From Sphingopyxis panaciterrulae (lineage in GTDB: Bacteria > Pseudomonadota > Alphaproteobacteria > Sphingomonadales > Sphingomonadaceae), in assembly GCF_014199295.1 (NCBI RefSeq), contig NZ_JACIJH010000013.1, forward strand, positions 62,001 to 126,000: a DNA stretch of 64,000 nucleotides, written 5' to 3'. Made by a program: the position numbers and the translations under genes. The notes beneath the pieces were generated by a model that did not search any database, was not told the DNA's origin, and was given only the letters and a program-made list of their open reading frames with translations. Of this stretch, positions 1 through 64,000 are shown piece after piece; position 1 is the stretch's first letter; each line of letters opens with the position of its first letter.

Positions 1-763
1 GACGCCTTATGGGCGGCGCGCCGAGGACTTCGGCGGCGGCGCCGGCGATTCGATCCGTCAGCTCATCCATGAACTGCGCAGCCCGCTCAACGCGATCTCG
101 GGTTTCGCGCAGATCATCTCGGGCCAAATGTTCGGGCCCGTGAACCAGGGGTATCGAGGAATGGCCCAGGCCATCGTCGCCGACGCCACTGCGGTCCAGG
201 CGATCATCGACGACCTCGAAACGGCCGCGAAGGCGGGCGCCAAGACGACCGCCGAGCCTGTATCCTCCGGCGACATCACCGATATCGGCGCCATATTGGT
301 GCAGGTCGAAGCCGACCTCGCCGGCCTGTCGAACGACCATTATGTCGGCCTCAGCATCTCGCGGATCGGCGGCCCCTTTCTGGCGCAGACGGGTGAGGCG
401 AACGCACGGCGCATGATCGGTCGCCTGTTGACCGCGCTGGTCGACGTATCCGAGCCGGGCAGTGTGCTCGTCGGCCAACTGGTCACCGAACGGGCACATG
501 ACGACATGCTGCAACTGCGCTTGGTCCGCCCCGCCGCCATCCGTTTCGCCAGCGCGGCCGAGCTGCTCGACCCCGGCTACAGCCCCGAAGGCGAGGCGCC
601 GGGCGCTGCGATCCTCAGCCTGGGCTTTTCGCTGCGGCTTGTCGACAGCCTGGCGCGAGCGGCCGGGGGACGTCTCGATATCGGGCATAACGCCTTGACC
701 TTGCACCTGCCCTCGGCCAACCCCAGCGCCGGGGCCGACCGGGGAGCCCGGCAGGGCGACTGA
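1..763 (+). CDS. Histidine kinase-like protein, 5' end missing
   Basis: The reading frame is open from the left edge (codons from base 2) to the stop at 761-763, so the N-terminus lies outside the window. A HisKA-type H-box is visible near the start, with the candidate phospho-His codon at 68-70 in the context IHELRSPLNAISGF. The C-terminal part should be the ATP-binding domain, but I see no clear N-box or DxGxG motif. Only a weak G2-like stretch is present near bases 610-670 (ILSLGFSLRLVDSLARAAGG). It may therefore be a degenerate kinase or a dimerising scaffold. It ends 29 bases before the deacetylase gene, which suggests joint transcription. Confidence 0.75.
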   Translation, partial: TPYGRRAEDFGGGAGDSIRQLIHELRSPLNAISGFAQIISGQMFGPVNQGYRGMAQAIVADATAVQAIIDDLETAAKAGAKTTAEPVSSGDITDIGAILVQVEADLAGLSNDHYVGLSISRIGGPFLAQTGEANARRMIGRLLTALVDVSEPGSVLVGQLVTERAHDDMLQLRLVRPAAIRFASAAELLDPGYSPEGEAPGAAILSLGFSLRLVDSLARAAGGRLDIGHNALTLHLPSANPSAGADRGARQGD

Positions 764-792
764 CGACGAGACCCGCAGCGAAGGGAAATGGC

Positions 793-1812
793 GTGCAGCC
801 TGGGGGCAATCTGTTCGATCGACCGGCTGCGGCGGACCTCATCGGTCTTCCGGCGGGCGAACGGCCCCGCTTCTGGGTCACGATCGATACCGAGGAGGAT
901 TTCGACTGGTCGGCGCCCTTCGCGCGGACCGGCTATCGGCTCGACTCGGTTCCGGCACTCGCCGATTGTCAGACCTATTTCGAGCAGGCGGGGGTGCGTC
1001 CCATCTATCTGGTCGACTGGCCGATCGTCGCCGACGACCGCGCGCTCGCCATCCTCGGCGCGGCGCAGGCGGCGGGGCGCTGCGATATCGGCGCCCAGCT
1101 CCACCCCTGGGTTACCCCGCCGCACGAGGAGGCGGTGAACGCGCGCAACAGCTATACCGGCAATCTCCCGTCCGACCTGCAGCGCGCGAAGATGACCGCG
1201 CTGCGTGATGCGATCCGCGACCGGTTCGGCGTTGCCCCGACGGTCTATCGCGCCGGGCGCTATGGCCTCGGTCCCGACAGCGCGTCGATGCTGGCCGAAC
1301 TCGGCTTTCGCTGCGACACGTCGGTGCGCAGCGGTTTCGACTATCGTGCCGGTCACGGCCCCGATTATCGCGACGCGCCGCTTCATCCCTGGCGCGTGCG
1401 GACGCCGGCGGGCCCGCTGCTCGAAATGCCCGTGACCACGGTGTTCGGCGGACTGCTTGGCCGGGTCGGGCAGCGCTTCTATCACCGCATCGCCCGCGAA
1501 GGGACTTTGACGCGGGCGCTGATCGCGCGGCTCGGCCTGGTCGAGCGCATCGCGCTGACACCCGAGGGCATCCCCGCCGAGCGCGCGTGTCGCGCCGTCG
1601 ACATCGCTATCGACCTCGGCCTGCCGGTGCTCAATTTCTCCTTTCACTCGCCGTCGTTGCAACCGGGCAATACGCCCTATGTGCGCAGCGCCGCCGATCT
1701 CGACCATCTGTATCGCTGGTGGGACGTGCTGCTCGACCATCTCGCACGGCGCGGCGTCGAGCCGACCGATGCCGACGCGATCGCGGCGATGGCGGAACCT
1801 GCGTCCGCCTGA
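793..1812 (+). CDS. Polysaccharide deacetylase family protein
   Basis: This is a 339-residue protein of the NodB/polysaccharide deacetylase fold. An early VTIDTEEDFDW motif holds the catalytic and metal-binding acids. A later QLHPW motif and an FSFHSPSL motif supply candidate histidines. Related proteins sit in surface polysaccharide gene sets and remove acetyl groups from cell-envelope sugars; the substrate here is unknown. The chosen start is GTG at 793, preceded by a purine-rich AAGGGA stretch. An ATG at 788 is in another frame. No signal peptide is evident, so a cytoplasmic location is likely. It follows the kinase-like gene by 29 bases. Confidence 0.8.
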   Translation: MQPGGNLFDRPAAADLIGLPAGERPRFWVTIDTEEDFDWSAPFARTGYRLDSVPALADCQTYFEQAGVRPIYLVDWPIVADDRALAILGAAQAAGRCDIGAQLHPWVTPPHEEAVNARNSYTGNLPSDLQRAKMTALRDAIRDRFGVAPTVYRAGRYGLGPDSASMLAELGFRCDTSVRSGFDYRAGHGPDYRDAPLHPWRVRTPAGPLLEMPVTTVFGGLLGRVGQRFYHRIAREGTLTRALIARLGLVERIALTPEGIPAERACRAVDIAIDLGLPVLNFSFHSPSLQPGNTPYVRSAADLDHLYRWWDVLLDHLARRGVEPTDADAIAAMAEPASA

Positions 1813-1868
1813 GCGAAGCGGCTTGCCAACGTCGCGCGCGCTCCGCTATCGCCCGCACATCCCCTCGG

Positions 1869-1944
1869 GGGCCTGTAGCTCAATGGTTAGAGCTGGCCGC
1901 TCATAACGGCTAGGTTGCGGGTTCGAGTCCTGCCGGGCCCACCA
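1869..1944 (+). tRNA. tRNA with CAU anticodon, probably tRNA-Ile2 (or elongator tRNA-Met)
   Basis: The cloverleaf is complete. A 7-bp acceptor stem pairs GGGCCTG with CGGGCCC, with discriminator A and an encoded CCA. The D arm is GCTC/GAGC and the anticodon loop is CTCATAA. The T arm has the TTCGAGT loop. The anticodon is CAU. The D-loop and variable-loop pattern resembles bacterial ileX, whose C34 becomes lysidine, more than metT, but I cannot settle the identity by eye. An integrase remnant begins about 120 bases downstream, so this tRNA has served as an integration target. Confidence 0.95.
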
Positions 1945-2059
1945 TCCCTTCTTTTCATGATGTCGATATGGTATCAATAATGCCTTGTTTAACAAGATCT
2001 TGTTGTGCATCCCTCGTCCATATCGTCTCAAGAGAGACCACGACGTCTCGTCGAATCGT

Positions 2060-2099
2060 GGGGGTATTTTGGGGTATCGGACTCCGCTTTTCGGGGTAT
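2060..2099 (+). repeat. Three GGGGTAT direct repeats, likely integrase arm-type sites
   Basis: GGGGTAT occurs at 2061-2067, 2071-2077 and 2093-2099, ending just before the integrase start codon at 2102. Short direct repeats between a tRNA and the integrase start are typical of arm-type binding sites of tRNA-targeting integrases. That function is inferred from position and repetition. Confidence 0.55.
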
Positions 2100-2101
2100 C
2101 G

Positions 2102-2194
2102 ATGACTCTGACCACTTTGCAGGTGAAGAAGGCCAAAGCTGGCGATCGAAACTACAAGCTTCCAGATTCGAGAGGGCTGTACGCGAATGATTGA
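2102..2194 (+). pseudogene. Truncated tyrosine integrase (P4 type), N-terminal stump
   Basis: An ATG at 2102 opens a 30-codon frame that stops at 2194. The peptide matches the start of the arm-type DNA-binding domain (DUF4102) of P4-like integrases. It has the usual pattern of a hydrophobic start, a basic VKKAKAG stretch and then YKLPDSRGLY. An intact relative would continue for about 370 more residues and carry the R-H-R-Y catalytic set; none of that is present downstream. The gene lies just after a tRNA, the normal place for such an integrase. I read it as the decayed end of an old integrated element. Confidence 0.7.
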
Positions 2195-2437
2195 TACGCG
2201 AGCCACGCTGGCCCGTTCCGATGTTGCCCGCCAAAAACCCTTGGGACTTTTTCAACAGCATCGGCCGCTCGCGTCTCCAGCTTCAGCCGGTATCAATAGC
2301 AGCCGGTCAGCACGATCGTTTCGGTCGAATGGGCGCAATAATCTGCCACTCCGGCGACCGAGATATGGCTCAGCTATAATGGACCTTCGGCAACGCTGCC
2401 AGGATTAGTATGCGGCCTCATCCCCTCACATGACGGG
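2195..2437. other. Non-coding stretch between integrase stump and cobU
   Basis: About 240 bases without a convincing gene. Short open frames exist but have no recognisable product or ribosome binding site. It probably holds decayed mobile DNA and the 3' untranslated end of the cob operon. I see no strong terminator hairpin. Confidence 0.5.
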
Positions 2438-2950
2438 CTATTTCAGGCGCTGCGGAAGGCCGGCGAATATCATCTGCACCTCTTGCGCCGCTGCGGCGAC
2501 GGCCTGGTTCGCCCGGCCAGCCTCGTCGCGGAAGCGTCGCGCCAGTGCGTTGTCCGGCACGATCCCGAGGCCGACCTCGTTGGCGACGAGGATGAGTTGA
2601 CCCTCGAACCGCTGAATCGCCTCACAAAGATCGCGCGTCGCGGCGTCGATATCGGCCTCCGCCAGCATGAGGTTGGAAATCCAGATGGTCAGGCAATCGA
2701 CCAGGGCGACGGCGTCTGCACCGTTGGCAGCGTCGATTGCGGCGGCAAGATCGCGCGGTGCCTCGACCGTTCGCCATCTCTGGTCCCTGTCTGCCCGGTG
2801 GCGTGCGATGCGGTCGCGCATCTCCGCATCACGGGCTTCGGCGGTGGCGACGAGGGTGTGCCGCCCCGCGATCGCCTCGGCGCGTGCCTGCGCATATCGG
2901 CTCTTTCCCGATCGCGCGCCGCCCAGCACGAAAAGACTCTGTCCGGTCAT
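2438..2950 (-). CDS. cobU: Adenosylcobinamide kinase / adenosylcobinamide-phosphate guanylyltransferase
   Basis: This bifunctional cytoplasmic enzyme (also called CobP) phosphorylates adenosylcobinamide and then attaches GMP, giving adenosylcobinamide-GDP for nucleotide loop assembly. At 170 residues it has the family length. A P-loop, GGARSGKS, lies at residues 10-17. The [13 protein letters not shown] and [11 protein letters not shown] stretches are family hallmarks. Its ATG overlaps the cobQ stop by 4 bases, so the two are translationally coupled. It is the last gene of the riboswitch-led operon. No defect is visible. Confidence 0.95.
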
Positions 2951-4416
2951 GCGCTCCGCCCTTTCCCTGGCCTCGCCAGCGCGAGCAGGCCGTCGACATC
3001 GACATGCCGGGCCAGTTCGGCCGCCATCTCGTCGAGCGCCGCATCGACGTCGGCATGATAGCCGCGCCCGCCCGCCGCGACGCCGATACGGTCCAGTAGC
3101 GCGCGGCGCAGATCGGCGGACGCGAAGAGCCCATGCAGATAGGACCCCATCACCGTGCCGGACGCGCTGATGGCGCCATCGGTCGTTCCATCCTCCAGCG
3201 TCGCGAAGGGCCGCGCGAGCCGCGAGCCGCGGCTTTCCCCCATGTGCATTTCATAGCCGTCGATCGCCGCGCCCAGCGCCGCGCCGCGCACGGCGCGGAG
3301 CCGCTTGCCGGGTGACAGCAAGGTTTCCACGTCGAGCAGGCCGAGTCCGGCCACGTCCGATGGCTCGCCTTCGAGGCCGAGCGGGTCGGAGATGCTGCGG
3401 CCGAGCATTTGGTATCCGCCGCACAGTCCGACGATCAGGCCGCCGCGCCGATGATGGGCGAAAATGTCGATGTCCCAGCCCTCGCCGCGCAGCGCGGCGA
3501 GATCCGCGATGGTTGCCTTGGACCCCGGCAGGACGATGATCGCCGCCTCGGCCGGGATGGGACGGCCCGGCGGAATCATCGCCAGCTCGACGCCGGGTTC
3601 GAGCTTGAAGGGATCGAGGTCGTCGAAGTTGGCGATGCGGGGCAGGATCGGGCAGGCGATGACCCGCCGCCCCTCGCGTCCGCCGACGCTGCGGTCCAGC
3701 ACCACCGCATCCTCGCTGGGCAGCCGGGCAGCGGCTGCGAGCCAGGGGACGACGCCGAAGCCCTTCCATCCGGTGCGTGCCTCGATCGCCCGATACCCGT
3801 CTTCGAACAGCGCCGGGTCGCCGCGGAACTTGTTGATGAGGAAACCGCGGATCATCGCGGCGTCGGCGGGGTCGATCACCGCCCGCGTCCCGACGAGCGA
3901 GGCGATCACGCCGCCCCGGTCGATGTCGCCGATCAACACCACGGGCACATCGGCGGCGCGCGCGAAGCCCATGTTGGCGATGTCGCCACTCCGCAGGTTG
4001 ACCTCGGCAGGCGAGCCAGCCCCTTCGACCAGCACCAGGTCGCAGCGCGCCCGCAGGCGCACGAAGCTCTGCGTCACTTCGGCCAGCAGGGCGCCCCGCG
4101 CCGCGCGGAAATCGCTGCTGCCCAGCGTGCCGCGCACCTGGCCATGAACGACGAGCTGCGACGTTCGGTCCGCCTGCGGCTTCAGCAGGACGGGGTTCAT
4201 GTCGGTGTGCGGCTCCGCGCGGCAGGCCAGTGCCTGCAATGCCTGCGCCCGGCCGATCTCGCCGCCGTCGGCGGTGACCGCGGCGTTGTTCGACATATTC
4301 TGCGGCTTGAAGGGCAGGACAGTCAGCCCGCGATGGACGAGCAGGCGGCACAGGGCGGCGACCAGCACCGATTTGCCGACGTCCGACCCGGTCCCTTGCA
4401 GCATCAGAGCGCCCAT
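2947..4416 (-). CDS. cobQ: Cobyric acid synthase
   Basis: This glutamine-dependent amidotransferase amidates four side chains of adenosylcobyrinic acid a,c-diamide to give adenosylcobyric acid. From the chosen start it is 489 residues, as usual for CobQ. An N-terminal dethiobiotin-synthetase-like ATP site, GTGSDVGKS, lies at residues 8-16 and is followed by the family stretch [10 protein letters not shown]. The C-terminal glutaminase domain carries the nucleophile Cys332 in [10 protein letters not shown]. The frame is open to 4452, but the ATG at 4416 places the ATP site where the family has it. The start overlaps the cbiB end by 13 bases, and the stop overlaps cobU by 4. Confidence 0.95.
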
Positions 4417-5339
4417 TCGGCGCCCCCCGCGAAAAGCCAGAGCAGCGCGCAAGCGCCGAGATAGAGACGCAGCGCCCGGCGGATGTCGTCGCTCGACGGC
4501 GCCCGCGCTCCGTCGCCGATCCAGGGCTTGTCGTGCATGACGCCGTCATAGGCGATCGGGCCGGCGAGGCGAAGGTCGAGCGCGCCCGCCATGGCGGCCT
4601 CCGGCCATCCGGCGTTGGGCGAGGCGTGCTTGCCGGCGTCGCGCCGCAGGATGCGCCAGCCGCCGCCCGCGAGGCAGATCAGCAGAGCGGACAGGCGCGC
4701 GGGGACGAGGTTCAGCAGATCGTCGGCGCGCGCCGCCGCCCAGCCGAAGGCGCGCCAGCGTTCCTCGCGGTGGCCGATCAGGCTGTCGGCGGTGTTGATC
4801 GCCTTGTAGGTCCAGACCCCCGGCAGCCCCAGGAGCAGCAGCCAGAAGACGGGCGCGGCCACGCCGTCGCAAAAACTTTCCGCGAGGCTTTCGATGGCGG
4901 CGCGCGCAACGCCCCTCTCGTCGAGCGCGGCGGTGTCACGGCCGACGATCGCGCCCACGGCGGCGCGCGCGGCGGGCAGGTCGTCGCCGTCGAGCGCGTC
5001 GGCGACGGCGCGGACGTGGTCGAACAGGCTGCGCTGCGCGATCGCCGGCCAGGCGAGCAGTGCCGCGACCGCCCAGCCGAACGCGCCGCATGCCCTGAGC
5101 AGCAGTGACTGGACGACCCAGGCCGTTCCCCCGGCCAACCCGACTAGCAACAGGACGGTCAGCAGGCCCAGCAGGCGGCGCGTGCCGAAGCGCCGTTCCG
5201 GCCCGTTCCAATGCCGCTCGGCGGCGTCGATCAGCCATGCAAACCATCCGACCGGATGCCCTGCCAGCCGATAGAGGGCGCACGGCCAGCCCAGCGCAGC
5301 GTCCAGCCCCAGCGCCGCCAATATGATCGGCTCAGCCAT
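4404..5339 (-). CDS. cbiB: Adenosylcobinamide-phosphate synthase (CbiB/CobD)
   Basis: This inner-membrane protein joins adenosylcobyric acid to aminopropanol phosphate (or aminopropanol), making adenosylcobinamide (phosphate). It has 311 residues with several hydrophobic segments. The N-terminal [16 protein letters not shown] stretch and the later [13 protein letters not shown] motif are characteristic of the family. The ATG at 5339 overlaps the end of the upstream decarboxylase gene by 8 bases. It is called cobD in Pseudomonas nomenclature. The neighbours supply its amine substrate and consume its product. Confidence 0.93.
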
Positions 5340-6312
5340 CGGAAAGCGCCGCCTTCAGCCGCGGGAGCGCCGCCTCGTCAGTGGGCAGGCCGAAACGCAG
5401 CCATTGCGGCTCGTCCGTAAAGGGGCGCGTCAGAATGGCGTGGCGCGCAAGCCGCTCGAACAGCGCCCGCGCATCGGTGGTCTCGACGAGCCGGAACAGC
5501 GGACAGGCACCGACCGGTGCATATCCGGCCTCCCGCAACAGCGCGTCGAGCGCGGCGGCTTGCCCTGGCAGACGGCGGCGCGTAGCGGCGATCCAGTCCG
5601 CATCCGCATAGGCGGCGGTGCCGATGGCCACGGCGGCGGTGGACACCGGCCAGGCTCCGAGCAGGGCGCGCAGATCGTGCAGCACCGGCCCCGGGCCGAG
5701 CACGAAGCCGAGCCGGACCCCGGCGAGTCCGAAGAATTTCCCGAAAGAACGGAAGAGGATCAGGCGCGCGTCGTCGTTCACCGCCGGCGCAATGCTCAAC
5801 GCGGGATCGAAATCGGCGAAGGCTTCGTCGACCAGCAGCCAGCCGGTTCCGCCCCGGCTCGCGAGCAGTTCACGGAGCATCGCGGGCGGGACGATCCGGC
5901 CGTCGGGATTGTTGGGATTGGCGAGGATGATGCTGCCGCCGTGCCGTTCGATTCCGTCGGGATCGGTGGCCATGGCACCCGAAATCATCTCGCCGTGCGT
6001 GCGATAGCCGGGTGCGGCATATCGGGCCTCGCCGCCGAGCAGCGCGCCGACCAGGCGGAGGCCGATCTCGGTTCCGGGAACCACGCAGACCTGGTGCGCG
6101 GCGACACCGAAATAGGCGGCCGCCACGGCCTCCAGTCCGGCGATGGCGTCATGTTCGGGAAGCCGCCCCCAGTCGATCTCGACGCCGTCCGCATCCGGCC
6201 AGGGATTGGGATTGATCCCCGTGGACAGGTCGATCCAGGATTCGCTACCCGTACCGAACCGGTGCTTCGCGGCCGACAGGCCGCCGCCGTGCCATGTCCA
6301 AGGCTCGCTCAT
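5332..6312 (-). CDS. cobD: Threonine-phosphate decarboxylase, PLP-dependent (CobD/CobC)
   Basis: This is a fold-type I PLP enzyme of the histidinol-phosphate aminotransferase family. In cobalamin operons it makes aminopropanol phosphate from threonine phosphate. The product is 326 residues from the ATG at 6312. An N-terminal LSTGINPNPWP stretch and NPNNPDG near the middle are typical. Lys192 in SFGKFFGLAGVRLG is the expected PLP Schiff-base lysine. The frame is open to 6327, but the start at 6312 gives a 4-base overlap with cobS, as elsewhere in this operon. The symbol follows Salmonella usage; in Pseudomonas it is cobC. Confidence 0.9.
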   Translation of the reverse strand: MSEPWTWHGGGLSAAKHRFGTGSESWIDLSTGINPNPWPDADGVEIDWGRLPEHDAIAGLEAVAAAYFGVAAHQVCVVPGTEIGLRLVGALLGGEARYAAPGYRTHGEMISGAMATDPDGIERHGGSIILANPNNPDGRIVPPAMLRELLASRGGTGWLLVDEAFADFDPALSIAPAVNDDARLILFRSFGKFFGLAGVRLGFVLGPGPVLHDLRALLGAWPVSTAAVAIGTAAYADADWIAATRRRLPGQAAALDALLREAGYAPVGACPLFRLVETTDARALFERLARHAILTRPFTDEPQWLRFGLPTDEAALPRLKAALSDG

Positions 6313-7031
6313 GCGGCCCGCAGCCACAGCAGCGCGGCGAACAGCGACAGGCTTTCGGTCACTTCGATCCCGGCGCCATGGCCGTCACCCGACACGCCGC
6401 CGATTGCGCGGCGCAGCCACCATCCCCAGCCGAGCAGGAAAAGAGGCGTAGCCAGAAGCGCGGGCGACCAGACGGAGGCCGCCGCGAGAAGCCCGCCCCA
6501 CAGGACGAGGTCGGCGCCGCGGACGAGGCCGCGAAAACGCGACCCCAGCCCCGCGTGAAGATCGGGCAGCCACCGCGACCACGGAAGCGGCCCCATTCGC
6601 GCCGCGAAGGGCGCGAGCGCGATGGCGAGGAAGGCCTGCGCGTCGATCAGCGCATGGAGCAGCACCAGCTTGGCGATCAACTGCAAGGCGATCGCGACGA
6701 CCGCGAAGCTGCCGACATGGGGATCGGACAGGGCGGCGATCATGCGGTCGTGGTCCTTGTGGGCCGCGCCGCGCGCATCGGCGATGTCGCCCAGCCCGTC
6801 GAGGTGAAGCGCCCCGGTGACACCCACCCACAGGAGCAGCGCGAGCAGGGCTCCCGACCAGCCGTCCAGCCTTGCGCCGCCCCATGCCCCCGCCGCGACG
6901 ATAGCGCCGACGAGCAGTCCGACCGCCGGAAACCAGCGCATCGAGGCCGCGAATTCCGGGTTGGAAACGGTGGCCAGACGCGGCGTCGGCAGCCGCGTCA
7001 GGAACTGAACGGCGATCAGCAACCCTTTCAT
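6309..7031 (-). CDS. cobS: Adenosylcobinamide-GDP ribazoletransferase (cobalamin synthase)
   Basis: This polytopic membrane enzyme (CobV in Pseudomonas) joins adenosylcobinamide-GDP to alpha-ribazole (phosphate), the last assembly step. It has 240 residues and opens with the family start pattern MKGLLIAVQFLTRLP. The acidic LHLDGLGDIADARG motif, the likely metal-binding active site, follows the second hydrophobic segment. The chosen ATG at 7031 overlaps the stop of the phosphatase gene by 4 bases. Strongly hydrophobic stretches run through the rest of the protein. Confidence 0.95.
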   Translation of the reverse strand: MKGLLIAVQFLTRLPTPRLATVSNPEFAASMRWFPAVGLLVGAIVAAGAWGGARLDGWSGALLALLLWVGVTGALHLDGLGDIADARGAAHKDHDRMIAALSDPHVGSFAVVAIALQLIAKLVLLHALIDAQAFLAIALAPFAARMGPLPWSRWLPDLHAGLGSRFRGLVRGADLVLWGGLLAAASVWSPALLATPLFLLGWGWWLRRAIGGVSGDGHGAGIEVTESLSLFAALLWLRAA

Positions 7032-7597
7032 GGCCGCAAGCCCGTGATCTGCGCGGCTGGTGTATCGCCCGGCCGCAGGTGCAGCGAGACGAGGACGCCA
7101 TAGGGCAGATCGAACGACCACAAACGGCGCCGCTCGAAACCGCAGAGACAGTGCAGCGCCGCGCGGATCGTGCCGCCGTGCGTGACGACGAGGGTGGGGA
7201 CCGGCTCCAGTTCGGCAAGGGCGCGCGATACGCGTGCAACGAGCGCCGACCAGCGTTCGCCGCCCGGCGGCGGGTTGGCGTCGGGGTCGCCCCGGAAACG
7301 GGCCATGGCCTCGCGGTCGATCGCGTCCGCCGCTCTGCCGTCCCACGCGCCGAAATCGATTTCGCGCCAGCGGGGGTCGACGGCGAGCGGCCGGGCGAGG
7401 ACTGCTCCGATCGCTTCGCCCGCGAGGCGGCAGCGTCGCAGGTCCGATGCGATCAGCCGCTCGGCGCCGACGGTGCGGGCCTGCGCAACGCAGGCGGCGA
7501 TTCCTGCGGCGGTCGGCGCGCCGTCGGTCCGGCCCATCAGCAACCCCGGTCGCTCGGGCGCGCCGTGGCGCAGCAGGTGGAGCGCGAAGCCGCTCAT
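7028..7597 (-). CDS. cobC: Histidine phosphatase family protein, probable alpha-ribazole phosphatase
   Basis: The 189-residue product is a phosphoglycerate-mutase-like histidine phosphatase. It has an LLRHG motif at residues 8-12 with the phospho-acceptor His11, and a second histidine in VVTHGG. In cobalamin operons this family removes phosphate from alpha-ribazole 5'-phosphate or adenosylcobalamin 5'-phosphate. The specific substrate is inferred from position between cobS and cobT. The ATG at 7597 overlaps the cobT stop by 4 bases and the stop overlaps cobS by 4. The symbol uses Salmonella naming. Confidence 0.85.
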   Translation of the reverse strand: MSGFALHLLRHGAPERPGLLMGRTDGAPTAAGIAACVAQARTVGAERLIASDLRRCRLAGEAIGAVLARPLAVDPRWREIDFGAWDGRAADAIDREAMARFRGDPDANPPPGGERWSALVARVSRALAELEPVPTLVVTHGGTIRAALHCLCGFERRRLWSFDLPYGVLVSLHLRPGDTPAAQITGLRP

Positions 7598-8610
7598 GGC
7601 GACGCCGATACGGCTGCTTGGGCAAAGGTCGCCATCCGGTCGTGCGCAGCCAGTGCCGCGCGGACGACACCGGCCGCCACCGCAGCGCCGCTCCCTTCGC
7701 CGAGCCGCATCCCGAGCGACAGCAGAGGATCGAGGCCCAATTTGTCGAGCAGCAACGCGTGGCCGCGTTCGGCCGAACAATGGCCCGCGATGCAATGGTC
7801 GGCGATGGCCGGATTGTCCGCCGCCATCGGCGCGATCGCCGCACAGCAGATGAAACCGTCGAGAAGCACGGGAACCCCCAGTTGCCGCGCCCGCATTGCC
7901 GCACCCGCGATCGCCGCCGTCTCGCGGCCGCCGACGCGGCGCAGCGTCTCGAATGCCGAACGTCCGGCATAGGCATGGACGGCGAGTGCGCGCTCGACCA
8001 CCTCGACCTTGCGCGTCACGCCCTCTGCTCCGACGCCTGTGCCGGGCCCGACCCAGTCGGCCGCCGTTCCGCCGAGGCTGCGCGCGCATAGCGCCGCGGC
8101 GGCGGTCGAATTGGCAATTCCCATCTCGCCGAGTACGATCAGGTCGAGGTCGGGCTCGACCGCCTCCGCCCCGGCGTTGAGTGCGTCGAGGCATTCGGCC
8201 TGGGTCATCGCCGGCACCGAGGTAAAGTCGGCGGTCGGCCGGTCGAGGTCGAGCGCGACGATCTCGAGCTCCAGTCCGGCGGTCGCCGACAACGCGTTGA
8301 TCGCCGCGCCGCCGGTCTCGAAATTGGCGACCATCTGGGCCGTGACGGCGGAGGGAAAGGCGCTGACGCCGTGCGCGGCGACGCCGTGATTGCCGGCGAA
8401 GATCGCGGCGCGCGCGCGGTCGAGGCGCGGGCGCTCGCGCGATTGCCAGCCGGCGAAGAAGATAGCGATCTCCTCCAGCCGCCCTAGCGATCCGGCAGGC
8501 TTGGTCAGCGACATCTGTCGCGCGCTGGCGGCCTCTTGCGCCTTGCCGTCGGCCTTGCGCGGGCGCGCGAGAGCGGCCTCGAAATCCGCGATCGATGCAA
8601 AGGCGGTCAT
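7594..8610 (-). CDS. cobT: Nicotinate-nucleotide--dimethylbenzimidazole phosphoribosyltransferase
   Basis: This cytoplasmic enzyme (CobU in Pseudomonas) activates the lower ligand base, normally 5,6-dimethylbenzimidazole, as alpha-ribazole phosphate using nicotinate mononucleotide. From the ATG at 8610 it is 338 residues, a usual length. Family stretches include KPAGSLGRLE, FAGNHGVAAHGVSAFP, GEMGIANSTAAAAL and the C-terminal RLGEGSGA, whose glutamate is the expected catalytic base. The longer open frame to 8673 lacks family similarity. The start overlaps the DUF1636 gene stop by 4 bases. Confidence 0.95.
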   Translation of the reverse strand: MTAFASIADFEAALARPRKADGKAQEAASARQMSLTKPAGSLGRLEEIAIFFAGWQSRERPRLDRARAAIFAGNHGVAAHGVSAFPSAVTAQMVANFETGGAAINALSATAGLELEIVALDLDRPTADFTSVPAMTQAECLDALNAGAEAVEPDLDLIVLGEMGIANSTAAAALCARSLGGTAADWVGPGTGVGAEGVTRKVEVVERALAVHAYAGRSAFETLRRVGGRETAAIAGAAMRARQLGVPVLLDGFICCAAIAPMAADNPAIADHCIAGHCSAERGHALLLDKLGLDPLLSLGMRLGEGSGAAVAAGVVRAALAAHDRMATFAQAAVSASP

Positions 8611-9020
8611 GCGGCGACGAATCCCGGGGGCGGGACGCGGACGAGGAAATGCCCCTTCACGCCGTCCGGCCAATCGGCATAGGCGACGCGGCCTTCGGCG
8701 CTGGCGGTGTGGTGCACGGCATAATCGAGGATGGCGCGCGCTGCCGCTTCGTCCGGCGCGAAGCGGCCAAGCACATAGCCCAGCTTCCCCGGCGCGCGGA
8801 TATGGACGGTGCAGAAGTCCTTGCAGGCGAACAGGCAGGGCATCTCTTCCACCGCGATCCGCGCATAGACGGGCTCGCTGTCGGCAAGGTCGCGCAGCAG
8901 CCCGGCGAGCCGCGCCCCGCCGCGCACGCCCTCTCCATCCTCGCGCGCGTCTCCGCTGTGGCGGCAGCTATTGCACGCGATGACCGAAGGGCCGTCGGCG
9001 GCGGGACGAAGCATCGTCAT
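8607..9020 (-). CDS. DUF1636 family metal-binding (ferredoxin-like) protein
   Basis: The 137-residue product carries five cysteines in the DUF1636 arrangement, Cys16-x2-Cys19 early and Cys62, Cys66 and Cys70 in MPCLFACKDFC. This pattern fits a thioredoxin-like [2Fe-2S] ferredoxin or a metal-binding protein. Family members occur next to cobW, cobN or other cobalamin genes in alphaproteobacteria, and their exact role is not settled. An electron-donor role in cobalt reduction, or cobalt handling, is my inference. It overlaps its neighbours by 4 bases on both sides, so it is firmly part of the B12 operon. Confidence 0.85.
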   Translation of the reverse strand: MTMLRPAADGPSVIACNSCRHSGDAREDGEGVRGGARLAGLLRDLADSEPVYARIAVEEMPCLFACKDFCTVHIRAPGKLGYVLGRFAPDEAAARAILDYAVHHTASAEGRVAYADWPDGVKGHFLVRVPPPGFVAA

Positions 9021-9562
9021 GCGGCCTGCGGCTTCGGTTCGTTCGCGGGCATTCCGAGGCCGAAGCCCGCGCGCGCCAGCAGGACCTGCACCGCGAGCAG
9101 ACCGGCGAAGATCGCGCCATAGCGGACGAACTGGCGCAGCAGCACCTCGCCCGAAAAGGCCGACCAGCCATGGTCGAGCAGTGCCACCCAGGCGAGAATG
9201 CCGAGCTTGAAGCCGATGAAGGCGGCGGCATAGCTGGCGCTCATCCGCGCGGCCGGGGACTGGCTGCGCATCGAGCGCGCGACGGCGTCGGCCGACAGCA
9301 GCGAGGCGACGGCGGCCGTCGCGAGTGCGAAGGGCCATGCCATGCTGCCCATGCCGTGCGTGATGAGGATCACGGCCTGCGCGGCGAACCAGGCGACAAA
9401 CATCAGGATCAGCCCGTCGCGCCGCGACACGTGCGTCGCGGCGAGGGCGGCAAGCGACGGAAAGGGCGTTGCGCAGGCCAACAGCAGCGAGGCGATCGTG
9501 CTGACCCCGGCCATGGTGCCGACCCACATGTTCCGCGCGAGCGCGGTCGAAGGCGTCTTCAT
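9017..9562 (-). CDS. Uncharacterised membrane protein in B12 operon
   Basis: I do not recognise a named family. The 181-residue product has about five hydrophobic segments and short loops. Several conserved-looking loop residues stand out (THVSRRDG, THGMG, LDHGW). The ATG at 9562 is preceded by a strong AGAGGAGAAG ribosome binding site; an in-frame start further upstream at 9595 abuts the btuB stop and lacks this site. It lies between the outer-membrane receptor gene and the DUF1636 gene and overlaps the latter by 4 bases. Cobalt or corrinoid passage across the inner membrane is a reasonable guess, but nothing in the sequence proves it. Confidence 0.8.
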   Translation of the reverse strand: MKTPSTALARNMWVGTMAGVSTIASLLLACATPFPSLAALAATHVSRRDGLILMFVAWFAAQAVILITHGMGSMAWPFALATAAVASLLSADAVARSMRSQSPAARMSASYAAAFIGFKLGILAWVALLDHGWSAFSGEVLLRQFVRYGAIFAGLLAVQVLLARAGFGLGMPANEPKPQAA

Positions 9563-9594
9563 ATTCTTCTCCTCTGGCTGAAAATCGCGGCGCA

Positions 9595-11550
9595 TCAGAA
9601 ACGCCCCCGGAAACCGGCATAGATGCTGCGGCCCAGCGTGCCGTAACGGTAGGCCGTCCTATAATGCTCGTCGAAGATGTTCTCTGCCCGCGCGAAGAAG
9701 CGGATATTTTCCGACAATCTCAACTCGGCGCGCAGGTCGATAAGCGTGTAATCGCCCAGCACGAGGCTGTTCGACGCATTGTCGAAGCTCTTGCCCGACC
9801 AGCGCAGCGCCGCTCCGACATCGAAACCGAAGGGAAGGGCGTAGCGGACCGATGCATTCGCCGCGTGGCGCGGACGGCGCGGCAGGTCCCTGCCGAAATT
9901 GGTCGCGCCCGGCGAACGGTCCTCGGCCACGATCCAGCCATAATTGCCGTCGAGCGTCAGCGCGCCCAGCGTCAGCGCCGCCGCCGCCTCGATCCCATGC
10001 GCCTCGCCGCGCGCGACGTTGGAATAATAACCCGAACGGCGCGCCGAATCGCCGGGGACGAAGCAGAGCGGATTGGGGGTGGTGGGCGAGCAGGCATTGA
10101 AGATGATCTGCCCGGTCGTGATGCGATCGAACCAGGTGGCGCCGACGGTCAGCGCGCGGCCGAGAAATTGCTGCTCGACCCCGGCTTCCCAGCCATGCGC
10201 TTCCTCCGGGTCGAGCGCGACATTCCCATACTCGCTGAACATCTGATACAGCGTCGGCGCCTTGAAGCCTTCGCCGTAACTCGCGCGCAGGACGGTGCCG
10301 ATCGGCAGCCGCCAGACCCCGCCCGCCGCGAACAGCGTCCGCCCGCCGAAACGGTCGTGATCGTCCTGGCGGATGCCGCCGTTGATCGTCAGCCCGTCCA
10401 GGGGCTCGATGCTGAGCTGGCCATAGAGGCTCGTCACGTCCGCCTTGCCGATCGTGAAGTCGGGAAGGGGCGTTGCCAGCGAACCCGAAGGCGAACGGCT
10501 CCGGAACCTCGACCGTTCATTCTCGAAGCCGAAGACAGCGCTGACGCCGCGCGTGATGTCGATATTGCCCTGATATTCCCAACGGCGATTTTCCCCCATG
10601 GCCTGAAGGCTGACGGGACGGGCGCGTAGCGGCCCGTAGTTGGTGCGGTCGGTGTTGGTGTAGGAATAGGAGATCCGATTGCGGAAACGCCCGTCCAGCA
10701 GGTCCAAGTTGGCGCTCGCATAGCTCACGAATTCCTCGTTGAGCGCGTAATCGGGGGTGTCGCCGCCCGTCGAATCGAGATCGACGCGCGCGGTGGAATA
10801 ATAGCCGCGCACCTCGACGCTGAGGTTCGGGGCAAGCGCCAGTTCGGCGCGGCCCGTCACGCTGCGGTTGCGATAGCCATCGCGCTCGCCGCCGCCGAAG
10901 GCCGGGGCGATCGCCGAAATGCCGTCGGTGGTGAAGCTTTGACCGCCGAGGCGCCAGCTCAGCAGTCCCGTGCGGCCGCCGACCGCGGCGCGCGCGCTGA
11001 CCGTGTTGCGCGAACCGGCCTCGATGTCGAAGCTGCCTTCCAGCGGCTTTTCGGGAATAGCAGTGACGATATTGACGACGCCGCCGATCGCTTGGCTGCC
11101 CCACAGAGTCGATTGTGGGCCACGCAGGATTTCGATCCGCTCTATGTCGCCCACCAGCAGATGCGCGAAATTATAACCGCCACCGGCCGCAGATGGATCG
11201 TTGAGCTTCACGCCATCGATCACGACGACGGCATGATCGGGCTCGGCCCCGCGGATGCGGAGCGACGTCGCAGTGCCGTAGCCGCCGTTGCGCGACACAG
11301 TGATCCCCGGCGTGCGGAGCAGGATTTCGGTCACGCCGATATCCTGCGACCGGTCGATCGCCGCCTTGTCGAGAACGGTGATGCTCGAGGGCACTTCGTC
11401 GAGCGCGACGGCGGAGCGTGTCGCGGTGACGACAATCCCGCTGTCATCGTCGGCGATGGCGTGGACCATATCGGGCGCCTCGGCCCAGGCCGGAAAAGCC
11501 GCCGCGAGCGCGACAAGCGAAAGCGAACTTCGGAAACAATGTTCGAACAT
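9595..11550 (-). CDS. btuB: TonB-dependent outer-membrane receptor, probable cobalamin transporter BtuB
   Basis: The product is 651 residues from the ATG at 11550. It starts with a signal peptide ending near AWAEA and a TonB-box-like DSGIVVTATRS stretch. A plug domain follows (SSITVLDKAAIDRSQDIGVTEIL, LRGPQSTLWGSQAIGGVVNI). The long beta-barrel ends in a terminal phenylalanine (GFRGRF). Corrinoid specificity is inferred from the cobalamin riboswitch just upstream and the ten-gene cob operon it heads. The open frame extends to 11661, but the ATG at 11550 gives the natural signal sequence. Confidence 0.92.
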   Translation of the reverse strand: MFEHCFRSSLSLVALAAAFPAWAEAPDMVHAIADDDSGIVVTATRSAVALDEVPSSITVLDKAAIDRSQDIGVTEILLRTPGITVSRNGGYGTATSLRIRGAEPDHAVVVIDGVKLNDPSAAGGGYNFAHLLVGDIERIEILRGPQSTLWGSQAIGGVVNIVTAIPEKPLEGSFDIEAGSRNTVSARAAVGGRTGLLSWRLGGQSFTTDGISAIAPAFGGGERDGYRNRSVTGRAELALAPNLSVEVRGYYSTARVDLDSTGGDTPDYALNEEFVSYASANLDLLDGRFRNRISYSYTNTDRTNYGPLRARPVSLQAMGENRRWEYQGNIDITRGVSAVFGFENERSRFRSRSPSGSLATPLPDFTIGKADVTSLYGQLSIEPLDGLTINGGIRQDDHDRFGGRTLFAAGGVWRLPIGTVLRASYGEGFKAPTLYQMFSEYGNVALDPEEAHGWEAGVEQQFLGRALTVGATWFDRITTGQIIFNACSPTTPNPLCFVPGDSARRSGYYSNVARGEAHGIEAAAALTLGALTLDGNYGWIVAEDRSPGATNFGRDLPRRPRHAANASVRYALPFGFDVGAALRWSGKSFDNASNSLVLGDYTLIDLRAELRLSENIRFFARAENIFDEHYRTAYRYGTLGRSIYAGFRGRF

Positions 11551-11703
11551 GATGACCCCATAGACAAGGCCGCTGCCCGCGGGATCGATGCGGTTCGTCC
11601 AGGGACGCACGACATCGGCCCGCGCAGGCGCACGGCCACCATTGTCGTCGTTCGGGTTCACCCCCGTCCGCTCGGAACACCCTGTCCGCGCGAAAGACGA
11701 CGG

Positions 11704-11872
11704 CGACGGGCAGGTCTCCTGGCTCGCGGGTCAAGGCCGGTCCGGGCCGCCTTCTCAGGACCGGCTGGTCCCAATGGCATATGGCCCGATGGCTCTCCGC
11801 TTACAGTTGCAGGGGCAGCCGGGGTTTTGCACCCCATTCCCTTTCAATCCCCTCTCGGGGAACCTGTCGCGG
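11704..11872 (-). promoter_or_regulatory. Cobalamin riboswitch upstream of btuB
   Basis: Read on the minus strand, the region has the conserved core CTGCCCCTGCAACTGTAAGC near 11805-11825. The B12 box AGCCAGGAGACCTGCC lies at 11708-11724, and the AAGGGAATGGGGTGCAAA block precedes both. The aptamer starts about 22 bases after the cobB stop and ends about 153 bases before btuB. Binding of adenosylcobalamin should shut off the receptor and nucleotide-loop operon. Confidence 0.95.
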
Positions 11873-11894
11873 CCCGCTCGTTAGGCAAATCGCG

Positions 11895-13196
11895 TCAGGC
11901 GATCAAGTGAAAGAAGCTGCCGGTGACATGGCCGGCGCGATGTCCGGCGGGACCGAGGTCGCGGCCGGCCGCATCGGCGAGGAGGGCGAAGGGGGCGCCT
12001 TCGTCGGCCGATACGACGGTCGCATAATGATATTCATGGCCCCACAGCGGCGTCGCGGCATCGGCGAAGCGCGCCGGCTCGGTCAGCCGCGCTTGTCGAT
12101 AGCCGAGCGACATCTTCCTTTTGGCGAAGCTGGTATCGACCGGCAGCAGCCCGGCCATCGGATGCACGATGCCGTCTGCGTCCTCGATGCTGCGGCCGAG
12201 CAGCATATAACCGCCGCACTCGCCATGCACCGGCGCGCACGCCGCGAAGTCGCGCAGCCCCGCCATGAAGCGCGCATTGCTCGCGAGCCTGCCCGCGTGC
12301 AGTTCGGGATAGCCGCCCGGGAGCCAGCAGGCATCGCAGTCCGCCGGTGGCGGTTCATCGGCCAGCGGCGCGAAGGTGCGGATTTCCGCGCCCGCCGCGT
12401 GCCACCATGAAGCGAGATGCGGATAGAAGAAGGCGAAGGCATCGTCGGCGGCGAGGGCAATGCGCTGCCCCGGTGGACGCAGGCGCGGCTGGGCAGGGGC
12501 GGCGGGAAAGGTCGCATGCGCCGCCGCGCGGATCGCGTCGAGGTCACAATCGCGCGCGAGGATCGCCGCGACGGCATCGATGCGATCGTCCAGCGCGCCA
12601 TCCTCACGCGCCTGCACCAGCCCAAGGTGGCGCGAGGCGACCGCCAGCGCCGGATCGCGACGGATCATGCCACACAGCGGCAGGTCGAGGACGCCGAATC
12701 CTTCGGCGATCATCGCGGCATGGCGGTCGCTCGCGACGCGGTTGACAATCACTCCGGCCACCGGCGGCGCGCCGGGAAAGGTCGCAAGGCCATGCGCGAC
12801 CGCCGCGACGCTCTGGCCCGCGCCCTCTGCGTCGACGACGAGCAGCACCGGCCAGCCCGTCAGCCGCGCGACCTCGGCCGCCGTGCTGCCCCGGCCCGCG
12901 CCGTCGAACAATCCCATCGCGGCCTCGGCGACGACCAGGTCGACGCCGCCGGCCGCCTGTGCCGCCAGCCCCCGCAGCATCGCCGGTGTCATCGCGAAGC
13001 CGTCGAGATTGATCGACGCCCTTCCGGTCGCGGCGGCGTGAAAGCCGGGATCGATATAATCGGGTCCGCATTTCGCCGCCGCTACGCGCAGCCCGGCGTG
13101 CCGAAAGGCGCGCTGGAGCCCGATGGCGACGAGCGTCTTGCCGGCCCCGGAGCGCGGCGCTGCGACCAGCAGCCCCGGCGCCGGCTGGCCGGTCAA
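11895..13196 (-). CDS. cobB: Cobyrinate (or hydrogenobyrinate) a,c-diamide synthase
   Basis: This glutamine amidotransferase amidates the a and c acetate side chains of the corrin ring. The 433-residue product has an N-terminal ATP site APRSGAGKT (about residues 13-21), followed by KCGPDYIDPGFH. The C-terminal glutaminase domain has the nucleophile Cys327 in HGECGGYMLLG. I see no ATG near the expected start. A TTG at 13196 overlaps the cobO stop (TTGA) and is the best start. Longer in-frame starts would run through cobO. Together with cobO it forms the short upstream transcript of the locus. Confidence 0.92.
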   Translation of the reverse strand: MTGQPAPGLLVAAPRSGAGKTLVAIGLQRAFRHAGLRVAAAKCGPDYIDPGFHAAATGRASINLDGFAMTPAMLRGLAAQAAGGVDLVVAEAAMGLFDGAGRGSTAAEVARLTGWPVLLVVDAEGAGQSVAAVAHGLATFPGAPPVAGVIVNRVASDRHAAMIAEGFGVLDLPLCGMIRRDPALAVASRHLGLVQAREDGALDDRIDAVAAILARDCDLDAIRAAAHATFPAAPAQPRLRPPGQRIALAADDAFAFFYPHLASWWHAAGAEIRTFAPLADEPPPADCDACWLPGGYPELHAGRLASNARFMAGLRDFAACAPVHGECGGYMLLGRSIEDADGIVHPMAGLLPVDTSFAKRKMSLGYRQARLTEPARFADAATPLWGHEYHYATVVSADEGAPFALLADAAGRDLGPAGHRAGHVTGSFFHLIA

Positions 13197-13801
13197 AACT
13201 CGATGCCCCGCTGTGCCTTCACGCCCGACCGGAACGGGTGCTTCACCTGCACCATCTCGGTGACGAGGTCGGCGGCTTCGGTCAGCGCCTCGGGCGCGTT
13301 GCGGCCGGTGACGATGACATGCTTCATCGCGCTTCGGTTCCGCAGGCCCGCGACGACCTCCTCGACGGGCAGATACTCGTAGCGCAACGCGATGTTGAGT
13401 TCGTCGGCGACCACCATCGCGATGTCGGGATCGGCGATCATTCGCTTCACCTCGTCCCATCCGGCACGCGCCCAGGCGATGTCGCGCGCGCGGTCCTGCG
13501 TGTCCCAGGTGAAGCCTTCGCCCATGACCTTGTGTTCGATCTGTCCGGGAAAGGCCGAATAGACCGCCTTCTCGCCGGTCGCCCAGCCGCCCTTGATGAA
13601 CTGGACGATGCCGACCTTCATCCCGTGGCCCAGCGCGCGGCACACCATGCCGAAGGCCGCGGTCGACTTCCCTTTGCCCTTGCCGGTGTGGACGATCAGC
13701 AGGCCCTTCTCCTGCGTCTTGTCGGCCATGATCCTGGCCTTGGCGGCCTGCCGCTTGCGCGCCTTTTCATTATGGCGTTCGTTGATTTCGTCTTCGGCCA
13801 T
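13193..13801 (-). CDS. cobO: Cob(I)yrinic acid a,c-diamide adenosyltransferase
   Basis: This CobA/CobO/BtuR-type ATP:corrinoid adenosyltransferase attaches the upper adenosyl ligand to cobalt. The 202-residue product has a charged N-terminal helix and then a P-loop GKGKGKS at residues 40-46 in the family context HTGKGKGKSTAAFG. IVQFIKGGW and DELNIALRY are further family marks. The ATG at 13801 follows a purine-rich GGAGGGAAAG ribosome site. A cobalamin riboswitch ends about 125 bases upstream. It is coupled to cobB by a 4-base overlap. Confidence 0.95.
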   Translation of the reverse strand: MAEDEINERHNEKARKRQAAKARIMADKTQEKGLLIVHTGKGKGKSTAAFGMVCRALGHGMKVGIVQFIKGGWATGEKAVYSAFPGQIEHKVMGEGFTWDTQDRARDIAWARAGWDEVKRMIADPDIAMVVADELNIALRYEYLPVEEVVAGLRNRSAMKHVIVTGRNAPEALTEAADLVTEMVQVKHPFRSGVKAQRGIEF

Positions 13802-13925
13802 CTTTCCCTCCGGGTACGACGTCGCTCTGGCGCGGCGCCGACCGGCACCGCACCGCTGATTTTCGTCGCCGGAACGGGTGATCCGTGCCTTGGCCTATCC
13901 CTGGACCTAAGGCATTGAGCGACCC

Positions 13926-14130
13926 GCGCCGGCAGGTCTCCTGGCTCACGGGTCTTCGCTCGATGCACGCCTTCCCGGTTTCACCCAGTGGTCGCCTTGG
14001 ACTGTCGCCCAGGCCTGTGCATCGCGCTCGCCGCTTACAGTTGCAGGGACAGCCATGGATTCGGCCGCGAACGAACACGGCTCCACCATATTCCCTATTA
14101 TGCCCTCGCGGGCACCGGTGCGGTTGCGCA
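13926..14130 (-). promoter_or_regulatory. Cobalamin riboswitch upstream of cobO
   Basis: On the minus strand the aptamer shows the core TGTCCCTGCAACTGTAAGC near 14030-14052 and the B12 box AGCCAGGAGACCTGCC at about 13929-13945. The 5' part contains the GGTGCCCGCGAGGGC stem near 14100-14116. It is the second riboswitch of this class within 2.4 kb, and controls cobO-cobB. Confidence 0.95.
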
Positions 14131-14154
14131 AAGGCAATTGCCTTCACTCGCCCG

Positions 14155-14182
14155 AAATTAGCGCATGGTTCGTCTTAATCAA
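14155..14182 (-). promoter_or_regulatory. Candidate sigma-70 promoter for the cobO transcript
   Basis: On the minus strand a TTGATT box (14182-14177) and a TAATTT box (14160-14155) are 16 bases apart. The expected start of transcription falls about 20 bases before the riboswitch, which fits. The call rests on box similarity and placement only. Confidence 0.4.
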
Positions 14183-14187
14183 CATAT

Positions 14188-14648
14188 ACGACGATTCCGT
14201 CTATAATGGCGGCTGGCTCGTTTCGCGGCTCGATCGGCTGTCAAACGTCCGCTTCCAACGCTTCGCACCTCAAAAGCGGACGCGCCTGAGAGCGGATCGT
14301 CTGGATTTGGGTCGCGAAAGCGGACATGCATAAGCAGATGGTCCGATTTTGATATAGTTTCGTCCGCTTATCCGCAGGGCGTGCGCACGCGGGTCCGCCC
14401 TGGATGGTGTTGGCGATAGGCCGTGCCGGATCACGACGCTTGGCTCCCGGATGGTGGCGGCGGGAACGGCGGCGCACGGGCGAGGAGCCCAGGCGCCTTC
14501 TTCTGCGCCATCGCTCTTGCCGCAACCGGCATCGTCTGGCTCTGATCAATGAGTCCTAAACTCTAAGTTAGCTGCCGGGTCCACCATTTTCCTTGCCAAC
14601 ATGCATGTAAGTTGGTCCATTGGCTCCTCACGAACAGGGGAGGGCGCG
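14188..14648. other. Gene-free stretch with repeated AAGCGGAC octamers
   Basis: No gene is apparent. The octamer AAGCGGAC occurs four times within 125 bases in both orientations: 14247-14254 (minus), 14274-14281 (plus), 14318-14325 (plus) and 14362-14369 (minus). The region lies at the outer end of the cobalamin block and also contains the tRNA-like 16-mer at 14572. It looks like a junction or a decayed repeat region. Confidence 0.5.
14572..14587 (+). repeat. Near-copy of the CAU-tRNA 3' end, possible old attachment site
   Basis: The 16 bases match the tRNA 3' end at 1930-1945 in 15 positions, differing only by C to T at the ninth of the shared bases. No other part of a tRNA is present here. 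With the integrase stump next to the tRNA, the pair could be the two ends of an integrated segment of about 12.6 kb covering the cobalamin genes. Confidence 0.4.
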
Positions 14649-16124
14649 ATGGCCAAGACACGGATGATATTGATGGGAGGCCTGGCGATTGTCGCTGTCG
14701 CCGTGGGAGCTGTGGCCGTGCGCACCGCGAACTTCGCGCCCGCGAACCTTGCCGATGGCAGCGACGTGACGCTGGCGGCCGCACCGGCCTATGATCTCGA
14801 CGCCGCGGTCCGGCATCTGAGCGCCGCCGCGCAGATCCGCACCATCTCGCATCAGAACCCCACCGACAACGAAAGCGCCGAATGGGACCGGCTGCACGCC
14901 TGGCTCGCCAGCACCTATCCCGCCGCCCATGCCGCGATGACGCGCACGATCCTGCCCAACCGCACGCTCGTCTATCATTGGCCGGGCAGCGATGCCGCGC
15001 TCGCCCCGATCATCGTCATGGCGCATCAGGACGTCGTGCCGGTGACCGAGGGGACCGAGGGCGACTGGAAATATCCGCCCTTCTCGGGCCAGATCGCCGA
15101 AAAGGCGGTGTGGGGCCGCGGCACCGTCGACGACAAGGGCTCATTGGTCGGGCTGTTCGAAGCCCTCGAGGCGCTCGCCACGGCCGGTTTCCAGCCGAAG
15201 CGCGGCATCTATCTCGTCTCGGGCCATGACGAGGAGGCCGGCGGCTCGGGCGCCATCGCCGCGGCCGCGAAGCTGAAGGCCGAGGGCGTGAAGGCGATCT
15301 TCACCATCGACGAGGGAAGCCTTGTCCTCACCGACACTCCGGTGATCGACGGTCCCGCGATCATGATCGGCATCGGCGAAAAAGGCTATGCCACGCTGAG
15401 GGTCACGGCAAACGCCCCCGGCGGTCACAGCTCGATGCCGCCCGCCGAAACGGGCGTGACGGTGCTAGCGAAGGCGGTGCTCGCGATCGCCGACGATCCG
15501 TTCCCGCTTGAACTGCGCGGCCCGGGGCTGTCGATGATCGAGGCGCTCGCGGCCGAGAAGGGCGGAACGACCAAGATGGCGGTCGCCAACCGCTGGCTGT
15601 TCGCGCCGCTGCTGAAGCGCCAGCTTGCCGACTCGCCCTCGACCGCCGCGGCCTTCCACACGACGATCGCGCCGACGATGCTGGAGGGAAGCCCGAAGGA
15701 GAATGTGCTGCCCCAGTCGGCCAATGCGCTGATCAACTATCGCATCGCGCCGTGGAACAGTTCGAAGGACGTGATGGCGCGCGCTAAGGCTGCGGTCGGC
15801 GACGCGAAGGTCGACCTGGGCTGGGTCAAACCGCCGCGCGAGCCCTCGCGCATCTCCTCGACCAGTTCGCAGGGGTGGAAATGGATCGCCGCCGCCGCGC
15901 GCGCCGACGCGCCCGAGGGCGTGCTGACCCCGACGCTCGTCGTCGCGGGAACCGACAGCCGCAGCATGGAGCCGGTATCCGAAGACGTCTATCGCTTCAT
16001 GCCGATGCACTTCACGCTCAAGGAGGCCGGGATGATCCACGGCACCAACGAGCATATAGCCATCGACAGCTTCAAGCGGATGATCGATTTCTATGCGCGG
16101 CTCATCGCGACCTCGACCGGCTGA
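14649..16124 (+). CDS. M20 family zinc carboxypeptidase/deacylase, secreted or membrane-anchored
   Basis: The 491-residue product is an M20 metallopeptidase. Metal-binding signatures are visible in order: MAHQDVVPV, then GRGTVDDKGSL, then GHDEEAGGSGA, with a C-terminal histidine in the GTNEHI context. An N-terminal hydrophobic stretch (ILMGGLAIVAVAVGAVAV) is a signal peptide or anchor, so action in the periplasm is likely. The overall plan resembles the PM20D1/carboxypeptidase S group; the substrate is unknown. The ATG at 14649 has a good AGGGGAGGG ribosome site 6 bases upstream, and is preferred over an in-frame start at 14601. Confidence 0.88.
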   Translation: MAKTRMILMGGLAIVAVAVGAVAVRTANFAPANLADGSDVTLAAAPAYDLDAAVRHLSAAAQIRTISHQNPTDNESAEWDRLHAWLASTYPAAHAAMTRTILPNRTLVYHWPGSDAALAPIIVMAHQDVVPVTEGTEGDWKYPPFSGQIAEKAVWGRGTVDDKGSLVGLFEALEALATAGFQPKRGIYLVSGHDEEAGGSGAIAAAAKLKAEGVKAIFTIDEGSLVLTDTPVIDGPAIMIGIGEKGYATLRVTANAPGGHSSMPPAETGVTVLAKAVLAIADDPFPLELRGPGLSMIEALAAEKGGTTKMAVANRWLFAPLLKRQLADSPSTAAAFHTTIAPTMLEGSPKENVLPQSANALINYRIAPWNSSKDVMARAKAAVGDAKVDLGWVKPPREPSRISSTSSQGWKWIAAAARADAPEGVLTPTLVVAGTDSRSMEPVSEDVYRFMPMHFTLKEAGMIHGTNEHIAIDSFKRMIDFYARLIATSTG

Positions 16125-16258
16125 CATATCCACGCGGCGAGACGTGCGATATCGTCGCCGGGCCGCAATCCTGAACCGGCGGGAAACCCTGCATTCAGCA
16201 CAGCGCCATCTTCGATCCCCTAGTTTTGCATCGGGGACCTCGATTGGAAGGTGGAACG

Positions 16259-16624
16259 ATGTTCTTGAAGAAACTGGCTCTGGCAGCATTGCTCGGTGCG
16301 AGCGCCATGGCCGCCGTGCCGGGAGAGGCGGAGGCGCGCGATCGCCATCACCGTCACTCCTATCATCATCGCGATTATGACCGCTGGGACGACCGCCGCG
16401 ATTATCGGCGCTCCTATTACCGCGACAACCGCCGCGATTATCGGTCCCGTCATCGGTATCGGTGCCGGTCGAGCGGGACGACCGGGCTGATCGTCGGTGG
16501 CGCCGCGGGCGCGCTCCTTGGCCGCGAGGTCGACCGCTACGGCGATCGCACCCCCGGCACGATCATCGGCGCTGCAGCGGGCGCGCTGCTTGGTCGCGAG
16601 GTCGATCGCGGCGGGCGCTGCTGA
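16259..16624 (+). CDS. Glycine-zipper 2TM domain protein
   Basis: The 121-residue exported protein begins with a signal peptide (cleavage likely after GEAEA). A His/Arg/Tyr/Asp-rich low-complexity stretch covers residues 27-70. Two copies of an LIVGGAAGALLGREVDR-like glycine zipper follow at about 75-120. Such proteins are usually envelope-associated, related to the Rickettsia 17-kDa antigen type. There is no lipobox. The ATG at 16259 has a GGAAGGTGG ribosome site. A strong hairpin follows the stop. Confidence 0.8.
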   Translation: MFLKKLALAALLGASAMAAVPGEAEARDRHHRHSYHHRDYDRWDDRRDYRRSYYRDNRRDYRSRHRYRCRSSGTTGLIVGGAAGALLGREVDRYGDRTPGTIIGAAAGALLGREVDRGGRC

Positions 16625-16642
16625 TCGCAGCGATCGAAAGCT

Positions 16643-16670
16643 CCGGGACGCGGCGCTCGCCGCGTCCCGG
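16643..16670 (+). terminator. Hairpin after the glycine-zipper gene
   Basis: An 11-bp perfect stem, CCGGGACGCGG with CCGCGTCCCGG, starts about 19 bases after the stop codon. The following bases (CAGTTCTTTCC) contain a few T residues but no clean T run. A terminator or 3' stabiliser role is likely. Confidence 0.55.
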
Positions 16671-16723
16671 CAGTTCTTTCCGCTTGCCCTCCGCCCGCTC
16701 GAAACCTAAGGGCATCGGCGGTT

Positions 16724-16803
<80 letters not shown>

Positions 16804-16836
16804 TCGCGACGAACCGCCACGGCGGCTTCCGGCCGA

Positions 16837-17451
16837 TCATTTCTCGTCGGTCTGGGAGCGCGAAGCGGTCCAGTCGATCGGCCCCTCAGCGAAACGCCTG
16901 TGAAGCTGCCGGAGCGACACGCGATTTCCCTCGCGGAAGAAGGCGATCAGCGCATCGCCCGCCGGCCCCGCAGGATAGCCGTTTCCCGTCAGGCGCACGC
17001 GGGTCGCCGCGGCACCGACCGACGTGAGAAGAAAGCTGCTAGTTACCCGGACATAGGCATCGGCATGGGGAAAACCCTCGGGCGTCCGCGTCGTTCGAAA
17101 GACGACACGATAGGGTTTCGTCCGCTCGAGCCACTGTTGTTCGATCGTGGACGCCGCACCGGGTTCCGCCCCGGCGTCGTAACCGGTCTCGAAATGATCC
17201 GGGAACCCCGGAACCTCCCGTGCCAGCGGCACGGCCCAGGTCCGCCAGCCGTCTACGGTGGCCAACGCCGTCCAGACCTCTTCCAGCGACGCCGGCACCG
17301 TAATTTCGTGGACAAGCGTGCGCGTGCCGTCGGTCTCGCTCGCCAGGTTCACATCGATCTGCTGCGCGGCGGCCGGCGATGCCGCCAGCAGCAGAAGCGC
17401 GGCATTCACGCCGCGCATTACCCTGCTCGTCATGGGTCGCTGCGCCTGCAT
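16837..17451 (-). CDS. Exported SRPBCC (START/polyketide cyclase-like) protein
   Basis: After an N-terminal signal peptide (leucine/alanine core ending ASPAAAQQ) the sequence follows the SRPBCC pattern: VHEITVPASLEEVWTALATVDGWRTW, a central PYRVVFRTT strand and a C-terminal helix region. These domains form a deep pocket for hydrophobic ligands; no ligand can be predicted. The product is 204 residues from the ATG at 17451. An ATG 6 codons later (17433) is equally possible and gives a tidier signal peptide; neither has a strong ribosome site. It is transcribed divergently from the PRC-barrel gene. Confidence 0.75.
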   Translation of the reverse strand: MQAQRPMTSRVMRGVNAALLLLAASPAAAQQIDVNLASETDGTRTLVHEITVPASLEEVWTALATVDGWRTWAVPLAREVPGFPDHFETGYDAGAEPGAASTIEQQWLERTKPYRVVFRTTRTPEGFPHADAYVRVTSSFLLTSVGAAATRVRLTGNGYPAGPAGDALIAFFREGNRVSLRQLHRRFAEGPIDWTASRSQTDEK

Positions 17452-17659
17452 GGCGTCAATTGATGGAAGGACCCGTTCCGAGTCAAGTGTCTCGACGGCT
17501 GGACGGGCGGCGCAATTGCCCTGACTGCAGCGGCCGGGCGAGCCCGTGGCCGACATGCGACGGATCGAGGAACATCGACCGCCCGTATCCGTTGCTCGGA
17601 AAGGTGGCGGTGCCACCAGCCATGTGTCGCCGCCCTCATCCCAGCAAGGAGAAGAAGCC

Positions 17660-18031
17660 ATGACCGACACAATCGAACGCACCGAAACCCATCGCCTGAT
17701 CGCCTCGAACAAGGTCGAGGGCACCGCGGTCTATAATCTGGAAGATGAAAAGCTCGGCACGATCGTCAATGTGATGATCGACAAGCGCTCGGGCCAGAGC
17801 GACTATGCCGTGCTCGAATTCGGCGGGCTCTTCGGCATCGGCAGCGATCATTATCCCATTCCGTGGGAGATGCTGACCTATGACACCGACAAGGGCGGCT
17901 ATGTCGTGAACCTGACCAAGGATCAGGTTTCTGGCGCGCCGCGCTATTCGCGCGACGAGGCTCCCGAATATAGCGACGAATATGGCCGCACCATCTATGG
18001 CTATTACGGCCTCAGCTATCCGATGCTCTGA
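17660..18031 (+). CDS. PRC-barrel domain protein
   Basis: The 123-residue cytoplasmic protein is essentially one PRC-barrel domain. It has the typical order: a NKVEGTAVYNLEDEKLGTI strand pair, the MIDKRSGQSDYAVLEFGG block and a DHYPIPWEML segment. Such proteins appear in stress-related or photosynthetic contexts and are thought to be adaptors; the function here is unknown. The ATG at 17660 follows an AAGGAGAAG ribosome site. It is 2 bases ahead of a 55-codon membrane peptide gene and probably transcribed with it. Confidence 0.85.
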   Translation: MTDTIERTETHRLIASNKVEGTAVYNLEDEKLGTIVNVMIDKRSGQSDYAVLEFGGLFGIGSDHYPIPWEMLTYDTDKGGYVVNLTKDQVSGAPRYSRDEAPEYSDEYGRTIYGYYGLSYPML

Positions 18032-18033
18032 GG

Positions 18034-18201
18034 ATGGCCCGCCGAACCGATCATCGCACGCAAAAGCCGGACTATCCGGCCGAAGCGGCGCGGGGTGGGG
18101 AGATCATCCTCACCACGCGGCGACGGCGGCTCGTCTTCCTGGGCGGGCTCGTCGCCTTCGTCCTGTTCGCGCTGATTGCGGCGATCCTGGCCCCCCACTG
18201 A
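18034..18201 (+). CDS. Small single-pass membrane peptide, 55 residues
   Basis: An ATG at 18034, with GAGG just before it, opens 55 codons. The product has a charged N-terminal half (about 20 residues), a GGEIILTTRRRR hinge and then one hydrophobic helix (about residues 33-53) ending IAAILAPH. It fits an inner-membrane anchor with its N-terminus inside. It starts 2 bases after the PRC-barrel stop and is followed by a terminator, so the pair forms a short operon. The function is unknown. Confidence 0.7.
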   Translation: MARRTDHRTQKPDYPAEAARGGEIILTTRRRRLVFLGGLVAFVLFALIAAILAPH

Positions 18202-18225
18202 TCGCCTGCGATACGCGCCTAACGA

Positions 18226-18266
18226 AAAAGGCGGCCTTCCCGTCGGGAAGACCGCCCTTTTCGTTT
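18226..18266. terminator. Bidirectional rho-independent terminator
   Basis: A GC-rich stem (GGCGGCCTTCCC with GGGAAGACCGCC, one mismatch, GTC-type loop) is flanked by AAAAA on the left and CTTTTC on the right. It lies between the plus-strand membrane peptide and the minus-strand lipoprotein gene and can serve both. Confidence 0.85.
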
Positions 18267-18292
18267 CGGTCAAAGCCCCGGAGGGCTGCGAC

Positions 18293-18577
18293 TTACTTCG
18301 CTTCTTCAGCCGGAGCGGCAGCGGCGTCAGCCGGAGCAGCGGCGGCGTCAGCGGCCGGAGCAGCAGCGGCGTCGGTCGCAGCTTCGGCGCCCGTGGCAGC
18401 AGCTTCGGCGCCAGCAGCAGCGGCATCGGCGCCGGCGGCGGCAGCGTCGGCACCGGCTTCGGCGGTCGCGTCGGCGGCCGGAGCTTCGGTGGTGGCGGCG
18501 TCGTCAGCAGCCTTTTCACCGCAAGCGGCGAGGGCGAACATGCTGGCAGCAACGGCGATAGCAGCAAACTTCTTCAT
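18293..18577 (-). CDS. Alanine-rich repeat lipoprotein
   Basis: The 94-residue product starts with a lipoprotein signal peptide and a clear lipobox (FALAAC, Cys19). After the cysteine nearly every residue is Ala, Asp, Glu, Gly, Thr or Pro, in short repeats such as AGADAAAAGADAAAAGA and PADAAAAP. This predicts an extended, acidic, lipid-anchored peptide on the periplasmic side. An ATG with an AGGGAGCC stretch upstream marks the start at 18577. The function is unknown. The repeat DNA could change length by slippage. Confidence 0.8.
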   Translation of the reverse strand: MKKFAAIAVAASMFALAACGEKAADDAATTEAPAADATAEAGADAAAAGADAAAAGAEAAATGAEAATDAAAAPAADAAAAPADAAAAPAEEAK

Positions 18578-18733
18578 GATGTGTGGGCTCCCTAAAATGC
18601 CTTTCCGCGCTGAGGAAAGTTTCCTGCGGCGCGAGCGGCGGGATTTAGTCTTTCCGCGGGAATCGTCAACAAAAATAATTGAGATGGTGCGGTGCGGCAG
18701 AAATCCGTCATTTCGACCGCACCCGGAAAATTC

Positions 18734-20116
18734 CTACGGCAGTTCGCTATCGCTGCTATTCGCAAGCAGCCCCAGAGTCGCGGTCCAGGCCACGACATTT
18801 TGACGCAATTGCGCGGGATCGACCTTGTCGAGCGTATCGTCCGGCGTGTGATGCAGGTCGAAATAGCGGGTGCCATCCTGTTGCAGATCGACCGCCGGCA
18901 CGCCGGCCTGAATCAGCGCGCCGACATCGGCGCCACCATGCGCTTCGCCATGCCCCGTCACGACTCCGAAGGGCGCGAGCGCGACTCCGATCCGCTTCGC
19001 GAGATCGTCCGCGCTGTCGGGCAGCGAAAAATCGACTCGCCAGACGCGATCGGCGCCGAAATCGGATTCGAGCGCGACGGCATGCTTTTCCTTGCCGTGC
19101 TTATCGAAATAGGCTTGGCCGCCGAACACGCCGACTTCCTCGGCGCCGGCCCACAGCAGGCGGATCGTGCGGCGGGGCTGGCCCGCAGTCATGACGTGCT
19201 TTGCCGCGGCGGTGATGATGCCGCATCCCGCCGCGTCGTCGATCGCACCCGTCGCGAGATCCCAGCTATCGAGATGGCAGGCGATGATGACCGGGCTCGC
19301 GGCCGGGTCGCTGCCCGGAACCTCGGCGATGACATTGCCGGATGTCTGGTCGCCGATCGTCTTCGGGGTGAGCAGCAGTTTCATCTTGAGCGGACCGGTC
19401 GCGCGCTGGCGCTGGCGGACGAGCTGATCGGCATCGGGGTTGGATATCGCTCCGGCAGGGATCGGCGTCACGCCATCGGCGAAATTGGTCACGCCCGCGT
19501 GGGGATTGCGATGATTGTCGGTACCGATCGAGCGGATGACGATGCCGATCGCGCCTTTTTTGGCTGCGACGCTCGGCCCCATGAAGCGGCCGCGGCCATA
19601 GAGGCCATAGCCGCTACCGTCCTGAGTCGGCTCCATCTGGTTGTCGATGAAGACGATCTTGCCTTTGACCGCGCTGTCGGCCGCGGCCACGAGCGCGTCG
19701 AAGCTTGCGAAATAGGCGATCTCGCCCTCGATGCCCTTGGGCCCGGTCGAGCCGCTGTTGCCGAGGGCTGTGATCGCGAGCGATTGTGGCAGGAAGGGCC
19801 CGGTCAACCATGCCTTCTCCTCACCGCGTTGCCAGACCGGCATTTGATAGGGTTCCTCGCGCACGTTGGCGAAGCCCATCTTCTGAAGCGTTGCGACCGC
19901 CCATTTACGCGCCTCGGCCTCGCGATCGCTGCCGGCGGGGCGCGGCCCGATCTCGGTGGTCAGCCCCTCGGTGATCGCCCAGGCGGGGTCGTCGCCCTGC
20001 TGCGCAAGGTCGACGGCGCTCATCTGCTGAAAGGCGAAGGTGCTGGTGGCGGCGAGCGCGGCGAAGCCGACGGCGGCAAGCCCGGCGAGGCGGGCAGGGG
20101 TGCGGTGCTGTGTCAT
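18734..20116 (-). CDS. M28 family zinc aminopeptidase/carboxypeptidase Q-like, exported
   Basis: The 460-residue product has an N-terminal signal peptide, a protease-associated-like insert (about residues 120-250) and an M28 catalytic domain. Metal ligands are recognisable in HLDSWDLATGAIDDAAGC (His and bridging Asp), WAGAEEVGVFGG (catalytic Glu pair) and ESDFGA. The order of motifs matches carboxypeptidase Q/M28B enzymes that hydrolyse dipeptides. The ATG at 20116 gives the natural signal peptide; the frame continues to 20179. It is transcribed divergently from ettA with about 140 bases between them. Confidence 0.88.
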   Translation of the reverse strand: MTQHRTPARLAGLAAVGFAALAATSTFAFQQMSAVDLAQQGDDPAWAITEGLTTEIGPRPAGSDREAEARKWAVATLQKMGFANVREEPYQMPVWQRGEEKAWLTGPFLPQSLAITALGNSGSTGPKGIEGEIAYFASFDALVAAADSAVKGKIVFIDNQMEPTQDGSGYGLYGRGRFMGPSVAAKKGAIGIVIRSIGTDNHRNPHAGVTNFADGVTPIPAGAISNPDADQLVRQRQRATGPLKMKLLLTPKTIGDQTSGNVIAEVPGSDPAASPVIIACHLDSWDLATGAIDDAAGCGIITAAAKHVMTAGQPRRTIRLLWAGAEEVGVFGGQAYFDKHGKEKHAVALESDFGADRVWRVDFSLPDSADDLAKRIGVALAPFGVVTGHGEAHGGADVGALIQAGVPAVDLQQDGTRYFDLHHTPDDTLDKVDPAQLRQNVVAWTATLGLLANSSDSELP

Positions 20117-20258
20117 GGGCGCCGTCCTAGCCAGCAAGCGCCGCGCGGGGCAAGCGCCGATTGCCAAGCGAGCGCCCATTCGCTAACCGGCCCTCGATTC
20201 CCCATTCTCTTTCGGCCGCCGCGACCCGCGCGGCCCGCCAGTCTTTCGGAGCATTTCG

Positions 20259-21938
20259 ATGGCCGCCCAATATAGTTTCGTGATGAAGGGTCTTTCGAAG
20301 ACCTATCCCGGCGCGCAGAAGCCGACGCTCAACAACATCAACCTGCAATTCTATCCCGATGCGAAGATCGGCATCGTCGGTCCCAACGGCACCGGCAAAT
20401 CGACGCTGATGAAGGTCATGGCGGGCATCGACAAGGATTTCACCGGCGAAGCCTGGCCGGGCGAGGGGATCACCGTCGGCTATCTGGCGCAGGAGCCGCA
20501 GCTCGACCCGACCAAGACGGTCAAGGAAAATGTCATGGACGGGGTGCGCCCGGTCGCCGACATGATGGATCGCTTCAACGAGATCAGCGCGCTGATGGCC
20601 GACCCGCCCGAGGACGCCGATTTCGACGCGCTGATGGCCGAGATGGGCGAATTGCAGGAAAAGATCGACGCCGTCGACGGCTGGACGCTCGACAACCAGC
20701 TCGAAATCGCGATGGAAGCGCTGCGCTGCCCGCCGGGCGACTGGAGCGTCGAGAATCTGTCGGGCGGCGAAAAGCGCCGCATCGCGCTGACCCGGCTGCT
20801 GCTCGAAAAGCCGTCGATCCTGCTGCTCGACGAACCGACCAACCATCTCGACGCCGAAAGCGTCGCCTGGCTCGAAAAGCATCTCGTCGACTATCCGGGC
20901 AACGTCATCCTCGTCACCCACGACCGCTATTTCCTCGACAATGTCGTGAATTGGATTCTCGAACTCGATCGCAGCCGCTATTTCGTCTACGAGGGCAATT
21001 ATTCGACCTATCTGGAAAAGAAGGGCAAGCGCCTCGAACAGGAAGCGCGCGAGGACGCCGGACGCCAGAAGGCGATCAAGGACGAACTCGAATGGATCCG
21101 GCAATCTCCGAAAGCGCGTCAGGCCAAATCGAAGGCGCGTATCAAGAGCTTCGACCAGCTCGTCGAGGCACAGGAAAACCGCACCCCCGGCAAGGCGCAG
21201 ATCGTCATCCAGGTTCCCGAGCGCCTCGGGGGCAAGGTGATCGAGGTGGCAAATCTGTCGAAAGCCTATGACGACAAGCTGCTGTTCGAGGATCTGTCCT
21301 TCACCCTGCCGCCCGGCGGCATCGTCGGCGTCATCGGCCCGAACGGCGCCGGCAAGTCGACCTTGTTCCGCCTGATCACGGGCCAGGAACAGCCCGACGG
21401 CGGCTCGATCGCGATCGGCGACACGGTGCGGCTCGGCTATGTCGACCAGAGTCGCGACGCGCTCGACCCGAACAAGAATGTCTGGGAGGAAATCTCGGGC
21501 GGCCACGACATGATGAGCGTCGGCAAGCACGAGATGCAGACGCGCGCCTATGTCGGCGCCTTCAACTTCAAGGGCACCGACCAGCAGAAGAAGGTCGGCA
21601 TGCTTTCGGGCGGCGAACGGAACCGCGTGCATATGGCGAAGATGCTCAAGGCCGGCGGCAACGTCCTGCTGCTCGACGAGCCGACCAACGACCTCGACAC
21701 TGAAACGCTCGCGGCGCTCGAGGAAGCGCTGGAGAATTTCGCGGGCTGCGCGGTGGTCATCAGCCACGACCGCTTCTTCCTCGACCGTCTCGCGACCCAC
21801 ATCCTCGCCTTCGAGGGCGACAGTCATGTCGAATGGTTCGAGGGCAATTTCGAAGCCTATGAGGAGGACAAGATCCGCCGCCTCGGCGACGAGGCGACGC
21901 GCCCGCATCGCACCTCCTACAAGAAGCTGACGCGGTAA
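20259..21938 (+). CDS. ettA: Energy-dependent translational throttle protein EttA (ABC-F)
   Basis: This cytoplasmic ABC-F ATPase binds the ribosomal E site and gates entry into the elongation cycle according to energy charge. The 559-residue product has two ATPase domains. Walker A sequences are GPNGTGKST (41-49) and GPNGAGKST (about 360-368). The signatures are LSGGEKRRIAL and LSGGERNRVHM, each with LLLDEPTN after it. The linker between the domains includes the charged P-site tRNA interaction motif. There are no membrane segments. Length and motifs are as expected. Confidence 0.96.
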   Translation: MAAQYSFVMKGLSKTYPGAQKPTLNNINLQFYPDAKIGIVGPNGTGKSTLMKVMAGIDKDFTGEAWPGEGITVGYLAQEPQLDPTKTVKENVMDGVRPVADMMDRFNEISALMADPPEDADFDALMAEMGELQEKIDAVDGWTLDNQLEIAMEALRCPPGDWSVENLSGGEKRRIALTRLLLEKPSILLLDEPTNHLDAESVAWLEKHLVDYPGNVILVTHDRYFLDNVVNWILELDRSRYFVYEGNYSTYLEKKGKRLEQEAREDAGRQKAIKDELEWIRQSPKARQAKSKARIKSFDQLVEAQENRTPGKAQIVIQVPERLGGKVIEVANLSKAYDDKLLFEDLSFTLPPGGIVGVIGPNGAGKSTLFRLITGQEQPDGGSIAIGDTVRLGYVDQSRDALDPNKNVWEEISGGHDMMSVGKHEMQTRAYVGAFNFKGTDQQKKVGMLSGGERNRVHMAKMLKAGGNVLLLDEPTNDLDTETLAALEEALENFAGCAVVISHDRFFLDRLATHILAFEGDSHVEWFEGNFEAYEEDKIRRLGDEATRPHRTSYKKLTR

Positions 21939-21943
21939 GCGCC

Positions 21944-22399
21944 GTGGCCGAAGGGGAGGGGACACCGGCGCCGGTCTCGTCGAGCGCGATTCGCATGGAA
22001 GCGGACGCGCTCAACGCCTTTCTGGCGGAGGCTTTCCCCAATTCGGCGTCGGGCACGCGCGGCCGCGTCGTGTCGGCCGAACCGGGGCGCATCGTCGCGC
22101 GGCAGGAGCCGATCGAGACCATGCTGCGCCCAGGCGGGCTGATTTCCGGCCCAACCCAGATGGGGCTCGCCGACATGGCCGCCTATGCGCTCGTCCTCGC
22201 GCATATCGGGCCGGTTGCGATGGCGGTGACGAGCGCGCTTAACTATCAGTTCCTGCGCCCCTGCCTGCCCAAGCCGCTGACCGCCGAAGCCACCCTGCTG
22301 CGCCTCGGCAAGCGGCTCGCGGTCATGGACGTGCGGCTCTACACCGACGACGCGAGCCGTCCGGTCGGGCAGGCCAACGTGACCTATGCGATTCCCTGA
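21944..22399 (+). CDS. PaaI-like hotdog-fold thioesterase
   Basis: The 151-residue product fits the PaaI/4HBT thioesterase fold, which hydrolyses acyl-CoA thioesters. Family marks include GGLISGPTQMGLADMAAYALVL, the stretch that normally carries the active-site acid or base, and LNYQFLRPC. The start is GTG at 21944, 5 bases after the ettA stop, implying cotranscription; an ATG at 21995 would remove 17 residues without harming the fold. The 3' end overlaps the convergent putP gene by 16 bases. The substrate is unknown. Confidence 0.82.
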   Translation: MAEGEGTPAPVSSSAIRMEADALNAFLAEAFPNSASGTRGRVVSAEPGRIVARQEPIETMLRPGGLISGPTQMGLADMAAYALVLAHIGPVAMAVTSALNYQFLRPCLPKPLTAEATLLRLGKRLAVMDVRLYTDDASRPVGQANVTYAIP

Positions 22400-23841
22400 A
22401 CGGTCGGCGCATCGGCGCGCTCGGCCGGGGTCTTGGTCAGCAGGCTGACGACGACGATCGCGGCCATCGCCGCGGCAAAGCCCGGCACCAACTCATAGAG
22501 CGTGGCGCTCCACCCCGCCTGAATCCACACTATCACCACCACCGCGCCGGTCACCATCCCGGCAAGTGCGCCGCCGCGCGTCATGCGCGGCCACATCAGC
22601 GCGAGCAGGATGACCGGGCCGAATGCGGCGCCGAACCCGGCCCAGGCGTTGGCTACCAGCTTGAGCACGCTGCCGTTGGGGTTCTGCGCCAGCAGCATCG
22701 CGACCGCCGCGACCGCGACGATCGACAGGCGGCCGACGGTGACGATCTCGGTCTCGCCGGCTTGGCGCCGCACGAACAGGCGATAGAAATCCTCGGTCAG
22801 CGACGATCCGGTGACGAGAAGCTGTGCCGAAATGGTGCTCATGATCGCGGCAAGGATCGCCGAGAGCAGGAAGCCGAGCGCCAGCGGGTGGAGCAGCACC
22901 TGCCCGAGGACGATGAACACCGTCTCGGGATCGGTCAGCGGCGTCGCATGAACGCTGAACCAGGCGCGCCCGATCAGCCCGACCGCGATCGCGCCGACGA
23001 GCGAAATGCCCATCCAGGCGAGGCCGATGAAACGCGCGGTCGGGATATCCTTGACCGATCGGATCGCCATGAAGCGCACGATGATATGCGGCTGCCCGAA
23101 ATAGCCGAGCCCCCAGGCCGCGGCCGAGATAATGGCGAGTGCGCTGGTGCCTCCGAACAGGCTGAGCATGTTCGGATCGATGTCGCGAAGAATGTCGCTG
23201 ACGCTCGCGCCCTCGCCGAAATCGGCGAGCGCGACGATGGGCAAGGCGACGAGCGCTATCATCATGATTGTGCCCTGGACGAAATCGGTCAGGCTGACGG
23301 CAAGGAAGCCGCCGAGCACGACATAGGCGACGACGACCGAGGCCGTGACCCACAGCCCGGTCTGATAGGAAAAGCCGAACGCGGTCTCGAACAGCTTGCC
23401 GCCTGCGACGAGCCCCGAGGCGCTGTAGACGGCGAAGAATACGACGATCACCAGGCTCGCGACGATGCGCAATATATGGCTGTCGTCGGCGAAGCGATTG
23501 CCCAGGAATTCGGGGATGGTCAGCGAATCATCATATTGCTCGGTCTGCGCGCGCAGGCGGGGCGCGACGAGCACCCAGTTCGCCCAGGCACCGAGAAACA
23601 GCCCGATCGCGATCCAGCTTTCCGCAAGCCCGGATACATAGAGCGCGCCGGGCAGCCCGAGCATCAGCCAGCCCGACATGTCGGACGCCCCCGCCGCGAG
23701 CGCGGTGACCGCGGGGCCGAGACTGCGGCCGCTGAGAAGATATTCGCTGCTGTCGGCGGTCGACTTGCGCCAGGCGTAGATGCCGATGCCGAGCATCATC
23801 GCGAAATAAACGGAAATCGCGAGCAGGGTCAGATTGTTCAT
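22384..23841 (-). CDS. putP: Sodium/proline symporter
   Basis: This is a 485-residue sodium:solute symporter (SSS family) with about 13 hydrophobic helices. PutP-like stretches include LSGRSLGPAVTALAAGASDMSGWLMLG-type sodium-site residues near the N-terminus, followed by GLPGALYVSG and EFLGNRFAD, and YFGQPHIIVRFMAI in the middle. Proline is the expected solute by similarity, but related sodium symporters cannot be excluded. The ATG at 23841 begins an N-terminal periplasmic helix (LTLLAISVYFAMMLG). It is transcribed alone and converges on the thioesterase gene. Confidence 0.88.
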   Translation of the reverse strand: MNNLTLLAISVYFAMMLGIGIYAWRKSTADSSEYLLSGRSLGPAVTALAAGASDMSGWLMLGLPGALYVSGLAESWIAIGLFLGAWANWVLVAPRLRAQTEQYDDSLTIPEFLGNRFADDSHILRIVASLVIVVFFAVYSASGLVAGGKLFETAFGFSYQTGLWVTASVVVAYVVLGGFLAVSLTDFVQGTIMMIALVALPIVALADFGEGASVSDILRDIDPNMLSLFGGTSALAIISAAAWGLGYFGQPHIIVRFMAIRSVKDIPTARFIGLAWMGISLVGAIAVGLIGRAWFSVHATPLTDPETVFIVLGQVLLHPLALGFLLSAILAAIMSTISAQLLVTGSSLTEDFYRLFVRRQAGETEIVTVGRLSIVAVAAVAMLLAQNPNGSVLKLVANAWAGFGAAFGPVILLALMWPRMTRGGALAGMVTGAVVVIVWIQAGWSATLYELVPGFAAAMAAIVVVSLLTKTPAERADAPTVQGIA

Positions 23842-23887
23842 GAACGGTGGGTGTAACGCCTTTCAGCGCGAGCGCCAGCCTATCGTC

Positions 23888-24526
23888 TCAGGCCGGGGCG
23901 AACTCTCCGCTTTCCTCGTCCAGAACGTAAAGAATCCCCTCGTTGATCGCGAAAAAGGCGCCGCGAAGCCTCAGCCTGCCGCGCTGCTCTAGTTCCTGGA
24001 TGCAGGGAAAGGTCCGCAGATTGGCAAGGCTGACCTTGACGCCGGCCAGTTCCATCGCGCGTCCGGCCTCGCGATTGGCATAGTCGGGGAATTCGGCCCG
24101 CACCCCGGCGCTCGCCTCGTCCAGCACCGCGATCCAGTCGGCGATGAAACCGCCGCGGCCCGGCTCGGCCCCGTCCATCGTGCGGTGGAGCGCCGCGTGG
24201 CAGCCGCCGCACATGCCATGCCCCATGACGACGATTTCCTCGACCTTCAGAAACTGCACCGCGAATTCGAGCGCTGCCGACACGCCGTGGCGGCCGGGGG
24301 TGGTCTCGAACGGCGGCACCAGCGCGGCGACGTTGCGGACGACAAAGATTTCGCCGGGATGGGTGTCGAAAATATCGGCCGGTTCCGACCGGCTGTCCGA
24401 ACAGGCGATAATCATGACCTTGGGCGACTGGCCCACGGCCAGTTCCTCCCATCGCGTGCGCTGCTCCTGCCAGCCGTGGGTGCGGAAACGGGCATAGCCG
24501 GCGAGCAGGTCATCGAAGTGAGTCAT
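23888..24526 (-). CDS. Beta-class carbonic anhydrase
   Basis: The 212-residue cytoplasmic enzyme interconverts CO2 and bicarbonate. All zinc and catalytic residues are visible: Cys42, Asp44 and Arg46 in the CSDSR motif and His103/Cys106 in GHGMCGGC. The [11 protein letters not shown] stretch is also typical. There is no signal peptide. The ATG at 24526 lies 79 bases from the divergent lipA gene, so the two promoters share a short intergenic region. Confidence 0.95.
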
Positions 24527-24605
24527 AGCGGCGACCTACGCCGATCCGATCCCATGCACAACAAGTACGGTTGAGAAGAGTGACGCGCGCGCCTATGTGG
24601 GCGCG

Positions 24606-25538
24606 ATGAACGCTCCCGTCCAACCCGTGTCCGACCGCGCCCCGCGCGCCCGCAAGCCCGACTGGATTCGCGTCAAGGCGCCGACTAGCCCCGGTTATGC
24701 CGAAACGCGCAAGCTGATGCGCGAGCTCAATCTGCATACGGTTTGCGAGGAAGCGGCCTGCCCGAACATCGGCGAATGCTGGACGAAAAAGCATGCGACG
24801 GTGATGATCCTCGGTGACACCTGCACGCGCGCCTGCGCCTTCTGCAACGTCAAGACGGGGATGCCGCGTCCTGTCGACCTGCTCGAACCCGAACATACCG
24901 CGATCGCCGCGGCGAAGATGGGGCTGACGCATATCGTCATCACCTCGGTCGACCGCGACGACCTGCCCGACGGCGGCGCGAGCCAGTTCGTCAAGGTCAT
25001 CCAGGCGCTCCGCCGCGAGACCCCGACGACGACGATCGAAATCCTGACCCCCGATTTCCGCAACAAGCCCGAAAGCGCGGTTGCGGCGATCGTCGACGCG
25101 CGCCCCGACGTCTACAACCATAATCTCGAAACCGTGCCGCGGCTCTATCCGACGATCCGGCCCGGCGCGCGCTATTACGCTTCGCTGCGCCTGCTCGAAC
25201 AGGTCAAGCGCCGCGATCCGTCGATCTTTACCAAGTCGGGGATCATGCTCGGCCTCGGCGAGGAGCGGATGGAGGTTCATCAGGTGATGGACGACATGCG
25301 CAGCGCCGACATCGACTTCATGACGATGGGCCAATATCTCCAGCCGACGCCGAAGCACGCCAAGGTGATCGATTTCGTGACCCCGCAGGCCTTCGACGCC
25401 TATGCGCAGATCGCGCGCGCCAAGGGTTTCCTGCAGGTCGCTTCGTCGCCGCTGACCCGGTCGAGCTATCACGCCGGCGACGATTTCGAGCGGATGCGCG
25501 CCGCGCGTGAAGCGCAACTCGCCCGCGTCGCGGACTGA
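24606..25538 (+). CDS. lipA: Lipoyl synthase
   Basis: This radical-SAM enzyme inserts two sulfurs into octanoyl groups on lipoyl domains. The 310-residue product has both iron-sulfur motifs. Auxiliary cluster ligands are Cys47, Cys52 and Cys58, and SAM cluster ligands are Cys73, Cys77 and Cys80 in [12 protein letters not shown] three codons upstream (24597) is an alternative start. The C-terminal serine of the auxiliary cluster lies in LTRSSYH. It is followed after 2 bases by ratA, a common alphaproteobacterial pairing. Confidence 0.97.
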
Positions 25539-25540
25539 CC

Positions 25541-26020
25541 TTGCCGCGTCATCACGAAACGCGCGAGCTACCTTATAGCGCCGAACAGATGTTCGCGCTG
25601 GTGACGGATATCGCGCGCTATCCCGATTTCCTGCCCTGGGTGGTCGCATTGCGGGTCCGCAGCGACACCGAAAGCGAAGCGGTCGCCGACATGATCGTCG
25701 GCTTCAAGGGCCTGCGCGAAAGCTTCTCTTGCCGCGTCGAAAAGCAGCGGCCGGACCATGTCGCGGTGCATTATATCGACGGGCCGATGCGCCACCTCGA
25801 CAATGAATGGCATTTCACGCCGATTGACGGCGGCGGCTGCCGCGTCGACTTCCTGGTCGATTTCTCGTTCCGCAACCGCCTGTTCGAGACGCTGGCGGGA
25901 CAGATGTTCGACAAGGGGCTGCGCCGCATGATCGCGGCGTTCGAGGAACGCGCCGCGGTGCTTTATGGCGCGGGAAGCTCGATATCCTCGGACGGGCGCA
26001 GCGAATCCCTGTCGGGGTGA
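25541..26020 (+). CDS. ratA: RatA/Coq10 family START-domain protein
   Basis: The 159-residue product follows the RatA/COQ10 START pattern: ETRELPYSAEQMFALVTDIARYPDFLPWV at the N-terminus and a C-terminal helix FETLAGQMFDKGLRRMIAAFEERA. Homologues bind ubiquinone (Coq10) or were described in E. coli as a ribosome-association inhibitor; the chaperone-like role in ubiquinone function is more likely here. The start is TTG at 25541, 2 bases after the lipA stop, as no ATG precedes the conserved region. The last 58 bases overlap the convergent pncC gene. Confidence 0.88.
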   Translation: MPRHHETRELPYSAEQMFALVTDIARYPDFLPWVVALRVRSDTESEAVADMIVGFKGLRESFSCRVEKQRPDHVAVHYIDGPMRHLDNEWHFTPIDGGGCRVDFLVDFSFRNRLFETLAGQMFDKGLRRMIAAFEERAAVLYGAGSSISSDGRSESLSG

Positions 26021-26520
26021 AGCAGGTCGAGCGCGAAGAGCGTCGCCGCGTGGCGGATCGCGGCGCGGTCGGTCGAATCGAACTGGATGCGCTGGGTGAA
26101 ATAATCGTCGGGGTCCTGCCCGCGCAGGGCCCGCGCGAAGACGACCTGGCCGACCGGCTTCTTTTCCGACCCGCCGCCGGGGCCCGCGATGCCGGTGATC
26201 GCGACCGCGACGTCGGCATCGCTGTTCGCCAGCGCGCCCGCGGCCATCGCCCAAGCGGTGGCGAGCGATACCTCGCCGAAGGTTTCGAGGATTTCGCCGC
26301 TCACTTCGAGTTGGGTCTTCTTGGCGTCGGCCGAATAGGTGATAAAGCCACCCGAGAACACGTCGCTGCTTCCCGCAATGTCGGTGAGCGCGGCGCAGAC
26401 CATGCCGCCAGTGCAGCTTTCGGCGACGGCGACGCGGCGCTCGGCGGCGCGGTTCGCGTCGAGGACGGCCGTGGCGGCGGCTTCGCGCGCAGCAAGGCGC
26501 GTTTCGGCATCGGGCAGCAA
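25963..26520 (-). CDS. pncC: Nicotinamide-nucleotide amidase (CinA C-terminal family)
   Basis: This cytoplasmic enzyme deamidates nicotinamide mononucleotide in the NAD salvage cycle. The 185-residue product is the stand-alone CinA C-terminal domain. It has VAVAESCTGGMVCAALTDIAG with the serine nucleophile region, then the GGFITYSADAKKTQL stretch, then AITGIAGPGGGSEKKPVG. No ATG lies near the expected start; the TTG at 26520 follows the ispDF stop by one base and is the best candidate. Its 3' end overlaps ratA by 58 bases on the opposite strand. Confidence 0.9.
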   Translation of the reverse strand: MLPDAETRLAAREAAATAVLDANRAAERRVAVAESCTGGMVCAALTDIAGSSDVFSGGFITYSADAKKTQLEVSGEILETFGEVSLATAWAMAAGALANSDADVAVAITGIAGPGGGSEKKPVGQVVFARALRGQDPDDYFTQRIQFDSTDRAAIRHAATLFALDLLHPDRDSLRPSEDIELPAP

Positions 26521-26521
26521 C

Positions 26522-27700
26522 TCAAATCTCCGGAAGCTGTAACGTGGCGATGGCCTGTGCGGCGATCCCTTCCCGGCGGCCGGTGAACCCCAGCCGCTCC
26601 GTCGTGGTCGCCTTCACACTAATACGCGCGGGCGAAAGCGCAAGGATTTCGGCGATGTGTGCGCGCATGGCGTCCCGATACGGGCCGATCTTCGGCGCCT
26701 CGGCGATGATCGTCAGGTCGAGATGGGCGATCCGCCCGCCGGCCTGTGCGACACGCCGGCCGGCGAATTCCAGGAACCGCCATGACGCCGCGCCGCGCCA
26801 TTCCGGGTCGCTCGGCTGGAAATGAGTGCCGATATCGCCGTCGGCAAGTGCGCCGAGAATCGCGTCGGTCAGCGCGTGAAGCGCGACATCGGCATCGCTA
26901 TGCCCTTCAAGTCCATGACTATGCGCGATTTCCAGCCCGCCGATCCACAGCGGCTTGCCCGCAACCAGGCGGTGGACGTCATATCCCATGCCGACCGCGG
27001 TTCGCATGGACTTCTCCGTTCCCAGCAGCCCCGACAGGATACCGCTATCCTCGGCATATGTCAGCTTATGAAGCCGCGCGTCGCCCGCGACCGTCGCCAC
27101 CGGCACGCCGATCCGCCGCACGAGTTGCGCGTCGTCGGTCGCCGTCTCGCCGGCCGCCGCGGCATGGGCGCGGCGCAGCGTGCCGAGTCCGAACGCCTGC
27201 GGCGTCTGGACGCGGGCGAGCGCAGCCCGATCGACGATGTCGCCGGCTTTGCCCTCGATTTCCCGGACCAGCGTGTCGGGAACGGGCAGGGTGGGAATCG
27301 CCGCCTCTGCCGCGTCGAGCGCCGCCAGCAGCCGGTCGATCACCGCGGCGGTCACGCCGGGCCGGGCGCTGTCGTGCACCAGCACGATGTTCGCGTCGTC
27401 CCACGACGCCAGCGCGGCAAGGCCGCTCGCCACCGACTGTTGCCGCTCGGCGCCGGGTGCGGCCGCAAGCCAGCCTGCCGGCAAGCCGCCGGTCGCGGCC
27501 ACGACGTCATCCCCGGCCACCAGCACGCCCGCTGAAATCGCCGGATGGGCCGCGAAGGCGTCGAGGCACCAGCGCAGCACTGGCTTGCCGCCGAGCGGTT
27601 CGAGTTGCTTGGGCTGCGTGAAACCGGCGCGCCTTCCGCGTCCGCCGGCGAGCAGGATCACGGCGACGCGCGGGGTAGGGGAAGGCGCGGAGTCGGACAT
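26522..27700 (-). CDS. ispDF: Bifunctional IspD/IspF (MEP pathway)
   Basis: This fusion enzyme catalyses two steps of non-mevalonate isoprenoid synthesis. The N-terminal part (about residues 1-225) is 2-C-methyl-D-erythritol 4-phosphate cytidylyltransferase with LLAGGRGRRAG and VHDSARPGV. The C-terminal part (from about residue 232) is 2-C-methyl-D-erythritol 2,4-cyclodiphosphate synthase with GYDVHRL (zinc ligands), GHSDADVALHA and the late KATTTERLGFTGR. The total of 392 residues is normal for the alphaproteobacterial fusion. It is followed after one base by pncC, suggesting an operon. Confidence 0.96.
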   Translation of the reverse strand: MSDSAPSPTPRVAVILLAGGRGRRAGFTQPKQLEPLGGKPVLRWCLDAFAAHPAISAGVLVAGDDVVAATGGLPAGWLAAAPGAERQQSVASGLAALASWDDANIVLVHDSARPGVTAAVIDRLLAALDAAEAAIPTLPVPDTLVREIEGKAGDIVDRAALARVQTPQAFGLGTLRRAHAAAAGETATDDAQLVRRIGVPVATVAGDARLHKLTYAEDSGILSGLLGTEKSMRTAVGMGYDVHRLVAGKPLWIGGLEIAHSHGLEGHSDADVALHALTDAILGALADGDIGTHFQPSDPEWRGAASWRFLEFAGRRVAQAGGRIAHLDLTIIAEAPKIGPYRDAMRAHIAEILALSPARISVKATTTERLGFTGRREGIAAQAIATLQLPEI

Positions 27701-27798
27701 AAGCCGCGCCGGTTAGCGCAGCATCGGCTTGCGGGAAAGCGCCTTAACGTGTAGGGGCGTGCTCAAATTTTAGGCAATTTCGACGAAAGCTCCCCGCC

Positions 27799-28797
27799 AT
27801 GGCGCCGCTGCGGCCCATCCAGATCGGCAACATCACCATCGCGGATCCCGTGATCCTCGCGCCGATGACGGGCGTCACCGACCTGCCGTTCCGCAAGATG
27901 GTGCGCCGTTACGGCTCGGGACTCAACGTCACCGAGATGATCGCGAGCCAGGCGGCGATCCGCGAGACGCGCCAGTCGATCCAGAAAGCGGCCTGGGACC
28001 CGATCGAGGAGCCGGTGTCGATGCAACTCGTCGGCTGCACCCCCTATGAAATGGGCGAGGCGGCGAAGCTGAACGAAGATCGCGGCGCCGCGATCATCGA
28101 CATCAACATGGGCTGCCCGGTGCGCAAAGTCACCAACGGCGACGCCGGATCAGCACTGATGCGCGAGCCGAAGCTCGCCGCGGCGCTGATCGAAGCCTGT
28201 GTCAAGGCAGTGGAAGTGCCGGTGACCGTCAAGATGCGGATGGGCTGGGACCATGACAGCCTGAACGCCCCCGAACTCGCGCATATCGCCGAGGATCTGG
28301 GCGCGAAACTGGTGACGGTGCACGGCCGGACCCGCAACCAGATGTATCGCGATACCGCAGACTGGGGCTTCGTTCGTCGGGTCAAGGACGCGGTGTCGGT
28401 TCCGGTCATCGTCAACGGCGACATCTGCTCGGTCGATGATGCGCGCACCGCGCTGGCACAGAGCGGCGCCGACGGGGTGATGATCGGCCGCGGCGCCTAT
28501 GGCCGGCCGTGGCTGCTCGGCCAGGTCATGGCGGCACTGCGCGGCGAGGGCGAGCGCCCCGATCCGGGCATTGACGAGCAATATGCCATTATTACAACGC
28601 ATTATCGCGCGATAATCGATCATTATGGCGAAATGACCGGGGTCAATATGGCGCGCAAGCATCTCGGCTGGTACGTCAAGGGTCTGCCGGGCTCGGCCGA
28701 GTTCCGCAACAAGGTCAACCAGATTCCGGGCAGCAGGGATGTGCTCGACGCGCTCGCCCGCTTCTACGGCCCCTTCCTCAGCAAGGCTGCTGCGTGA
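27799..28797 (+). CDS. dusB: tRNA-dihydrouridine synthase B (NifR3 type)
   Basis: This FMN enzyme reduces uridines in the D arm of tRNA. The 332-residue product has [13 protein letters not shown] at the N-terminus, [19 protein letters not shown] with the catalytic cysteine, and [11 protein letters not shown] and [11 protein letters not shown] in the flavin-binding barrel. It is the first gene of a plus-strand operon with ntrB (GTGA overlap), ntrC, ntrY, ntrX, hfq and hflX, the standard alphaproteobacterial arrangement. The ATG at 27799 follows an AAAGCTCCCCGCC stretch without a strong ribosome site. Confidence 0.95.
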
Positions 28798-29884
28798 CCG
28801 CGCTCACGTCGAGCATTCCGGCCTTCGATCATGAGGAACTCATCCAGTCGCACCCGGTCGCCACGCTGCTGATCGACCGGGGCGGAGTGGTGCTGTTCGT
28901 CAACGCCGCCGCCGAGCAGCTCTGCAACCTCAGCCGCTCGGCCATGGTCGGGCGCGTCGTCTATGACGTCATCCGCATGGATCGCGGCTACCGCCAGCGG
29001 ATGAGCAATCCCGCGACCTCGGCCCTGTTCGCGCACCGTACCGAAATCTCGGTTGGCGCCCGCAAGGCGATCTTCGTCGACCTGCAGATGGTGCCCTATG
29101 GCCAGAGCGGCCACCGCATCCTCGCGCTGATCCCGTCGCAGAGCGAGGCCGAGCTGATGGGTGGCGTGACCGGCCGTCCGGGCCGCGCCGCGGGCGCCGC
29201 TGCCTCGATGCTCGCGCACGAGATCAAGAATCCGCTCGCCGGCATCAAGGGGGCGGCGCAGCTCCTCGCGCGCAAGACCGACGCCGGCGGCGAACGCTTC
29301 ACGACGCTCATCTGCGCCGAGGTCGACCGGATCGCGACACTGATCGACCAGATGGAGCATTTTTCGCGCGGCCAGCCGGTCGCCTGCTCGGCGATCAACC
29401 TCTATCCGCCGATCCACCAGGCGATGGAGGCGGCGCGCGCGCGGCAGGTGCCGAGCGTCCGCTTCATCGAGGATTTCGATCCGTCGCTGCCGCTCGTGCT
29501 CGGTAACCATGACGCCATGGTGCAGATATTGCTCAATCTCGTCACCAACGCCTGCGAGGCGTTGGGCGGACGCGACGACGCCGTCGTCCGCATCGCCACC
29601 GCCTATCGCCACGGCCTGTCGATCGACAATGACGACGGGCGCGGCCGCATCGCACTGCCGATCGAACTCAGCGTCAGCGACAACGGTCCCGGCGTTCCCG
29701 CCGATATTCGCGGCGACCTGTTCGATCCCTTCGTGACCACCAAGCGCGAGGGACGGGGACTCGGCCTCGCGCTGGTCGCGAAGCTCGCGCGCGACATGGG
29801 CGGCACCGTCCAGCATGTCCGGGACGGCGACTGGACGCGCTTTCGCGTGCATCTGCCCACCCCCGGCCGGCGGGAGGCGGCGGC

Positions 29885-29888
<4 letters not shown>
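28794..29888 (+). CDS. ntrB: Nitrogen regulation histidine kinase NtrB
   Basis: This cytoplasmic sensor kinase controls NtrC in response to nitrogen status through PII. The 364-residue product has an N-terminal PAS domain (about 15-120) and a HisKA region with the phospho-His142 in [14 protein letters not shown]. The ATPase domain has [18 protein letters not shown] and [10 protein letters not shown]. No membrane segments are present, as expected. It starts with GTG in a GTGA overlap with the dusB stop and ends in a second GTGA overlap with ntrC, so the three are translationally coupled. Confidence 0.94.
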
Positions 29889-31303
<1,415 letters not shown>

Positions 31304-31386
31304 CGGCGTCGCACCCGGCCCGGCAAGGGCCGGCATCGGCACGAAATCCGCCCATTTGCAAAGTTAACGCATATTGTGTGTTCTCT

Positions 31387-33720
31387 ATGCAACAGCTTTG
31401 TCGTATCGCAGCAACAATGGCGCAAACCGTACCCTTGACCTTTGATGGGGATTCCGACGAACAGACCGCTCGCTCGGGCCTTTGGCGCTTTGCGGCCCCC
31501 GAATATTATGCGCTCGCCCTCGCGATCAGCATCGGCATCGCCACCTATATCTTCGTGACCGGCGATGCGCAGAGCGAACGACTGCTGACGCCAGCTCTGG
31601 TCGCAGCGATCATGGTCGCGAACCTGGTTCCGGCGATGGCGCTGATCGTGCTGACCGGCAGCCGCATCGCGCGCGCGCGCGCCGTACGATCGATGGCGGG
31701 AGGAAGTGGTCGCCTCCACGTCCGGCTGGTTGCGCTCTTCTCGTTGCTTGCAGCGGCACCGACGCTGCTTGTGGTGATCTTCGCGTCGCTGCTATTCCAA
31801 TATGGCGTTGATTTTTGGTACTCGGATCGCTCGCGCGGGATGTTCGAAAATGCCGCGGGTCTTGCCGAAGGCTATTATCAGGAGAATCAACGCGAGGTCG
31901 GCGACAACACGGCCGTCATGGCTGGCGACATCAGTAAAAAGCTGATGCAAGTCCCTATCGAAAGCCGCGAGTTCCAAGACTATTATTATCTTCAGGTCTT
32001 GTCCAGAAACCTGAATGAGTCAGCGATAATCGAAATCGGGGCGGACAATATCGCGCGCACCGCAGCGATGATTAACCCAGACAATCGCGATGTCGAAACG
32101 AGACTTCCCCGAGGAATCATTGCGCGGTTGAATGCGGGTGAAGACGTGGTGGTCGTACGCGAGGCCAACCGGATCGAGGCGGCCACGCGTATGCCTGGCA
32201 GCAGGAGCGCCTACCTCTACGCCTCGCGCGACTTTAACGTACCAGGCTTCCAGCAATCAATCCGCGCCGGCAACGTGCTGGCCGATTATAACGCGCTATT
32301 CGATCGTTCACAGAAGCTGCAGCTTCAGTTCAACGGTGCGCTCTATCTGGGCTCGCTGCTCCTGCTTGCGCTCGCGGTGGTCGCGGCGATCGTCGTCGCC
32401 GACCGGATCGTACGGCCGCTCGGCACGCTGATCGGCGCGACGCGGACCGCCGCGGGCGGTGATCTTTCGGTGCGCGTCGAACCCTCGGAACGGGACGATG
32501 AAATCGCCGTGCTGACGCGCGCCTTCAACCGCATGACCGAACAGTTGCAGGGTCAGACGGGCGCACTCGTCAATGCCAATGAGCAGTTGGAGGCACGCCG
32601 CAGCTTCATCGAGGCGGTGCTCAGCGGCATCACCTCCGCCGTCGTCTCGGTCGGCGCGGATCATCGCATCCTCCTCGCCAATGCCGCCGCCGAACGGCTG
32701 GTCGGCACCGCGGGAGAGACTCTCACCGGCAAGCCGCTCGCCGAGGTCGCGCCGGAACTCGTCCATCTTCTCGAAGGCGAGGAGCATGAGGCGATCGTCC
32801 AGCTCGCGCGCAAGGACGCCGAACCCGCGACCTTCGCCGCCAAGGCGGTCGCGCAGGGCGACGGTTTTGTGCTCAGTTTCGAGGATATCACCCAGCAATT
32901 GCTCGATCAGCGCCGCGCCGCCTGGTCTGACGTCGCGCGGCGCATCGCGCACGAGATCAAGAATCCGCTCACTCCGATCCAGCTCGCCGCCGAACGGCTC
33001 CAACGGCGTTTCGGGGACAAGGTCGAGGGCGATACCGCGACCTTCAAGCGGCTGACCGATACGGTGATCCGCCAGGTTCACGACATGCGGCGCATGGTCG
33101 ACGAATTTTCGAGCTTCGCGCGCATGCCCAAGCCGACCTTCGGGGTCGAGGACGTGCGCGACATCCTGAAGCAGGCCGTGTTCCTCTTCGAAGTCGCCAA
33201 GCCCGACATCCGATTCCACGTCCGCACGCCGGATGCGATCGAACCGCTGGTCTGCGACCGCCGCCTCCTGTCCCAGGCGCTGACGAACATTATCAAGAAT
33301 GCCGTCGAGGCTATCGAAGAAAAGTCGAAAAAATCCGATCATGACGGTTCGGGCGCGATCGACGCGCAACTCGATGTAGGCCCCGGCGATGTCATCCGCA
33401 TCATCGTCACCGACGACGGAATCGGGCTGCCGCAGGCGCGCGACGCGATCGCCGAACCCTATATGACGACGCGGCAGGGCGGCACCGGGCTGGGCCTCGC
33501 GATCGTCAAGAAGATCGTCGAACAGCATTATGGCGAGATGGAATTCACGGATAATCCGGCGGGGCAGGGGACGCGCGTGACGCTGACCCTGCATCCCGAC
33601 CGGCTTCGGCCGCTGGCCGGCAAGGGCGGGGAAGGGGGAGAAAGTAGTAATCGGGGTCAGGCCGAATCGGTGCCTGGCCGCATCAGAATTCGACAGGACA
33701 GAGAAGATCATGGCGCTTGA
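31387..33720 (+). CDS. ntrY: Membrane histidine kinase NtrY
   Basis: The 777-residue membrane sensor kinase has three to four N-terminal hydrophobic segments (about residues 40-145) and a large periplasmic-type domain. A further membrane helix (about 320-340) leads into a HAMP domain, a PAS domain (about 400-500) and the kinase core with phospho-His522 in [31 protein letters not shown] and GGTGLGLAIVKKI complete the ATP site. The start is uncertain: ATGs at 31387 and 31417 both lack a ribosome site. Codon use in the periplasmic part (31800-32250) is less GC-rich than the rest. It overlaps ntrX by 11 bases. Confidence 0.92.
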   Translation: MQQLCRIAATMAQTVPLTFDGDSDEQTARSGLWRFAAPEYYALALAISIGIATYIFVTGDAQSERLLTPALVAAIMVANLVPAMALIVLTGSRIARARAVRSMAGGSGRLHVRLVALFSLLAAAPTLLVVIFASLLFQYGVDFWYSDRSRGMFENAAGLAEGYYQENQREVGDNTAVMAGDISKKLMQVPIESREFQDYYYLQVLSRNLNESAIIEIGADNIARTAAMINPDNRDVETRLPRGIIARLNAGEDVVVVREANRIEAATRMPGSRSAYLYASRDFNVPGFQQSIRAGNVLADYNALFDRSQKLQLQFNGALYLGSLLLLALAVVAAIVVADRIVRPLGTLIGATRTAAGGDLSVRVEPSERDDEIAVLTRAFNRMTEQLQGQTGALVNANEQLEARRSFIEAVLSGITSAVVSVGADHRILLANAAAERLVGTAGETLTGKPLAEVAPELVHLLEGEEHEAIVQLARKDAEPATFAAKAVAQGDGFVLSFEDITQQLLDQRRAAWSDVARRIAHEIKNPLTPIQLAAERLQRRFGDKVEGDTATFKRLTDTVIRQVHDMRRMVDEFSSFARMPKPTFGVEDVRDILKQAVFLFEVAKPDIRFHVRTPDAIEPLVCDRRLLSQALTNIIKNAVEAIEEKSKKSDHDGSGAIDAQLDVGPGDVIRIIVTDDGIGLPQARDAIAEPYMTTRQGGTGLGLAIVKKIVEQHYGEMEFTDNPAGQGTRVTLTLHPDRLRPLAGKGGEGGESSNRGQAESVPGRIRIRQDREDHGA

Positions 33721-35089
33721 TATTTTGATCGTCGACGACGAGCGGGACATTTGCGAACTGGTCGCCGGCGTCATGGAGGATGAAGGCTATGAGGCGCGCA
33801 CCGCCGGCGACAGCGACGCCGCGCTGGAGGCGATCCGTCAGCGCCGCCCCTCGCTCGCACTGATCGACGTCTGGCTCCAGGGATCGCGGCTCGACGGCCT
33901 CGGCCTCGTCGAAGCAATCAAGGCGTTCGACCCGACCCTGCCGATCATCGTGATTTCGGGCCACGGCGGACTGGACACTGCGGTCGCCGCGATCCGCCGC
34001 GGTGCCTTCGACTTCATCGAAAAGCCGTTCGAGGCCGAACGGCTCCTTCACCTCGTCGCCCGCGCGACCGAAAGCGAGCGGCTGAAATTCGAATATGAGC
34101 GGCTGCGCGAAAAGGCGGGCCCCGCCGACGAACTGACCGGCACCAGCGCCGCCATCAACAATGTCCGCGCGACGCTGAAGCGCGTCGCCGGTACCGGCAG
34201 CCGCGTCCTCATCACCGGCGCGCCGGGGGTGGGCAAGGAGGTCGCCGCGCGCGTGCTCCACGGCTGGAGCGGCCGCCAGAGCGCGCCCTTCCGCGTCATC
34301 TCCTCGGCGCGCATGGACCCGGAAACGGTCGAGGCCGAACTGTTCGGCACCGAATCCGACGACGGGTCGATTCGCGTCGGCCTGCTCGAACAGGCGCATG
34401 GCGGCACGCTCTTCCTCGACGAGGTCGCCGACATGCCGTTGACCACGCAGGGCAAAATCCTGCGCGTCCTGACCGAGCAGAGCTTCACCCGTGTCGGGGG
34501 ACGTACGATGATCCGCGTCGACGTCCGCATCATCTCGGGCTCGGCGCGCGACCTGACCGCCGAAATTGCCGAGAAGCGCTTTCGCGAGGATCTTTATTAC
34601 CGGCTCAACGTCGTGCCGGTGCATATCCCGCCGCTACGCGAGCGGCGCGACGACATCGCGGCGCTGTGCGACCATTTCGTCAGCCGCTACGCCGCCGAGC
34701 GCCGCGTGCCGCCGCCCGAGATCAGCGCCGAGGCGATGGCGGCGCTTCAGGCGCACGACTGGCCCGGCAACGTCCGCGAATTGCGCAACGTCGTCGAGCG
34801 GGTCATGATCCTCGCGCCGAGCGACCGGCTCGCGCGGATCGACGCCGACATGCTGCCCGCCGAGCTGGTGCGCGGCGGCACCGACATCTTGCCACACGCC
34901 GAATCGATCACCGCAATCCCGCTCAAGGAGGCGCGCGAGAATTTCGAGCGCGAGTATCTGCGCATCCAGATCAACCGTTTTTCGGGCAATATCTCACGCA
35001 CCGCGAGCTTCATCGGCATGGAACGCTCGGCCCTGCACCGCAAGCTGAAGCTGCTGGGATTGACCGACAATCCGGACGGGGAGGGGTGA
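33710..35089 (+). CDS. ntrX: Response regulator NtrX (AAA+ family without GAFTGA loop)
   Basis: The 459-residue partner of NtrY has a receiver domain with acceptor Asp53 in LIDVWLQGSRLDG, then an AAA+ domain with Walker A GAPGVGKE and Walker B GTLFLDEVAD. A Fis-type helix-turn-helix lies at the end (ISRTASFIGMERSALHRKL). The region that holds GAFTGA in sigma-54 activators reads ELFGTESDDGSIRVGLLE, so the loop is absent. This agrees with alphaproteobacterial NtrX proteins that act with sigma-70 or as repressors. Roles in redox, envelope or nitrogen responses are known for relatives. The ATG overlaps ntrY. Confidence 0.93.
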   Translation: MALDILIVDDERDICELVAGVMEDEGYEARTAGDSDAALEAIRQRRPSLALIDVWLQGSRLDGLGLVEAIKAFDPTLPIIVISGHGGLDTAVAAIRRGAFDFIEKPFEAERLLHLVARATESERLKFEYERLREKAGPADELTGTSAAINNVRATLKRVAGTGSRVLITGAPGVGKEVAARVLHGWSGRQSAPFRVISSARMDPETVEAELFGTESDDGSIRVGLLEQAHGGTLFLDEVADMPLTTQGKILRVLTEQSFTRVGGRTMIRVDVRIISGSARDLTAEIAEKRFREDLYYRLNVVPVHIPPLRERRDDIAALCDHFVSRYAAERRVPPPEISAEAMAALQAHDWPGNVRELRNVVERVMILAPSDRLARIDADMLPAELVRGGTDILPHAESITAIPLKEARENFEREYLRIQINRFSGNISRTASFIGMERSALHRKLKLLGLTDNPDGEG

Positions 35090-35212
35090 GGAGGCACGGC
35101 TTTGGCCTAGACGGCGCACGCGCTTTGCCGCATAATGCCCGCGCCACAATGACGGAGCGGTCCGACGAACGGAGCGCCCAAGCGGGATCGCCGCCAAGAA
35201 CAGGAGGCCAAT

Positions 35213-35722
35213 GTGTCCGATAAAAGCCAGAATCTTCAGGATCTTTTTCTCAACGCTCTGCGTCGCAACAAGACCCCGGTGACGATGTTCCTCGTCAAGG
35301 GGGTCAAGCTCCAGGGAATCATCACCTGGTTCGACAATTTCTCGCTGTTGCTGCGCCGCGACGGCCAGTCGCAGCTCGTCTACAAGCACGCGATCTCGAC
35401 GGTGATGCCGTCGCATGATTTCGATCTGTCGTTGCTCGGCGACGACGTCCGCGACGCCCCGCCCAGCAAGGGCAAGGCGCTTCAGGACGTCTTCCTCAAC
35501 GCCGTGCGCCGCTCGGACGAATCGGTGACGATGTTCCTCGTCAACGGCGTCATGCTGCAGGGCGATATCGTCGCTTTCGACCTTTTCTGCATGCTGCTCG
35601 AGCGTGAGCGGCAGGTGCAGCTCGTCTACAAGCACGCGATCTCGACGGTGCAGCCGAACGGCCCGATCAACCTCACCGACAATGGCGATGGTGGGGGCGA
35701 CGCGGACGCCGACGACGCCTGA
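35213..35722 (+). CDS. hfq: RNA chaperone Hfq with two tandem Hfq domains
   Basis: The 169-residue protein contains two complete Hfq Sm folds. Domain one spans residues 7-66 and domain two 89-148, each starting LQDxFLNA and ending [10 protein letters not shown]. The YKH signature is at 57-59 and 139-141. The domains differ in the rim, RRNK against RRSDE, so the second has fewer basic RNA contacts. A short acidic tail rich in Gly and Asp follows. A normal Hfq has one domain and forms a hexamer; here a ring of three chains is a likely form. The GTG start follows AGGAGG. hflX begins 8 bases after the stop. Confidence 0.95.
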
Positions 35723-35730
35723 CCGGCCCC

Positions 35731-37056
35731 ATGGACGATAATTCGGACGACGTGACGCGCGGCGCGCGCGCGATGCTGATCGTGCCCGAGTGGCGCGGGC
35801 AGGGGCTGTCGCGCGACCTCGATGCGCGCGCGGCCGAGGCGAAGGGGTTGGCGCTCGCGATCGGGCTCGACGTCGTGGCGGTGCATCCGCTGCGGCTGCG
35901 CCAGACGCGCGCGGCGACGCTGATCGGGGTTGGCCAGATCGAGGCGATCAAGCCGGAAGTTGGCGAAAGTGCCGCGCAGCTCGTCATCGTCGATGCGGCA
36001 CTGACCGCGATCCAGCAGCGCAATCTGGAAACCGAGCTTGGCACCAAAGTCATTGATAGGACAGGATTAATTCTGGAAATCTTCGGCGAGCGCGCCGCGA
36101 CGGCGGAGGGCCGGCTGCAGGTCGAGCTCGCGCATCTCGACTATCAGGCGGGCCGGTTAGTGCGGAGCTGGACCCACCTGGAGCGGCAGCGCGGCGGTTT
36201 CGGCTTCCTCGGCGGCCCCGGCGAGACGCAGATCGAGGCCGACCGGCGGATGATCCGCGACCGCATGGCGCGCATCCGCCGCAGCCTCGACGATGCGCGC
36301 CGGACGCGCCAGCTTCAGCGATCGAAGCGCCAGCGGGCACCATGGCCGGTCATTGCGCTCGTCGGCTATACCAACGCCGGGAAATCGACCTTTTTCAACT
36401 GCCTGACCGGAAGCGACGTCATGGCGGAAGACATGCTGTTCGCGACACTGGACCCCACAATGCGCGAAATCCGCCTGCCCGGAATCGACAAGGCGATCCT
36501 GTCCGACACCGTCGGTTTCGTGTCCGACCTGCCGACCGAACTGGTCGCCGCCTTTCGCGCGACGCTGGAGGAAGTCACGACCGCAGACCTGATCGTCCAC
36601 GTCCGCGACATCGTCCATCCCGACACCGAGGCGCAATATGACGACGTCCGCGCGATCCTGACCTCGCTCGGCGTCGTCGAGGGGGAAGGGGAGGACGGCG
36701 AACCCGCCCGCGTCGTCCCGCAGATCGAGATATGGAACAAGATCGATACCGCGGATAGCGAACGCCGCGCCGCGATCGAGGCGATGGCAGCGCGGCGGCC
36801 CGACGTCGCGGTCATCTCGGCCGAAAGCGGCGAAGGCGTCGACGCGGCGCGCGCACTGATGGCGGCCGAACTGACCGCGCGGCACGAGATCGCGAACATT
36901 TTCCTGCGCTTCGATCAGGGCGAGGCGATGGCATGGCTGCACGCGCGCGGCGAGGTGCTGGCGGACCGGGCGGAGGAAGGCGGCCATCGGCTGACGGTGC
37001 GCCTCGACCCCGCCGACCGCGCGCGGTTCGACAGGCTGTGGCCGGATGCGGGGTGA
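35731..37056 (+). CDS. hflX: Ribosome-associated GTPase HflX
   Basis: This GTP-binding protein splits stalled or stressed ribosomes. The 441-residue product has the HflX N-terminal domain with the ETELGTKVIDRTGLILEIF-type pattern and GGFGFLGGPGETQIE. It then has a G domain with GYTNAGKST (G1), a TLDPT (G2 region), DTVGFVSDLP (G3) and NKID (G4). It is the final gene of the dusB-hflX operon, 8 bases after hfq, a classical pairing. The C-terminal domain ends shortly after. No frame problems are visible. Confidence 0.95.
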   Translation: MDDNSDDVTRGARAMLIVPEWRGQGLSRDLDARAAEAKGLALAIGLDVVAVHPLRLRQTRAATLIGVGQIEAIKPEVGESAAQLVIVDAALTAIQQRNLETELGTKVIDRTGLILEIFGERAATAEGRLQVELAHLDYQAGRLVRSWTHLERQRGGFGFLGGPGETQIEADRRMIRDRMARIRRSLDDARRTRQLQRSKRQRAPWPVIALVGYTNAGKSTFFNCLTGSDVMAEDMLFATLDPTMREIRLPGIDKAILSDTVGFVSDLPTELVAAFRATLEEVTTADLIVHVRDIVHPDTEAQYDDVRAILTSLGVVEGEGEDGEPARVVPQIEIWNKIDTADSERRAAIEAMAARRPDVAVISAESGEGVDAARALMAAELTARHEIANIFLRFDQGEAMAWLHARGEVLADRAEEGGHRLTVRLDPADRARFDRLWPDAG

Positions 37057-37117
37057 TCGGAGCCGGAAAAAGGCAGAGATGCAGCGTGTCGCATAATAAT
37101 CGGCGTCACGCCCCAGC

Positions 37118-37160
37118 CTGTTCGTGCTGAACGTCAAGCTCAGGGCAAACGGGTTGGAAT
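37118..37160. repeat. Degenerate copy of the palindromic repeat found at 54459
   Basis: TTCGTGCTGAACGTCAAGCTCAGGGC is close in word content to the stems at 54459-54545 (TTCGTGCTGAGCTT and GCTCAGGGCGAACG forms), but rearranged and imperfect. It lies between the convergent hflX and mazG genes. I regard it as a decayed member of that family. Confidence 0.4.
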
Positions 37161-37174
37161 GAAGGCGGTCGCGC

Positions 37175-37957
37175 CTATTCCCGCTCCGCCGCCTTGACCG
37201 CTTGCCAATGTACTTCGAGCGCGCCGAGCGGCAATTCCGCAATACGGCCTTCGCAGCGCTCCTCAACCGACTGAAAGCGGCGCGTGAATTTGGCGTTGGC
37301 GGCGCGCAATGCATCCTCGGCATCGACGCCGAGATGGCGCGCGTAATTGACCACCGCGAACAGCAGATCGCCGACCTCTTCGGTGCGGGCATCGGCATCG
37401 GGCGCGGTCGCCACCTCGTCCAGTTCCTCGGCGATCTTGGCGCGCGGGCCTTCGGCGTCGGGCCAGTCGAACCCGACCCGCGCGGCGCGGGCCTGCAATT
37501 TCTGCGCGCGCAACAGCGCCGGCAGCGACAGCGCGACACCGGCGAGCGCGCCCTGCGGGCCGTCGGCGGCGCGCTCGGCCGCCTTGATCTGCTCCCATTG
37601 CCGGCGCACGTCGCCGGTATTTTCGCCGCCGAAGATGTGCGGGTGGCGCCGCTCCATCTTGTCCGAAATCGCCATCGCGACGTCGTCGAAGCCGAACAGC
37701 CCGTGGTCTGCGGCAATCTGGGCGTGAAAGACGACCTGGAGCAGCAGGTCGCCAAGCTCGTCGCAGATCGCCGCGGGATCGCCGCCGGCGATCGCGTCCG
37801 CGACCTCATAGGCTTCCTCGATCGTATAGGGCGCGATCGTCGCGAAATCCTGCGCCAGATCCCATTCGCAGCCGCCGTCGGGATTGCGCAACTGTCGCAT
37901 GATCGCGAGCAAACGGTCGATGGGGGATGCGGGGGAATTGGCCGCGTCTGAGGGCAT
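37175..37957 (-). CDS. mazG: Nucleoside triphosphate pyrophosphohydrolase MazG
   Basis: The 260-residue cytoplasmic enzyme hydrolyses NTPs to NMPs and pyrophosphate and lowers mutagenic or signalling nucleotides. Two MazG domains are visible. The first has LRNPDGGCEWDLAQDFATIAPYTIEEAYEVADAI, then ELGDLLLQVVFHAQIA. The second has the EELDEVAT and EEVGDLLFAVVNYARHLG acid pattern. The EExxE and ExxD metal motifs are intact. It is the last gene of a long minus-strand series and is preceded by 62 bases of AT-rich DNA (37958-38019). Confidence 0.95.
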   Translation of the reverse strand: MPSDAANSPASPIDRLLAIMRQLRNPDGGCEWDLAQDFATIAPYTIEEAYEVADAIAGGDPAAICDELGDLLLQVVFHAQIAADHGLFGFDDVAMAISDKMERRHPHIFGGENTGDVRRQWEQIKAAERAADGPQGALAGVALSLPALLRAQKLQARAARVGFDWPDAEGPRAKIAEELDEVATAPDADARTEEVGDLLFAVVNYARHLGVDAEDALRAANAKFTRRFQSVEERCEGRIAELPLGALEVHWQAVKAAERE

Positions 37958-38019
37958 GTTTTTATCCGATAATATATATTATGTTAAATTTAGATAAAAT
38001 GTCGGGGCCAAGCCCCCTC

Positions 38020-38199
38020 TTATCCCGCGACGAGCTGATAGCCCCGGATCGCCAGAAACAGCAGCGCGAAGATTGCGGCCCATGCGAGCGCCATCTTCAG
38101 CCAGTCGCGCATCGGCAGTCGCCGCGCGACCAGCGCGCTCAGCACCAGCGTGAACGCCATGGCGAACCACAATATCTCCGCACCGACGCCCATGCTCAT
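38020..38199 (-). CDS. Small membrane protein, 59 residues, downstream of MBL hydrolase
   Basis: The ATG at 38199 overlaps the stop of the MBL gene (ATGA) and opens 59 codons ending TAA at 38020. The product has two hydrophobic helices, about residues 8-24 and 35-52, joined by a short basic loop (ARRLPMRDWLK). Many small proteins of this kind sit beside PhnP-like hydrolases in sphingomonads, but I do not know their function. Membrane location is clear. Confidence 0.7.
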   Translation of the reverse strand: MSMGVGAEILWFAMAFTLVLSALVARRLPMRDWLKMALAWAAIFALLFLAIRGYQLVAG

Positions 38200-38963
38200 A
38201 GCTGCACCTCCAGCCCGTCATAGCCCGGCTCGACGCCTGGCGGCAATTCGGCCGCCAGCTCGTCATAATCCATCGTATTGTCCATATGCGTGAGGATCGC
38301 GCGCGGCTGGCCGACCCTGGCGAGCCCTTCGAGCGTCATCGCGACATGCGGATGGGTCGGATGCGGATAGCGGCGCAGCGCGTCGATCACGAACAGGTCG
38401 ACGCCCTGGAAGAAGTCGACCATGCCATCGGTAAACTTCGAAAAATCCGTAGCATAGGCGATCTTGTGGGCACCATCGCTGAAGATCAGGCCCGAGGCCT
38501 TGATCGGCCCGTGTGGCATGTCGATCGCCGACACTTCGATCGGGCCGATGGCCTGATGATCGCGCAGCTCGATCGGATCGACCGATGCCGGATAGCCGGC
38601 ATTGCCGGCAAAGGCATAGGTGAAGCGCCATTTCAGCGTTTCGAGCACATGATCGCGCGCATAGGCCGGCACCGGCGCGCCGCGGCGCAGGTGCATGATC
38701 TGGCGCAGGTCGTCGAGGCCATGGGTATGGTCGGCATGCTCGTGCGTCCAGATGACCGCATCGACCTCGCCCACGCCGGCATCGAGAAGCTGGAGCCGCA
38801 TGTCGGGGCTGGTGTCGACCAACAGCCGGAAGCCGCCGAGCGAAACGAGGATCGAGGCGCGGCTGCGCAGGTTGCGGGGATTGTCGGGATCGCACGCGCC
38901 CCAGTCATTGCCGATCCGCGGCACCCCCGACGAGGTGCCGCATCCGAGGATGCGGACCTTCAT
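38196..38963 (-). CDS. PhnP-like MBL fold metal-dependent hydrolase
   Basis: The 255-residue cytoplasmic protein is a metallo-beta-lactamase fold enzyme close to PhnP/cyclic phosphodiesterases. It opens MKVRILGCGTSSGVPRIG and has the metal motif THEHADHTHGLDDL. A later histidine lies in IDMPHGPI, then an acidic ligand in YATDFSKF, and a C-terminal LTHMDNTMDY. Cyclic phosphate or lipid-related phosphodiester cleavage is the family role; the substrate is unknown. It sits 13 bases after tatD and couples to the 59-residue membrane protein. Confidence 0.9.
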   Translation of the reverse strand: MKVRILGCGTSSGVPRIGNDWGACDPDNPRNLRSRASILVSLGGFRLLVDTSPDMRLQLLDAGVGEVDAVIWTHEHADHTHGLDDLRQIMHLRRGAPVPAYARDHVLETLKWRFTYAFAGNAGYPASVDPIELRDHQAIGPIEVSAIDMPHGPIKASGLIFSDGAHKIAYATDFSKFTDGMVDFFQGVDLFVIDALRRYPHPTHPHVAMTLEGLARVGQPRAILTHMDNTMDYDELAAELPPGVEPGYDGLEVQL

Positions 38964-38976
38964 GTCGGACGTGACG

Positions 38977-39753
38977 TCATGGCGCCGCCTTACTGAAAAG
39001 GCGGTAGAAATTGGCGCTCGTCGCCGCGGCGAGCGCGTCCGGCCCCTCGCCGCGCAGCGTGGCGAGAAAGGCAAGCGTATCGGCGACGAAGGCGGGTTCG
39101 CCGGTCTTGCCGCGATGCGGGACGGGGGCGAGGAAGGGGGAGTCGGTTTCGACGAGCAACCGGTCCTGCGGCAGCCATTTGGCGGTCGCCTGCAGGTCGG
39201 CGGCATTCCTGAACGTCACGATCCCCGAGATCGAGATATAGAGGCCGAGATCGAGCGCCCCCCGCGCGAAATCGTCGCTTGCGGTGAAGCAATGGATGAC
39301 GCCGGGATAGGACGCCTTCCCCATCTCCTCGCCGAGCAGCGCGAGCGTGTCCGCCTCCGCCTCGCGGGTGTGGACGATGATCGGCAGCCCCGTCGCCTGC
39401 GCCGCGTGGATATGGCGACGAAAACTGTCCTGCTGTCGCGCCCGGTCGCTCTTGTCGTAGTAATAGTCGAGCCCGGTCTCGCCGATGCCGATGACGCGCG
39501 GATGCGCGGCGCGTTCCACCAGCTTGCCGGTGTCGACGTCGGGGTGCTGATCGGCGTCGTGCGGGTGGATGCCGACGCTGGCCCAGACATCGGCGTTCGC
39601 CTGCGCCGCCGCCAGCACATCGTCCCATTCGCTCTCTCGCGTCGCGATGTTGAGCATCGCCGTCACGCCGCGCGCGCGCGCGCGGGCCAGCACCGCGTCC
39701 TGCTGTTCGGCGAGCCCCTTGTAATTGAGGTGGCAGTGCGAATCGACGAGCAT
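38977..39753 (-). CDS. tatD: TatD family metal-dependent hydrolase
   Basis: The 258-residue TIM-barrel enzyme belongs to the TatD/YcfH deoxyribonuclease family. Metal ligands are visible in DSHCHLNYKGL (HxH) at the N-terminus, GETGLDYYY (Glu) in the middle, VHTREAEADTL and IHCFTASDDFA, and the late LLVETDSPFLAP (Asp). It lies after metG in the usual alphaproteobacterial order, separated by a palindromic repeat (39773-39849). 3'-5' DNA exonuclease or deoxyribonuclease activity is known for the family. Confidence 0.94.
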   Translation of the reverse strand: MLVDSHCHLNYKGLAEQQDAVLARARARGVTAMLNIATRESEWDDVLAAAQANADVWASVGIHPHDADQHPDVDTGKLVERAAHPRVIGIGETGLDYYYDKSDRARQQDSFRRHIHAAQATGLPIIVHTREAEADTLALLGEEMGKASYPGVIHCFTASDDFARGALDLGLYISISGIVTFRNAADLQATAKWLPQDRLLVETDSPFLAPVPHRGKTGEPAFVADTLAFLATLRGEGPDALAAATSANFYRLFSKAAP

Positions 39754-39772
39754 CAGCGGCTCTTCATAAGCG

Positions 39773-39849
39773 CGTCATTGCGAGCGCAGCGAAGCAATCC
39801 AGAGTGAGCGTAAACCGCTCTGGATTGCTTCGCTGCGCTCGCAATGACG
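39773..39849. repeat. 77-bp palindromic repeat between metG and tatD
   Basis: Two perfect 32-base arms (39773-39804 and 39818-39849) flank a 13-base spacer and begin CGTCATTGCGAGCGCAGCGA. A close relative is at 41589-41665 with the same arm and spacer lengths. It can form a long hairpin in RNA or DNA and resembles REP-type elements. Confidence 0.9.
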
Positions 39850-39862
39850 GAGTGGGTGAGCA

Positions 39863-41446
39863 TCATGCGTCTGATTCCCCTTCCCCCTCCGGCAGTTCGA
39901 GACGAGGAAAAATGGGGACAGGCTGTCCGAGTTTGAAGCCGCTCGATACGAGATTGAGGAACCAGTCGGTGTCGGCGAGCGCTGCGAAATCGCGGGCGTC
40001 AGAGGCAATGCCCATCTGGTCGAGCAATTTGTCGGCCGCCGCCGGCACGACCGGGCGGATCGCGATCGCGAGGGTGCGGACCGCCCGGAACAGCGTCATC
40101 AGCACCGCGCGCATCCGCTCGGGGTCGGTCTTGCGCAACGCCCAGGGCGCCATGGCATCGACATATTGGTTGCAGGCGAAGACGGCGCGTATCCACTCCT
40201 CGATCCCGATCGAGAAAGCGAGCTGATCGAATTCGCGCGGCAGCCGCGCCTGCGCCATAGCGAGCAGGTCGGCGAGCAAAGCCTCATCCTCGGGCGCCGA
40301 CTGATAGTCTATCGATAGTTCACCGCCCAAATTCTTGAAAATCATCGACAAGCTGCGCTGGGCCAGATTGCCGAAGCTGTTGGCGAGATCGGCGTTGGCG
40401 GTGCGCACGATCGCTTCGGCCGAATAGCTGCCATCCTGGCCGAAGCTGACCTCGCGCAGCAGATAATAGCGCAGCGCGTCGACCCCGAAGCGCTCGGCCA
40501 GTTCCATCGGGTCGACGACATTGCCGAGCGATTTCGACATCTTCTCGCCGCGGTTGAGCAGGAAGCCGTGGCCGAACACCTGTTTGGGCAGCGGCAGGCC
40601 GGCGCTCATCAGGAAGGCCGGCCAGTAAACCGTATGAAACCGCACGATATCCTTGCCGATCATATGGATGTCGGCGGGCCAGAAGCGCGCGAAATCACCG
40701 TCGGCATCGGGATAGCCGAGCCCCGAGAGATAGGTGGTGAGCGCATCGACCCACACATACATGACATGCCCCGGCGACTCGGGCACCGGCACGCCCCAGT
40801 CGAAGCTGGTGCGCGAGACCGACAAATCCTTGAGCCCGCCCTCGACGAAGCGCAGCACCTCGTTGCGGCGGCTTTCGGGGCGGATGAAATCGGGATTGTC
40901 GCGATAGAGCGCGAGCAGCCGGTCCTGATAGGCGGAGAGGCGGAAGAACCAGCTTTCCTCGACCGTCCATTCGACCGGCGTGCCCTGCGGCGAGAGCCGG
41001 GCGCCGCCCTCCCCCTCGCTCAGTTCGCTTTCGTCGTAGAACGCCTCGTCGCGGACCGAATACCAGCCCTCATAGCGGTCGAGATAGAGGTCGCCATTCG
41101 CCGCCATCGCGCGCCAGATCGCCTGCGACGCCGCATGGTGCGCGGGGTCGGAGGTACGCATGAACACATCGTAGCTGATATTCAGCCTGGCATACATGTC
41201 ACGGAAATATCCCGACATCTCGTCGGCAAGGTCGATCGTCGCGCGGCCCTGATCGCGCGCGGTCTGATACATTTTCAGGCCATGTTCGTCGGTGCCTGTG
41301 ACCATCCGCACGTCGCGGCCGCGCATCCGCTGGAACCGCGCCATCGCGTCGGTGGCGATCGCCTCATAGGCATGGCCGATATGCGGGCGACCATTGGGAT
41401 AGCTGATCGCGGTGGTGATGTAGAAGGGGGTCTTATCCGTGGACAT
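39863..41446 (-). CDS. metG: Methionyl-tRNA synthetase
   Basis: This class I synthetase charges both methionine tRNAs. The 527-residue product has the HIGH motif in GRPHIGHAYEA near residue 20 and KMSKS at KMSKSLGNVVDP. The anticodon-binding helical domain follows. The zinc-binding cysteine knuckle of the long type is absent, so it is the short zinc-free type without the C-terminal dimerisation domain. The ATG at 41446 opens directly with the family start FYITTAISYPNG. It is flanked on both sides by palindromic repeats. Confidence 0.96.
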   Translation of the reverse strand: MSTDKTPFYITTAISYPNGRPHIGHAYEAIATDAMARFQRMRGRDVRMVTGTDEHGLKMYQTARDQGRATIDLADEMSGYFRDMYARLNISYDVFMRTSDPAHHAASQAIWRAMAANGDLYLDRYEGWYSVRDEAFYDESELSEGEGGARLSPQGTPVEWTVEESWFFRLSAYQDRLLALYRDNPDFIRPESRRNEVLRFVEGGLKDLSVSRTSFDWGVPVPESPGHVMYVWVDALTTYLSGLGYPDADGDFARFWPADIHMIGKDIVRFHTVYWPAFLMSAGLPLPKQVFGHGFLLNRGEKMSKSLGNVVDPMELAERFGVDALRYYLLREVSFGQDGSYSAEAIVRTANADLANSFGNLAQRSLSMIFKNLGGELSIDYQSAPEDEALLADLLAMAQARLPREFDQLAFSIGIEEWIRAVFACNQYVDAMAPWALRKTDPERMRAVLMTLFRAVRTLAIAIRPVVPAAADKLLDQMGIASDARDFAALADTDWFLNLVSSGFKLGQPVPIFPRLELPEGEGESDA

Positions 41447-41540
41447 GCGCGCGCCTTAGCGGCTGCGGGGCGGGAGGGGAAGTATTGCGTCAGCGCGAGG
41501 GGCGCGCAGTCTGGCTTTGGAAGGGGTCATTTCCCTGTCT

Positions 41541-41722
41541 CGTCACCCCGGATCAAGTCGGCGCTTATCGCTTTCGCATCCGTCATCCCGTCATTGCGAG
41601 CGGAGCGAAGCAATCCAGAGCGGTTTGCGCGCACTCTGGATTGCTTCGCTCCGCTCGCAATGACGAAGTAAGGAGGCTTACGGATGCCAAGGGTATGATC
41701 GCCGATCAAGTCCGGGGTGAGG
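41541..41722. repeat. Composite nested palindromic repeat between holB and metG
   Basis: An inner palindrome at 41589-41665 has two perfect 32-base arms and a 13-base spacer and is related to 39773-39849. Around it lie imperfect outer arms (41541-41586 and 41679-41722) sharing CACCCCGGA, TCAAGTCGGCG-like and GCATCCGT words in inverted order. The whole looks like one repeat inserted into another. Confidence 0.8.
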
Positions 41723-41749
41723 AGGGAAAGCGAGATCGGGCTCCTGCCT

Positions 41750-42730
41750 TCAAACTGAGCCACGGTCCCGGCGCGGCGCCAGTTCGGCGAGGCAGTTGCC
41801 GATCTCGAACCCGACCATCGTGCCGTCGTAGGAGCCGCGGATTGCATCGCGCACGGTGCGCTGGACGCGGTCCCACCCCGCGAGCACCGGCGCGATCTCA
41901 CCGATCGGGCGCTCGCGCGCGAGTTGCGACAGCAGCGCCGGGACGATGTCGATCACCAGTTCGAGCCGCGCGCGGTTGCTCGTTCCGCCGACCTCGCGCG
42001 CGAGCGCCTCGCGCAGCCGGTTGTCGGGATCGCCCGACGCGGCGATCGCCAGCAGCTTTTTCTCCATCGCCGCGACGTCGCTGTCGATCAGCGCCAGCGC
42101 CTTGCCCGGCACGCCGCCCGACGCCGCAACGATCGCGCGCACCTCGCCATGGTCGAGCATCGGCCGCAGATCGTGCAGCCATGCCGTCATGGCGTCACGC
42201 TCAGCGGGTTGAAAACGCAGGGTCCGGCACCGCGAGCGGATCGTCGGCAGCAGGCGGCCCGGCGAATGGCTGACCAGCAGAAACAGCGTCTGCGCCGGCG
42301 GTTCCTCGAGCGTCTTGAGCAGCGCGTTGGCGCCGTCGGTCTCCAGATCGTCGACCGCATCGACGAGGATCACGCGCCAGTCGCCGAGCGACAGCGACAG
42401 ATGCAATCGCCGGATCATCCCGCGCACCTGGTCGATGGTGATGTTGCGCGCGAGATCCTTGCCCTTGTCCTTCACCAGGCGCTCGAGGGTCAGGATTTCG
42501 GGGTGGTTGCCCGCCGCGACGAGGCGTTCCGCCGCAGCGTCGCCGGAGTCGTCGAGGGGCACCGTCTGCCCTTCCCCGCCGCGCCCGTGGGTGACGAGGA
42601 AGCGCGCGGCGCGGGCCGCAAAGGCCGCTTTTCCCATGCCCTGCGGCCCCGCGAGCAGCCAGGCGTGGTGCAGCCGCCCTCCGGCCCAGGCTTCGACGAA
42701 CGCCTGCTCCGCGGCGTCATGGCCGATCAT
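41750..42730 (-). CDS. holB: DNA polymerase III delta' subunit
   Basis: This clamp-loader ATPase helps load the beta clamp. The 326-residue product has the AAA+ arrangement: HHAWLLAGPQGMGKAAFA as a P-loop, ITIDQVRGMI, VDAVDDLETDGANALLKTLEEPP as Walker B and sensor region, and HSPGRLLPTIRSRCRTLRF with the SRC motif. The start at 42730 gives an ATGA overlap with tmk; an ATG at 42739 would add three residues. The zinc-binding cysteines of E. coli delta' are not conserved, as usual in alphaproteobacteria. Confidence 0.94.
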   Translation of the reverse strand: MIGHDAAEQAFVEAWAGGRLHHAWLLAGPQGMGKAAFAARAARFLVTHGRGGEGQTVPLDDSGDAAAERLVAAGNHPEILTLERLVKDKGKDLARNITIDQVRGMIRRLHLSLSLGDWRVILVDAVDDLETDGANALLKTLEEPPAQTLFLLVSHSPGRLLPTIRSRCRTLRFQPAERDAMTAWLHDLRPMLDHGEVRAIVAASGGVPGKALALIDSDVAAMEKKLLAIAASGDPDNRLREALAREVGGTSNRARLELVIDIVPALLSQLARERPIGEIAPVLAGWDRVQRTVRDAIRGSYDGTMVGFEIGNCLAELAPRRDRGSV

Positions 42731-43353
42731 CGCAGCCATGGGTCGAGCTCCGCGAGAATGGCGGCGGTCACCGTCTCGGCATCGGCGTCGGCGTCGATCA
42801 CCCGCCAGCGCGCGGGTTCGGCCGCCGCCAGTTCGGCGAAGCGCGCGGCGAGGCGCATCTGATAGTCGCCGGGCTTGCTGCCCATGCGGTCCGTCCCCGC
42901 GGTGTCGCGGCGTGCCAATCGCCGCGCCGCCGCCTCCGCGCTCAAGGTGAGCAGGAAGCTGCGGTCGGGCAGCAACCCTTCCGACCCGAAAGCGTGCAGC
43001 GCCATGATGTCGGCGTCGGTGATGCCGCCGCCGCCGCCCTGATAGGCGCGGCTCGAATCGACGAAGCGGTCGCACAGCACCCACGCGCCGCGCGCGAGCG
43101 CCGGGCGGATCGTGCGCGCGACATGGTCGGCGCGTGCCGCCGCGAACAGCAGCGCCTCGCTGCGCGCGTCCCAGCGGTCGTCGGCGCCCTCCATCAGCAG
43201 CGCGCGGATCGCCTCGGCACCCGCGCTGCCGCCGGGCTCGCGCGTCGCCACCACCTCGGCCCCGCGCGCGGTCAGCGCGGCGGCGAGCGCGCGAAGCTGG
43301 GTCGATTTGCCGACCCCCTCCCCGCCTTCGAGCGTGATGAAGCGCCCGCTCAC
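42727..43353 (-). CDS. tmk: Thymidylate kinase
   Basis: This cytoplasmic kinase converts dTMP to dTDP. The 208-residue product has FITLEGGEGVGKSTQ as P-loop near the start, TREPGGSAGAE as the dTMP-binding DRX-related stretch, LCDRFVDSSRAYQGGG and the LID-type arginines in ARRLARRD. The start is GTG at 43353 in a GTGA overlap with the preceding carboxypeptidase gene; no ATG exists nearby. It is coupled to holB by ATGA, the common tmk-holB pair. Confidence 0.95.
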   Translation of the reverse strand: MSGRFITLEGGEGVGKSTQLRALAAALTARGAEVVATREPGGSAGAEAIRALLMEGADDRWDARSEALLFAAARADHVARTIRPALARGAWVLCDRFVDSSRAYQGGGGGITDADIMALHAFGSEGLLPDRSFLLTLSAEAAARRLARRDTAGTDRMGSKPGDYQMRLAARFAELAAAEPARWRVIDADADAETVTAAILAELDPWLR

Positions 43354-44567
43354 CAGCCGGTCAGCCGATAGAAGCCGGTGCGCGCGCGGTCGAGCCAGCC
43401 GCCCTTCGCGACATCCTGCGCGGCGAGCAGCGGCGTGACCTGCGGCGGCAGGCCGTCGGGGGTCACGACCAGTTCGGCGATCCGCGCGCCGCGCGCCACC
43501 GGCGCCGCCAGCGGCGCGCGGGCGCGCATCGTCGCGCGGAAACCGCCCTGAAAGCCCTTCGGCACCGTCATCCGCACCGGGCGCGCGGCCTCGGCGGCCA
43601 CCACGGAGGCATCGCCCTGCCCGACGTCGAGGCGACCGACTTTCGTGCCGGAGGGAACGATCTCGCGTCCCTCCCACGCCTCGAAGCCCCAGCGCATCAG
43701 CCGCTCGGCCTCGTCGCGCCGCGCCTTTTCGCTGGGCAGGCCCGCGATGACCAGGATCAGTCGCCGTCCGCCGCGCTTCGCCGAACCGAGATAGCAATAG
43801 CCCGCCTCGTTGGTGTGCCCGGTCTTGAGCCCGTCGACGCCCTCGACGCGGCCGAGGATCGGGTCGCGATTGGGCTGTACGATCGGCTTGCCGTCGGGCG
43901 CCGTGCCGTGCTGAAGCTTCGCGAGCGAGAAATAGCGGGCATAGCCGCCCGGATGGTCGCGGATCAGCCGGTCGGCCAGAAGGATCAGGTCCGCGGCGCT
44001 GACCTTGGTCACCCCGCCGTCGGGCCAGCCGTTCGGGGTTCCGAACCGGCTCGACGTCATACCAATCTGTACGGCTACAGCATTCATTCGCTTGACGAAA
44101 GCGGCCTCGCTTCCGTCGATGCCGACCGCCAGCACCGCTGCCGCGTCATTGCCCGAAACGGTGATGAGTCCTTTCAGCAACGCATCGACTGAAACCTTCT
44201 CCCCCGGGCGCAGGAACATGGTCGAGCCGCCGTTGCTGCCGTTCCATTTTTTCCAGGTGTCGCGGTCGACGGTGAAGACGGCGTCGCGCGACAATTTGCC
44301 GCTGTCGATCAGATCGAGCACGACATAGGCGGTCATCACCTTGGCCATCGAGGCGGGGGCAAAGCGCTTGTCGGTGCCGCGCTCGAACAGGATCGCGCCC
44401 GAATCCATGTCCTTGAGCATCGCGATGGGCGCCTGCGTCGTATAGAGCGGGCGGCTCGCGGGGGCGTGCGTCGTCGCCCTTTCCGCCGGCGCCGCCGACA
44501 CCGTCACGGCGAGCATCGCCGCCGCGAGGACCACCGATCCACCCCTTGCCAAGCCGTTCCACCGCAT
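43350..44567 (-). CDS. dacC: D-alanyl-D-alanine carboxypeptidase (PBP5/6 family)
   Basis: This periplasmic serine peptidase trims the last D-alanine of peptidoglycan stem peptides. The 405-residue precursor has a signal peptide (VVLAAAMLAVTVSA). The active-site motifs are Ser73-x-x-Lys76 (SMAK), SGN in TVSGNDAA and KTG in GLKTGHT. The C-terminal all-beta domain follows and ends without a clear amphipathic anchor. The choice of symbol is by similarity; dacA or dacF would serve as well. It is cotranscribed with tmk and holB. Confidence 0.93.
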   Translation of the reverse strand: MRWNGLARGGSVVLAAAMLAVTVSAAPAERATTHAPASRPLYTTQAPIAMLKDMDSGAILFERGTDKRFAPASMAKVMTAYVVLDLIDSGKLSRDAVFTVDRDTWKKWNGSNGGSTMFLRPGEKVSVDALLKGLITVSGNDAAAVLAVGIDGSEAAFVKRMNAVAVQIGMTSSRFGTPNGWPDGGVTKVSAADLILLADRLIRDHPGGYARYFSLAKLQHGTAPDGKPIVQPNRDPILGRVEGVDGLKTGHTNEAGYCYLGSAKRGGRRLILVIAGLPSEKARRDEAERLMRWGFEAWEGREIVPSGTKVGRLDVGQGDASVVAAEAARPVRMTVPKGFQGGFRATMRARAPLAAPVARGARIAELVVTPDGLPPQVTPLLAAQDVAKGGWLDRARTGFYRLTGW

Positions 44568-44626
44568 GGCCCGGCTTTAGGGTGCGATCGCCACGATGAA
44601 AAGCCGTTCGTTGGCCGGGCCGCGCC

Positions 44627-45631
44627 TCAGCGCCCGCGTTCGACCCGCGCGTCGCGGAAACCCCTGGCCTTTGCCTTGGCGAGCGCGGCCTGCGCTTCGG
44701 CTTCGCTGGCGAACGGTCCCGTGCGGACGCGCCAGAAGCGGCCCGCCGCACTCACCGTCCCGCCGAGCGTCTTGGCGGTCGCCTCGGCGTTGGCCTTGGC
44801 CGAGAAGGTCGCGACCTGCACGAAATGGCTGGCGGTCGCGGCGGGTTTTGCCGCCGTGGGCTTGGGCGGAGCCGAAGCCGTCGGCGGCGCCTTTTCGCCC
44901 TCGACGATGAAGCGGTCGTCGCCCGGTCTGGTCCGCGGCGGGCTGGCGACCGGTGTCGCCGGCTTGGCAGCAGGGATGGAAGCGGCCGGCGCAGCTTTGG
45001 GCGCGGCCACGGCGGGCCTGGGCATCTCGCTGAGCTTGCGGCGCAGGATGGCGAGCAGCGAATCGGGCGTCGCCAGCCGGTCGGGCACGGCCTGGCCCGC
45101 GCGCAGTTGCAGCCGTTCGGCCCTGGGCGGATGGACGCGCCGCACGCGCACGCCGGTAACGCCGTCCTTGAGCCCGAGCTGATCGGCGGCGGCAGGCGAC
45201 AGGTCGATCAGCCGATCGTTCGCCATCGGCCCGCGGTCGTTGACGCGCACCAGGATCGTGCGCCCGGTATCGAGCGCGGTCACCTCGACATAGCTGGGCA
45301 GCGACAGCGTCTTGTGCGCGGCCGATATGGCTGCGGGATCGAAATCCTCGCCGTTGGCGGTCGGCTTGCCCGCATGGTCGTCGCCATAGCGGCTTGCATA
45401 GCCGACCGCGTCATAATCGGCGACATCGGCGGGCGTGTAGCTGGTATCGCCGACCTTGTAGGGCACGCCCAGCATAACCGGGCGGTCGTCGACCAGCGGA
45501 GCGGGCGCCGGCGCGGGGCCGGCCACCGGGCCGCTGTCGCGATTGCCACCGACCATCCCGCATCCCGAAATCAGCAATGCGACGCTGCCAAGCAGCGCCG
45601 CCGAAACCCCGTTTCTACCGATCGATCTCAT
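44627..45631 (-). CDS. rlpA: Rare lipoprotein A (RlpA) with SPOR domain
   Basis: The 334-residue product is a lipoprotein with lipobox LLISGC and lipidated Cys24. A double-psi beta-barrel domain (about 65-160) contains ASRYGDDHAGKPTANGE and the catalytic-site stretch VRVNDRGPMANDRLIDLS. A Pro/Ala linker leads to a C-terminal SPOR domain (about 255-330) that binds denuded glycan strands at the septum. Members cleave naked peptidoglycan. The ATG at 45631 yields the correct signal peptide, and overlaps the end of mltB by 17 bases. Confidence 0.93.
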   Translation of the reverse strand: MRSIGRNGVSAALLGSVALLISGCGMVGGNRDSGPVAGPAPAPAPLVDDRPVMLGVPYKVGDTSYTPADVADYDAVGYASRYGDDHAGKPTANGEDFDPAAISAAHKTLSLPSYVEVTALDTGRTILVRVNDRGPMANDRLIDLSPAAADQLGLKDGVTGVRVRRVHPPRAERLQLRAGQAVPDRLATPDSLLAILRRKLSEMPRPAVAAPKAAPAASIPAAKPATPVASPPRTRPGDDRFIVEGEKAPPTASAPPKPTAAKPAATASHFVQVATFSAKANAEATAKTLGGTVSAAGRFWRVRTGPFASEAEAQAALAKAKARGFRDARVERGR

Positions 45632-46682
45632 CCGCCAACACCCCCACCGACAATGCGTAAAAATTGGAACAATTATAGTCCAATATCGCACGATAGTTAC
45701 CGGTGAGCAAATAAGCGGTCTTTCCGGGACCGTCGGGTTCGAGCAGGGTCGCCTGGATTTCGCCGTCGGGCCAGCGCCCGTTCAGCGGCTGAAGCCCCGC
45801 AGCGCGCCACTCGGCCATCGAGCGCCAGCGGCTGTGACGTTCGAACACGCGGGGGCAGCGCGTCGGGACGAGCCGATTGGCCAGCCGGCTGCGGTCGAGC
45901 CCGTCGGGAACCCGAACCGGGATGCCCCATGGCTGCCCCGGCCGCCAGCCGGCGCGGCGCAGATAGGCGCCGATCGATTCGACCGCATCGGCCTCGCTCG
46001 ACCAGATGCGCGCGATCCCGTCGCCGTCGCCGTCCTCGGCAACCTGCAGGTAAACGGAAGGCAGGAACTGGGGATAGCCGAACGCACCGGCCCAGCTTCC
46101 TTTCAGCACGCTGCGCGGCACGCCCTGTTCGACCATCTGGAGCGTCGCGAGAAATTCGGGCTCGAACAGGCTGCGCCGCCGCCCTTCATAGGCCAGCGTG
46201 GCGAGCGCCTCGGGCAGGTCGAAATTGCCGGTCACCGCGCCATAAGCGGTTTCGTGCCCGAAGATCGCGATCATGATGCTGGTCGGGACGCCGGTGTGCG
46301 CCTCGATCCGCGACAGCAGCGGCAGCAGCCGGTCGTGAACCCGCCGCCCGCCGTTGATCCGCGCCGCGTCGACATGCTTGATGCGATAGGGGGCAAAGGC
46401 GGGGATCGGCGCATTGGGGTTGGACGGCGCGCCCAGATTGTCGCGATCGAGCGCGACGACGCGGGCGTTATACTGCAACCCCGCCGTCACCCGGTCGAAG
46501 GTCGCGCGCGACACGCCCTTCGCCTGTGCCTTGGGCCACAGCGACTGGACATAGGCGTCGAAACCCGCATTGCCGCTCGCCTGCGCATGAACCGGCGCCG
46601 ACGCGCTGAGCAGCCACGCCGACAGCATCACGCCCGAAAAGCGGAAAAGACGCCCGAATCCGAATTGCTTGCTGCCTGTCAT
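45615..46682 (-). CDS. mltB: MltB-type lytic murein transglycosylase
   Basis: The 355-residue exported protein cuts peptidoglycan to 1,6-anhydro products. A signal peptide (SGVMLSAWLLSASAPVHA) is followed by the family stretch FDAYVQSLWPKAQAKGVSRATFDR. The catalytic glutamate lies in IAIFGHETAYG. SWAGAFGYPQFLPSVYL and DGDGDGIARIWSSEADAVESIGAYLRR complete the SLT/MltB fold. No lipobox is present, so it is a soluble periplasmic form. It starts the rlpA-dacC-tmk-holB series. Confidence 0.93.
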   Translation of the reverse strand: MTGSKQFGFGRLFRFSGVMLSAWLLSASAPVHAQASGNAGFDAYVQSLWPKAQAKGVSRATFDRVTAGLQYNARVVALDRDNLGAPSNPNAPIPAFAPYRIKHVDAARINGGRRVHDRLLPLLSRIEAHTGVPTSIMIAIFGHETAYGAVTGNFDLPEALATLAYEGRRRSLFEPEFLATLQMVEQGVPRSVLKGSWAGAFGYPQFLPSVYLQVAEDGDGDGIARIWSSEADAVESIGAYLRRAGWRPGQPWGIPVRVPDGLDRSRLANRLVPTRCPRVFERHSRWRSMAEWRAAGLQPLNGRWPDGEIQATLLEPDGPGKTAYLLTGNYRAILDYNCSNFYALSVGVLADEIDR

Positions 46683-46828
46683 CGCTTACCCATAGGCAAG
46701 GAATGCCACGGATGCACCAGCCTTGAACAGGCGATGCTGCGACGATCCGAGTCAAAGCCGCGCCGGGCCGAAGGTCGCACAGGTTTCGCTTGCCGAGCGC
46801 CGCACCCGCGCTATGGCGGCGCGGACAA

Positions 46829-46918
46829 GGACAGGTGGCCGAGTGGTTTAAGGCAGCGGTCTTGAAAACCGCCGTGGGTGCAAGCTCACCGTGGGTTCGA
46901 ATCCCACCCTGTCCGCCA
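46829..46918 (+). tRNA. tRNA-Ser (anticodon UGA)
   Basis: A 90-base class II tRNA with acceptor GGACAGG/CCTGTCC, discriminator G, encoded CCA, and a long variable arm (GTGGGTGCAAGCTCACC). The anticodon loop CTTGAAA gives UGA. The T loop is TTCGAAT. It precedes the autotransporter gene by 146 bases. Confidence 0.97.
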
Positions 46919-47064
46919 TTTTGTCGAACCCTGCTTCTCTCTGCATGACGCGAGTTGGCGATGGAGAGAAAGGCCCGCCAAATATTTTCCAAGGCCGCGT
47001 GCGCGCCGTTCCGTCTTGCGATTGTCCCGGGAGGACGTTCCCGAACGATCACAAGAGGAATTTC

Positions 47065-50000
47065 ATGCGCAAGACCCTGCTGGCTTCGACCTGCCTCGCC
47101 GCGATGGCGGCCCTGCCCCTTCATGCCGAAACGACGATCAGCACCGCCACCACGACGCCGGTCAAGACATCGACCGTGAAATCGGGCACGCGCGACGACA
47201 TCAAGATCAGCAAGGACGGCTCGATCAAGCCGACCGGCGGCACCGCGGTCACCATCGACAGCGACAACAAGGTGGTGAACGACGGCACGATCCAGATCGG
47301 CAACGCCAATGGCGCCACCGGCATCTTCGCCGAGGCCGGCGTTACCGGTTCGATCACCAACAGTGCGACGGGCAAGATCGTCATCGACGAAAGCTACGAA
47401 GGCGAGGATATCGACAAGGACGGCGACAAGGACGGACCCTATGCGGTCGGCAACGGGCGTGCGGGCATCAAGACCGGCGGCGCCTTCACCGGCAACATCG
47501 TCAATGCCGGCACGATCACGGTCGAGGGCAATGATTCGGCGGGTATCCGCCTCGGCGGACCGCTGACCGGTCAATTCACCAACGACGGCACGGTTTCGGT
47601 GCTCGGCGACAATGCGCTCGGCATCGGACTGCAGGACGTGACCGGCGACGTTCGCCTCGCCGGCAAGGTCACCGCGGTCGGCGAAAATGCCATGGCAGCG
47701 CGGCTTGCCGGCGACATCCACGGCGCGCTGGAGGTGCAAGGCGAATATACGGCGACCGGCTATCGTTATGCCAGCGCGCCCGACGATCCGTCGAAGCTCG
47801 ACGCCGACGACCTGCTCGCGGGCGGTCCGGCGCTGTCGATCGAGGGCGACGTCGACGGCGGCATCATTCTGGCCGTGGCGCCGAAGGACGCCGACAAGGA
47901 CGACAAGGACGAGGACGACGACGGCATCGAGGATGCCAATGAAGGCTCGGCGGTCGTGCGCTCGCTGGGCGAAGCGCCCGCGATGCGGATCGGCGCCGCC
48001 GACCGCGATATCGCCATCGGCGCCGTCGCCGGGACGGGCACCGATTTCGGGCTGATCATCGACGGCACCGTCGTCGGCAGCGGCGTCTATGCCGGCAAGG
48101 ATGCGACGGGGCTCCAGATCGGGGGCCTCGGCGGCGCGGTCGACATCTCGGGCGGCGTCCGCGTCGGCGGCGCGGTCAACGCGATGTCGAAGGACGCCTC
48201 CGCAACCGCGATGCGGATCGGCGCGGGCGCAACCGTCCCTGAAATCCGCGTCTCTGGCAAGGTCGAGGCGACCACCGGCGGCAAGGCGGCGGACGACGTC
48301 GCGACCGCGATCCTGATCGAGACCGGCAGCGATGTCGCGATGATCCGCAACAGCGGCGCGATCAACGCCAAGGTCGGCGGCGACGATGCGGTGGCGCGCG
48401 CGATCGTGGACCTTTCGGGCCATGTCGACATGGTCGAGAACAGCGGCGCGATCAGCGCGACGGGCGCCAAGGACGCCGCCGACAATATCGCCATCGACCT
48501 CAGCGCCAATAATGGCGGCGCGACGGTGAAGCAGATCGCGGTGGCTTCGGGCGCGACCGCGCCGAGCATCACCGGCAACGTCCGCTTCGGCGGCGGCAAC
48601 GATGTCTTCGACATCGCCGACGGCAAGATGACCGGCAACACGAGCTTCGGCGGCGGCGACAACCAGCTCAAACTGTCGGGCGACGCCGCCTATGCCGGCA
48701 ACGCCAGCTTCGGCGCGGGCGATGACAGCTTCGCGATGGCGGGCAGTTCGACTTTCAACGGCGTCGCCGATTTCGGCGGCGGCAGCGACACGCTGACCAT
48801 CGGCGGCACCGCGCGCTTCACCGGCACGCTCGCCAATTCGGCGGGGCTGGCGGTCGGCGTGAACGGCGGCACTTTCGACGTCGGCGGCGCGGCGACCATC
48901 GCCTCGCTCGACGTCACCGACAAGGGCGTGCTTGCCGTGACGCTCGATGGCGGCGCGGCGGGCACCGCGCTGACCGTGACGGGCCATGCGAGCTTCGACG
49001 AGGATTCGAAGCTCCAGCTCAAATTATCGAGCATCGAAGAGGCCGAGGGCGAGCATATCGTCGTCACCGCGGGCTCGCTTTCGGGCGCCGACAATCTGAC
49101 GACCGAGACGACCCTCCTCCCCTTCCTCTACAAGGGCGAGTTGTCGTCGACGGCAACACAGCTCATCGTCGACGTGTCGCGCAAGGATGTGGACGAGCTG
49201 GGCCTCAACCGGTCCGAGGCGAGCGCTTTCAACGCGGTGATCGACGCGGCGGCCGCCGACGAGCTGGTCGAGGGCGTCTTCCTGGGCATCACCGACGGCG
49301 ACCAGTTCCGCGGCCAGATGCAGCAGATGCTGCCCGAGCATGAGGGCGGAGTGTTCGAAACCGTCACCACCGGCTCGCGCGCGCTGGCGCGCTATCTTCA
49401 GGACCCCAACGCGCCGTTCCAGGACGAGGGCAAGTGGGGCTATTGGGTCAACCAGGCGGTCTGGGGCACGTCGAAGAGCCTCGGCGACACGGCGAGCTAT
49501 GACGTGTCGGGCTGGGGCATTTCGCTGGGCGCCGAGATCAAGAGCGACGTCGGCAATTTCGGCGGTTCGGTCGCCTTTCTGAAGGGCAAGGACGGCAACG
49601 GGCTCAACGATAACGAGGTGAGCACGAGCCAGTTCGAGGGCGCACTGCATTGGCGCCTGCGCTCGGATGGCTGGATGGCCAATGCCCGCATCTCGGGCGC
49701 GCCGATCAAGATGAAGGGCACTCGTGTCTTCCGCGCCGACACCGGCGCCGATACGATCGAAAAGACGATGCGCGGCAAATGGGACGGCACGCTCTGGTCG
49801 GCGTCGGGCTCGGTCGCGCACGACGGACGGATCGGCGGCATCAGCTTCCGCCCGATGGTTGCGGTCGATTATTACAAGCTGAAGGAAGACGGCTATGCCG
49901 AGACCGGCGGCGGCGACGCGCTCGACCTGACGGTCGCGGGCCGCGACAGCGACGAGCTTGCGGTCAGCGGCACCGTCGCGCTCGGCCTCGATTTCGGGGG

Positions 50001-50268
50001 CGCCGACGAATATGACGGCTGGACGCGCTTCGAGATCGAGGCCGGGCGGCGCGAGATCGTCGCCGGGTCGCTTGGCGCCACCATCGCCTCGTTCAAGGAC
50101 GGCGATCCCTTCACCCTCGTCCCGGCGGAACGCAAGAGCGGCTGGATCGGCCGCCTGCGCGGCATCGCCGGCAACTCGGCCTTCCAGGTCGGCGGCGAAC
50201 TCTCCGCGGAGGAACAGCAGAATCATATCGGCTGGGCCTTCCGCGCGAGCCTGAAGGTCGGTCTTTAA
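47065..50268 (+). CDS. Large autotransporter with beta-helix-like passenger
   Basis: The 1067-residue product has a signal peptide (LLASTCLAAMAALPLHA). The long passenger is built from short NxGT/IxxxG-type repeats, typical of a parallel beta-helix. An autotransporter beta-barrel covers about residues 790-1067, beginning WGYWVNQAVWGTSKS and ending ASLKVGL. Two Asp/Lys-rich inserts, near residues 115-125 (DKDGDKDG) and 273-294 (KDADKDDKDEDDDG), look like calcium-binding loops. The ATG at 47065 follows AAGAGGAA. No protease or esterase motif is evident. A role in adhesion or surface structure is likely but unproven. Confidence 0.88.
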   Translation: MRKTLLASTCLAAMAALPLHAETTISTATTTPVKTSTVKSGTRDDIKISKDGSIKPTGGTAVTIDSDNKVVNDGTIQIGNANGATGIFAEAGVTGSITNSATGKIVIDESYEGEDIDKDGDKDGPYAVGNGRAGIKTGGAFTGNIVNAGTITVEGNDSAGIRLGGPLTGQFTNDGTVSVLGDNALGIGLQDVTGDVRLAGKVTAVGENAMAARLAGDIHGALEVQGEYTATGYRYASAPDDPSKLDADDLLAGGPALSIEGDVDGGIILAVAPKDADKDDKDEDDDGIEDANEGSAVVRSLGEAPAMRIGAADRDIAIGAVAGTGTDFGLIIDGTVVGSGVYAGKDATGLQIGGLGGAVDISGGVRVGGAVNAMSKDASATAMRIGAGATVPEIRVSGKVEATTGGKAADDVATAILIETGSDVAMIRNSGAINAKVGGDDAVARAIVDLSGHVDMVENSGAISATGAKDAADNIAIDLSANNGGATVKQIAVASGATAPSITGNVRFGGGNDVFDIADGKMTGNTSFGGGDNQLKLSGDAAYAGNASFGAGDDSFAMAGSSTFNGVADFGGGSDTLTIGGTARFTGTLANSAGLAVGVNGGTFDVGGAATIASLDVTDKGVLAVTLDGGAAGTALTVTGHASFDEDSKLQLKLSSIEEAEGEHIVVTAGSLSGADNLTTETTLLPFLYKGELSSTATQLIVDVSRKDVDELGLNRSEASAFNAVIDAAAADELVEGVFLGITDGDQFRGQMQQMLPEHEGGVFETVTTGSRALARYLQDPNAPFQDEGKWGYWVNQAVWGTSKSLGDTASYDVSGWGISLGAEIKSDVGNFGGSVAFLKGKDGNGLNDNEVSTSQFEGALHWRLRSDGWMANARISGAPIKMKGTRVFRADTGADTIEKTMRGKWDGTLWSASGSVAHDGRIGGISFRPMVAVDYYKLKEDGYAETGGGDALDLTVAGRDSDELAVSGTVALGLDFGGADEYDGWTRFEIEAGRREIVAGSLGATIASFKDGDPFTLVPAERKSGWIGRLRGIAGNSAFQVGGELSAEEQQNHIGWAFRASLKVGL

Positions 50269-50296
50269 CCCCTCCCCCGGGTGACCGACCGTCCCG

Positions 50297-50332
50297 CAAG
50301 GGGGAAGCGCCCCTCACCCTGCTTCCCCCTTG
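50297..50332 (+). terminator. Hairpin after the autotransporter gene
   Basis: CAAGGGGGAAG and CTTCCCCCTTG form an 11-bp perfect stem with a 14-base loop, about 29 bases after the stop. No T run follows, so it may be a processing or rho-independent-like end without a tract. Confidence 0.5.
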
Positions 50333-50381
50333 CCTTGGGAATATAGTGAAGAATGATGACCGCTCTCGCCTCTCCCCTCCG

Positions 50382-50406
50382 CCCCTCCGCCCGCGTGGCG
50401 GAGGGG
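50382..50406 (+). other. Perfect 10-bp hairpin upstream of the sigma factor gene
   Basis: CCCCTCCGCC and GGCGGAGGGG pair around the 5-base loop CGCGT. It lies about 127 bases before the sigma factor start. It may belong to the leader or be a terminator of the preceding unit. Confidence 0.4.
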
Positions 50407-50532
50407 TTCGTTCCCGCGCCGCGGTTGCGCCCATCGCCCTTCGCGCTATATGACGGCAGCTTCAGGGGAGCGGTTTTGGCCGGGCGTGCGGGCCCCGACA
50501 GGCAAATGGCGGCGTTCCATAGCAATCGATCC

Positions 50533-51054
50533 ATGACCCAGGCGACCGACCGAAACGACGCCGCATCCGGCATCGAAGGCGTATTGCTCGCCAACCGCGA
50601 CCGCATCCTGCGGTTCCTGAGGCTGCGCGGCGCGGGCGATGCCGCCGAGGATCTGTTCCAGGACCTGTGGATGCGGCTGACCGAAAAGCGCACCGGCCCG
50701 ATCGCCGACCCGATCGCCTATGCGATGCGCGCCGCGAACAATCTGATGCTCGATCGCTATCGCGCGGGCCGCCAGCGCGAGCTGCGCGACAAGGCATGGG
50801 GCGAGGCGGCGGCGGTTCAGAAGCCGTCGGCCGAGGCCGTGCTGATCTCGCGCGAGCAACTCGCGCTCGTCGAGCAGGCGATTGCGGCGACCGGCGAACG
50901 GCCCGCGCGCATCTTTCGCCGTTTCCGCGTCGACGGCATCCTCCAGCGCGATATAGCCGCCGAGATGGGAATCAGCCTGAGCACCGTCGAAGCCGACCTG
51001 CGCAAGGTCTATGCCGCGCTCGCCGCGGTGAGGAGGCAGTTCGATGCCGGCTGA
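50533..51054 (+). CDS. ECF sigma factor, FecI type
   Basis: The 173-residue product has the two ECF regions. Region 2 is represented by RILRFLRLRGAGDAAEDLFQDLWMRL and DPIAYAMRAANNLMLDRYRAG. Region 4 is represented by QRDIAAEMGISLSTVEADLRKVYAAL as a helix-turn-helix. It is followed by fecR-like and TonB-receptor genes, overlapping the first by 11 bases, so it is expected to direct transcription of the receptor. ATGs at 50506 and 50533 are both possible; 50533 gives a more usual N-terminus. Confidence 0.9.
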   Translation: MTQATDRNDAASGIEGVLLANRDRILRFLRLRGAGDAAEDLFQDLWMRLTEKRTGPIADPIAYAMRAANNLMLDRYRAGRQRELRDKAWGEAAAVQKPSAEAVLISREQLALVEQAIAATGERPARIFRRFRVDGILQRDIAAEMGISLSTVEADLRKVYAALAAVRRQFDAG

Positions 51055-51982
51055 CCGCACGACCGCGATCGACGCGCAGGCGTCCGACTGGCTGATCCGC
51101 CAGCGCGATCCGGTTTTCGCCGACTGGGACGCTTTCGCCGACTGGCTCGCCGCAGACCCCGCGCATGGCGACGCCTATGATGCGATCGCCAGCCTCGACG
51201 CCGATCTGGATGCCCTGCCCCCGACCGAGCAGCCGGGAATCGCCTGGGATAGCGAGCCCGTCCGCCGTCGCCCCTCGCGCCGTGCCTGGTTCGGCGGCGC
51301 CGTCGCCGCGGCGCTCGTTGGCACGATCAGCCTGTCGGGCCTCGGCCTGTTCGGGGGCCCGAACGCGGTCGAGACCGCCCCCGGCGAACATCGCACCATC
51401 GCGCTCGCCGACGGCTCGAAGATAGAGGTCAACGGCGCCTCGCGCCTCCTGCTCGACGACGACCGCCCGCGCTTCGCCCGGCTCGAACGCGGCGAGGCGA
51501 TGTTCCATGTCGTCCACAAGGATAGCGATCCCTTCGTCGTCGAGGCGGGCAGCGCCCAGCTCGTCGACCTCGGCACCGCCTTCAACGTCGTGCGCGGCGC
51601 GGGGCGCACCGCGGTCGCCGTGTCGGAGGGGATCGTCGCCTATAATCCGAAGGGCGCCAACATCCGCATGACCGCGGGCCAGGGCCTCGAAGCGCGCGAC
51701 GGTGACCGCGAGGCGCCGAAGGTGCAGGCGATCGACCCCGCCTCGATCGGCGGCTGGCGCAGCGGGCTGCTCGTCTATAATGGCGCGCCGCTGGCGCTGG
51801 TCGCGGAGGATCTGAAGCGCACCGCCGGCATCGACGTGCAGGTGGCGCCGACGGCCAGCGATATCGCCTTCCGCGGCGCGCTGATCGTCGATCCCGACCG
51901 CGCCCGCACCGTCGCCGACCTCGCCGCGCTGTCGGGCACGCGGGCCGAGCGACAGGGCGAAGCCTGGGTGCTGACGCGCTGA
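51044..51982 (+). CDS. FecR-type anti-sigma regulator
   Basis: The 312-residue inner-membrane protein has an N-terminal cytoplasmic domain of the DUF4880 type (WLIRQRDPVFADWDAFADWLAADPAHGDAY). A single membrane helix follows (about residues 80-102, FGGAVAAALVGTISLSGL). The periplasmic FecR domain has GEHRTIALADGSKIEVNGASRL and LDRGEAMFHV-like strands. A C-terminal STN-like part includes LKRTAGIDVQV. It should pass the receptor signal to the sigma factor. It overlaps the sigma gene by 11 bases and precedes the receptor by one base. Confidence 0.92.
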   Translation: MPADRTTAIDAQASDWLIRQRDPVFADWDAFADWLAADPAHGDAYDAIASLDADLDALPPTEQPGIAWDSEPVRRRPSRRAWFGGAVAAALVGTISLSGLGLFGGPNAVETAPGEHRTIALADGSKIEVNGASRLLLDDDRPRFARLERGEAMFHVVHKDSDPFVVEAGSAQLVDLGTAFNVVRGAGRTAVAVSEGIVAYNPKGANIRMTAGQGLEARDGDREAPKVQAIDPASIGGWRSGLLVYNGAPLALVAEDLKRTAGIDVQVAPTASDIAFRGALIVDPDRARTVADLAALSGTRAERQGEAWVLTR

Positions 51983-51983
51983 G

Positions 51984-54425
51984 ATGAGCATTCGCCTCTC
52001 TCCCCTCCTCGTCGCGGCGCTGTTCTGTGCGCCGGTCCATGCGCAGGCGGCGGAAGAGCAGCGGTTCGACGTTCGGTTCGACGTTTCCGGGGGCCGCCTG
52101 TCGGTCGCGCTGCCGCAGCTCAGCCGCCAGGCCGGCGTCAGCATCAGCGTCGCCGACGCCGAATTGTGGAAGAGCCGCGTCCGTTCGGTGCGCGGTCGCA
52201 TGTCGGTCGAAGAGGCCATCGCCCACATGCTCGCGGGAACCGATGCCCGCGCGGTGCGCGTCAGCGGGACGAGCTGGCGTATCGAGCGGCGTCCGGTCCG
52301 CCGCGTCGCGCAGCGCTCGACCTCGCCGCCGCGCCGCGCCGCCAGGCCCCAGGCGCCGGTGCATGTCGTCGCACCGCCCGAGGACGAAATCATCGTCACC
52401 GCGTCGAAGGCCGATACACCCTATTCCCACTTCGCCGGCGTCGCCACCAGCCTGGATGGCGACGATCTGGCATTCGGCGGCGAGCGCGGGACCGATTCGA
52501 TCCTCGCGCGCATGGCCAGCCTGTCCTCGACCCACCTGGGCGCTGGGCGCAACAAGCTGTTCATCCGCGGCATCGCCGATTCGAGCTTCACCGGCCCGAC
52601 GCAGGCGACGGTCGGGCAGTATCTGGGCGACATCCGCCTCAGCTACAACGCGCCCGATCCCGACCTGCGCCTGTATGACATCGCCAATGTCGAAGTGCTG
52701 GAAGGACCGCAGGGCACACTGTACGGTGCCGGGTCGCTCGGCGGCATCATCCGCGTCGTGCCGAAGGCCCCGAACCCCGGCGCGATGGAATTGCAGGCGA
52801 TTGCCGGGGCCTCGGTCACCCAGCACGGCGACCCCGGCGGCGACCTGGGCATCATCGCCAATCTGCCGGTAGGGGAAAGGGGCCACGCGCTGCGCCTGGT
52901 CGGTTACATGCTCAGCGACGGCGGCTATATCGACAATCCGCTGCGCGGGCAGAACGACGTCAACCGCGTCGACACGCGCGGCGGGCGCGGCACCTTTCGC
53001 TTCGACGCCGGCGACGGCTGGACCGTCGATCTCGGCGGTGTCTATCAGGCGATCACCTCGCATGACGCGCAATATGCCGACAAGGACGCGCCGCCGCTGA
53101 CCCGCCGGTCGATGGTCGAACAGAATGCGCGCTCGCGCTATGCGATGGGCACGCTCGTCGTCGCAAAGGACTGGGGCGAGCTGTTCCTGCAATCGTCTAA
53201 CGCGATCATCGGCCATCGGCTGTTCGAACGTTTCGACGCGAGCCGGCCCGGCGACCCGCCGCGGCTGCTCGACCAATATAACCGCACCCGGATGCTCGCC
53301 AGCGAGACGCGCCTGTCGCGCCCGTTCCACGACGGCTTCGGCTGGGTCGTCGGCGCGAGCATCGTCGACAACCGGACGCGCCAGCAGCGCGAATATGGCG
53401 AGGCGCTGTTCCAGTCGCCGCTTACGGGGGTCACCAACCGCATCACCGAACTGACCGGCTATGGCGAAGCGACGGTGGAGATCATGCCCGGACTCGTCGC
53501 GGCCGGGGGCCTGCGCCTCTCGCACGCGCGGCTCGGCGGCAGCGGCGAGGACGTGCCTTTCGCGATCGCGCTGGCGGGCCGCGCGGTCACCGCGCAGCGC
53601 AGCGAGACCGACCTCCTCCCCTCCGCCTCGCTGCTCGCGACGCCGCTGCCCGACGTCACCCTCTATGCCCGCTATCAGGAAGGGTTTCGTCCCGGCGGGC
53701 TGGCGATCGACAGCAATTTCGTCCGCCGCTTCCGCAACGATCGGGTGCACACATGGGAGGGCGGCATCCGCCTCGGCCAGCGCGGCCGGTCGCCGTTCGA
53801 CGCCTATCTCTCGCTCTCCTATACCCGCTGGCGCGACATCCAGGCAGATTTCATCGATTCGAGCGGGTTTCCCAGCACCGCCAATATCGGCGACGGCCGG
53901 ATCACCAGCCTATCGGGCGCCGTGGCGATGCGCCCGGTTCCCGGCCTGTCGTTCGAACTGGGGGCGGTCTATAATCACAGTCGCGTCGACGAACTGTTCG
54001 CCGGCGAGCTTCGCACCATCGCCGCCGCGACGAGCGCCGACGGCATGGCGCCCGAATTTCCGACCCTGCTCGCCCGCCTCGGCCAGATTCCCAATGTCGC
54101 CCATTATGCGGTGCGCGGTTCGGTCGATTATGTCGCGCCGGTCGGCGATGAGGGTTTCCGCCTCAACGGCTGGGCGCATTATGTCGGGCCGTCGCGGCTC
54201 GGCATCGGGCCGATCCTCGGCGAGGGTCAGGGCGACTATCTCGACACCGGGCTCGCGATGCGGATCGGCAATGCGCGCCGCGGCCTGACGCTGACGCTGA
54301 CGAACCTGCTCGATTCGCGCGGCAACCGCTTCGCGCTCGGCACGCCTTTCGTCGAGGGCAGCGCCGGCTTCCTGACCCCGCTGCGGCCGCGCACGCTGCG
54401 CGTGGCGATCGACGTGGCCTACTAG
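51984..54425 (+). CDS. TonB-dependent receptor with N-terminal STN signalling domain
   Basis: The 813-residue outer-membrane protein has a signal peptide (LLVAALFCAPVHA) and an STN domain (about 28-90) with GGRLSVALPQLSRQAGVSI. An Arg/Pro-rich linker leads to the TonB box DEIIVTAS at about 134-141. The plug contains FIRGIADSSFTGPTQATVGQYLG and LEGPQGTLYGAGSLGGIIRV. The barrel follows and ends with Tyr. The STN domain means it signals to FecR and the sigma factor. The substrate is unknown; plug features place it with the sphingomonad receptors whose ligands are often not siderophores. Confidence 0.92.
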   Translation: MSIRLSPLLVAALFCAPVHAQAAEEQRFDVRFDVSGGRLSVALPQLSRQAGVSISVADAELWKSRVRSVRGRMSVEEAIAHMLAGTDARAVRVSGTSWRIERRPVRRVAQRSTSPPRRAARPQAPVHVVAPPEDEIIVTASKADTPYSHFAGVATSLDGDDLAFGGERGTDSILARMASLSSTHLGAGRNKLFIRGIADSSFTGPTQATVGQYLGDIRLSYNAPDPDLRLYDIANVEVLEGPQGTLYGAGSLGGIIRVVPKAPNPGAMELQAIAGASVTQHGDPGGDLGIIANLPVGERGHALRLVGYMLSDGGYIDNPLRGQNDVNRVDTRGGRGTFRFDAGDGWTVDLGGVYQAITSHDAQYADKDAPPLTRRSMVEQNARSRYAMGTLVVAKDWGELFLQSSNAIIGHRLFERFDASRPGDPPRLLDQYNRTRMLASETRLSRPFHDGFGWVVGASIVDNRTRQQREYGEALFQSPLTGVTNRITELTGYGEATVEIMPGLVAAGGLRLSHARLGGSGEDVPFAIALAGRAVTAQRSETDLLPSASLLATPLPDVTLYARYQEGFRPGGLAIDSNFVRRFRNDRVHTWEGGIRLGQRGRSPFDAYLSLSYTRWRDIQADFIDSSGFPSTANIGDGRITSLSGAVAMRPVPGLSFELGAVYNHSRVDELFAGELRTIAAATSADGMAPEFPTLLARLGQIPNVAHYAVRGSVDYVAPVGDEGFRLNGWAHYVGPSRLGIGPILGEGQGDYLDTGLAMRIGNARRGLTLTLTNLLDSRGNRFALGTPFVEGSAGFLTPLRPRTLRVAIDVAY

Positions 54426-54458
54426 GGCGGCGTGCGTTAAATCTGCACCACCCTATCC

Positions 54459-54545
54459 CGTTCGCCCTGAGCTTGTCGAAGGGCTGTTCTTTCTTTCGGG
54501 CGCCGCAAGAAGAAGGACGGTGCTTCGACAAGCTCAGCACGAACG
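54459..54545. repeat. 87-bp palindromic repeat after the TonB receptor gene
   Basis: Arms of 23 bases starting CGTTCGCCCTGAGCTTGTCG (54459-54481) and ending in CGAACG (54523-54545) pair with a few mismatches around a 41-base spacer. The words CTTCGACAAGCTCAGCACGAAC recur widely in sphingomonad genomes in my knowledge. It lies between convergent genes and may act as a terminator. Confidence 0.8.
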
Positions 54546-54584
54546 GAAGAAAAGGTGATGCAGACCCAAGAGGCCAGGCGGGCT

Positions 54585-55724
54585 TCAGTCCCCCAGTGCC
54601 AGCCTTTCATAGCGCGCCATGTGATGGTCGGCGCTGCCGAACTGGCTCTCGATCATCGTCGCGCGCTTGAAATAATGGCCGATGGCCAGTTCCTGCGTGA
54701 TGCCGATGCCGCCATGGGTCTGGATCGCATTCTGGCCGACGAATTTCGCGCCGCGCGCGACCTTGTTCTTGGCCGCCGACACCGCAATCATGCGCTCCTT
54801 CGCGGGCAGGTCGAGCTTCAGCGCGCCCATGATCGTCATCGAGCGCGCCTGCTCGACCTCCATGAACATGTCGACCATGCGATGCTGGAGCACCTGGAAT
54901 TTCGCGATCGGGATGCCGAACTGCTTGCGCTGCTGCGTATAGTCCAGCGTGCCTTCGTGCAGCTTCTGCATCACGCCGGTCGCCTCGGCGCAGACCGCAA
55001 CCGTCGCCTCGTCGACGATCTGCTCGATCAGGTCGAGGCCGACCCCCTCGCCGCCGAGCAGCGCGTCGCCGGGGATCGCGACATTCTCGAAATAGATTTC
55101 CGACGCGCGGTTGCCGTCGACGGTCGGATAGTCGCGGCGGACGATGCCGGGCAGTTTCGCGTCGATCAGGAACAGCGACACGCCGTCGCGGTCGCGCTGC
55201 CCGCCGCCGGTGCGCGCGGTGACGAGCAGATGCGTCGCCCACGGCGCGGCATAAACGACGCCCTTGTGGCCGTTCAGCACCCAGCCCGCGCCGTCCTTCT
55301 TCGCGCTTGTCGTCAGATTGGCGAGGTCGTAGCGGCCCTGCGGCTCGGCATAGGCGAAGGCGATGATCGCGTTGCCGGCGATGATTTCGGGGATCATCGC
55401 GTCGGCCTGCGCGCCGCCGACCGCCTTCAGCGCGCCGCCCGCGATCACGACCGTCGGCAGATAGGGCTCGACCGCGAGGACCTTGCCCAGTTCCTCCATG
55501 ACGATCGCATTTTCCAGCGCGCCGCCGCCAAGCCCGCCATGGTCTTCGGCAAAGGACGCGCCGAGCATCCCGAGGTCCCGCGCCAGCGCAGTCCAGATCG
55601 CCGGGTCGCGGCCTTCGTCGCCGGCGATGAACGCCTGCCGCGTCTCGAAGCCATAGGTATCGGCCAGGAAGCGCGCCAGCGTGTCGCGGATCATGTCCTG
55701 CGTGTCGGTGTAGGTGAAATCCAT
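54585..55724 (-). CDS. Acyl-CoA dehydrogenase, short form
   Basis: The 379-residue flavoenzyme belongs to the acyl-CoA dehydrogenase family and introduces an alpha-beta double bond into an acyl-CoA. Family parts in order are the N-terminal helices (DMIRDTLARFLADTYGF), the beta domain (AYAEPQGRYDLANL, VVYAAPWATHLLVTART) and the C-terminal helices with GAKFVGQNAIQTHGGIGITQELAIGHYFKR. The catalytic base cannot be assigned by eye. It follows the longer dehydrogenase after 106 bases. Such pairs often act as heteromers, as in bacterial steroid or acyl degradation. Confidence 0.93.
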   Translation of the reverse strand: MDFTYTDTQDMIRDTLARFLADTYGFETRQAFIAGDEGRDPAIWTALARDLGMLGASFAEDHGGLGGGALENAIVMEELGKVLAVEPYLPTVVIAGGALKAVGGAQADAMIPEIIAGNAIIAFAYAEPQGRYDLANLTTSAKKDGAGWVLNGHKGVVYAAPWATHLLVTARTGGGQRDRDGVSLFLIDAKLPGIVRRDYPTVDGNRASEIYFENVAIPGDALLGGEGVGLDLIEQIVDEATVAVCAEATGVMQKLHEGTLDYTQQRKQFGIPIAKFQVLQHRMVDMFMEVEQARSMTIMGALKLDLPAKERMIAVSAAKNKVARGAKFVGQNAIQTHGGIGITQELAIGHYFKRATMIESQFGSADHHMARYERLALGD

Positions 55725-55830
55725 CTCTTTATCCTCGTCGCCCTCGCGAAAGCGGGGCCGCTGTAGCTTTTATGTTGCGGTGCTGCGTACGGCCGATTGC
55801 GGTCCCCACCTTCGCGGGGACGACGCGCCA

Positions 55831-57024
55831 TCAGAGGCCGAGCACCATCTTCGCGATGATGTTGCGCTGGATCTCGTTCGACCCGCCATAGATGGTCGTC
55901 TTGCGCATGTTGAAATAGGTCGGCGCGGCGCGATGGGCATAGTCGGGACCGATCGGATGCTCGTTGTCGCCCTCTCCGAAGCCGCGGAAATAGGGAGCGC
56001 CATAATGGCCGACCGCCTCCAGCGTCAATTCGGTCAGTCGCTGCTGGATCTCGCTGCCCTTGATCTTGAGCAGGCTCGATTCGGGTCCCGGCCCCTTGCC
56101 GGCGTTCGGACCGGCGAGCCCGCGCAACTCGGTGAATTCAAGCGCGGTCAGATCGATCTCCAGCTCGGCGATCTTGCGCTTGAAGAAGGGGTTGTCGATC
56201 AGCGGCCCGTCGCCGTCGAGTTCGGTGCGCGCGATCGCCTTGACGCGCTCGACGCCGCGCTTCGAAGAGGCGACCCCGGCGATGCCGGTGCGCTCGTGCG
56301 CGAGCAGGAACTTGGCGCAGGTCCAGCCCTTGTTCTCCTCATAGACACGCTGCTCGACCGGCACGCGGACATCCTCGAGGAACACCTCGTTCACCTCATG
56401 CTCGCCGCCGAGCGTGATGATCGGCCGTACCGTGATGCCGGGCGACTTCATATCGATCAGCAGGAAGGAGATGCCCTCCTGCGGCTTCGCTTCCTTGTCG
56501 GTGCGGACGAGGAAGAAACCCCAGTCGGCGTGCTGCGCCATCGTCGTCCACGTCTTTTGCCCGTTGACGACATAATGATCGCCATCGCGCACCGCGGCGG
56601 TGCGCAGGCTTGCAAGGTCCGACCCCGCGCCCGGCTCCGAATAGCCCTGGCACCACCAATCCTCGCCCGACAGGATGCGCGGCAGGAAGCGGGCCTTCTG
56701 CTCCGGCGTGCCGAAGGTGTAGATCACCGGCCCGACCATCGACAGGCCGAAGGGCAGCAGGCGGATGCAGTCGGCGCGCGCGATTTCTTCTGAAAAGATG
56801 AAGCGCTGCGTCGGGGTCCAGCCGGTGCCGCCATATTCGACCGGCCACGCCGGCGCGACCCAGCCCTTCTTGTAGAGAATCTTGTGCCAGGCGAGGAAAT
56901 CCTCCTTGCCGAGTTCGTCGCCCTCGTCCTGCTTGCCGCGCAGCTCGGCGGGGTAGTTTTCGGCGATGAAGTCGCGCACCTCCGTCTGGAAGGCGAGGTC
57001 TTCGGGGCTGAACTCCATGTCCAT
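55831..57024 (-). CDS. Acyl-CoA dehydrogenase, long form
   Basis: The 397-residue flavoenzyme is an acyl-CoA dehydrogenase whose plan resembles FadE-type alpha subunits. It has AEEIARADCIRLLPFGLSM-like helices, GYSEPGAGSDLASLRTAAVRDGDHYVVNGQKTWTT (the flavin and substrate region) and MRKTTIYGGSNEIQRNIIAKMVLGL at the C-terminus. The two ATGs at 57018 and 57024 are close; the latter follows AAGGGAG. A palindromic operator lies at 57070-57083. Together with the neighbour it likely forms one enzyme. Confidence 0.94.
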   Translation of the reverse strand: MDMEFSPEDLAFQTEVRDFIAENYPAELRGKQDEGDELGKEDFLAWHKILYKKGWVAPAWPVEYGGTGWTPTQRFIFSEEIARADCIRLLPFGLSMVGPVIYTFGTPEQKARFLPRILSGEDWWCQGYSEPGAGSDLASLRTAAVRDGDHYVVNGQKTWTTMAQHADWGFFLVRTDKEAKPQEGISFLLIDMKSPGITVRPIITLGGEHEVNEVFLEDVRVPVEQRVYEENKGWTCAKFLLAHERTGIAGVASSKRGVERVKAIARTELDGDGPLIDNPFFKRKIAELEIDLTALEFTELRGLAGPNAGKGPGPESSLLKIKGSEIQQRLTELTLEAVGHYGAPYFRGFGEGDNEHPIGPDYAHRAAPTYFNMRKTTIYGGSNEIQRNIIAKMVLGL

Positions 57025-57069
57025 TGACGATTCTCCCTTGGGCAAGGCCGCCCATATATCGGTCACTCA

Positions 57070-57083
57070 CGTTTACGTAAACG
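57070..57083. promoter_or_regulatory. Palindromic operator CGTTTACGTAAACG
   Basis: The 14-base sequence is a perfect palindrome in the 176-base region between the divergent dehydrogenase and MBL genes. TTTACGTAAA-type sites are known targets of TetR- and MerR-type regulators of acyl-CoA degradation genes. The site is 46 bases from the dehydrogenase start. Confidence 0.7.
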
Positions 57084-57200
57084 GTAAGTTGCCGCTCGCA
57101 ACCTTCATCGATGTGAACAGAAACAGGTTGCGCCGAACATCCCGGCTTGTCCAGCGCCCTTCCCCGTCGCATGATGGAAAAAACGGGTGGGGGATGACGA

Positions 57201-58277
57201 ATGACCAAAGGCAGGCGCCTGGCGCTTTTCGCGCTGCTGATCGTGGCGGTCGCCGCGGCGGCGGCTTTTCTGTTCCAGCGGCCGATCGGCCTGTGGCTGT
57301 TCGAGCGCGCGGCCGAGCGCAATGTCGCGCGCGACCGTCTTGCCGGCCTGCCCGACGGGTTGCATGTCGCGCTTTGCGGCACCGGATCGCCGCTGCCGAG
57401 CCGCGACCGTGCCGGGGCCTGCACCGTCGTCATCGCCGGCAAGGCGATGTTCGTCGTCGATGCGGGCGAAGGCGGCGCGCGCAACATCTCGCTGATGGGA
57501 CTTCCCAATCCCCGCATTCGCGGCCTGTTCCTGACCCATTATCATTCGGACCACATCGACGGCATGGGGCCGATGATGCTGATGCGCTGGGTCGCGAGCG
57601 GCAACAATCGTCCCCTGCCCGTCCATGGCCCCGAAGGGGTCGAGGCGGTGATCGCGGGGTTCAACGCCGCCTATGCCGCCGACAATGGCTATCGCACCGC
57701 GCATCACGGCCCGACCGTCGCGCCGCCGCAGGCCGCGGGCGCGGTCGCCCTGCCCTTTGCGGTGCCGACCGGGCCGACGACCGTCTATCGGGCGGACGGG
57801 CTGACGGTCACCGCCTTTCCGGTCGATCACCGCCCGGTCAATCCGGCGGTCGGCTATCGCTTCGATTACAAGGGGCGCAGCGTCGTGCTCAGCGGCGACA
57901 CCGGCCCCTCGGTCATGGTCGAACGCGCAGCGAAGGGCGCCGACCTGCTGATTCACGAGGCATTGCAGCCCGACATGGTGCAGACGCTGTCGGACGATCT
58001 GAAAGCCGCGGGCCGGACCGGGACCGGGAAGATCATGCACGACATCATCGACTATCACGCCAGCCCGGCGCAGGCGGCCGACAGTGCCCGGCGCGCGGGG
58101 GTGAAGATGCTGGTGCTCAGCCATGTCGTCCCGCCGCTGCCCTCGCGCTATTTCGACGCCGCCTTTCTGGACGGCGCGAAGGGGCATTTCGACGGCCCGC
58201 TGATCATCGGGGAGGACGGGCAGGTCTATTCGCTGCCCGCAGGCAGCACGGCGATCGAGCGGGATAACTGGTTCTAA
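57201..58277 (+). CDS. MBL fold hydrolase with N-terminal membrane anchor
   Basis: The 358-residue product begins with a hydrophobic anchor or signal (LALFALLIVAVAAAAAFLF). It then has a metallo-beta-lactamase fold of the RNase Z/arylsulfatase-like group: CGTGSPLPSRDRAGACTVV, the metal motif THYHSDHIDGMG, the acidic ligand in LSGDTGPS, and later histidines in DYHASP and LSHVVPP. Periplasmic action is likely; the substrate is unknown. Its TAA stop is directly followed by the 58278-58538 repeat element. It is transcribed divergently from the acyl-CoA dehydrogenases and may share their regulation. Confidence 0.88.
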   Translation: MTKGRRLALFALLIVAVAAAAAFLFQRPIGLWLFERAAERNVARDRLAGLPDGLHVALCGTGSPLPSRDRAGACTVVIAGKAMFVVDAGEGGARNISLMGLPNPRIRGLFLTHYHSDHIDGMGPMMLMRWVASGNNRPLPVHGPEGVEAVIAGFNAAYAADNGYRTAHHGPTVAPPQAAGAVALPFAVPTGPTTVYRADGLTVTAFPVDHRPVNPAVGYRFDYKGRSVVLSGDTGPSVMVERAAKGADLLIHEALQPDMVQTLSDDLKAAGRTGTGKIMHDIIDYHASPAQAADSARRAGVKMLVLSHVVPPLPSRYFDAAFLDGAKGHFDGPLIIGEDGQVYSLPAGSTAIERDNWF

Positions 58278-58538
58278 TACCAAGGTGCGGTGATCTTGAC
58301 CGATGAGGATTGCCAGTCCCGCTTGCTGGCGAGGAGGAGCGGAAGCGGCGATGTGGTTCATCGCTGCGACGCGCCGACGCGGTCCAGCGGGCGGGACTGG
58401 CAACCCGGCGGGCGGTTTCTGGCGGCTCTCGGACAGCGTCGCCTGCTTGGGACGATGAACCACATCGTCCCGGTGCAGCCTCCTCGCCGAAAACCGCCAG
58501 AAACCGTCCTCATCGGTCAAGATCACCGCACCTTGGTA
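58278..58538. mobile_element. 261-bp MITE-like element with three stems
   Basis: Two perfect 32-base terminal inverted repeats, beginning TACCAAGGTGCGGTGATCTT, form the outer stem (58278-58309 and 58507-58538). Inside lie two hairpins with perfect 13-base bases, 58310-58403 (TTGCCAGTCCCGC with GCGGGACTGGCAA) and 58413-58506 (CGGTTTCTGGCGG with CCGCCAGAAACCG). Each hairpin has CGATG/CATCG at its tip. No transposase is encoded, and no obvious target-site duplication is seen. The right repeat provides the stop codon of the minus-strand gene. Confidence 0.75.
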
Positions 58539-59416
58539 TGACGCCGCGTCACGACGACCACCGCCCCCTCGCTCGCATAGGCGGAACGCCGTTCGGCGAG
58601 TGCCAGGGTGACCGGCAGGACATCGCCTTCGCGCGTCACCAGTTCGGATGCGATCCGCGCCGGAGCGCCGGTACGGAACAGCGTCTCGAGCGCCTCGGCA
58701 AAGGCGGCGCGGCTGCCGACCGCGAGCAGCGCCGAAAAGCGCACCCGGCGCATCGCGGCCTGATCGGCGCCGGTCATTGCCGCAAGCGCCGGGTTCGCAT
58801 AGTCCACGGCCTCGCGCACCGACAGATGGGCGACGCCGACGGTCGCGTCGGCCTCTATCGCATCGGCGAGTGCGCGCTGCGCATCCTGCTCGGCCAGCGT
58901 GCCCCATAATTCGCTGACGTCGCGCAGCACCATCGCGCCGCCGACCGGCAGCGGGATCAGGTCGACGCGCAGCCATTGCCGCGGAGCGACCAGCCCCGGC
59001 ACCTCGCCCGAAAAGCGCTCGCGATGGTCGAGCATCCGGTGCAGATGCGCGTGCAGGACCGATCCCGCCAGCCCCGGCACCGCCTCGGCCAGCGGCCGGC
59101 GCAGCAGGTCGGATGCGGCGGTTTCGAGCAGGTCCGACGCCGCCGGATTGACCGCGGCGACACAGGCATGCCGGTCGATCAGGATCGCCGCGTCGCGGAT
59201 CGATTCGACCAACGCGGCCTGCGACGCGGCGAGCAGGTCGCCCTCACCCGGGCCGCCGTCGAGGCGTCGATAGTCGGCGAGCGAGATCAGCACATGCGCA
59301 TCCTTTCCGTGATGCGTCACGACCACCGGCGCGCGCGCGGTGCGCAGCCGCCAGCCGGCAAAGCCGCGAATGAAGTCCGCCGCCGAAACGCGCTGGGGGT
59401 CGTGCCGTGACGCCAT
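58523..59416 (-). CDS. Phd/YefM-like domain fused to two PAS domains
   Basis: The 297-residue product begins with about 55 residues that resemble the Phd/YefM antitoxin fold (VSAADFIRGFAGWRLRTARAP, then VVVTHHGKDAHVLISLADYRRL). Two PAS domains follow, about 67-165 (AAILIDRHACVAAVNPAASDLL) and 185-290 (VREAVDYANPALAAMTGADQAAMRR). No kinase, cyclase or toxin partner is adjacent. A sensor that binds DNA through the antitoxin-like domain is an inference. The last codons and stop lie inside the 58278-58538 element, so the C-terminus may have been altered by its insertion. Confidence 0.75.
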   Translation of the reverse strand: MASRHDPQRVSAADFIRGFAGWRLRTARAPVVVTHHGKDAHVLISLADYRRLDGGPGEGDLLAASQAALVESIRDAAILIDRHACVAAVNPAASDLLETAASDLLRRPLAEAVPGLAGSVLHAHLHRMLDHRERFSGEVPGLVAPRQWLRVDLIPLPVGGAMVLRDVSELWGTLAEQDAQRALADAIEADATVGVAHLSVREAVDYANPALAAMTGADQAAMRRVRFSALLAVGSRAAFAEALETLFRTGAPARIASELVTREGDVLPVTLALAERRSAYASEGAVVVVTRRHTKVR

Positions 59417-59508
59417 GCCATCCTCCGTCGTCCACTTCCTTCTCTTATAGGAAGGCCGCGCGGCGACCGGCGGCCGCGATCATCCGTTCCCGCGCCGTTA
59501 CGGAGATA

Positions 59509-61131
59509 TCAGACCAGCCGCGCCTGACCGCAGCGCAGCGCGTTGACGCGCGTGTCGGCTTCGCCGAGGTGCAGGCCGAGGGCGCCGGTCACCCCTTCCA
59601 ATATGCCGTCGAGCACTGGCGCGGCGGCGCCGACGGTCTCGCCGACGAGCGACTTGAGCGCGCCGCTGCCCAGCCCGAGACCGAGGCCGAGGATGTTGAC
59701 CTGGACGTCCAGGTCCTCGGCGAGCGACTTCGCGGCTCCGGCGACCAGACCGCCGCTCTCGACCGTCTTGACCGTGCCGTCGGCGATCTCGTCGCGCGAG
59801 AAGTCGACGGGTTTTTCGGCAAGGTCGGAGAGGGTCAATTCGGCCCTCGCATCGACGCTCGCCAGCGGCAGTTGCACGAGCCGCGCCGCCTGCGGATCGA
59901 GCGGGCGCTGCATGTCGGTGAAATCGCCGTCGGGAACCGACCCGATCGCGACCATCGCGGGCGAGGTCGTGACCGCGAGCGAGACCGCGTCATGCGCGCC
60001 CGGCGCGCAGTCGATCGAGGCGATCCGCGCCGCCGCCGACCCCAGTTCCGCGACCACCGGCAATTCGACCTGCGCGAGCGGCGTCACGATCTTCGCGCCG
60101 AGCCTTAGCCGCACCTGCGCGGTGCGCACGATGACGTCCTGATCGTCGGTCACCGCGATCAGCGGCGACTGCGCCGGCGGCTCGCCGATGATCAGAGCGA
60201 GGTCGATCCCCGATCCGCCCGGCAGGTCGCTCGCCAGCGACAGGTCGAGCTGGCGGTTGGCGTTGGCGAGCGCGAGCATCGCCTGCATCAGGCTCATCGC
60301 ATTGACATTGACCGGATTCGCTCCGCCGGCACGGATGGCCGACGAACGCGGGCCGAGGTCGATGGCGCGCGACGGGATCAGCGTGCGCGGCAGCGCGCCG
60401 TCGGCGATGCGTTCCAGCACATCCACCGCCTGCCCGTTGCTTGCGCTCGCCAGCGCCGACAGCGCCTGCGGCAGTGTGACCTGACTGTCGAGCGTCTGGC
60501 CGAAGGTCAGCACGTCGGCGTCGAGTTCGGTGCGCAACGCCTCCGAAAAGGCGAGCAGGTCGACGTCGGCACCCGCCAGCGCGTCATAATCCATCACCGA
60601 CAGGTCGACGCTGCTGCCGGTCAGCGCCGACAGCAGCGCATTGGCGACACCGCCATGCACCGCCGCGACGCGCGAGCCGAGCGAGAAAGCGGCATAGCCG
60701 CGCCGCGCGCCGGTCGCGCTCGCGCGGATGGTGCTGTCCTTGCGCCCGGTCAGGAAGCGGCCGAAGAACAGCGGCCGGTCGCGCGTCAGCACGATATGTA
60801 TCGCATTGGGGGCCGTTCCGCCCGCCGCGAAGCGCTGTTCGGCAGGAATCGCGATGTTGGGCGTATAGGTGCCGCCCGTCAGCTCGGCGATGCGGATGCC
60901 GCAGTCGCAGTTCGCCGCGATGATCCGTTCGGCGGCCGCCTGCTCCTCGCCAGGCCGCCCCGCCGCGGCAAGCGCCGCCGCATCGGCGATGCCCTGCAGC
61001 TTGCGCCGGTCGAGATAGAGCGAGCCGATATCGACCGCGAGCGCCGCCGATCCGATCAGCATCGTCAGGGCGAAGGCGGTCAGCATGCTGATGCCGCCGC
61101 GCGTGTCCCGGCAAAGCGAAGGCAGCCGCAT
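59509..61131 (-). CDS. TadG-like pilus assembly protein
   Basis: The 540-residue product begins with a short Arg-containing leader and one membrane helix (GGISMLTAFALTMLIGSAALAVDIGSLYLDRRKLQGIADAAALAAA), the hallmark of TadG/Flp-type minor pilins. A long extracytoplasmic part follows, with a glycine/leucine-rich segment near the end (LGLGLGLGSGALKSL). A CDCG cysteine pair lies near residue 80. It is 4 bases from the tadE-like gene. The tad assembly ATPase and platform genes are not in this window. Confidence 0.85.
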   Translation of the reverse strand: MRLPSLCRDTRGGISMLTAFALTMLIGSAALAVDIGSLYLDRRKLQGIADAAALAAAGRPGEEQAAAERIIAANCDCGIRIAELTGGTYTPNIAIPAEQRFAAGGTAPNAIHIVLTRDRPLFFGRFLTGRKDSTIRASATGARRGYAAFSLGSRVAAVHGGVANALLSALTGSSVDLSVMDYDALAGADVDLLAFSEALRTELDADVLTFGQTLDSQVTLPQALSALASASNGQAVDVLERIADGALPRTLIPSRAIDLGPRSSAIRAGGANPVNVNAMSLMQAMLALANANRQLDLSLASDLPGGSGIDLALIIGEPPAQSPLIAVTDDQDVIVRTAQVRLRLGAKIVTPLAQVELPVVAELGSAAARIASIDCAPGAHDAVSLAVTTSPAMVAIGSVPDGDFTDMQRPLDPQAARLVQLPLASVDARAELTLSDLAEKPVDFSRDEIADGTVKTVESGGLVAGAAKSLAEDLDVQVNILGLGLGLGSGALKSLVGETVGAAAPVLDGILEGVTGALGLHLGEADTRVNALRCGQARLV

Positions 61132-61135
61132 CGCC

Positions 61136-61588
61136 CTATTCCTCCGGAAGCTCGAAGGTTGCGCGCGCACGGATGATGTTGCTCGGCGAAGGAACGAAGG
61201 CCGAGCGCAGGAAATCGCCCGCGGGCACGGTGAAGGCCACTGCGACGGTGATCGCCTCGCTCGTCTCCGACACCGCGACGCTGCGCGTATCGGGCGAAAC
61301 ACCCGCGACCCCGGCCAGGCTGCGGTCGACCGCGCGGATCGCGATGCCGCGCCGGTCGTCCGCGTCGAGGCCGGTGATCGCGGCGCGCGCGCCGTCGTTC
61401 GCCGCCTGCTGGACGCTGTGCGCGAGCATGAAATAGCGGCCATAGACAAGGATGCCCATGGCGAGCGCGAGGAACAGCGGCAGCACGAGCGCCATCTCGA
61501 CGACCGCGGCCGCCCGTTCGCAGCGCACGTGCTGCAAGGCTGCGGCGAGCGAGCGGGCGATACGCGGAAGAAGGACCGGACTTGTCAT
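61136..61588 (-). CDS. TadE-like pilus assembly protein
   Basis: The 150-residue protein has the TadE/TadF N-terminal helix pattern (ERAAAVVEMALVLPLFLALAMGILVYGRYFMLAHSVQQAANDGARAAI), with the conserved Glu five residues into the helix. The remainder is a periplasmic, pseudopilin-like domain. An ATG at 61588 is the chosen start. It is cotranscribed with the TadG-like gene, 4 bases downstream. An upstream TadE partner is not present in the window. Confidence 0.85.
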   Translation of the reverse strand: MTSPVLLPRIARSLAAALQHVRCERAAAVVEMALVLPLFLALAMGILVYGRYFMLAHSVQQAANDGARAAITGLDADDRRGIAIRAVDRSLAGVAGVSPDTRSVAVSETSEAITVAVAFTVPAGDFLRSAFVPSPSNIIRARATFELPEE

Positions 61589-61783
61589 TCCGCCAACATA
61601 CCCGCGCCGGATGAAGGCAGGGTCGCGGCGGTGGCTCTGGGATTTTGCGTATTTTACGAGAAGTCGTGCTGGCAGAACGCGCGGAAATGCGTGCGCCTTG
61701 CCGAAATATTACCCAAGTGCCTCATCAAAATAGCATCATCTGCGGACACATCCGCTTTCGACCTGGCCGCCCCCTCGCTTCCT

Positions 61784-61886
61784 CGTCACCCTGAACTTGT
61801 TTCAGGGTCCATGGTCTGCCCTCGAATGGAATGCAGCGCGGAAGGACGGGGCCGGCCATGGATGCTGAAACAAGTTCAGCATGACG
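61784..61886. repeat. 103-bp palindromic repeat between tadE and yghU
   Basis: The stems start CGTCACCCTGAACTTGTTTC (61784 on) and end GAAACAAGTTCAGCATGACG (near 61867-61886), with mismatches and a central GC-rich spacer. The surrounding 320-base stretch 61589-61908 has no gene. This looks like a third palindrome family, related in layout to the one at 54459. Confidence 0.75.
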
Positions 61887-61908
61887 GAAGGTGAGAAGGG
61901 CGGGAGAG

Positions 61909-62793
61909 CTATTCCGCCGCCCCCGCCGCCTCCAGCTTGTCCTGCGTTCGCAGGTCGAAGTCCGACGCGTCGTGGCGTTCGTGGAGCTGGCTTGCCGGGT
62001 CGCCCATCACGCGGTTGACCATCCGCCCGCGCTTCACCGCGGGGCGCGCCGCGACCTGGTCGGTCCAGCGCTGGACATGCTTGTAGTCCTGTACCTGCAG
62101 GAACTCGCCGGCGTCATAGGCAAGCCCCTTGGCGAGCAACCCGTACCACGGCCAGATCGCCATGTCGGCGACCGTGTAGTCGGCGCCGGCGACATATTCA
62201 TTGTCGGCGAGCCGGCGGTCGAGCACGTCGAGCTGCCGCTTCACCTCCATCGCATAGCGGTTGATCGGATATTCCTGCTTGAAGGGCGCATAGGCATAGA
62301 AATGGCCGAAGCCGCCGCCCAGAAAGGGCGCGCTGCCCATCTGCCACATCAGCCACGACAGGGTCTCGGCACGCCGCGCGGGATCGGTAGGCAGGAAGGC
62401 ACCGAATTTCTCCGCCAGATAGATCAGGATCGCGCCCGATTCGAAGACGCGGATCGGCTCGGCGCCGCTGCGGTCGACCAGCGCGGGGATCTTGCTGTTC
62501 GGATTGGCAGCGACGAAGCCGCTCGAAAATTGATCGCCCTCGTTGATGCGGATCAGCCAGGCGTCATATTCGGCACCGCCGTGCCCCGCCGCCAGCAGTT
62601 CCTCGAGCATTACCGTGACCTTGACCCCGTTCGGCGTGCCGAGCGAATAGAGCTGGAGCGGGTGGCGGCCGACCGGCAGGTCCCGGTCGTGCGTCGGGCC
62701 GGCGATGGGGCGGTTGATATTGGCGAAGCGTCCGCCGCTTTCCTTGTCCCAGGTCCAGATTTTCGGGGGCTCATAGTCGGTCGGCTCGGCCAT
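61909..62793 (-). CDS. yghU: Glutathione transferase, YghU type (Nu class)
   Basis: The 294-residue cytoplasmic protein has the two glutathione-transferase domains. The N-terminal part carries NRPIAGPTHDRDLPVGRHPLQLYSLGTPNGVKVTVMLEELL, including the typical YghU Thr/Asn positions that bind two glutathiones. ANPNSKIPALVDRSG and ESGAILIYLAEKFG are the family glutathione-site motifs. YghU-type enzymes act as disulfide-bond reductases on small molecules. The ATG at 62793 is preceded by AAAGGAGCGCCC. It sits between the tad genes and the CoA-transferase, with no obvious operon. Confidence 0.93.
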   Translation of the reverse strand: MAEPTDYEPPKIWTWDKESGGRFANINRPIAGPTHDRDLPVGRHPLQLYSLGTPNGVKVTVMLEELLAAGHGGAEYDAWLIRINEGDQFSSGFVAANPNSKIPALVDRSGAEPIRVFESGAILIYLAEKFGAFLPTDPARRAETLSWLMWQMGSAPFLGGGFGHFYAYAPFKQEYPINRYAMEVKRQLDVLDRRLADNEYVAGADYTVADMAIWPWYGLLAKGLAYDAGEFLQVQDYKHVQRWTDQVAARPAVKRGRMVNRVMGDPASQLHERHDASDFDLRTQDKLEAAGAAE

Positions 62794-62865
62794 CGGGCGC
62801 TCCTTTCGCTTGGTTTCGCCCTGCAACTTAGGAAGGCGAGGGAGCATCGTCCACCGCGACGCGCC

Positions 62866-64000
62866 TCAAATGATTCTTTGGGCGCGCAAAGTCGAAATCG
62901 CTTCGTCGTCGTAACCGATCTCACGCAGGATCGCGTCGCTATGTTCGCCGAGCGTCGGTGCGCGCGCCGCGGGCGCCTTGGCATTGGCGGACAGCGCGAC
63001 GGGCGCCCGGATCACCGGCGCCTCGGCGGCCGCCCCCGGATAGGCGACCGGCTCGACGAGCCCCATCGCCGCGACCTGCGGCTCCGCCAGCGCCTCGGCC
63101 GCGCGCACCACCGGCGCCGCCGGCACGCGCGCGGCGGCGAGTTCCCCGATCGCCTCCTCGCTCGTGCGCGCCGCACACCATGTCTGCATGATTGCGCTCA
63201 GCTCCGCACCATTGTCGCCGCGCGCGATGTCGCTGGCAAAGCGCGGGTCGTCCGCCAGCTCGGACCGCCCGACCAGGTCCGCCCAGCGGCGAAAGATCGG
63301 CGCACCGACGACCTGGGTGATGATCCAGCCGTCGCGGGTGCGAAACAGGTCGGTCGGTCCCGAGCTATAGGCCCGATTGCCGATCGGCTGGCGCTCGATG
63401 CCGTTGAGCGCATGGTCGATGGTCAGCGCGTTGGACATGGCGAGCGCGGTGCCGAGCAGCGACCCCGACACGCACTGTCCCCTCCCCGTCTTCTCCCGCT
63501 CACGCAGCGCCAGCATCACGCCGAAGGCGCAATGGAGCGCCGTGCCGAAATCGACATAATTGACCTGTGCGCGATAGGGCTGGTCGGCGGTCCCGGTCAG
63601 ATGCACCGTCCCCGACATCGCCTGCCCGATGCCGTCGAAACCGACCCGCGCCGCGAGCGGCCCTTCGGACCCGAAGGCCGAGGCGGTCGCCAGGATCACG
63701 CGTGGATTGACCGCGGCCAGGCTGTCATAGTCGAGCCCGAGCCGGACCAGCGCCGCATGCGGCAGGTTGGCGACCACGACATCGGCCTGCGCGACCAGCC
63801 GCCGCACGATCTCGCGTCCCTCGGGCGTCGATGGTTTCAGCGTCAGACAGCGCTTCGCCCGGTTCATCTGCAGGAACATCGCCCCCGAACCATCGTTGGC
63901 GACGGGAACGGTATAGCGGTCGTCGTTCCCGTCCGGCGCCTCGATCCGGATCACGTCGGCACCATAGTCGGCGAGCAGCGCCGCACAATAAGGCCCCGCG
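62866..64000 (-). CDS. CaiB/BaiF family CoA-transferase, 5' end missing
   Basis: The frame is open through the right edge, where it reads AGPYCAALLADYGADVIRIEAP, the standard N-terminal pattern of class III CoA-transferases. At least 378 residues are visible. Other family stretches include FLQMNRAKRCLTLK and DVVVANLPHAALVRLGLDYD, in which the catalytic aspartate (usually D169 in relatives) may lie, and GFDGIGQAMSGTVHLTG. A GTG at 63954 looks like a start, but the upstream homology shows that it is internal. The substrate is unknown; nearby acyl-CoA dehydrogenases suggest a catabolic role. Confidence 0.92.
   Translation of the reverse strand, partial: AGPYCAALLADYGADVIRIEAPDGNDDRYTVPVANDGSGAMFLQMNRAKRCLTLKPSTPEGREIVRRLVAQADVVVANLPHAALVRLGLDYDSLAAVNPRVILATASAFGSEGPLAARVGFDGIGQAMSGTVHLTGTADQPYRAQVNYVDFGTALHCAFGVMLALREREKTGRGQCVSGSLLGTALAMSNALTIDHALNGIERQPIGNRAYSSGPTDLFRTRDGWIITQVVGAPIFRRWADLVGRSELADDPRFASDIARGDNGAELSAIMQTWCAARTSEEAIGELAAARVPAAPVVRAAEALAEPQVAAMGLVEPVAYPGAAAEAPVIRAPVALSANAKAPAARAPTLGEHSDAILREIGYDDEAISTLRAQRII

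Follow-up and report, generated by a model that had tools for sequence, protein, structure and literature searches.

A probable miniature transposon of Sphingopyxis with a double-hairpin core that recurs between unlike ends

Between two convergent genes of Sphingopyxis panaciterrulae lies an apparently gene-less element of 261 bases that we consider very probably a miniature non-autonomous transposon (MITE), mobilised in trans, most likely by an IS630-family transposase, and carrying a conserved double-hairpin core. The same core is found in related genomes between terminal repeats of other kinds. As judged from the sequences, the core is the conserved part of such elements, and the ends have probably been exchanged, or have diverged, around it. 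Its recurrence between many unlike ends makes the hairpin pair look less like filler than like a structured module that travels. The element was studied in a window, that is, the whole stretch of DNA analysed, comprising 64,000 nucleotides of contig NZ_JACIJH010000013.1 (positions 62,001 to 126,000 of the forward strand; RefSeq assembly GCF_014199295.1).

Structure of the element and its neighbouring genes

The element occupies positions 58278–58538, and its ends are two identical inverted 32-mers (32/32), lying exactly where the first-pass annotation had placed perfect terminal repeats (Table 1). Its predicted RNA fold has an energy of −194.6 kcal/mol (z −14.8), which 0 of 200 shuffles equalled, and the opposite strand folds with a z of −14.7. 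ORFs of at least 83 aa run across the element. The inner hairpins, A and B, had been read earlier as diverged inverted copies, and the comparisons agree: direct alignment of A with B scores 26.8, against a maximum of 15.1 among 500 base shuffles, and two covariance models trained on left-type hairpins alone (R1 and R2, see below) match the right hairpin on the opposite strand, so A and B are related and inverted. In many relatives, the junction has an additional short branch, the linker mini-hairpin.

Table 1. Features of the element and of the adjoining genes in the window
Feature	Position	Strand	Remarks
Left outer arm / terminal inverted repeat	58278..58309	+	reverse complement of 58507-58538
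Right outer arm / terminal inverted repeat	58507..58538	-	identical inverted 32-mer
Hairpin A, 94 nt	58310..58403	+	R2 83 bits (the hairpin itself is an R2 training row); covariation
Linker between hairpins A and B	58404..58411	.	mini-hairpin in many relatives
Hairpin B, inverted homologue of A	58412..58506	-	R2 70 bits at 58412-58507 (-); R1 70 bits
Left TNA flank, TAA, stop codon of left gene	58275..58277	+	
Right TNA flank, TGA	58539..58541	+	
Left neighbour, metallo-beta-lactamase-fold protein	57201..58277	+	PF12706/PF00753; ends TAA 58275-58277
Right neighbour, PAS-domain protein, convergent; final residues encoded by element	58523..59416	-	PF08448/PF00989
TGA within right arm, stop of right-hand gene	58523..58525	-	same arrangement in copies L004 and L006

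The proposal that the element sits between convergent genes and supplies a stop codon held: the TGA of the right-hand gene lies inside the element. The stop of the left-hand gene lies in the three-base flank, outside the element. The window copy (L001), L004 and L006 are alike in that the TNA itself serves as the left stop and the arm TGA as the right one, so that the forward protein would be unaltered and the other protein would gain a short tail ending Thr-Lys-Val-Arg. With genes around the copies called by codon composition only, a forward-gene stop falls exactly at the TNA in 6 of the 17 copies examined; for several others, no gene passed the filter. Three of the six copies in the S. panaciterrulae genome lie between two convergent stops. 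Among 22 loci with other ends and long flanks, five lie between two convergent stops, seven at one stop and ten elsewhere. Near the window copy, neither a T run after a G+C stem nor a promoter-like site was found.

Copies, target repeat and empty sites

Other copies and empty sites, for which the first-pass annotation had proposed to look, were both found. The S. panaciterrulae genome (G000) contains six full copies with 88–100% identity to the window copy, and its 12 ends of the 18-base type (at most 3 mismatches) are all part of these six. Beyond them, a 14-base end pattern occurs in G000 at four single ends, of which C5:87700 is exact and the other three have one mismatch each; no partner end was seen for these four. 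Element ends were detected in 3 of 80 genomes of the genus, the S. panaciterrulae genome included. Full copies outside this genome are present in Sphingopyxis indica DS15, Novosphingobium sp. Fuku2-ISO-50, Blastomonas aquatica, G596 and G728, and the Novosphingobium element is matched in 4 of 397 genomes of the family, including those of S. panaciterrulae and Blastomonas. Four Sinorhizobium megaplasmids carry a degenerate copy, with the right flank alike in 4/4 and the left flank in 3/4. The phage search gave no match to the element, the viral contigs gave one 18-base pattern match with nothing of the element beyond it, and a search of genome contigs for the exact 32-mer gave none. Part of a set of 22 stretches matching the 18-base pattern (in Bacteroidia, Chloroflexi, Pseudomonas, Bacillus, Escherichia, Dyella and similar) looked chance-like by eye and was dropped, and weak matches in four genomes of the genus and six of the class were taken as chance.

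Several copies are rearranged. Hairpin A is inverted in place in copy L006, and copy L101 is a hybrid left by deletion between the hairpins. Arm-only palindromes of 52–53 bases occur in Novosphingobium (L033, perfect; L038 and L042, near-perfect), and another, L043, with one mismatch, in an Erythrobacteraceae MAG.

All six copies in the S. panaciterrulae genome are flanked by TNA on both sides. When deleted and minimal forms are included, 22 window-type copies can be compared, of which 21 have TNA at both ends: the repeats are identical TNA in 15, differ in the middle base in 6 and are non-TNA in 1. The middle base is unlike between the two sides in L001, L003, L005, L038, L089 and L197, though some of these copies are nearly identical.

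At the site of the window copy, five related genomes align across the junction. Three of them (G004, G022 and G007) read, by eye, TAG, that is, three bases in place of the TAA-element-TGA of the window; the form YTAG of this empty site is what an overlap of the two convergent genes at their stop codons would give. The other two, G010 and G021, have longer, unlike sequence there, which we count against the main reading. At the site of copy L006, ten genomes align across, none with the element (0/10), and five of them (G004, G005, G008, G016 and G020) read YYTAAAGC. Twelve element-free loci align across the site of copy L002, where the junction is too unlike for the repeat to be read, and no genome was found to span the sites of copies L003–L005. 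Of the six copies, two thus have empty sites with a junction that can be read, and a third has an empty site without a readable junction. TA as the whole target repeat was considered and rejected: the repeat and the empty site read as a 3-base TNA, TA would require an 8-base empty site, and, as we reason, a TA repeat would leave the ancestor without overlapping stop codons. As published IS630 elements are reported to duplicate TA (PMC2170065), a 3-base TNA is a departure.

IS630-family insertion sequences as candidate partners

Blastomonas aquatica carries an IS630-family insertion sequence (IS) with ends of the window-element kind. The two halves of its transposase match NF033545 at 7.8e-23 and 2.8e-24, each under the whole-protein cut-off of 100 bits, and a DDE_3 match was obtained at 2e-14. 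The DNA of this IS matches 289 plasmid records. Thirteen IS copies were examined, 12 of them nearly full-length and chosen among the plasmid matches listed; TNA-TACCAA stands at both ends in 13/13, and by eye the TNA repeats are identical in 11/13. This count leaves aside L141, a Novosphingobium IS that is cut off by the end of its contig and so lacks its right end. The arms of the Novosphingobium and Blastomonas MITEs resemble the IS ends, mostly the right end, at 76–89% over 26–41 bases. Mobility, a conjecture of the earlier annotation, is thus backed by IS630-type ends, from which we infer transposition.

Several results were counted against this reading. BLAST at E 0.1 did not match the window copy to the IS ends. 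An intact partner IS was not found in the S. panaciterrulae genome, G447, G451, G596 or G728. An autonomous element with window-type ends in the S. panaciterrulae genome was rejected as a candidate, as just the left part of such an IS is present there, and after it comes an ORF carrying a DDE_Tnp_1 domain. Most end types were left without an IS partner in a search that covered four of them: in plasmids, one led to an IS630-type IS, one to chance-like matches only and two to short matches. The productive end type, TAGAGCGTTTTCC, counts in favour: it stands at both ends of another IS630-family IS, whose transposase piece has no BLAST similarity to the first IS transposase. Four further matches from that plasmid search showed no second end, and a plasmid search with one other-end element gave no match.

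Apart from one 15-base match, similarity between the partner IS and the elements is confined to the ends. This match is exact and joins hairpin B of the Blastomonas element with the inside of the IS right end (L085/L187); it may be a hint at the origin of the core, or chance. In the IS630-type IS at L133:2752-3963, the transposase is split between two reading frames close to a run of A, a pattern that resembles programmed frameshifting, and several plasmid copies of the IS are annotated as a single gene of 1061 bases. At L200:1764-1803, a palindrome-like stretch of about 40 bases from IS left-end sequence (TACCAAGGCGCGATGAGCATGACTCATCGCGCCTTGG) adjoins a window-type element, the two sharing a TAA flank. 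The Erythrobacteraceae MAG G490 has ten IS right-end matches at contig ends (L205, L206 and L208–L215), which suggests a high copy number of the IS630-type IS in that genome. On a Martelella plasmid, an apparent minimal palindrome with TAGAGCGTTTTCCGACC ends (L247:1501-1560) represents an arm-only form of another end type.

A core common to elements with other ends

R1, a covariance model of hairpin A, found matches in 14 of 298 genomes of the family. When 14 R1-matched loci with other ends were folded, 11 proved to be two-hairpin elements of 268–277 bases and 3 one-hairpin elements of 162–163 bases; the terminal repeats of these elements are unlike TACCAA. The one-hairpin class (L223, L227 and L228) has its hairpin in common with the two-hairpin class. 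With R2, a broader model used with strict filters, matches came from 77 of the 397 family genomes that were sampled and from 35 of 96 genera; 10 of the 77 genomes had supplied rows to the model.

For the architecture, 107 of the best-scoring R2 places among those listed were taken, of which four were too short, leaving 103. Three of these (L252, L254 and L257) are loci that R1 had also matched, and the flanks of L313 are the same as those of L314. At 89 of the 103 places, in 50 genomes, clear outer ends enclose two large hairpins, averaging 97 and 97 nt; it was alignment and folding, and not R2, that located the ends and the second hairpin. The rest comprise six places with ends and a different inner fold and eight without clear ends. 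The S. panaciterrulae genome itself holds four further elements with other ends (L267, L292, L321 and L324). No match to Rfam 15 was obtained with 10 other-end loci; the window stretch gave two, at E 0.2, far under the gathering scores.

Single linkage of the arms of 95 elements gave 58 rough clusters. A TAGRG-like terminal motif is present at both ends in 34 of the 95, at one end in 42 and at neither in 19. Since this short motif is common to many ends, some of them may be diverged relatives and not exchanges. The outer arms are 93% paired within an element and 57% paired when swapped between elements.

Paired changes and the strand bias of mismatches

The three stems covary, as the first-pass annotation had wished to see checked; with copies in relatives and stems preserved in them, the outcome that would have refuted that annotation did not occur. 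In alignment A2, which holds 14 full copies, 98.1% of cells pair against 89.2% in shuffled alignments, a comparison that favours the structure, as this was derived from the A2 sequences themselves. Both sides change in 33 of 97 pairs (shuffled mean 16.6), none of 500 shuffles reaches any of the five measures, and slid controls drop to 34–48% paired. Copy L006, with its flipped hairpin A, and copies L089 and L101, with deletions, were left out of alignments A1 and A2; Blastomonas was left out of A4 for an insertion, and two of the four degenerate Sinorhizobium copies were kept in A4 and one in A5. Double changes in the outer arms are of transversion type in 11 cases and of transition type in 6. 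Over 15 elements, nine of them with other ends, 28 of the 37 pairs of hairpin A change on both sides. Its internal loop, identified by eye and consisting mostly of tandem G.A mismatches, is retained across end types.

The arms of each stem were also compared under a scoring scheme that gave G-T and A-C equal treatment, and the mismatches were counted as GU:AC (Table 2). The counts are uncorrected for descent. An earlier test on 14 copies had given 23:12 columns (p 0.09) and 37:21 lineage events (p 0.048).

Table 2. GU:AC mismatch counts in the three stems, uncorrected for descent
Elements and positions	Outer	A	B	p for B
74 non-redundant, all positions	61:61	84:19	28:49	0.022
74 non-redundant, outside frequently mismatched positions	33:39	56:15	15:37	0.003
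All 89, all positions	75:73	106:22	34:58	0.016
All 89, outside frequently mismatched positions	38:45	69:17	33:43	0.30

The G-T excess of A may be inflated, since it was an RNA model of A that served to pick the places. The bias of B played no part in the selection of places; it is weak and sensitive to the positions and copies counted. On one strand, A and B are opposite in sign, as would suit a pair of inverted copies in which folding is maintained on the sense strand of each. Judging from this asymmetry, strong in A and weak in B, selection appears to favour folding of each hairpin on its sense strand, whether as RNA or as single-stranded DNA. G-T is a better mismatch than A-C in RNA and DNA alike, so the bias does not separate the two.

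Proposed mechanism and alternative explanations

In the reading that we favour, an IS630-family transposase would recognise TACCAAGG-type ends and act in trans, inserting the element at TNA with a 3-base repeat. The core between the ends consists of two inverted copies of one structured unit of about 95 nt, and each hairpin presumably folds on its sense strand, either in RNA or in single-stranded DNA. Numerous further miniature elements in the family have this core between different ends, which may have been exchanged or have diverged around it. Insertion at overlapping convergent stops would be tolerated, as the flank repeat and the arm supply stops to both genes.

What the core does is a further question. 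Our best guess, and a tentative one, is that it acts as RNA, as a two-faced 3'-end module in which a transcript from either strand would first meet a sense-form hairpin that shields, terminates or insulates the 3' end of whichever gene has the element inserted at its stop. In favour of this, the sense form of A lies on one strand and that of B on the opposite one, the mismatch biases are opposite in sign, convergent stops flank 3/6 copies in the S. panaciterrulae genome and 5/22 other-end copies, and published pneumococcal repeats are reported to be enriched between convergent genes (PMC3049150). However, 10/22 other-end copies are not at a stop, the window copy has no terminator-like T run or promoter-like site near it, and the B bias is weak. 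G-T is, moreover, the better mismatch in DNA too. A bolder version of the RNA reading, which we think rather doubtful, makes the double hairpin a selfish structured module: a mobile two-faced 3'-end cassette that would switch transposon ends, land on convergent stops and give each gene a stop codon and a sense-form RNA hairpin. An ordinary bidirectional intrinsic terminator would suit the position between convergent genes; it was rejected for the lack of a T run after the stem, and the multiple copies, transposon-like ends and empty sites also make it highly improbable.

About as likely as the RNA reading is that the core acts as single-stranded DNA or as a cruciform while the DNA is replicated or transposed, for instance by forming a hairpin that a host or transposon protein recognises, or by raising excision. 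The palindromes do rearrange at the DNA level (the L006 flip, the L101 hybrid deletion and the 52–53 base arm-only palindromes), and the outer arms covary without strand bias and with more transversion-type than transition-type double changes (11 vs 6). Nevertheless, the partner IS copies lack such a core, their similarity to the elements lying at the ends and in one 15-base match, which means that the IS can do without a core, and there is no known binding protein. The flips and deletions fit with the core having no function, its palindromes self-homogenising by template switching and its architecture being inherited from one founder, as do the even GU:AC count of the outer arms (61:61) and the disappearance of the B bias in one count (33:43). 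We regard this as somewhat less likely, since the mismatched internal loops persist across end types, the hairpin length holds near 97 and the A mismatch bias is strong (84:19), though selection of the places by an RNA model may inflate it. A MITE with IS630-type ends around a conserved double-hairpin core is the reading that we retain.

Significance and comparison with known systems

MITEs are often regarded as deletion leftovers with an irrelevant interior. Here, it is the interior that is conserved, constant in size and altered in pairs, and the ends vary, so that what selection acts on in a non-coding mobile element becomes testable. The 89 two-hairpin elements in 50 genomes provide a large natural set of covarying hairpins for finding the protein or process that reads them, and a number of convergent gene pairs would gain a common, mobile 3' end.

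Inverted pairs of related hairpins in intergenic DNA, as in the present element, are also seen in REP/BIME sequences, which are tagged short palindromes with a RAYT transposase. REPs are described as 20–40 bp long (PMC3733652), and by this description they are set apart from the present elements, with their transposon-like ends and target repeats. ISY100 and other IS630-family IS represent the family of the likely partner transposase; for published members, TA duplication is reported (PMC2170065), against TNA here. Titles and abstract openings in the open-licence literature on MITEs and palindromes in Sphingopyxis, Sphingomonas, Sphingomonadales and Novosphingobium, and on IS630 with MITEs, contain no description of the shared core (PMC10969869).

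MITE-like repeats with IS630 partners (RUP) and two-armed repeats (CIR) are already on record (PMC2229807), as are repeats between convergent genes (PMC3049150). The CIR of Caulobacter and Brucella is, like the present element, an alphaproteobacterial intergenic repeat with two long arms and a linker; in the account given in PMC2229807, it is described as being without a 5'-3' end stem, and this description sets it apart from an element with arms plus an outer stem. The Correia/NEMIS repeats of Neisseria resemble the present element as MITEs with 5'-TA ends, and their stem-loop transcript is proposed to affect neighbouring mRNA via RNase III; as described in the same source, they have no homologous inverted hairpin pair and no core common to other ends (PMC2229807). 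Like the window element, the RUP of Streptococcus pneumoniae with IS630-Spn1 is small and non-autonomous, has ends matching an IS630-family IS and a TA-containing target, and is reported to be enriched between convergent genes, where the window copy also lies (PMC2229807, PMC3049150). RUP is, however, given as 107 bp, A+T-rich and simple, whereas the present elements are about 260–275 bp and G+C-rich, and, unlike RUP as published, have two homologous inverted hairpins that covary, a 3-base TNA repeat and a core common to many ends.
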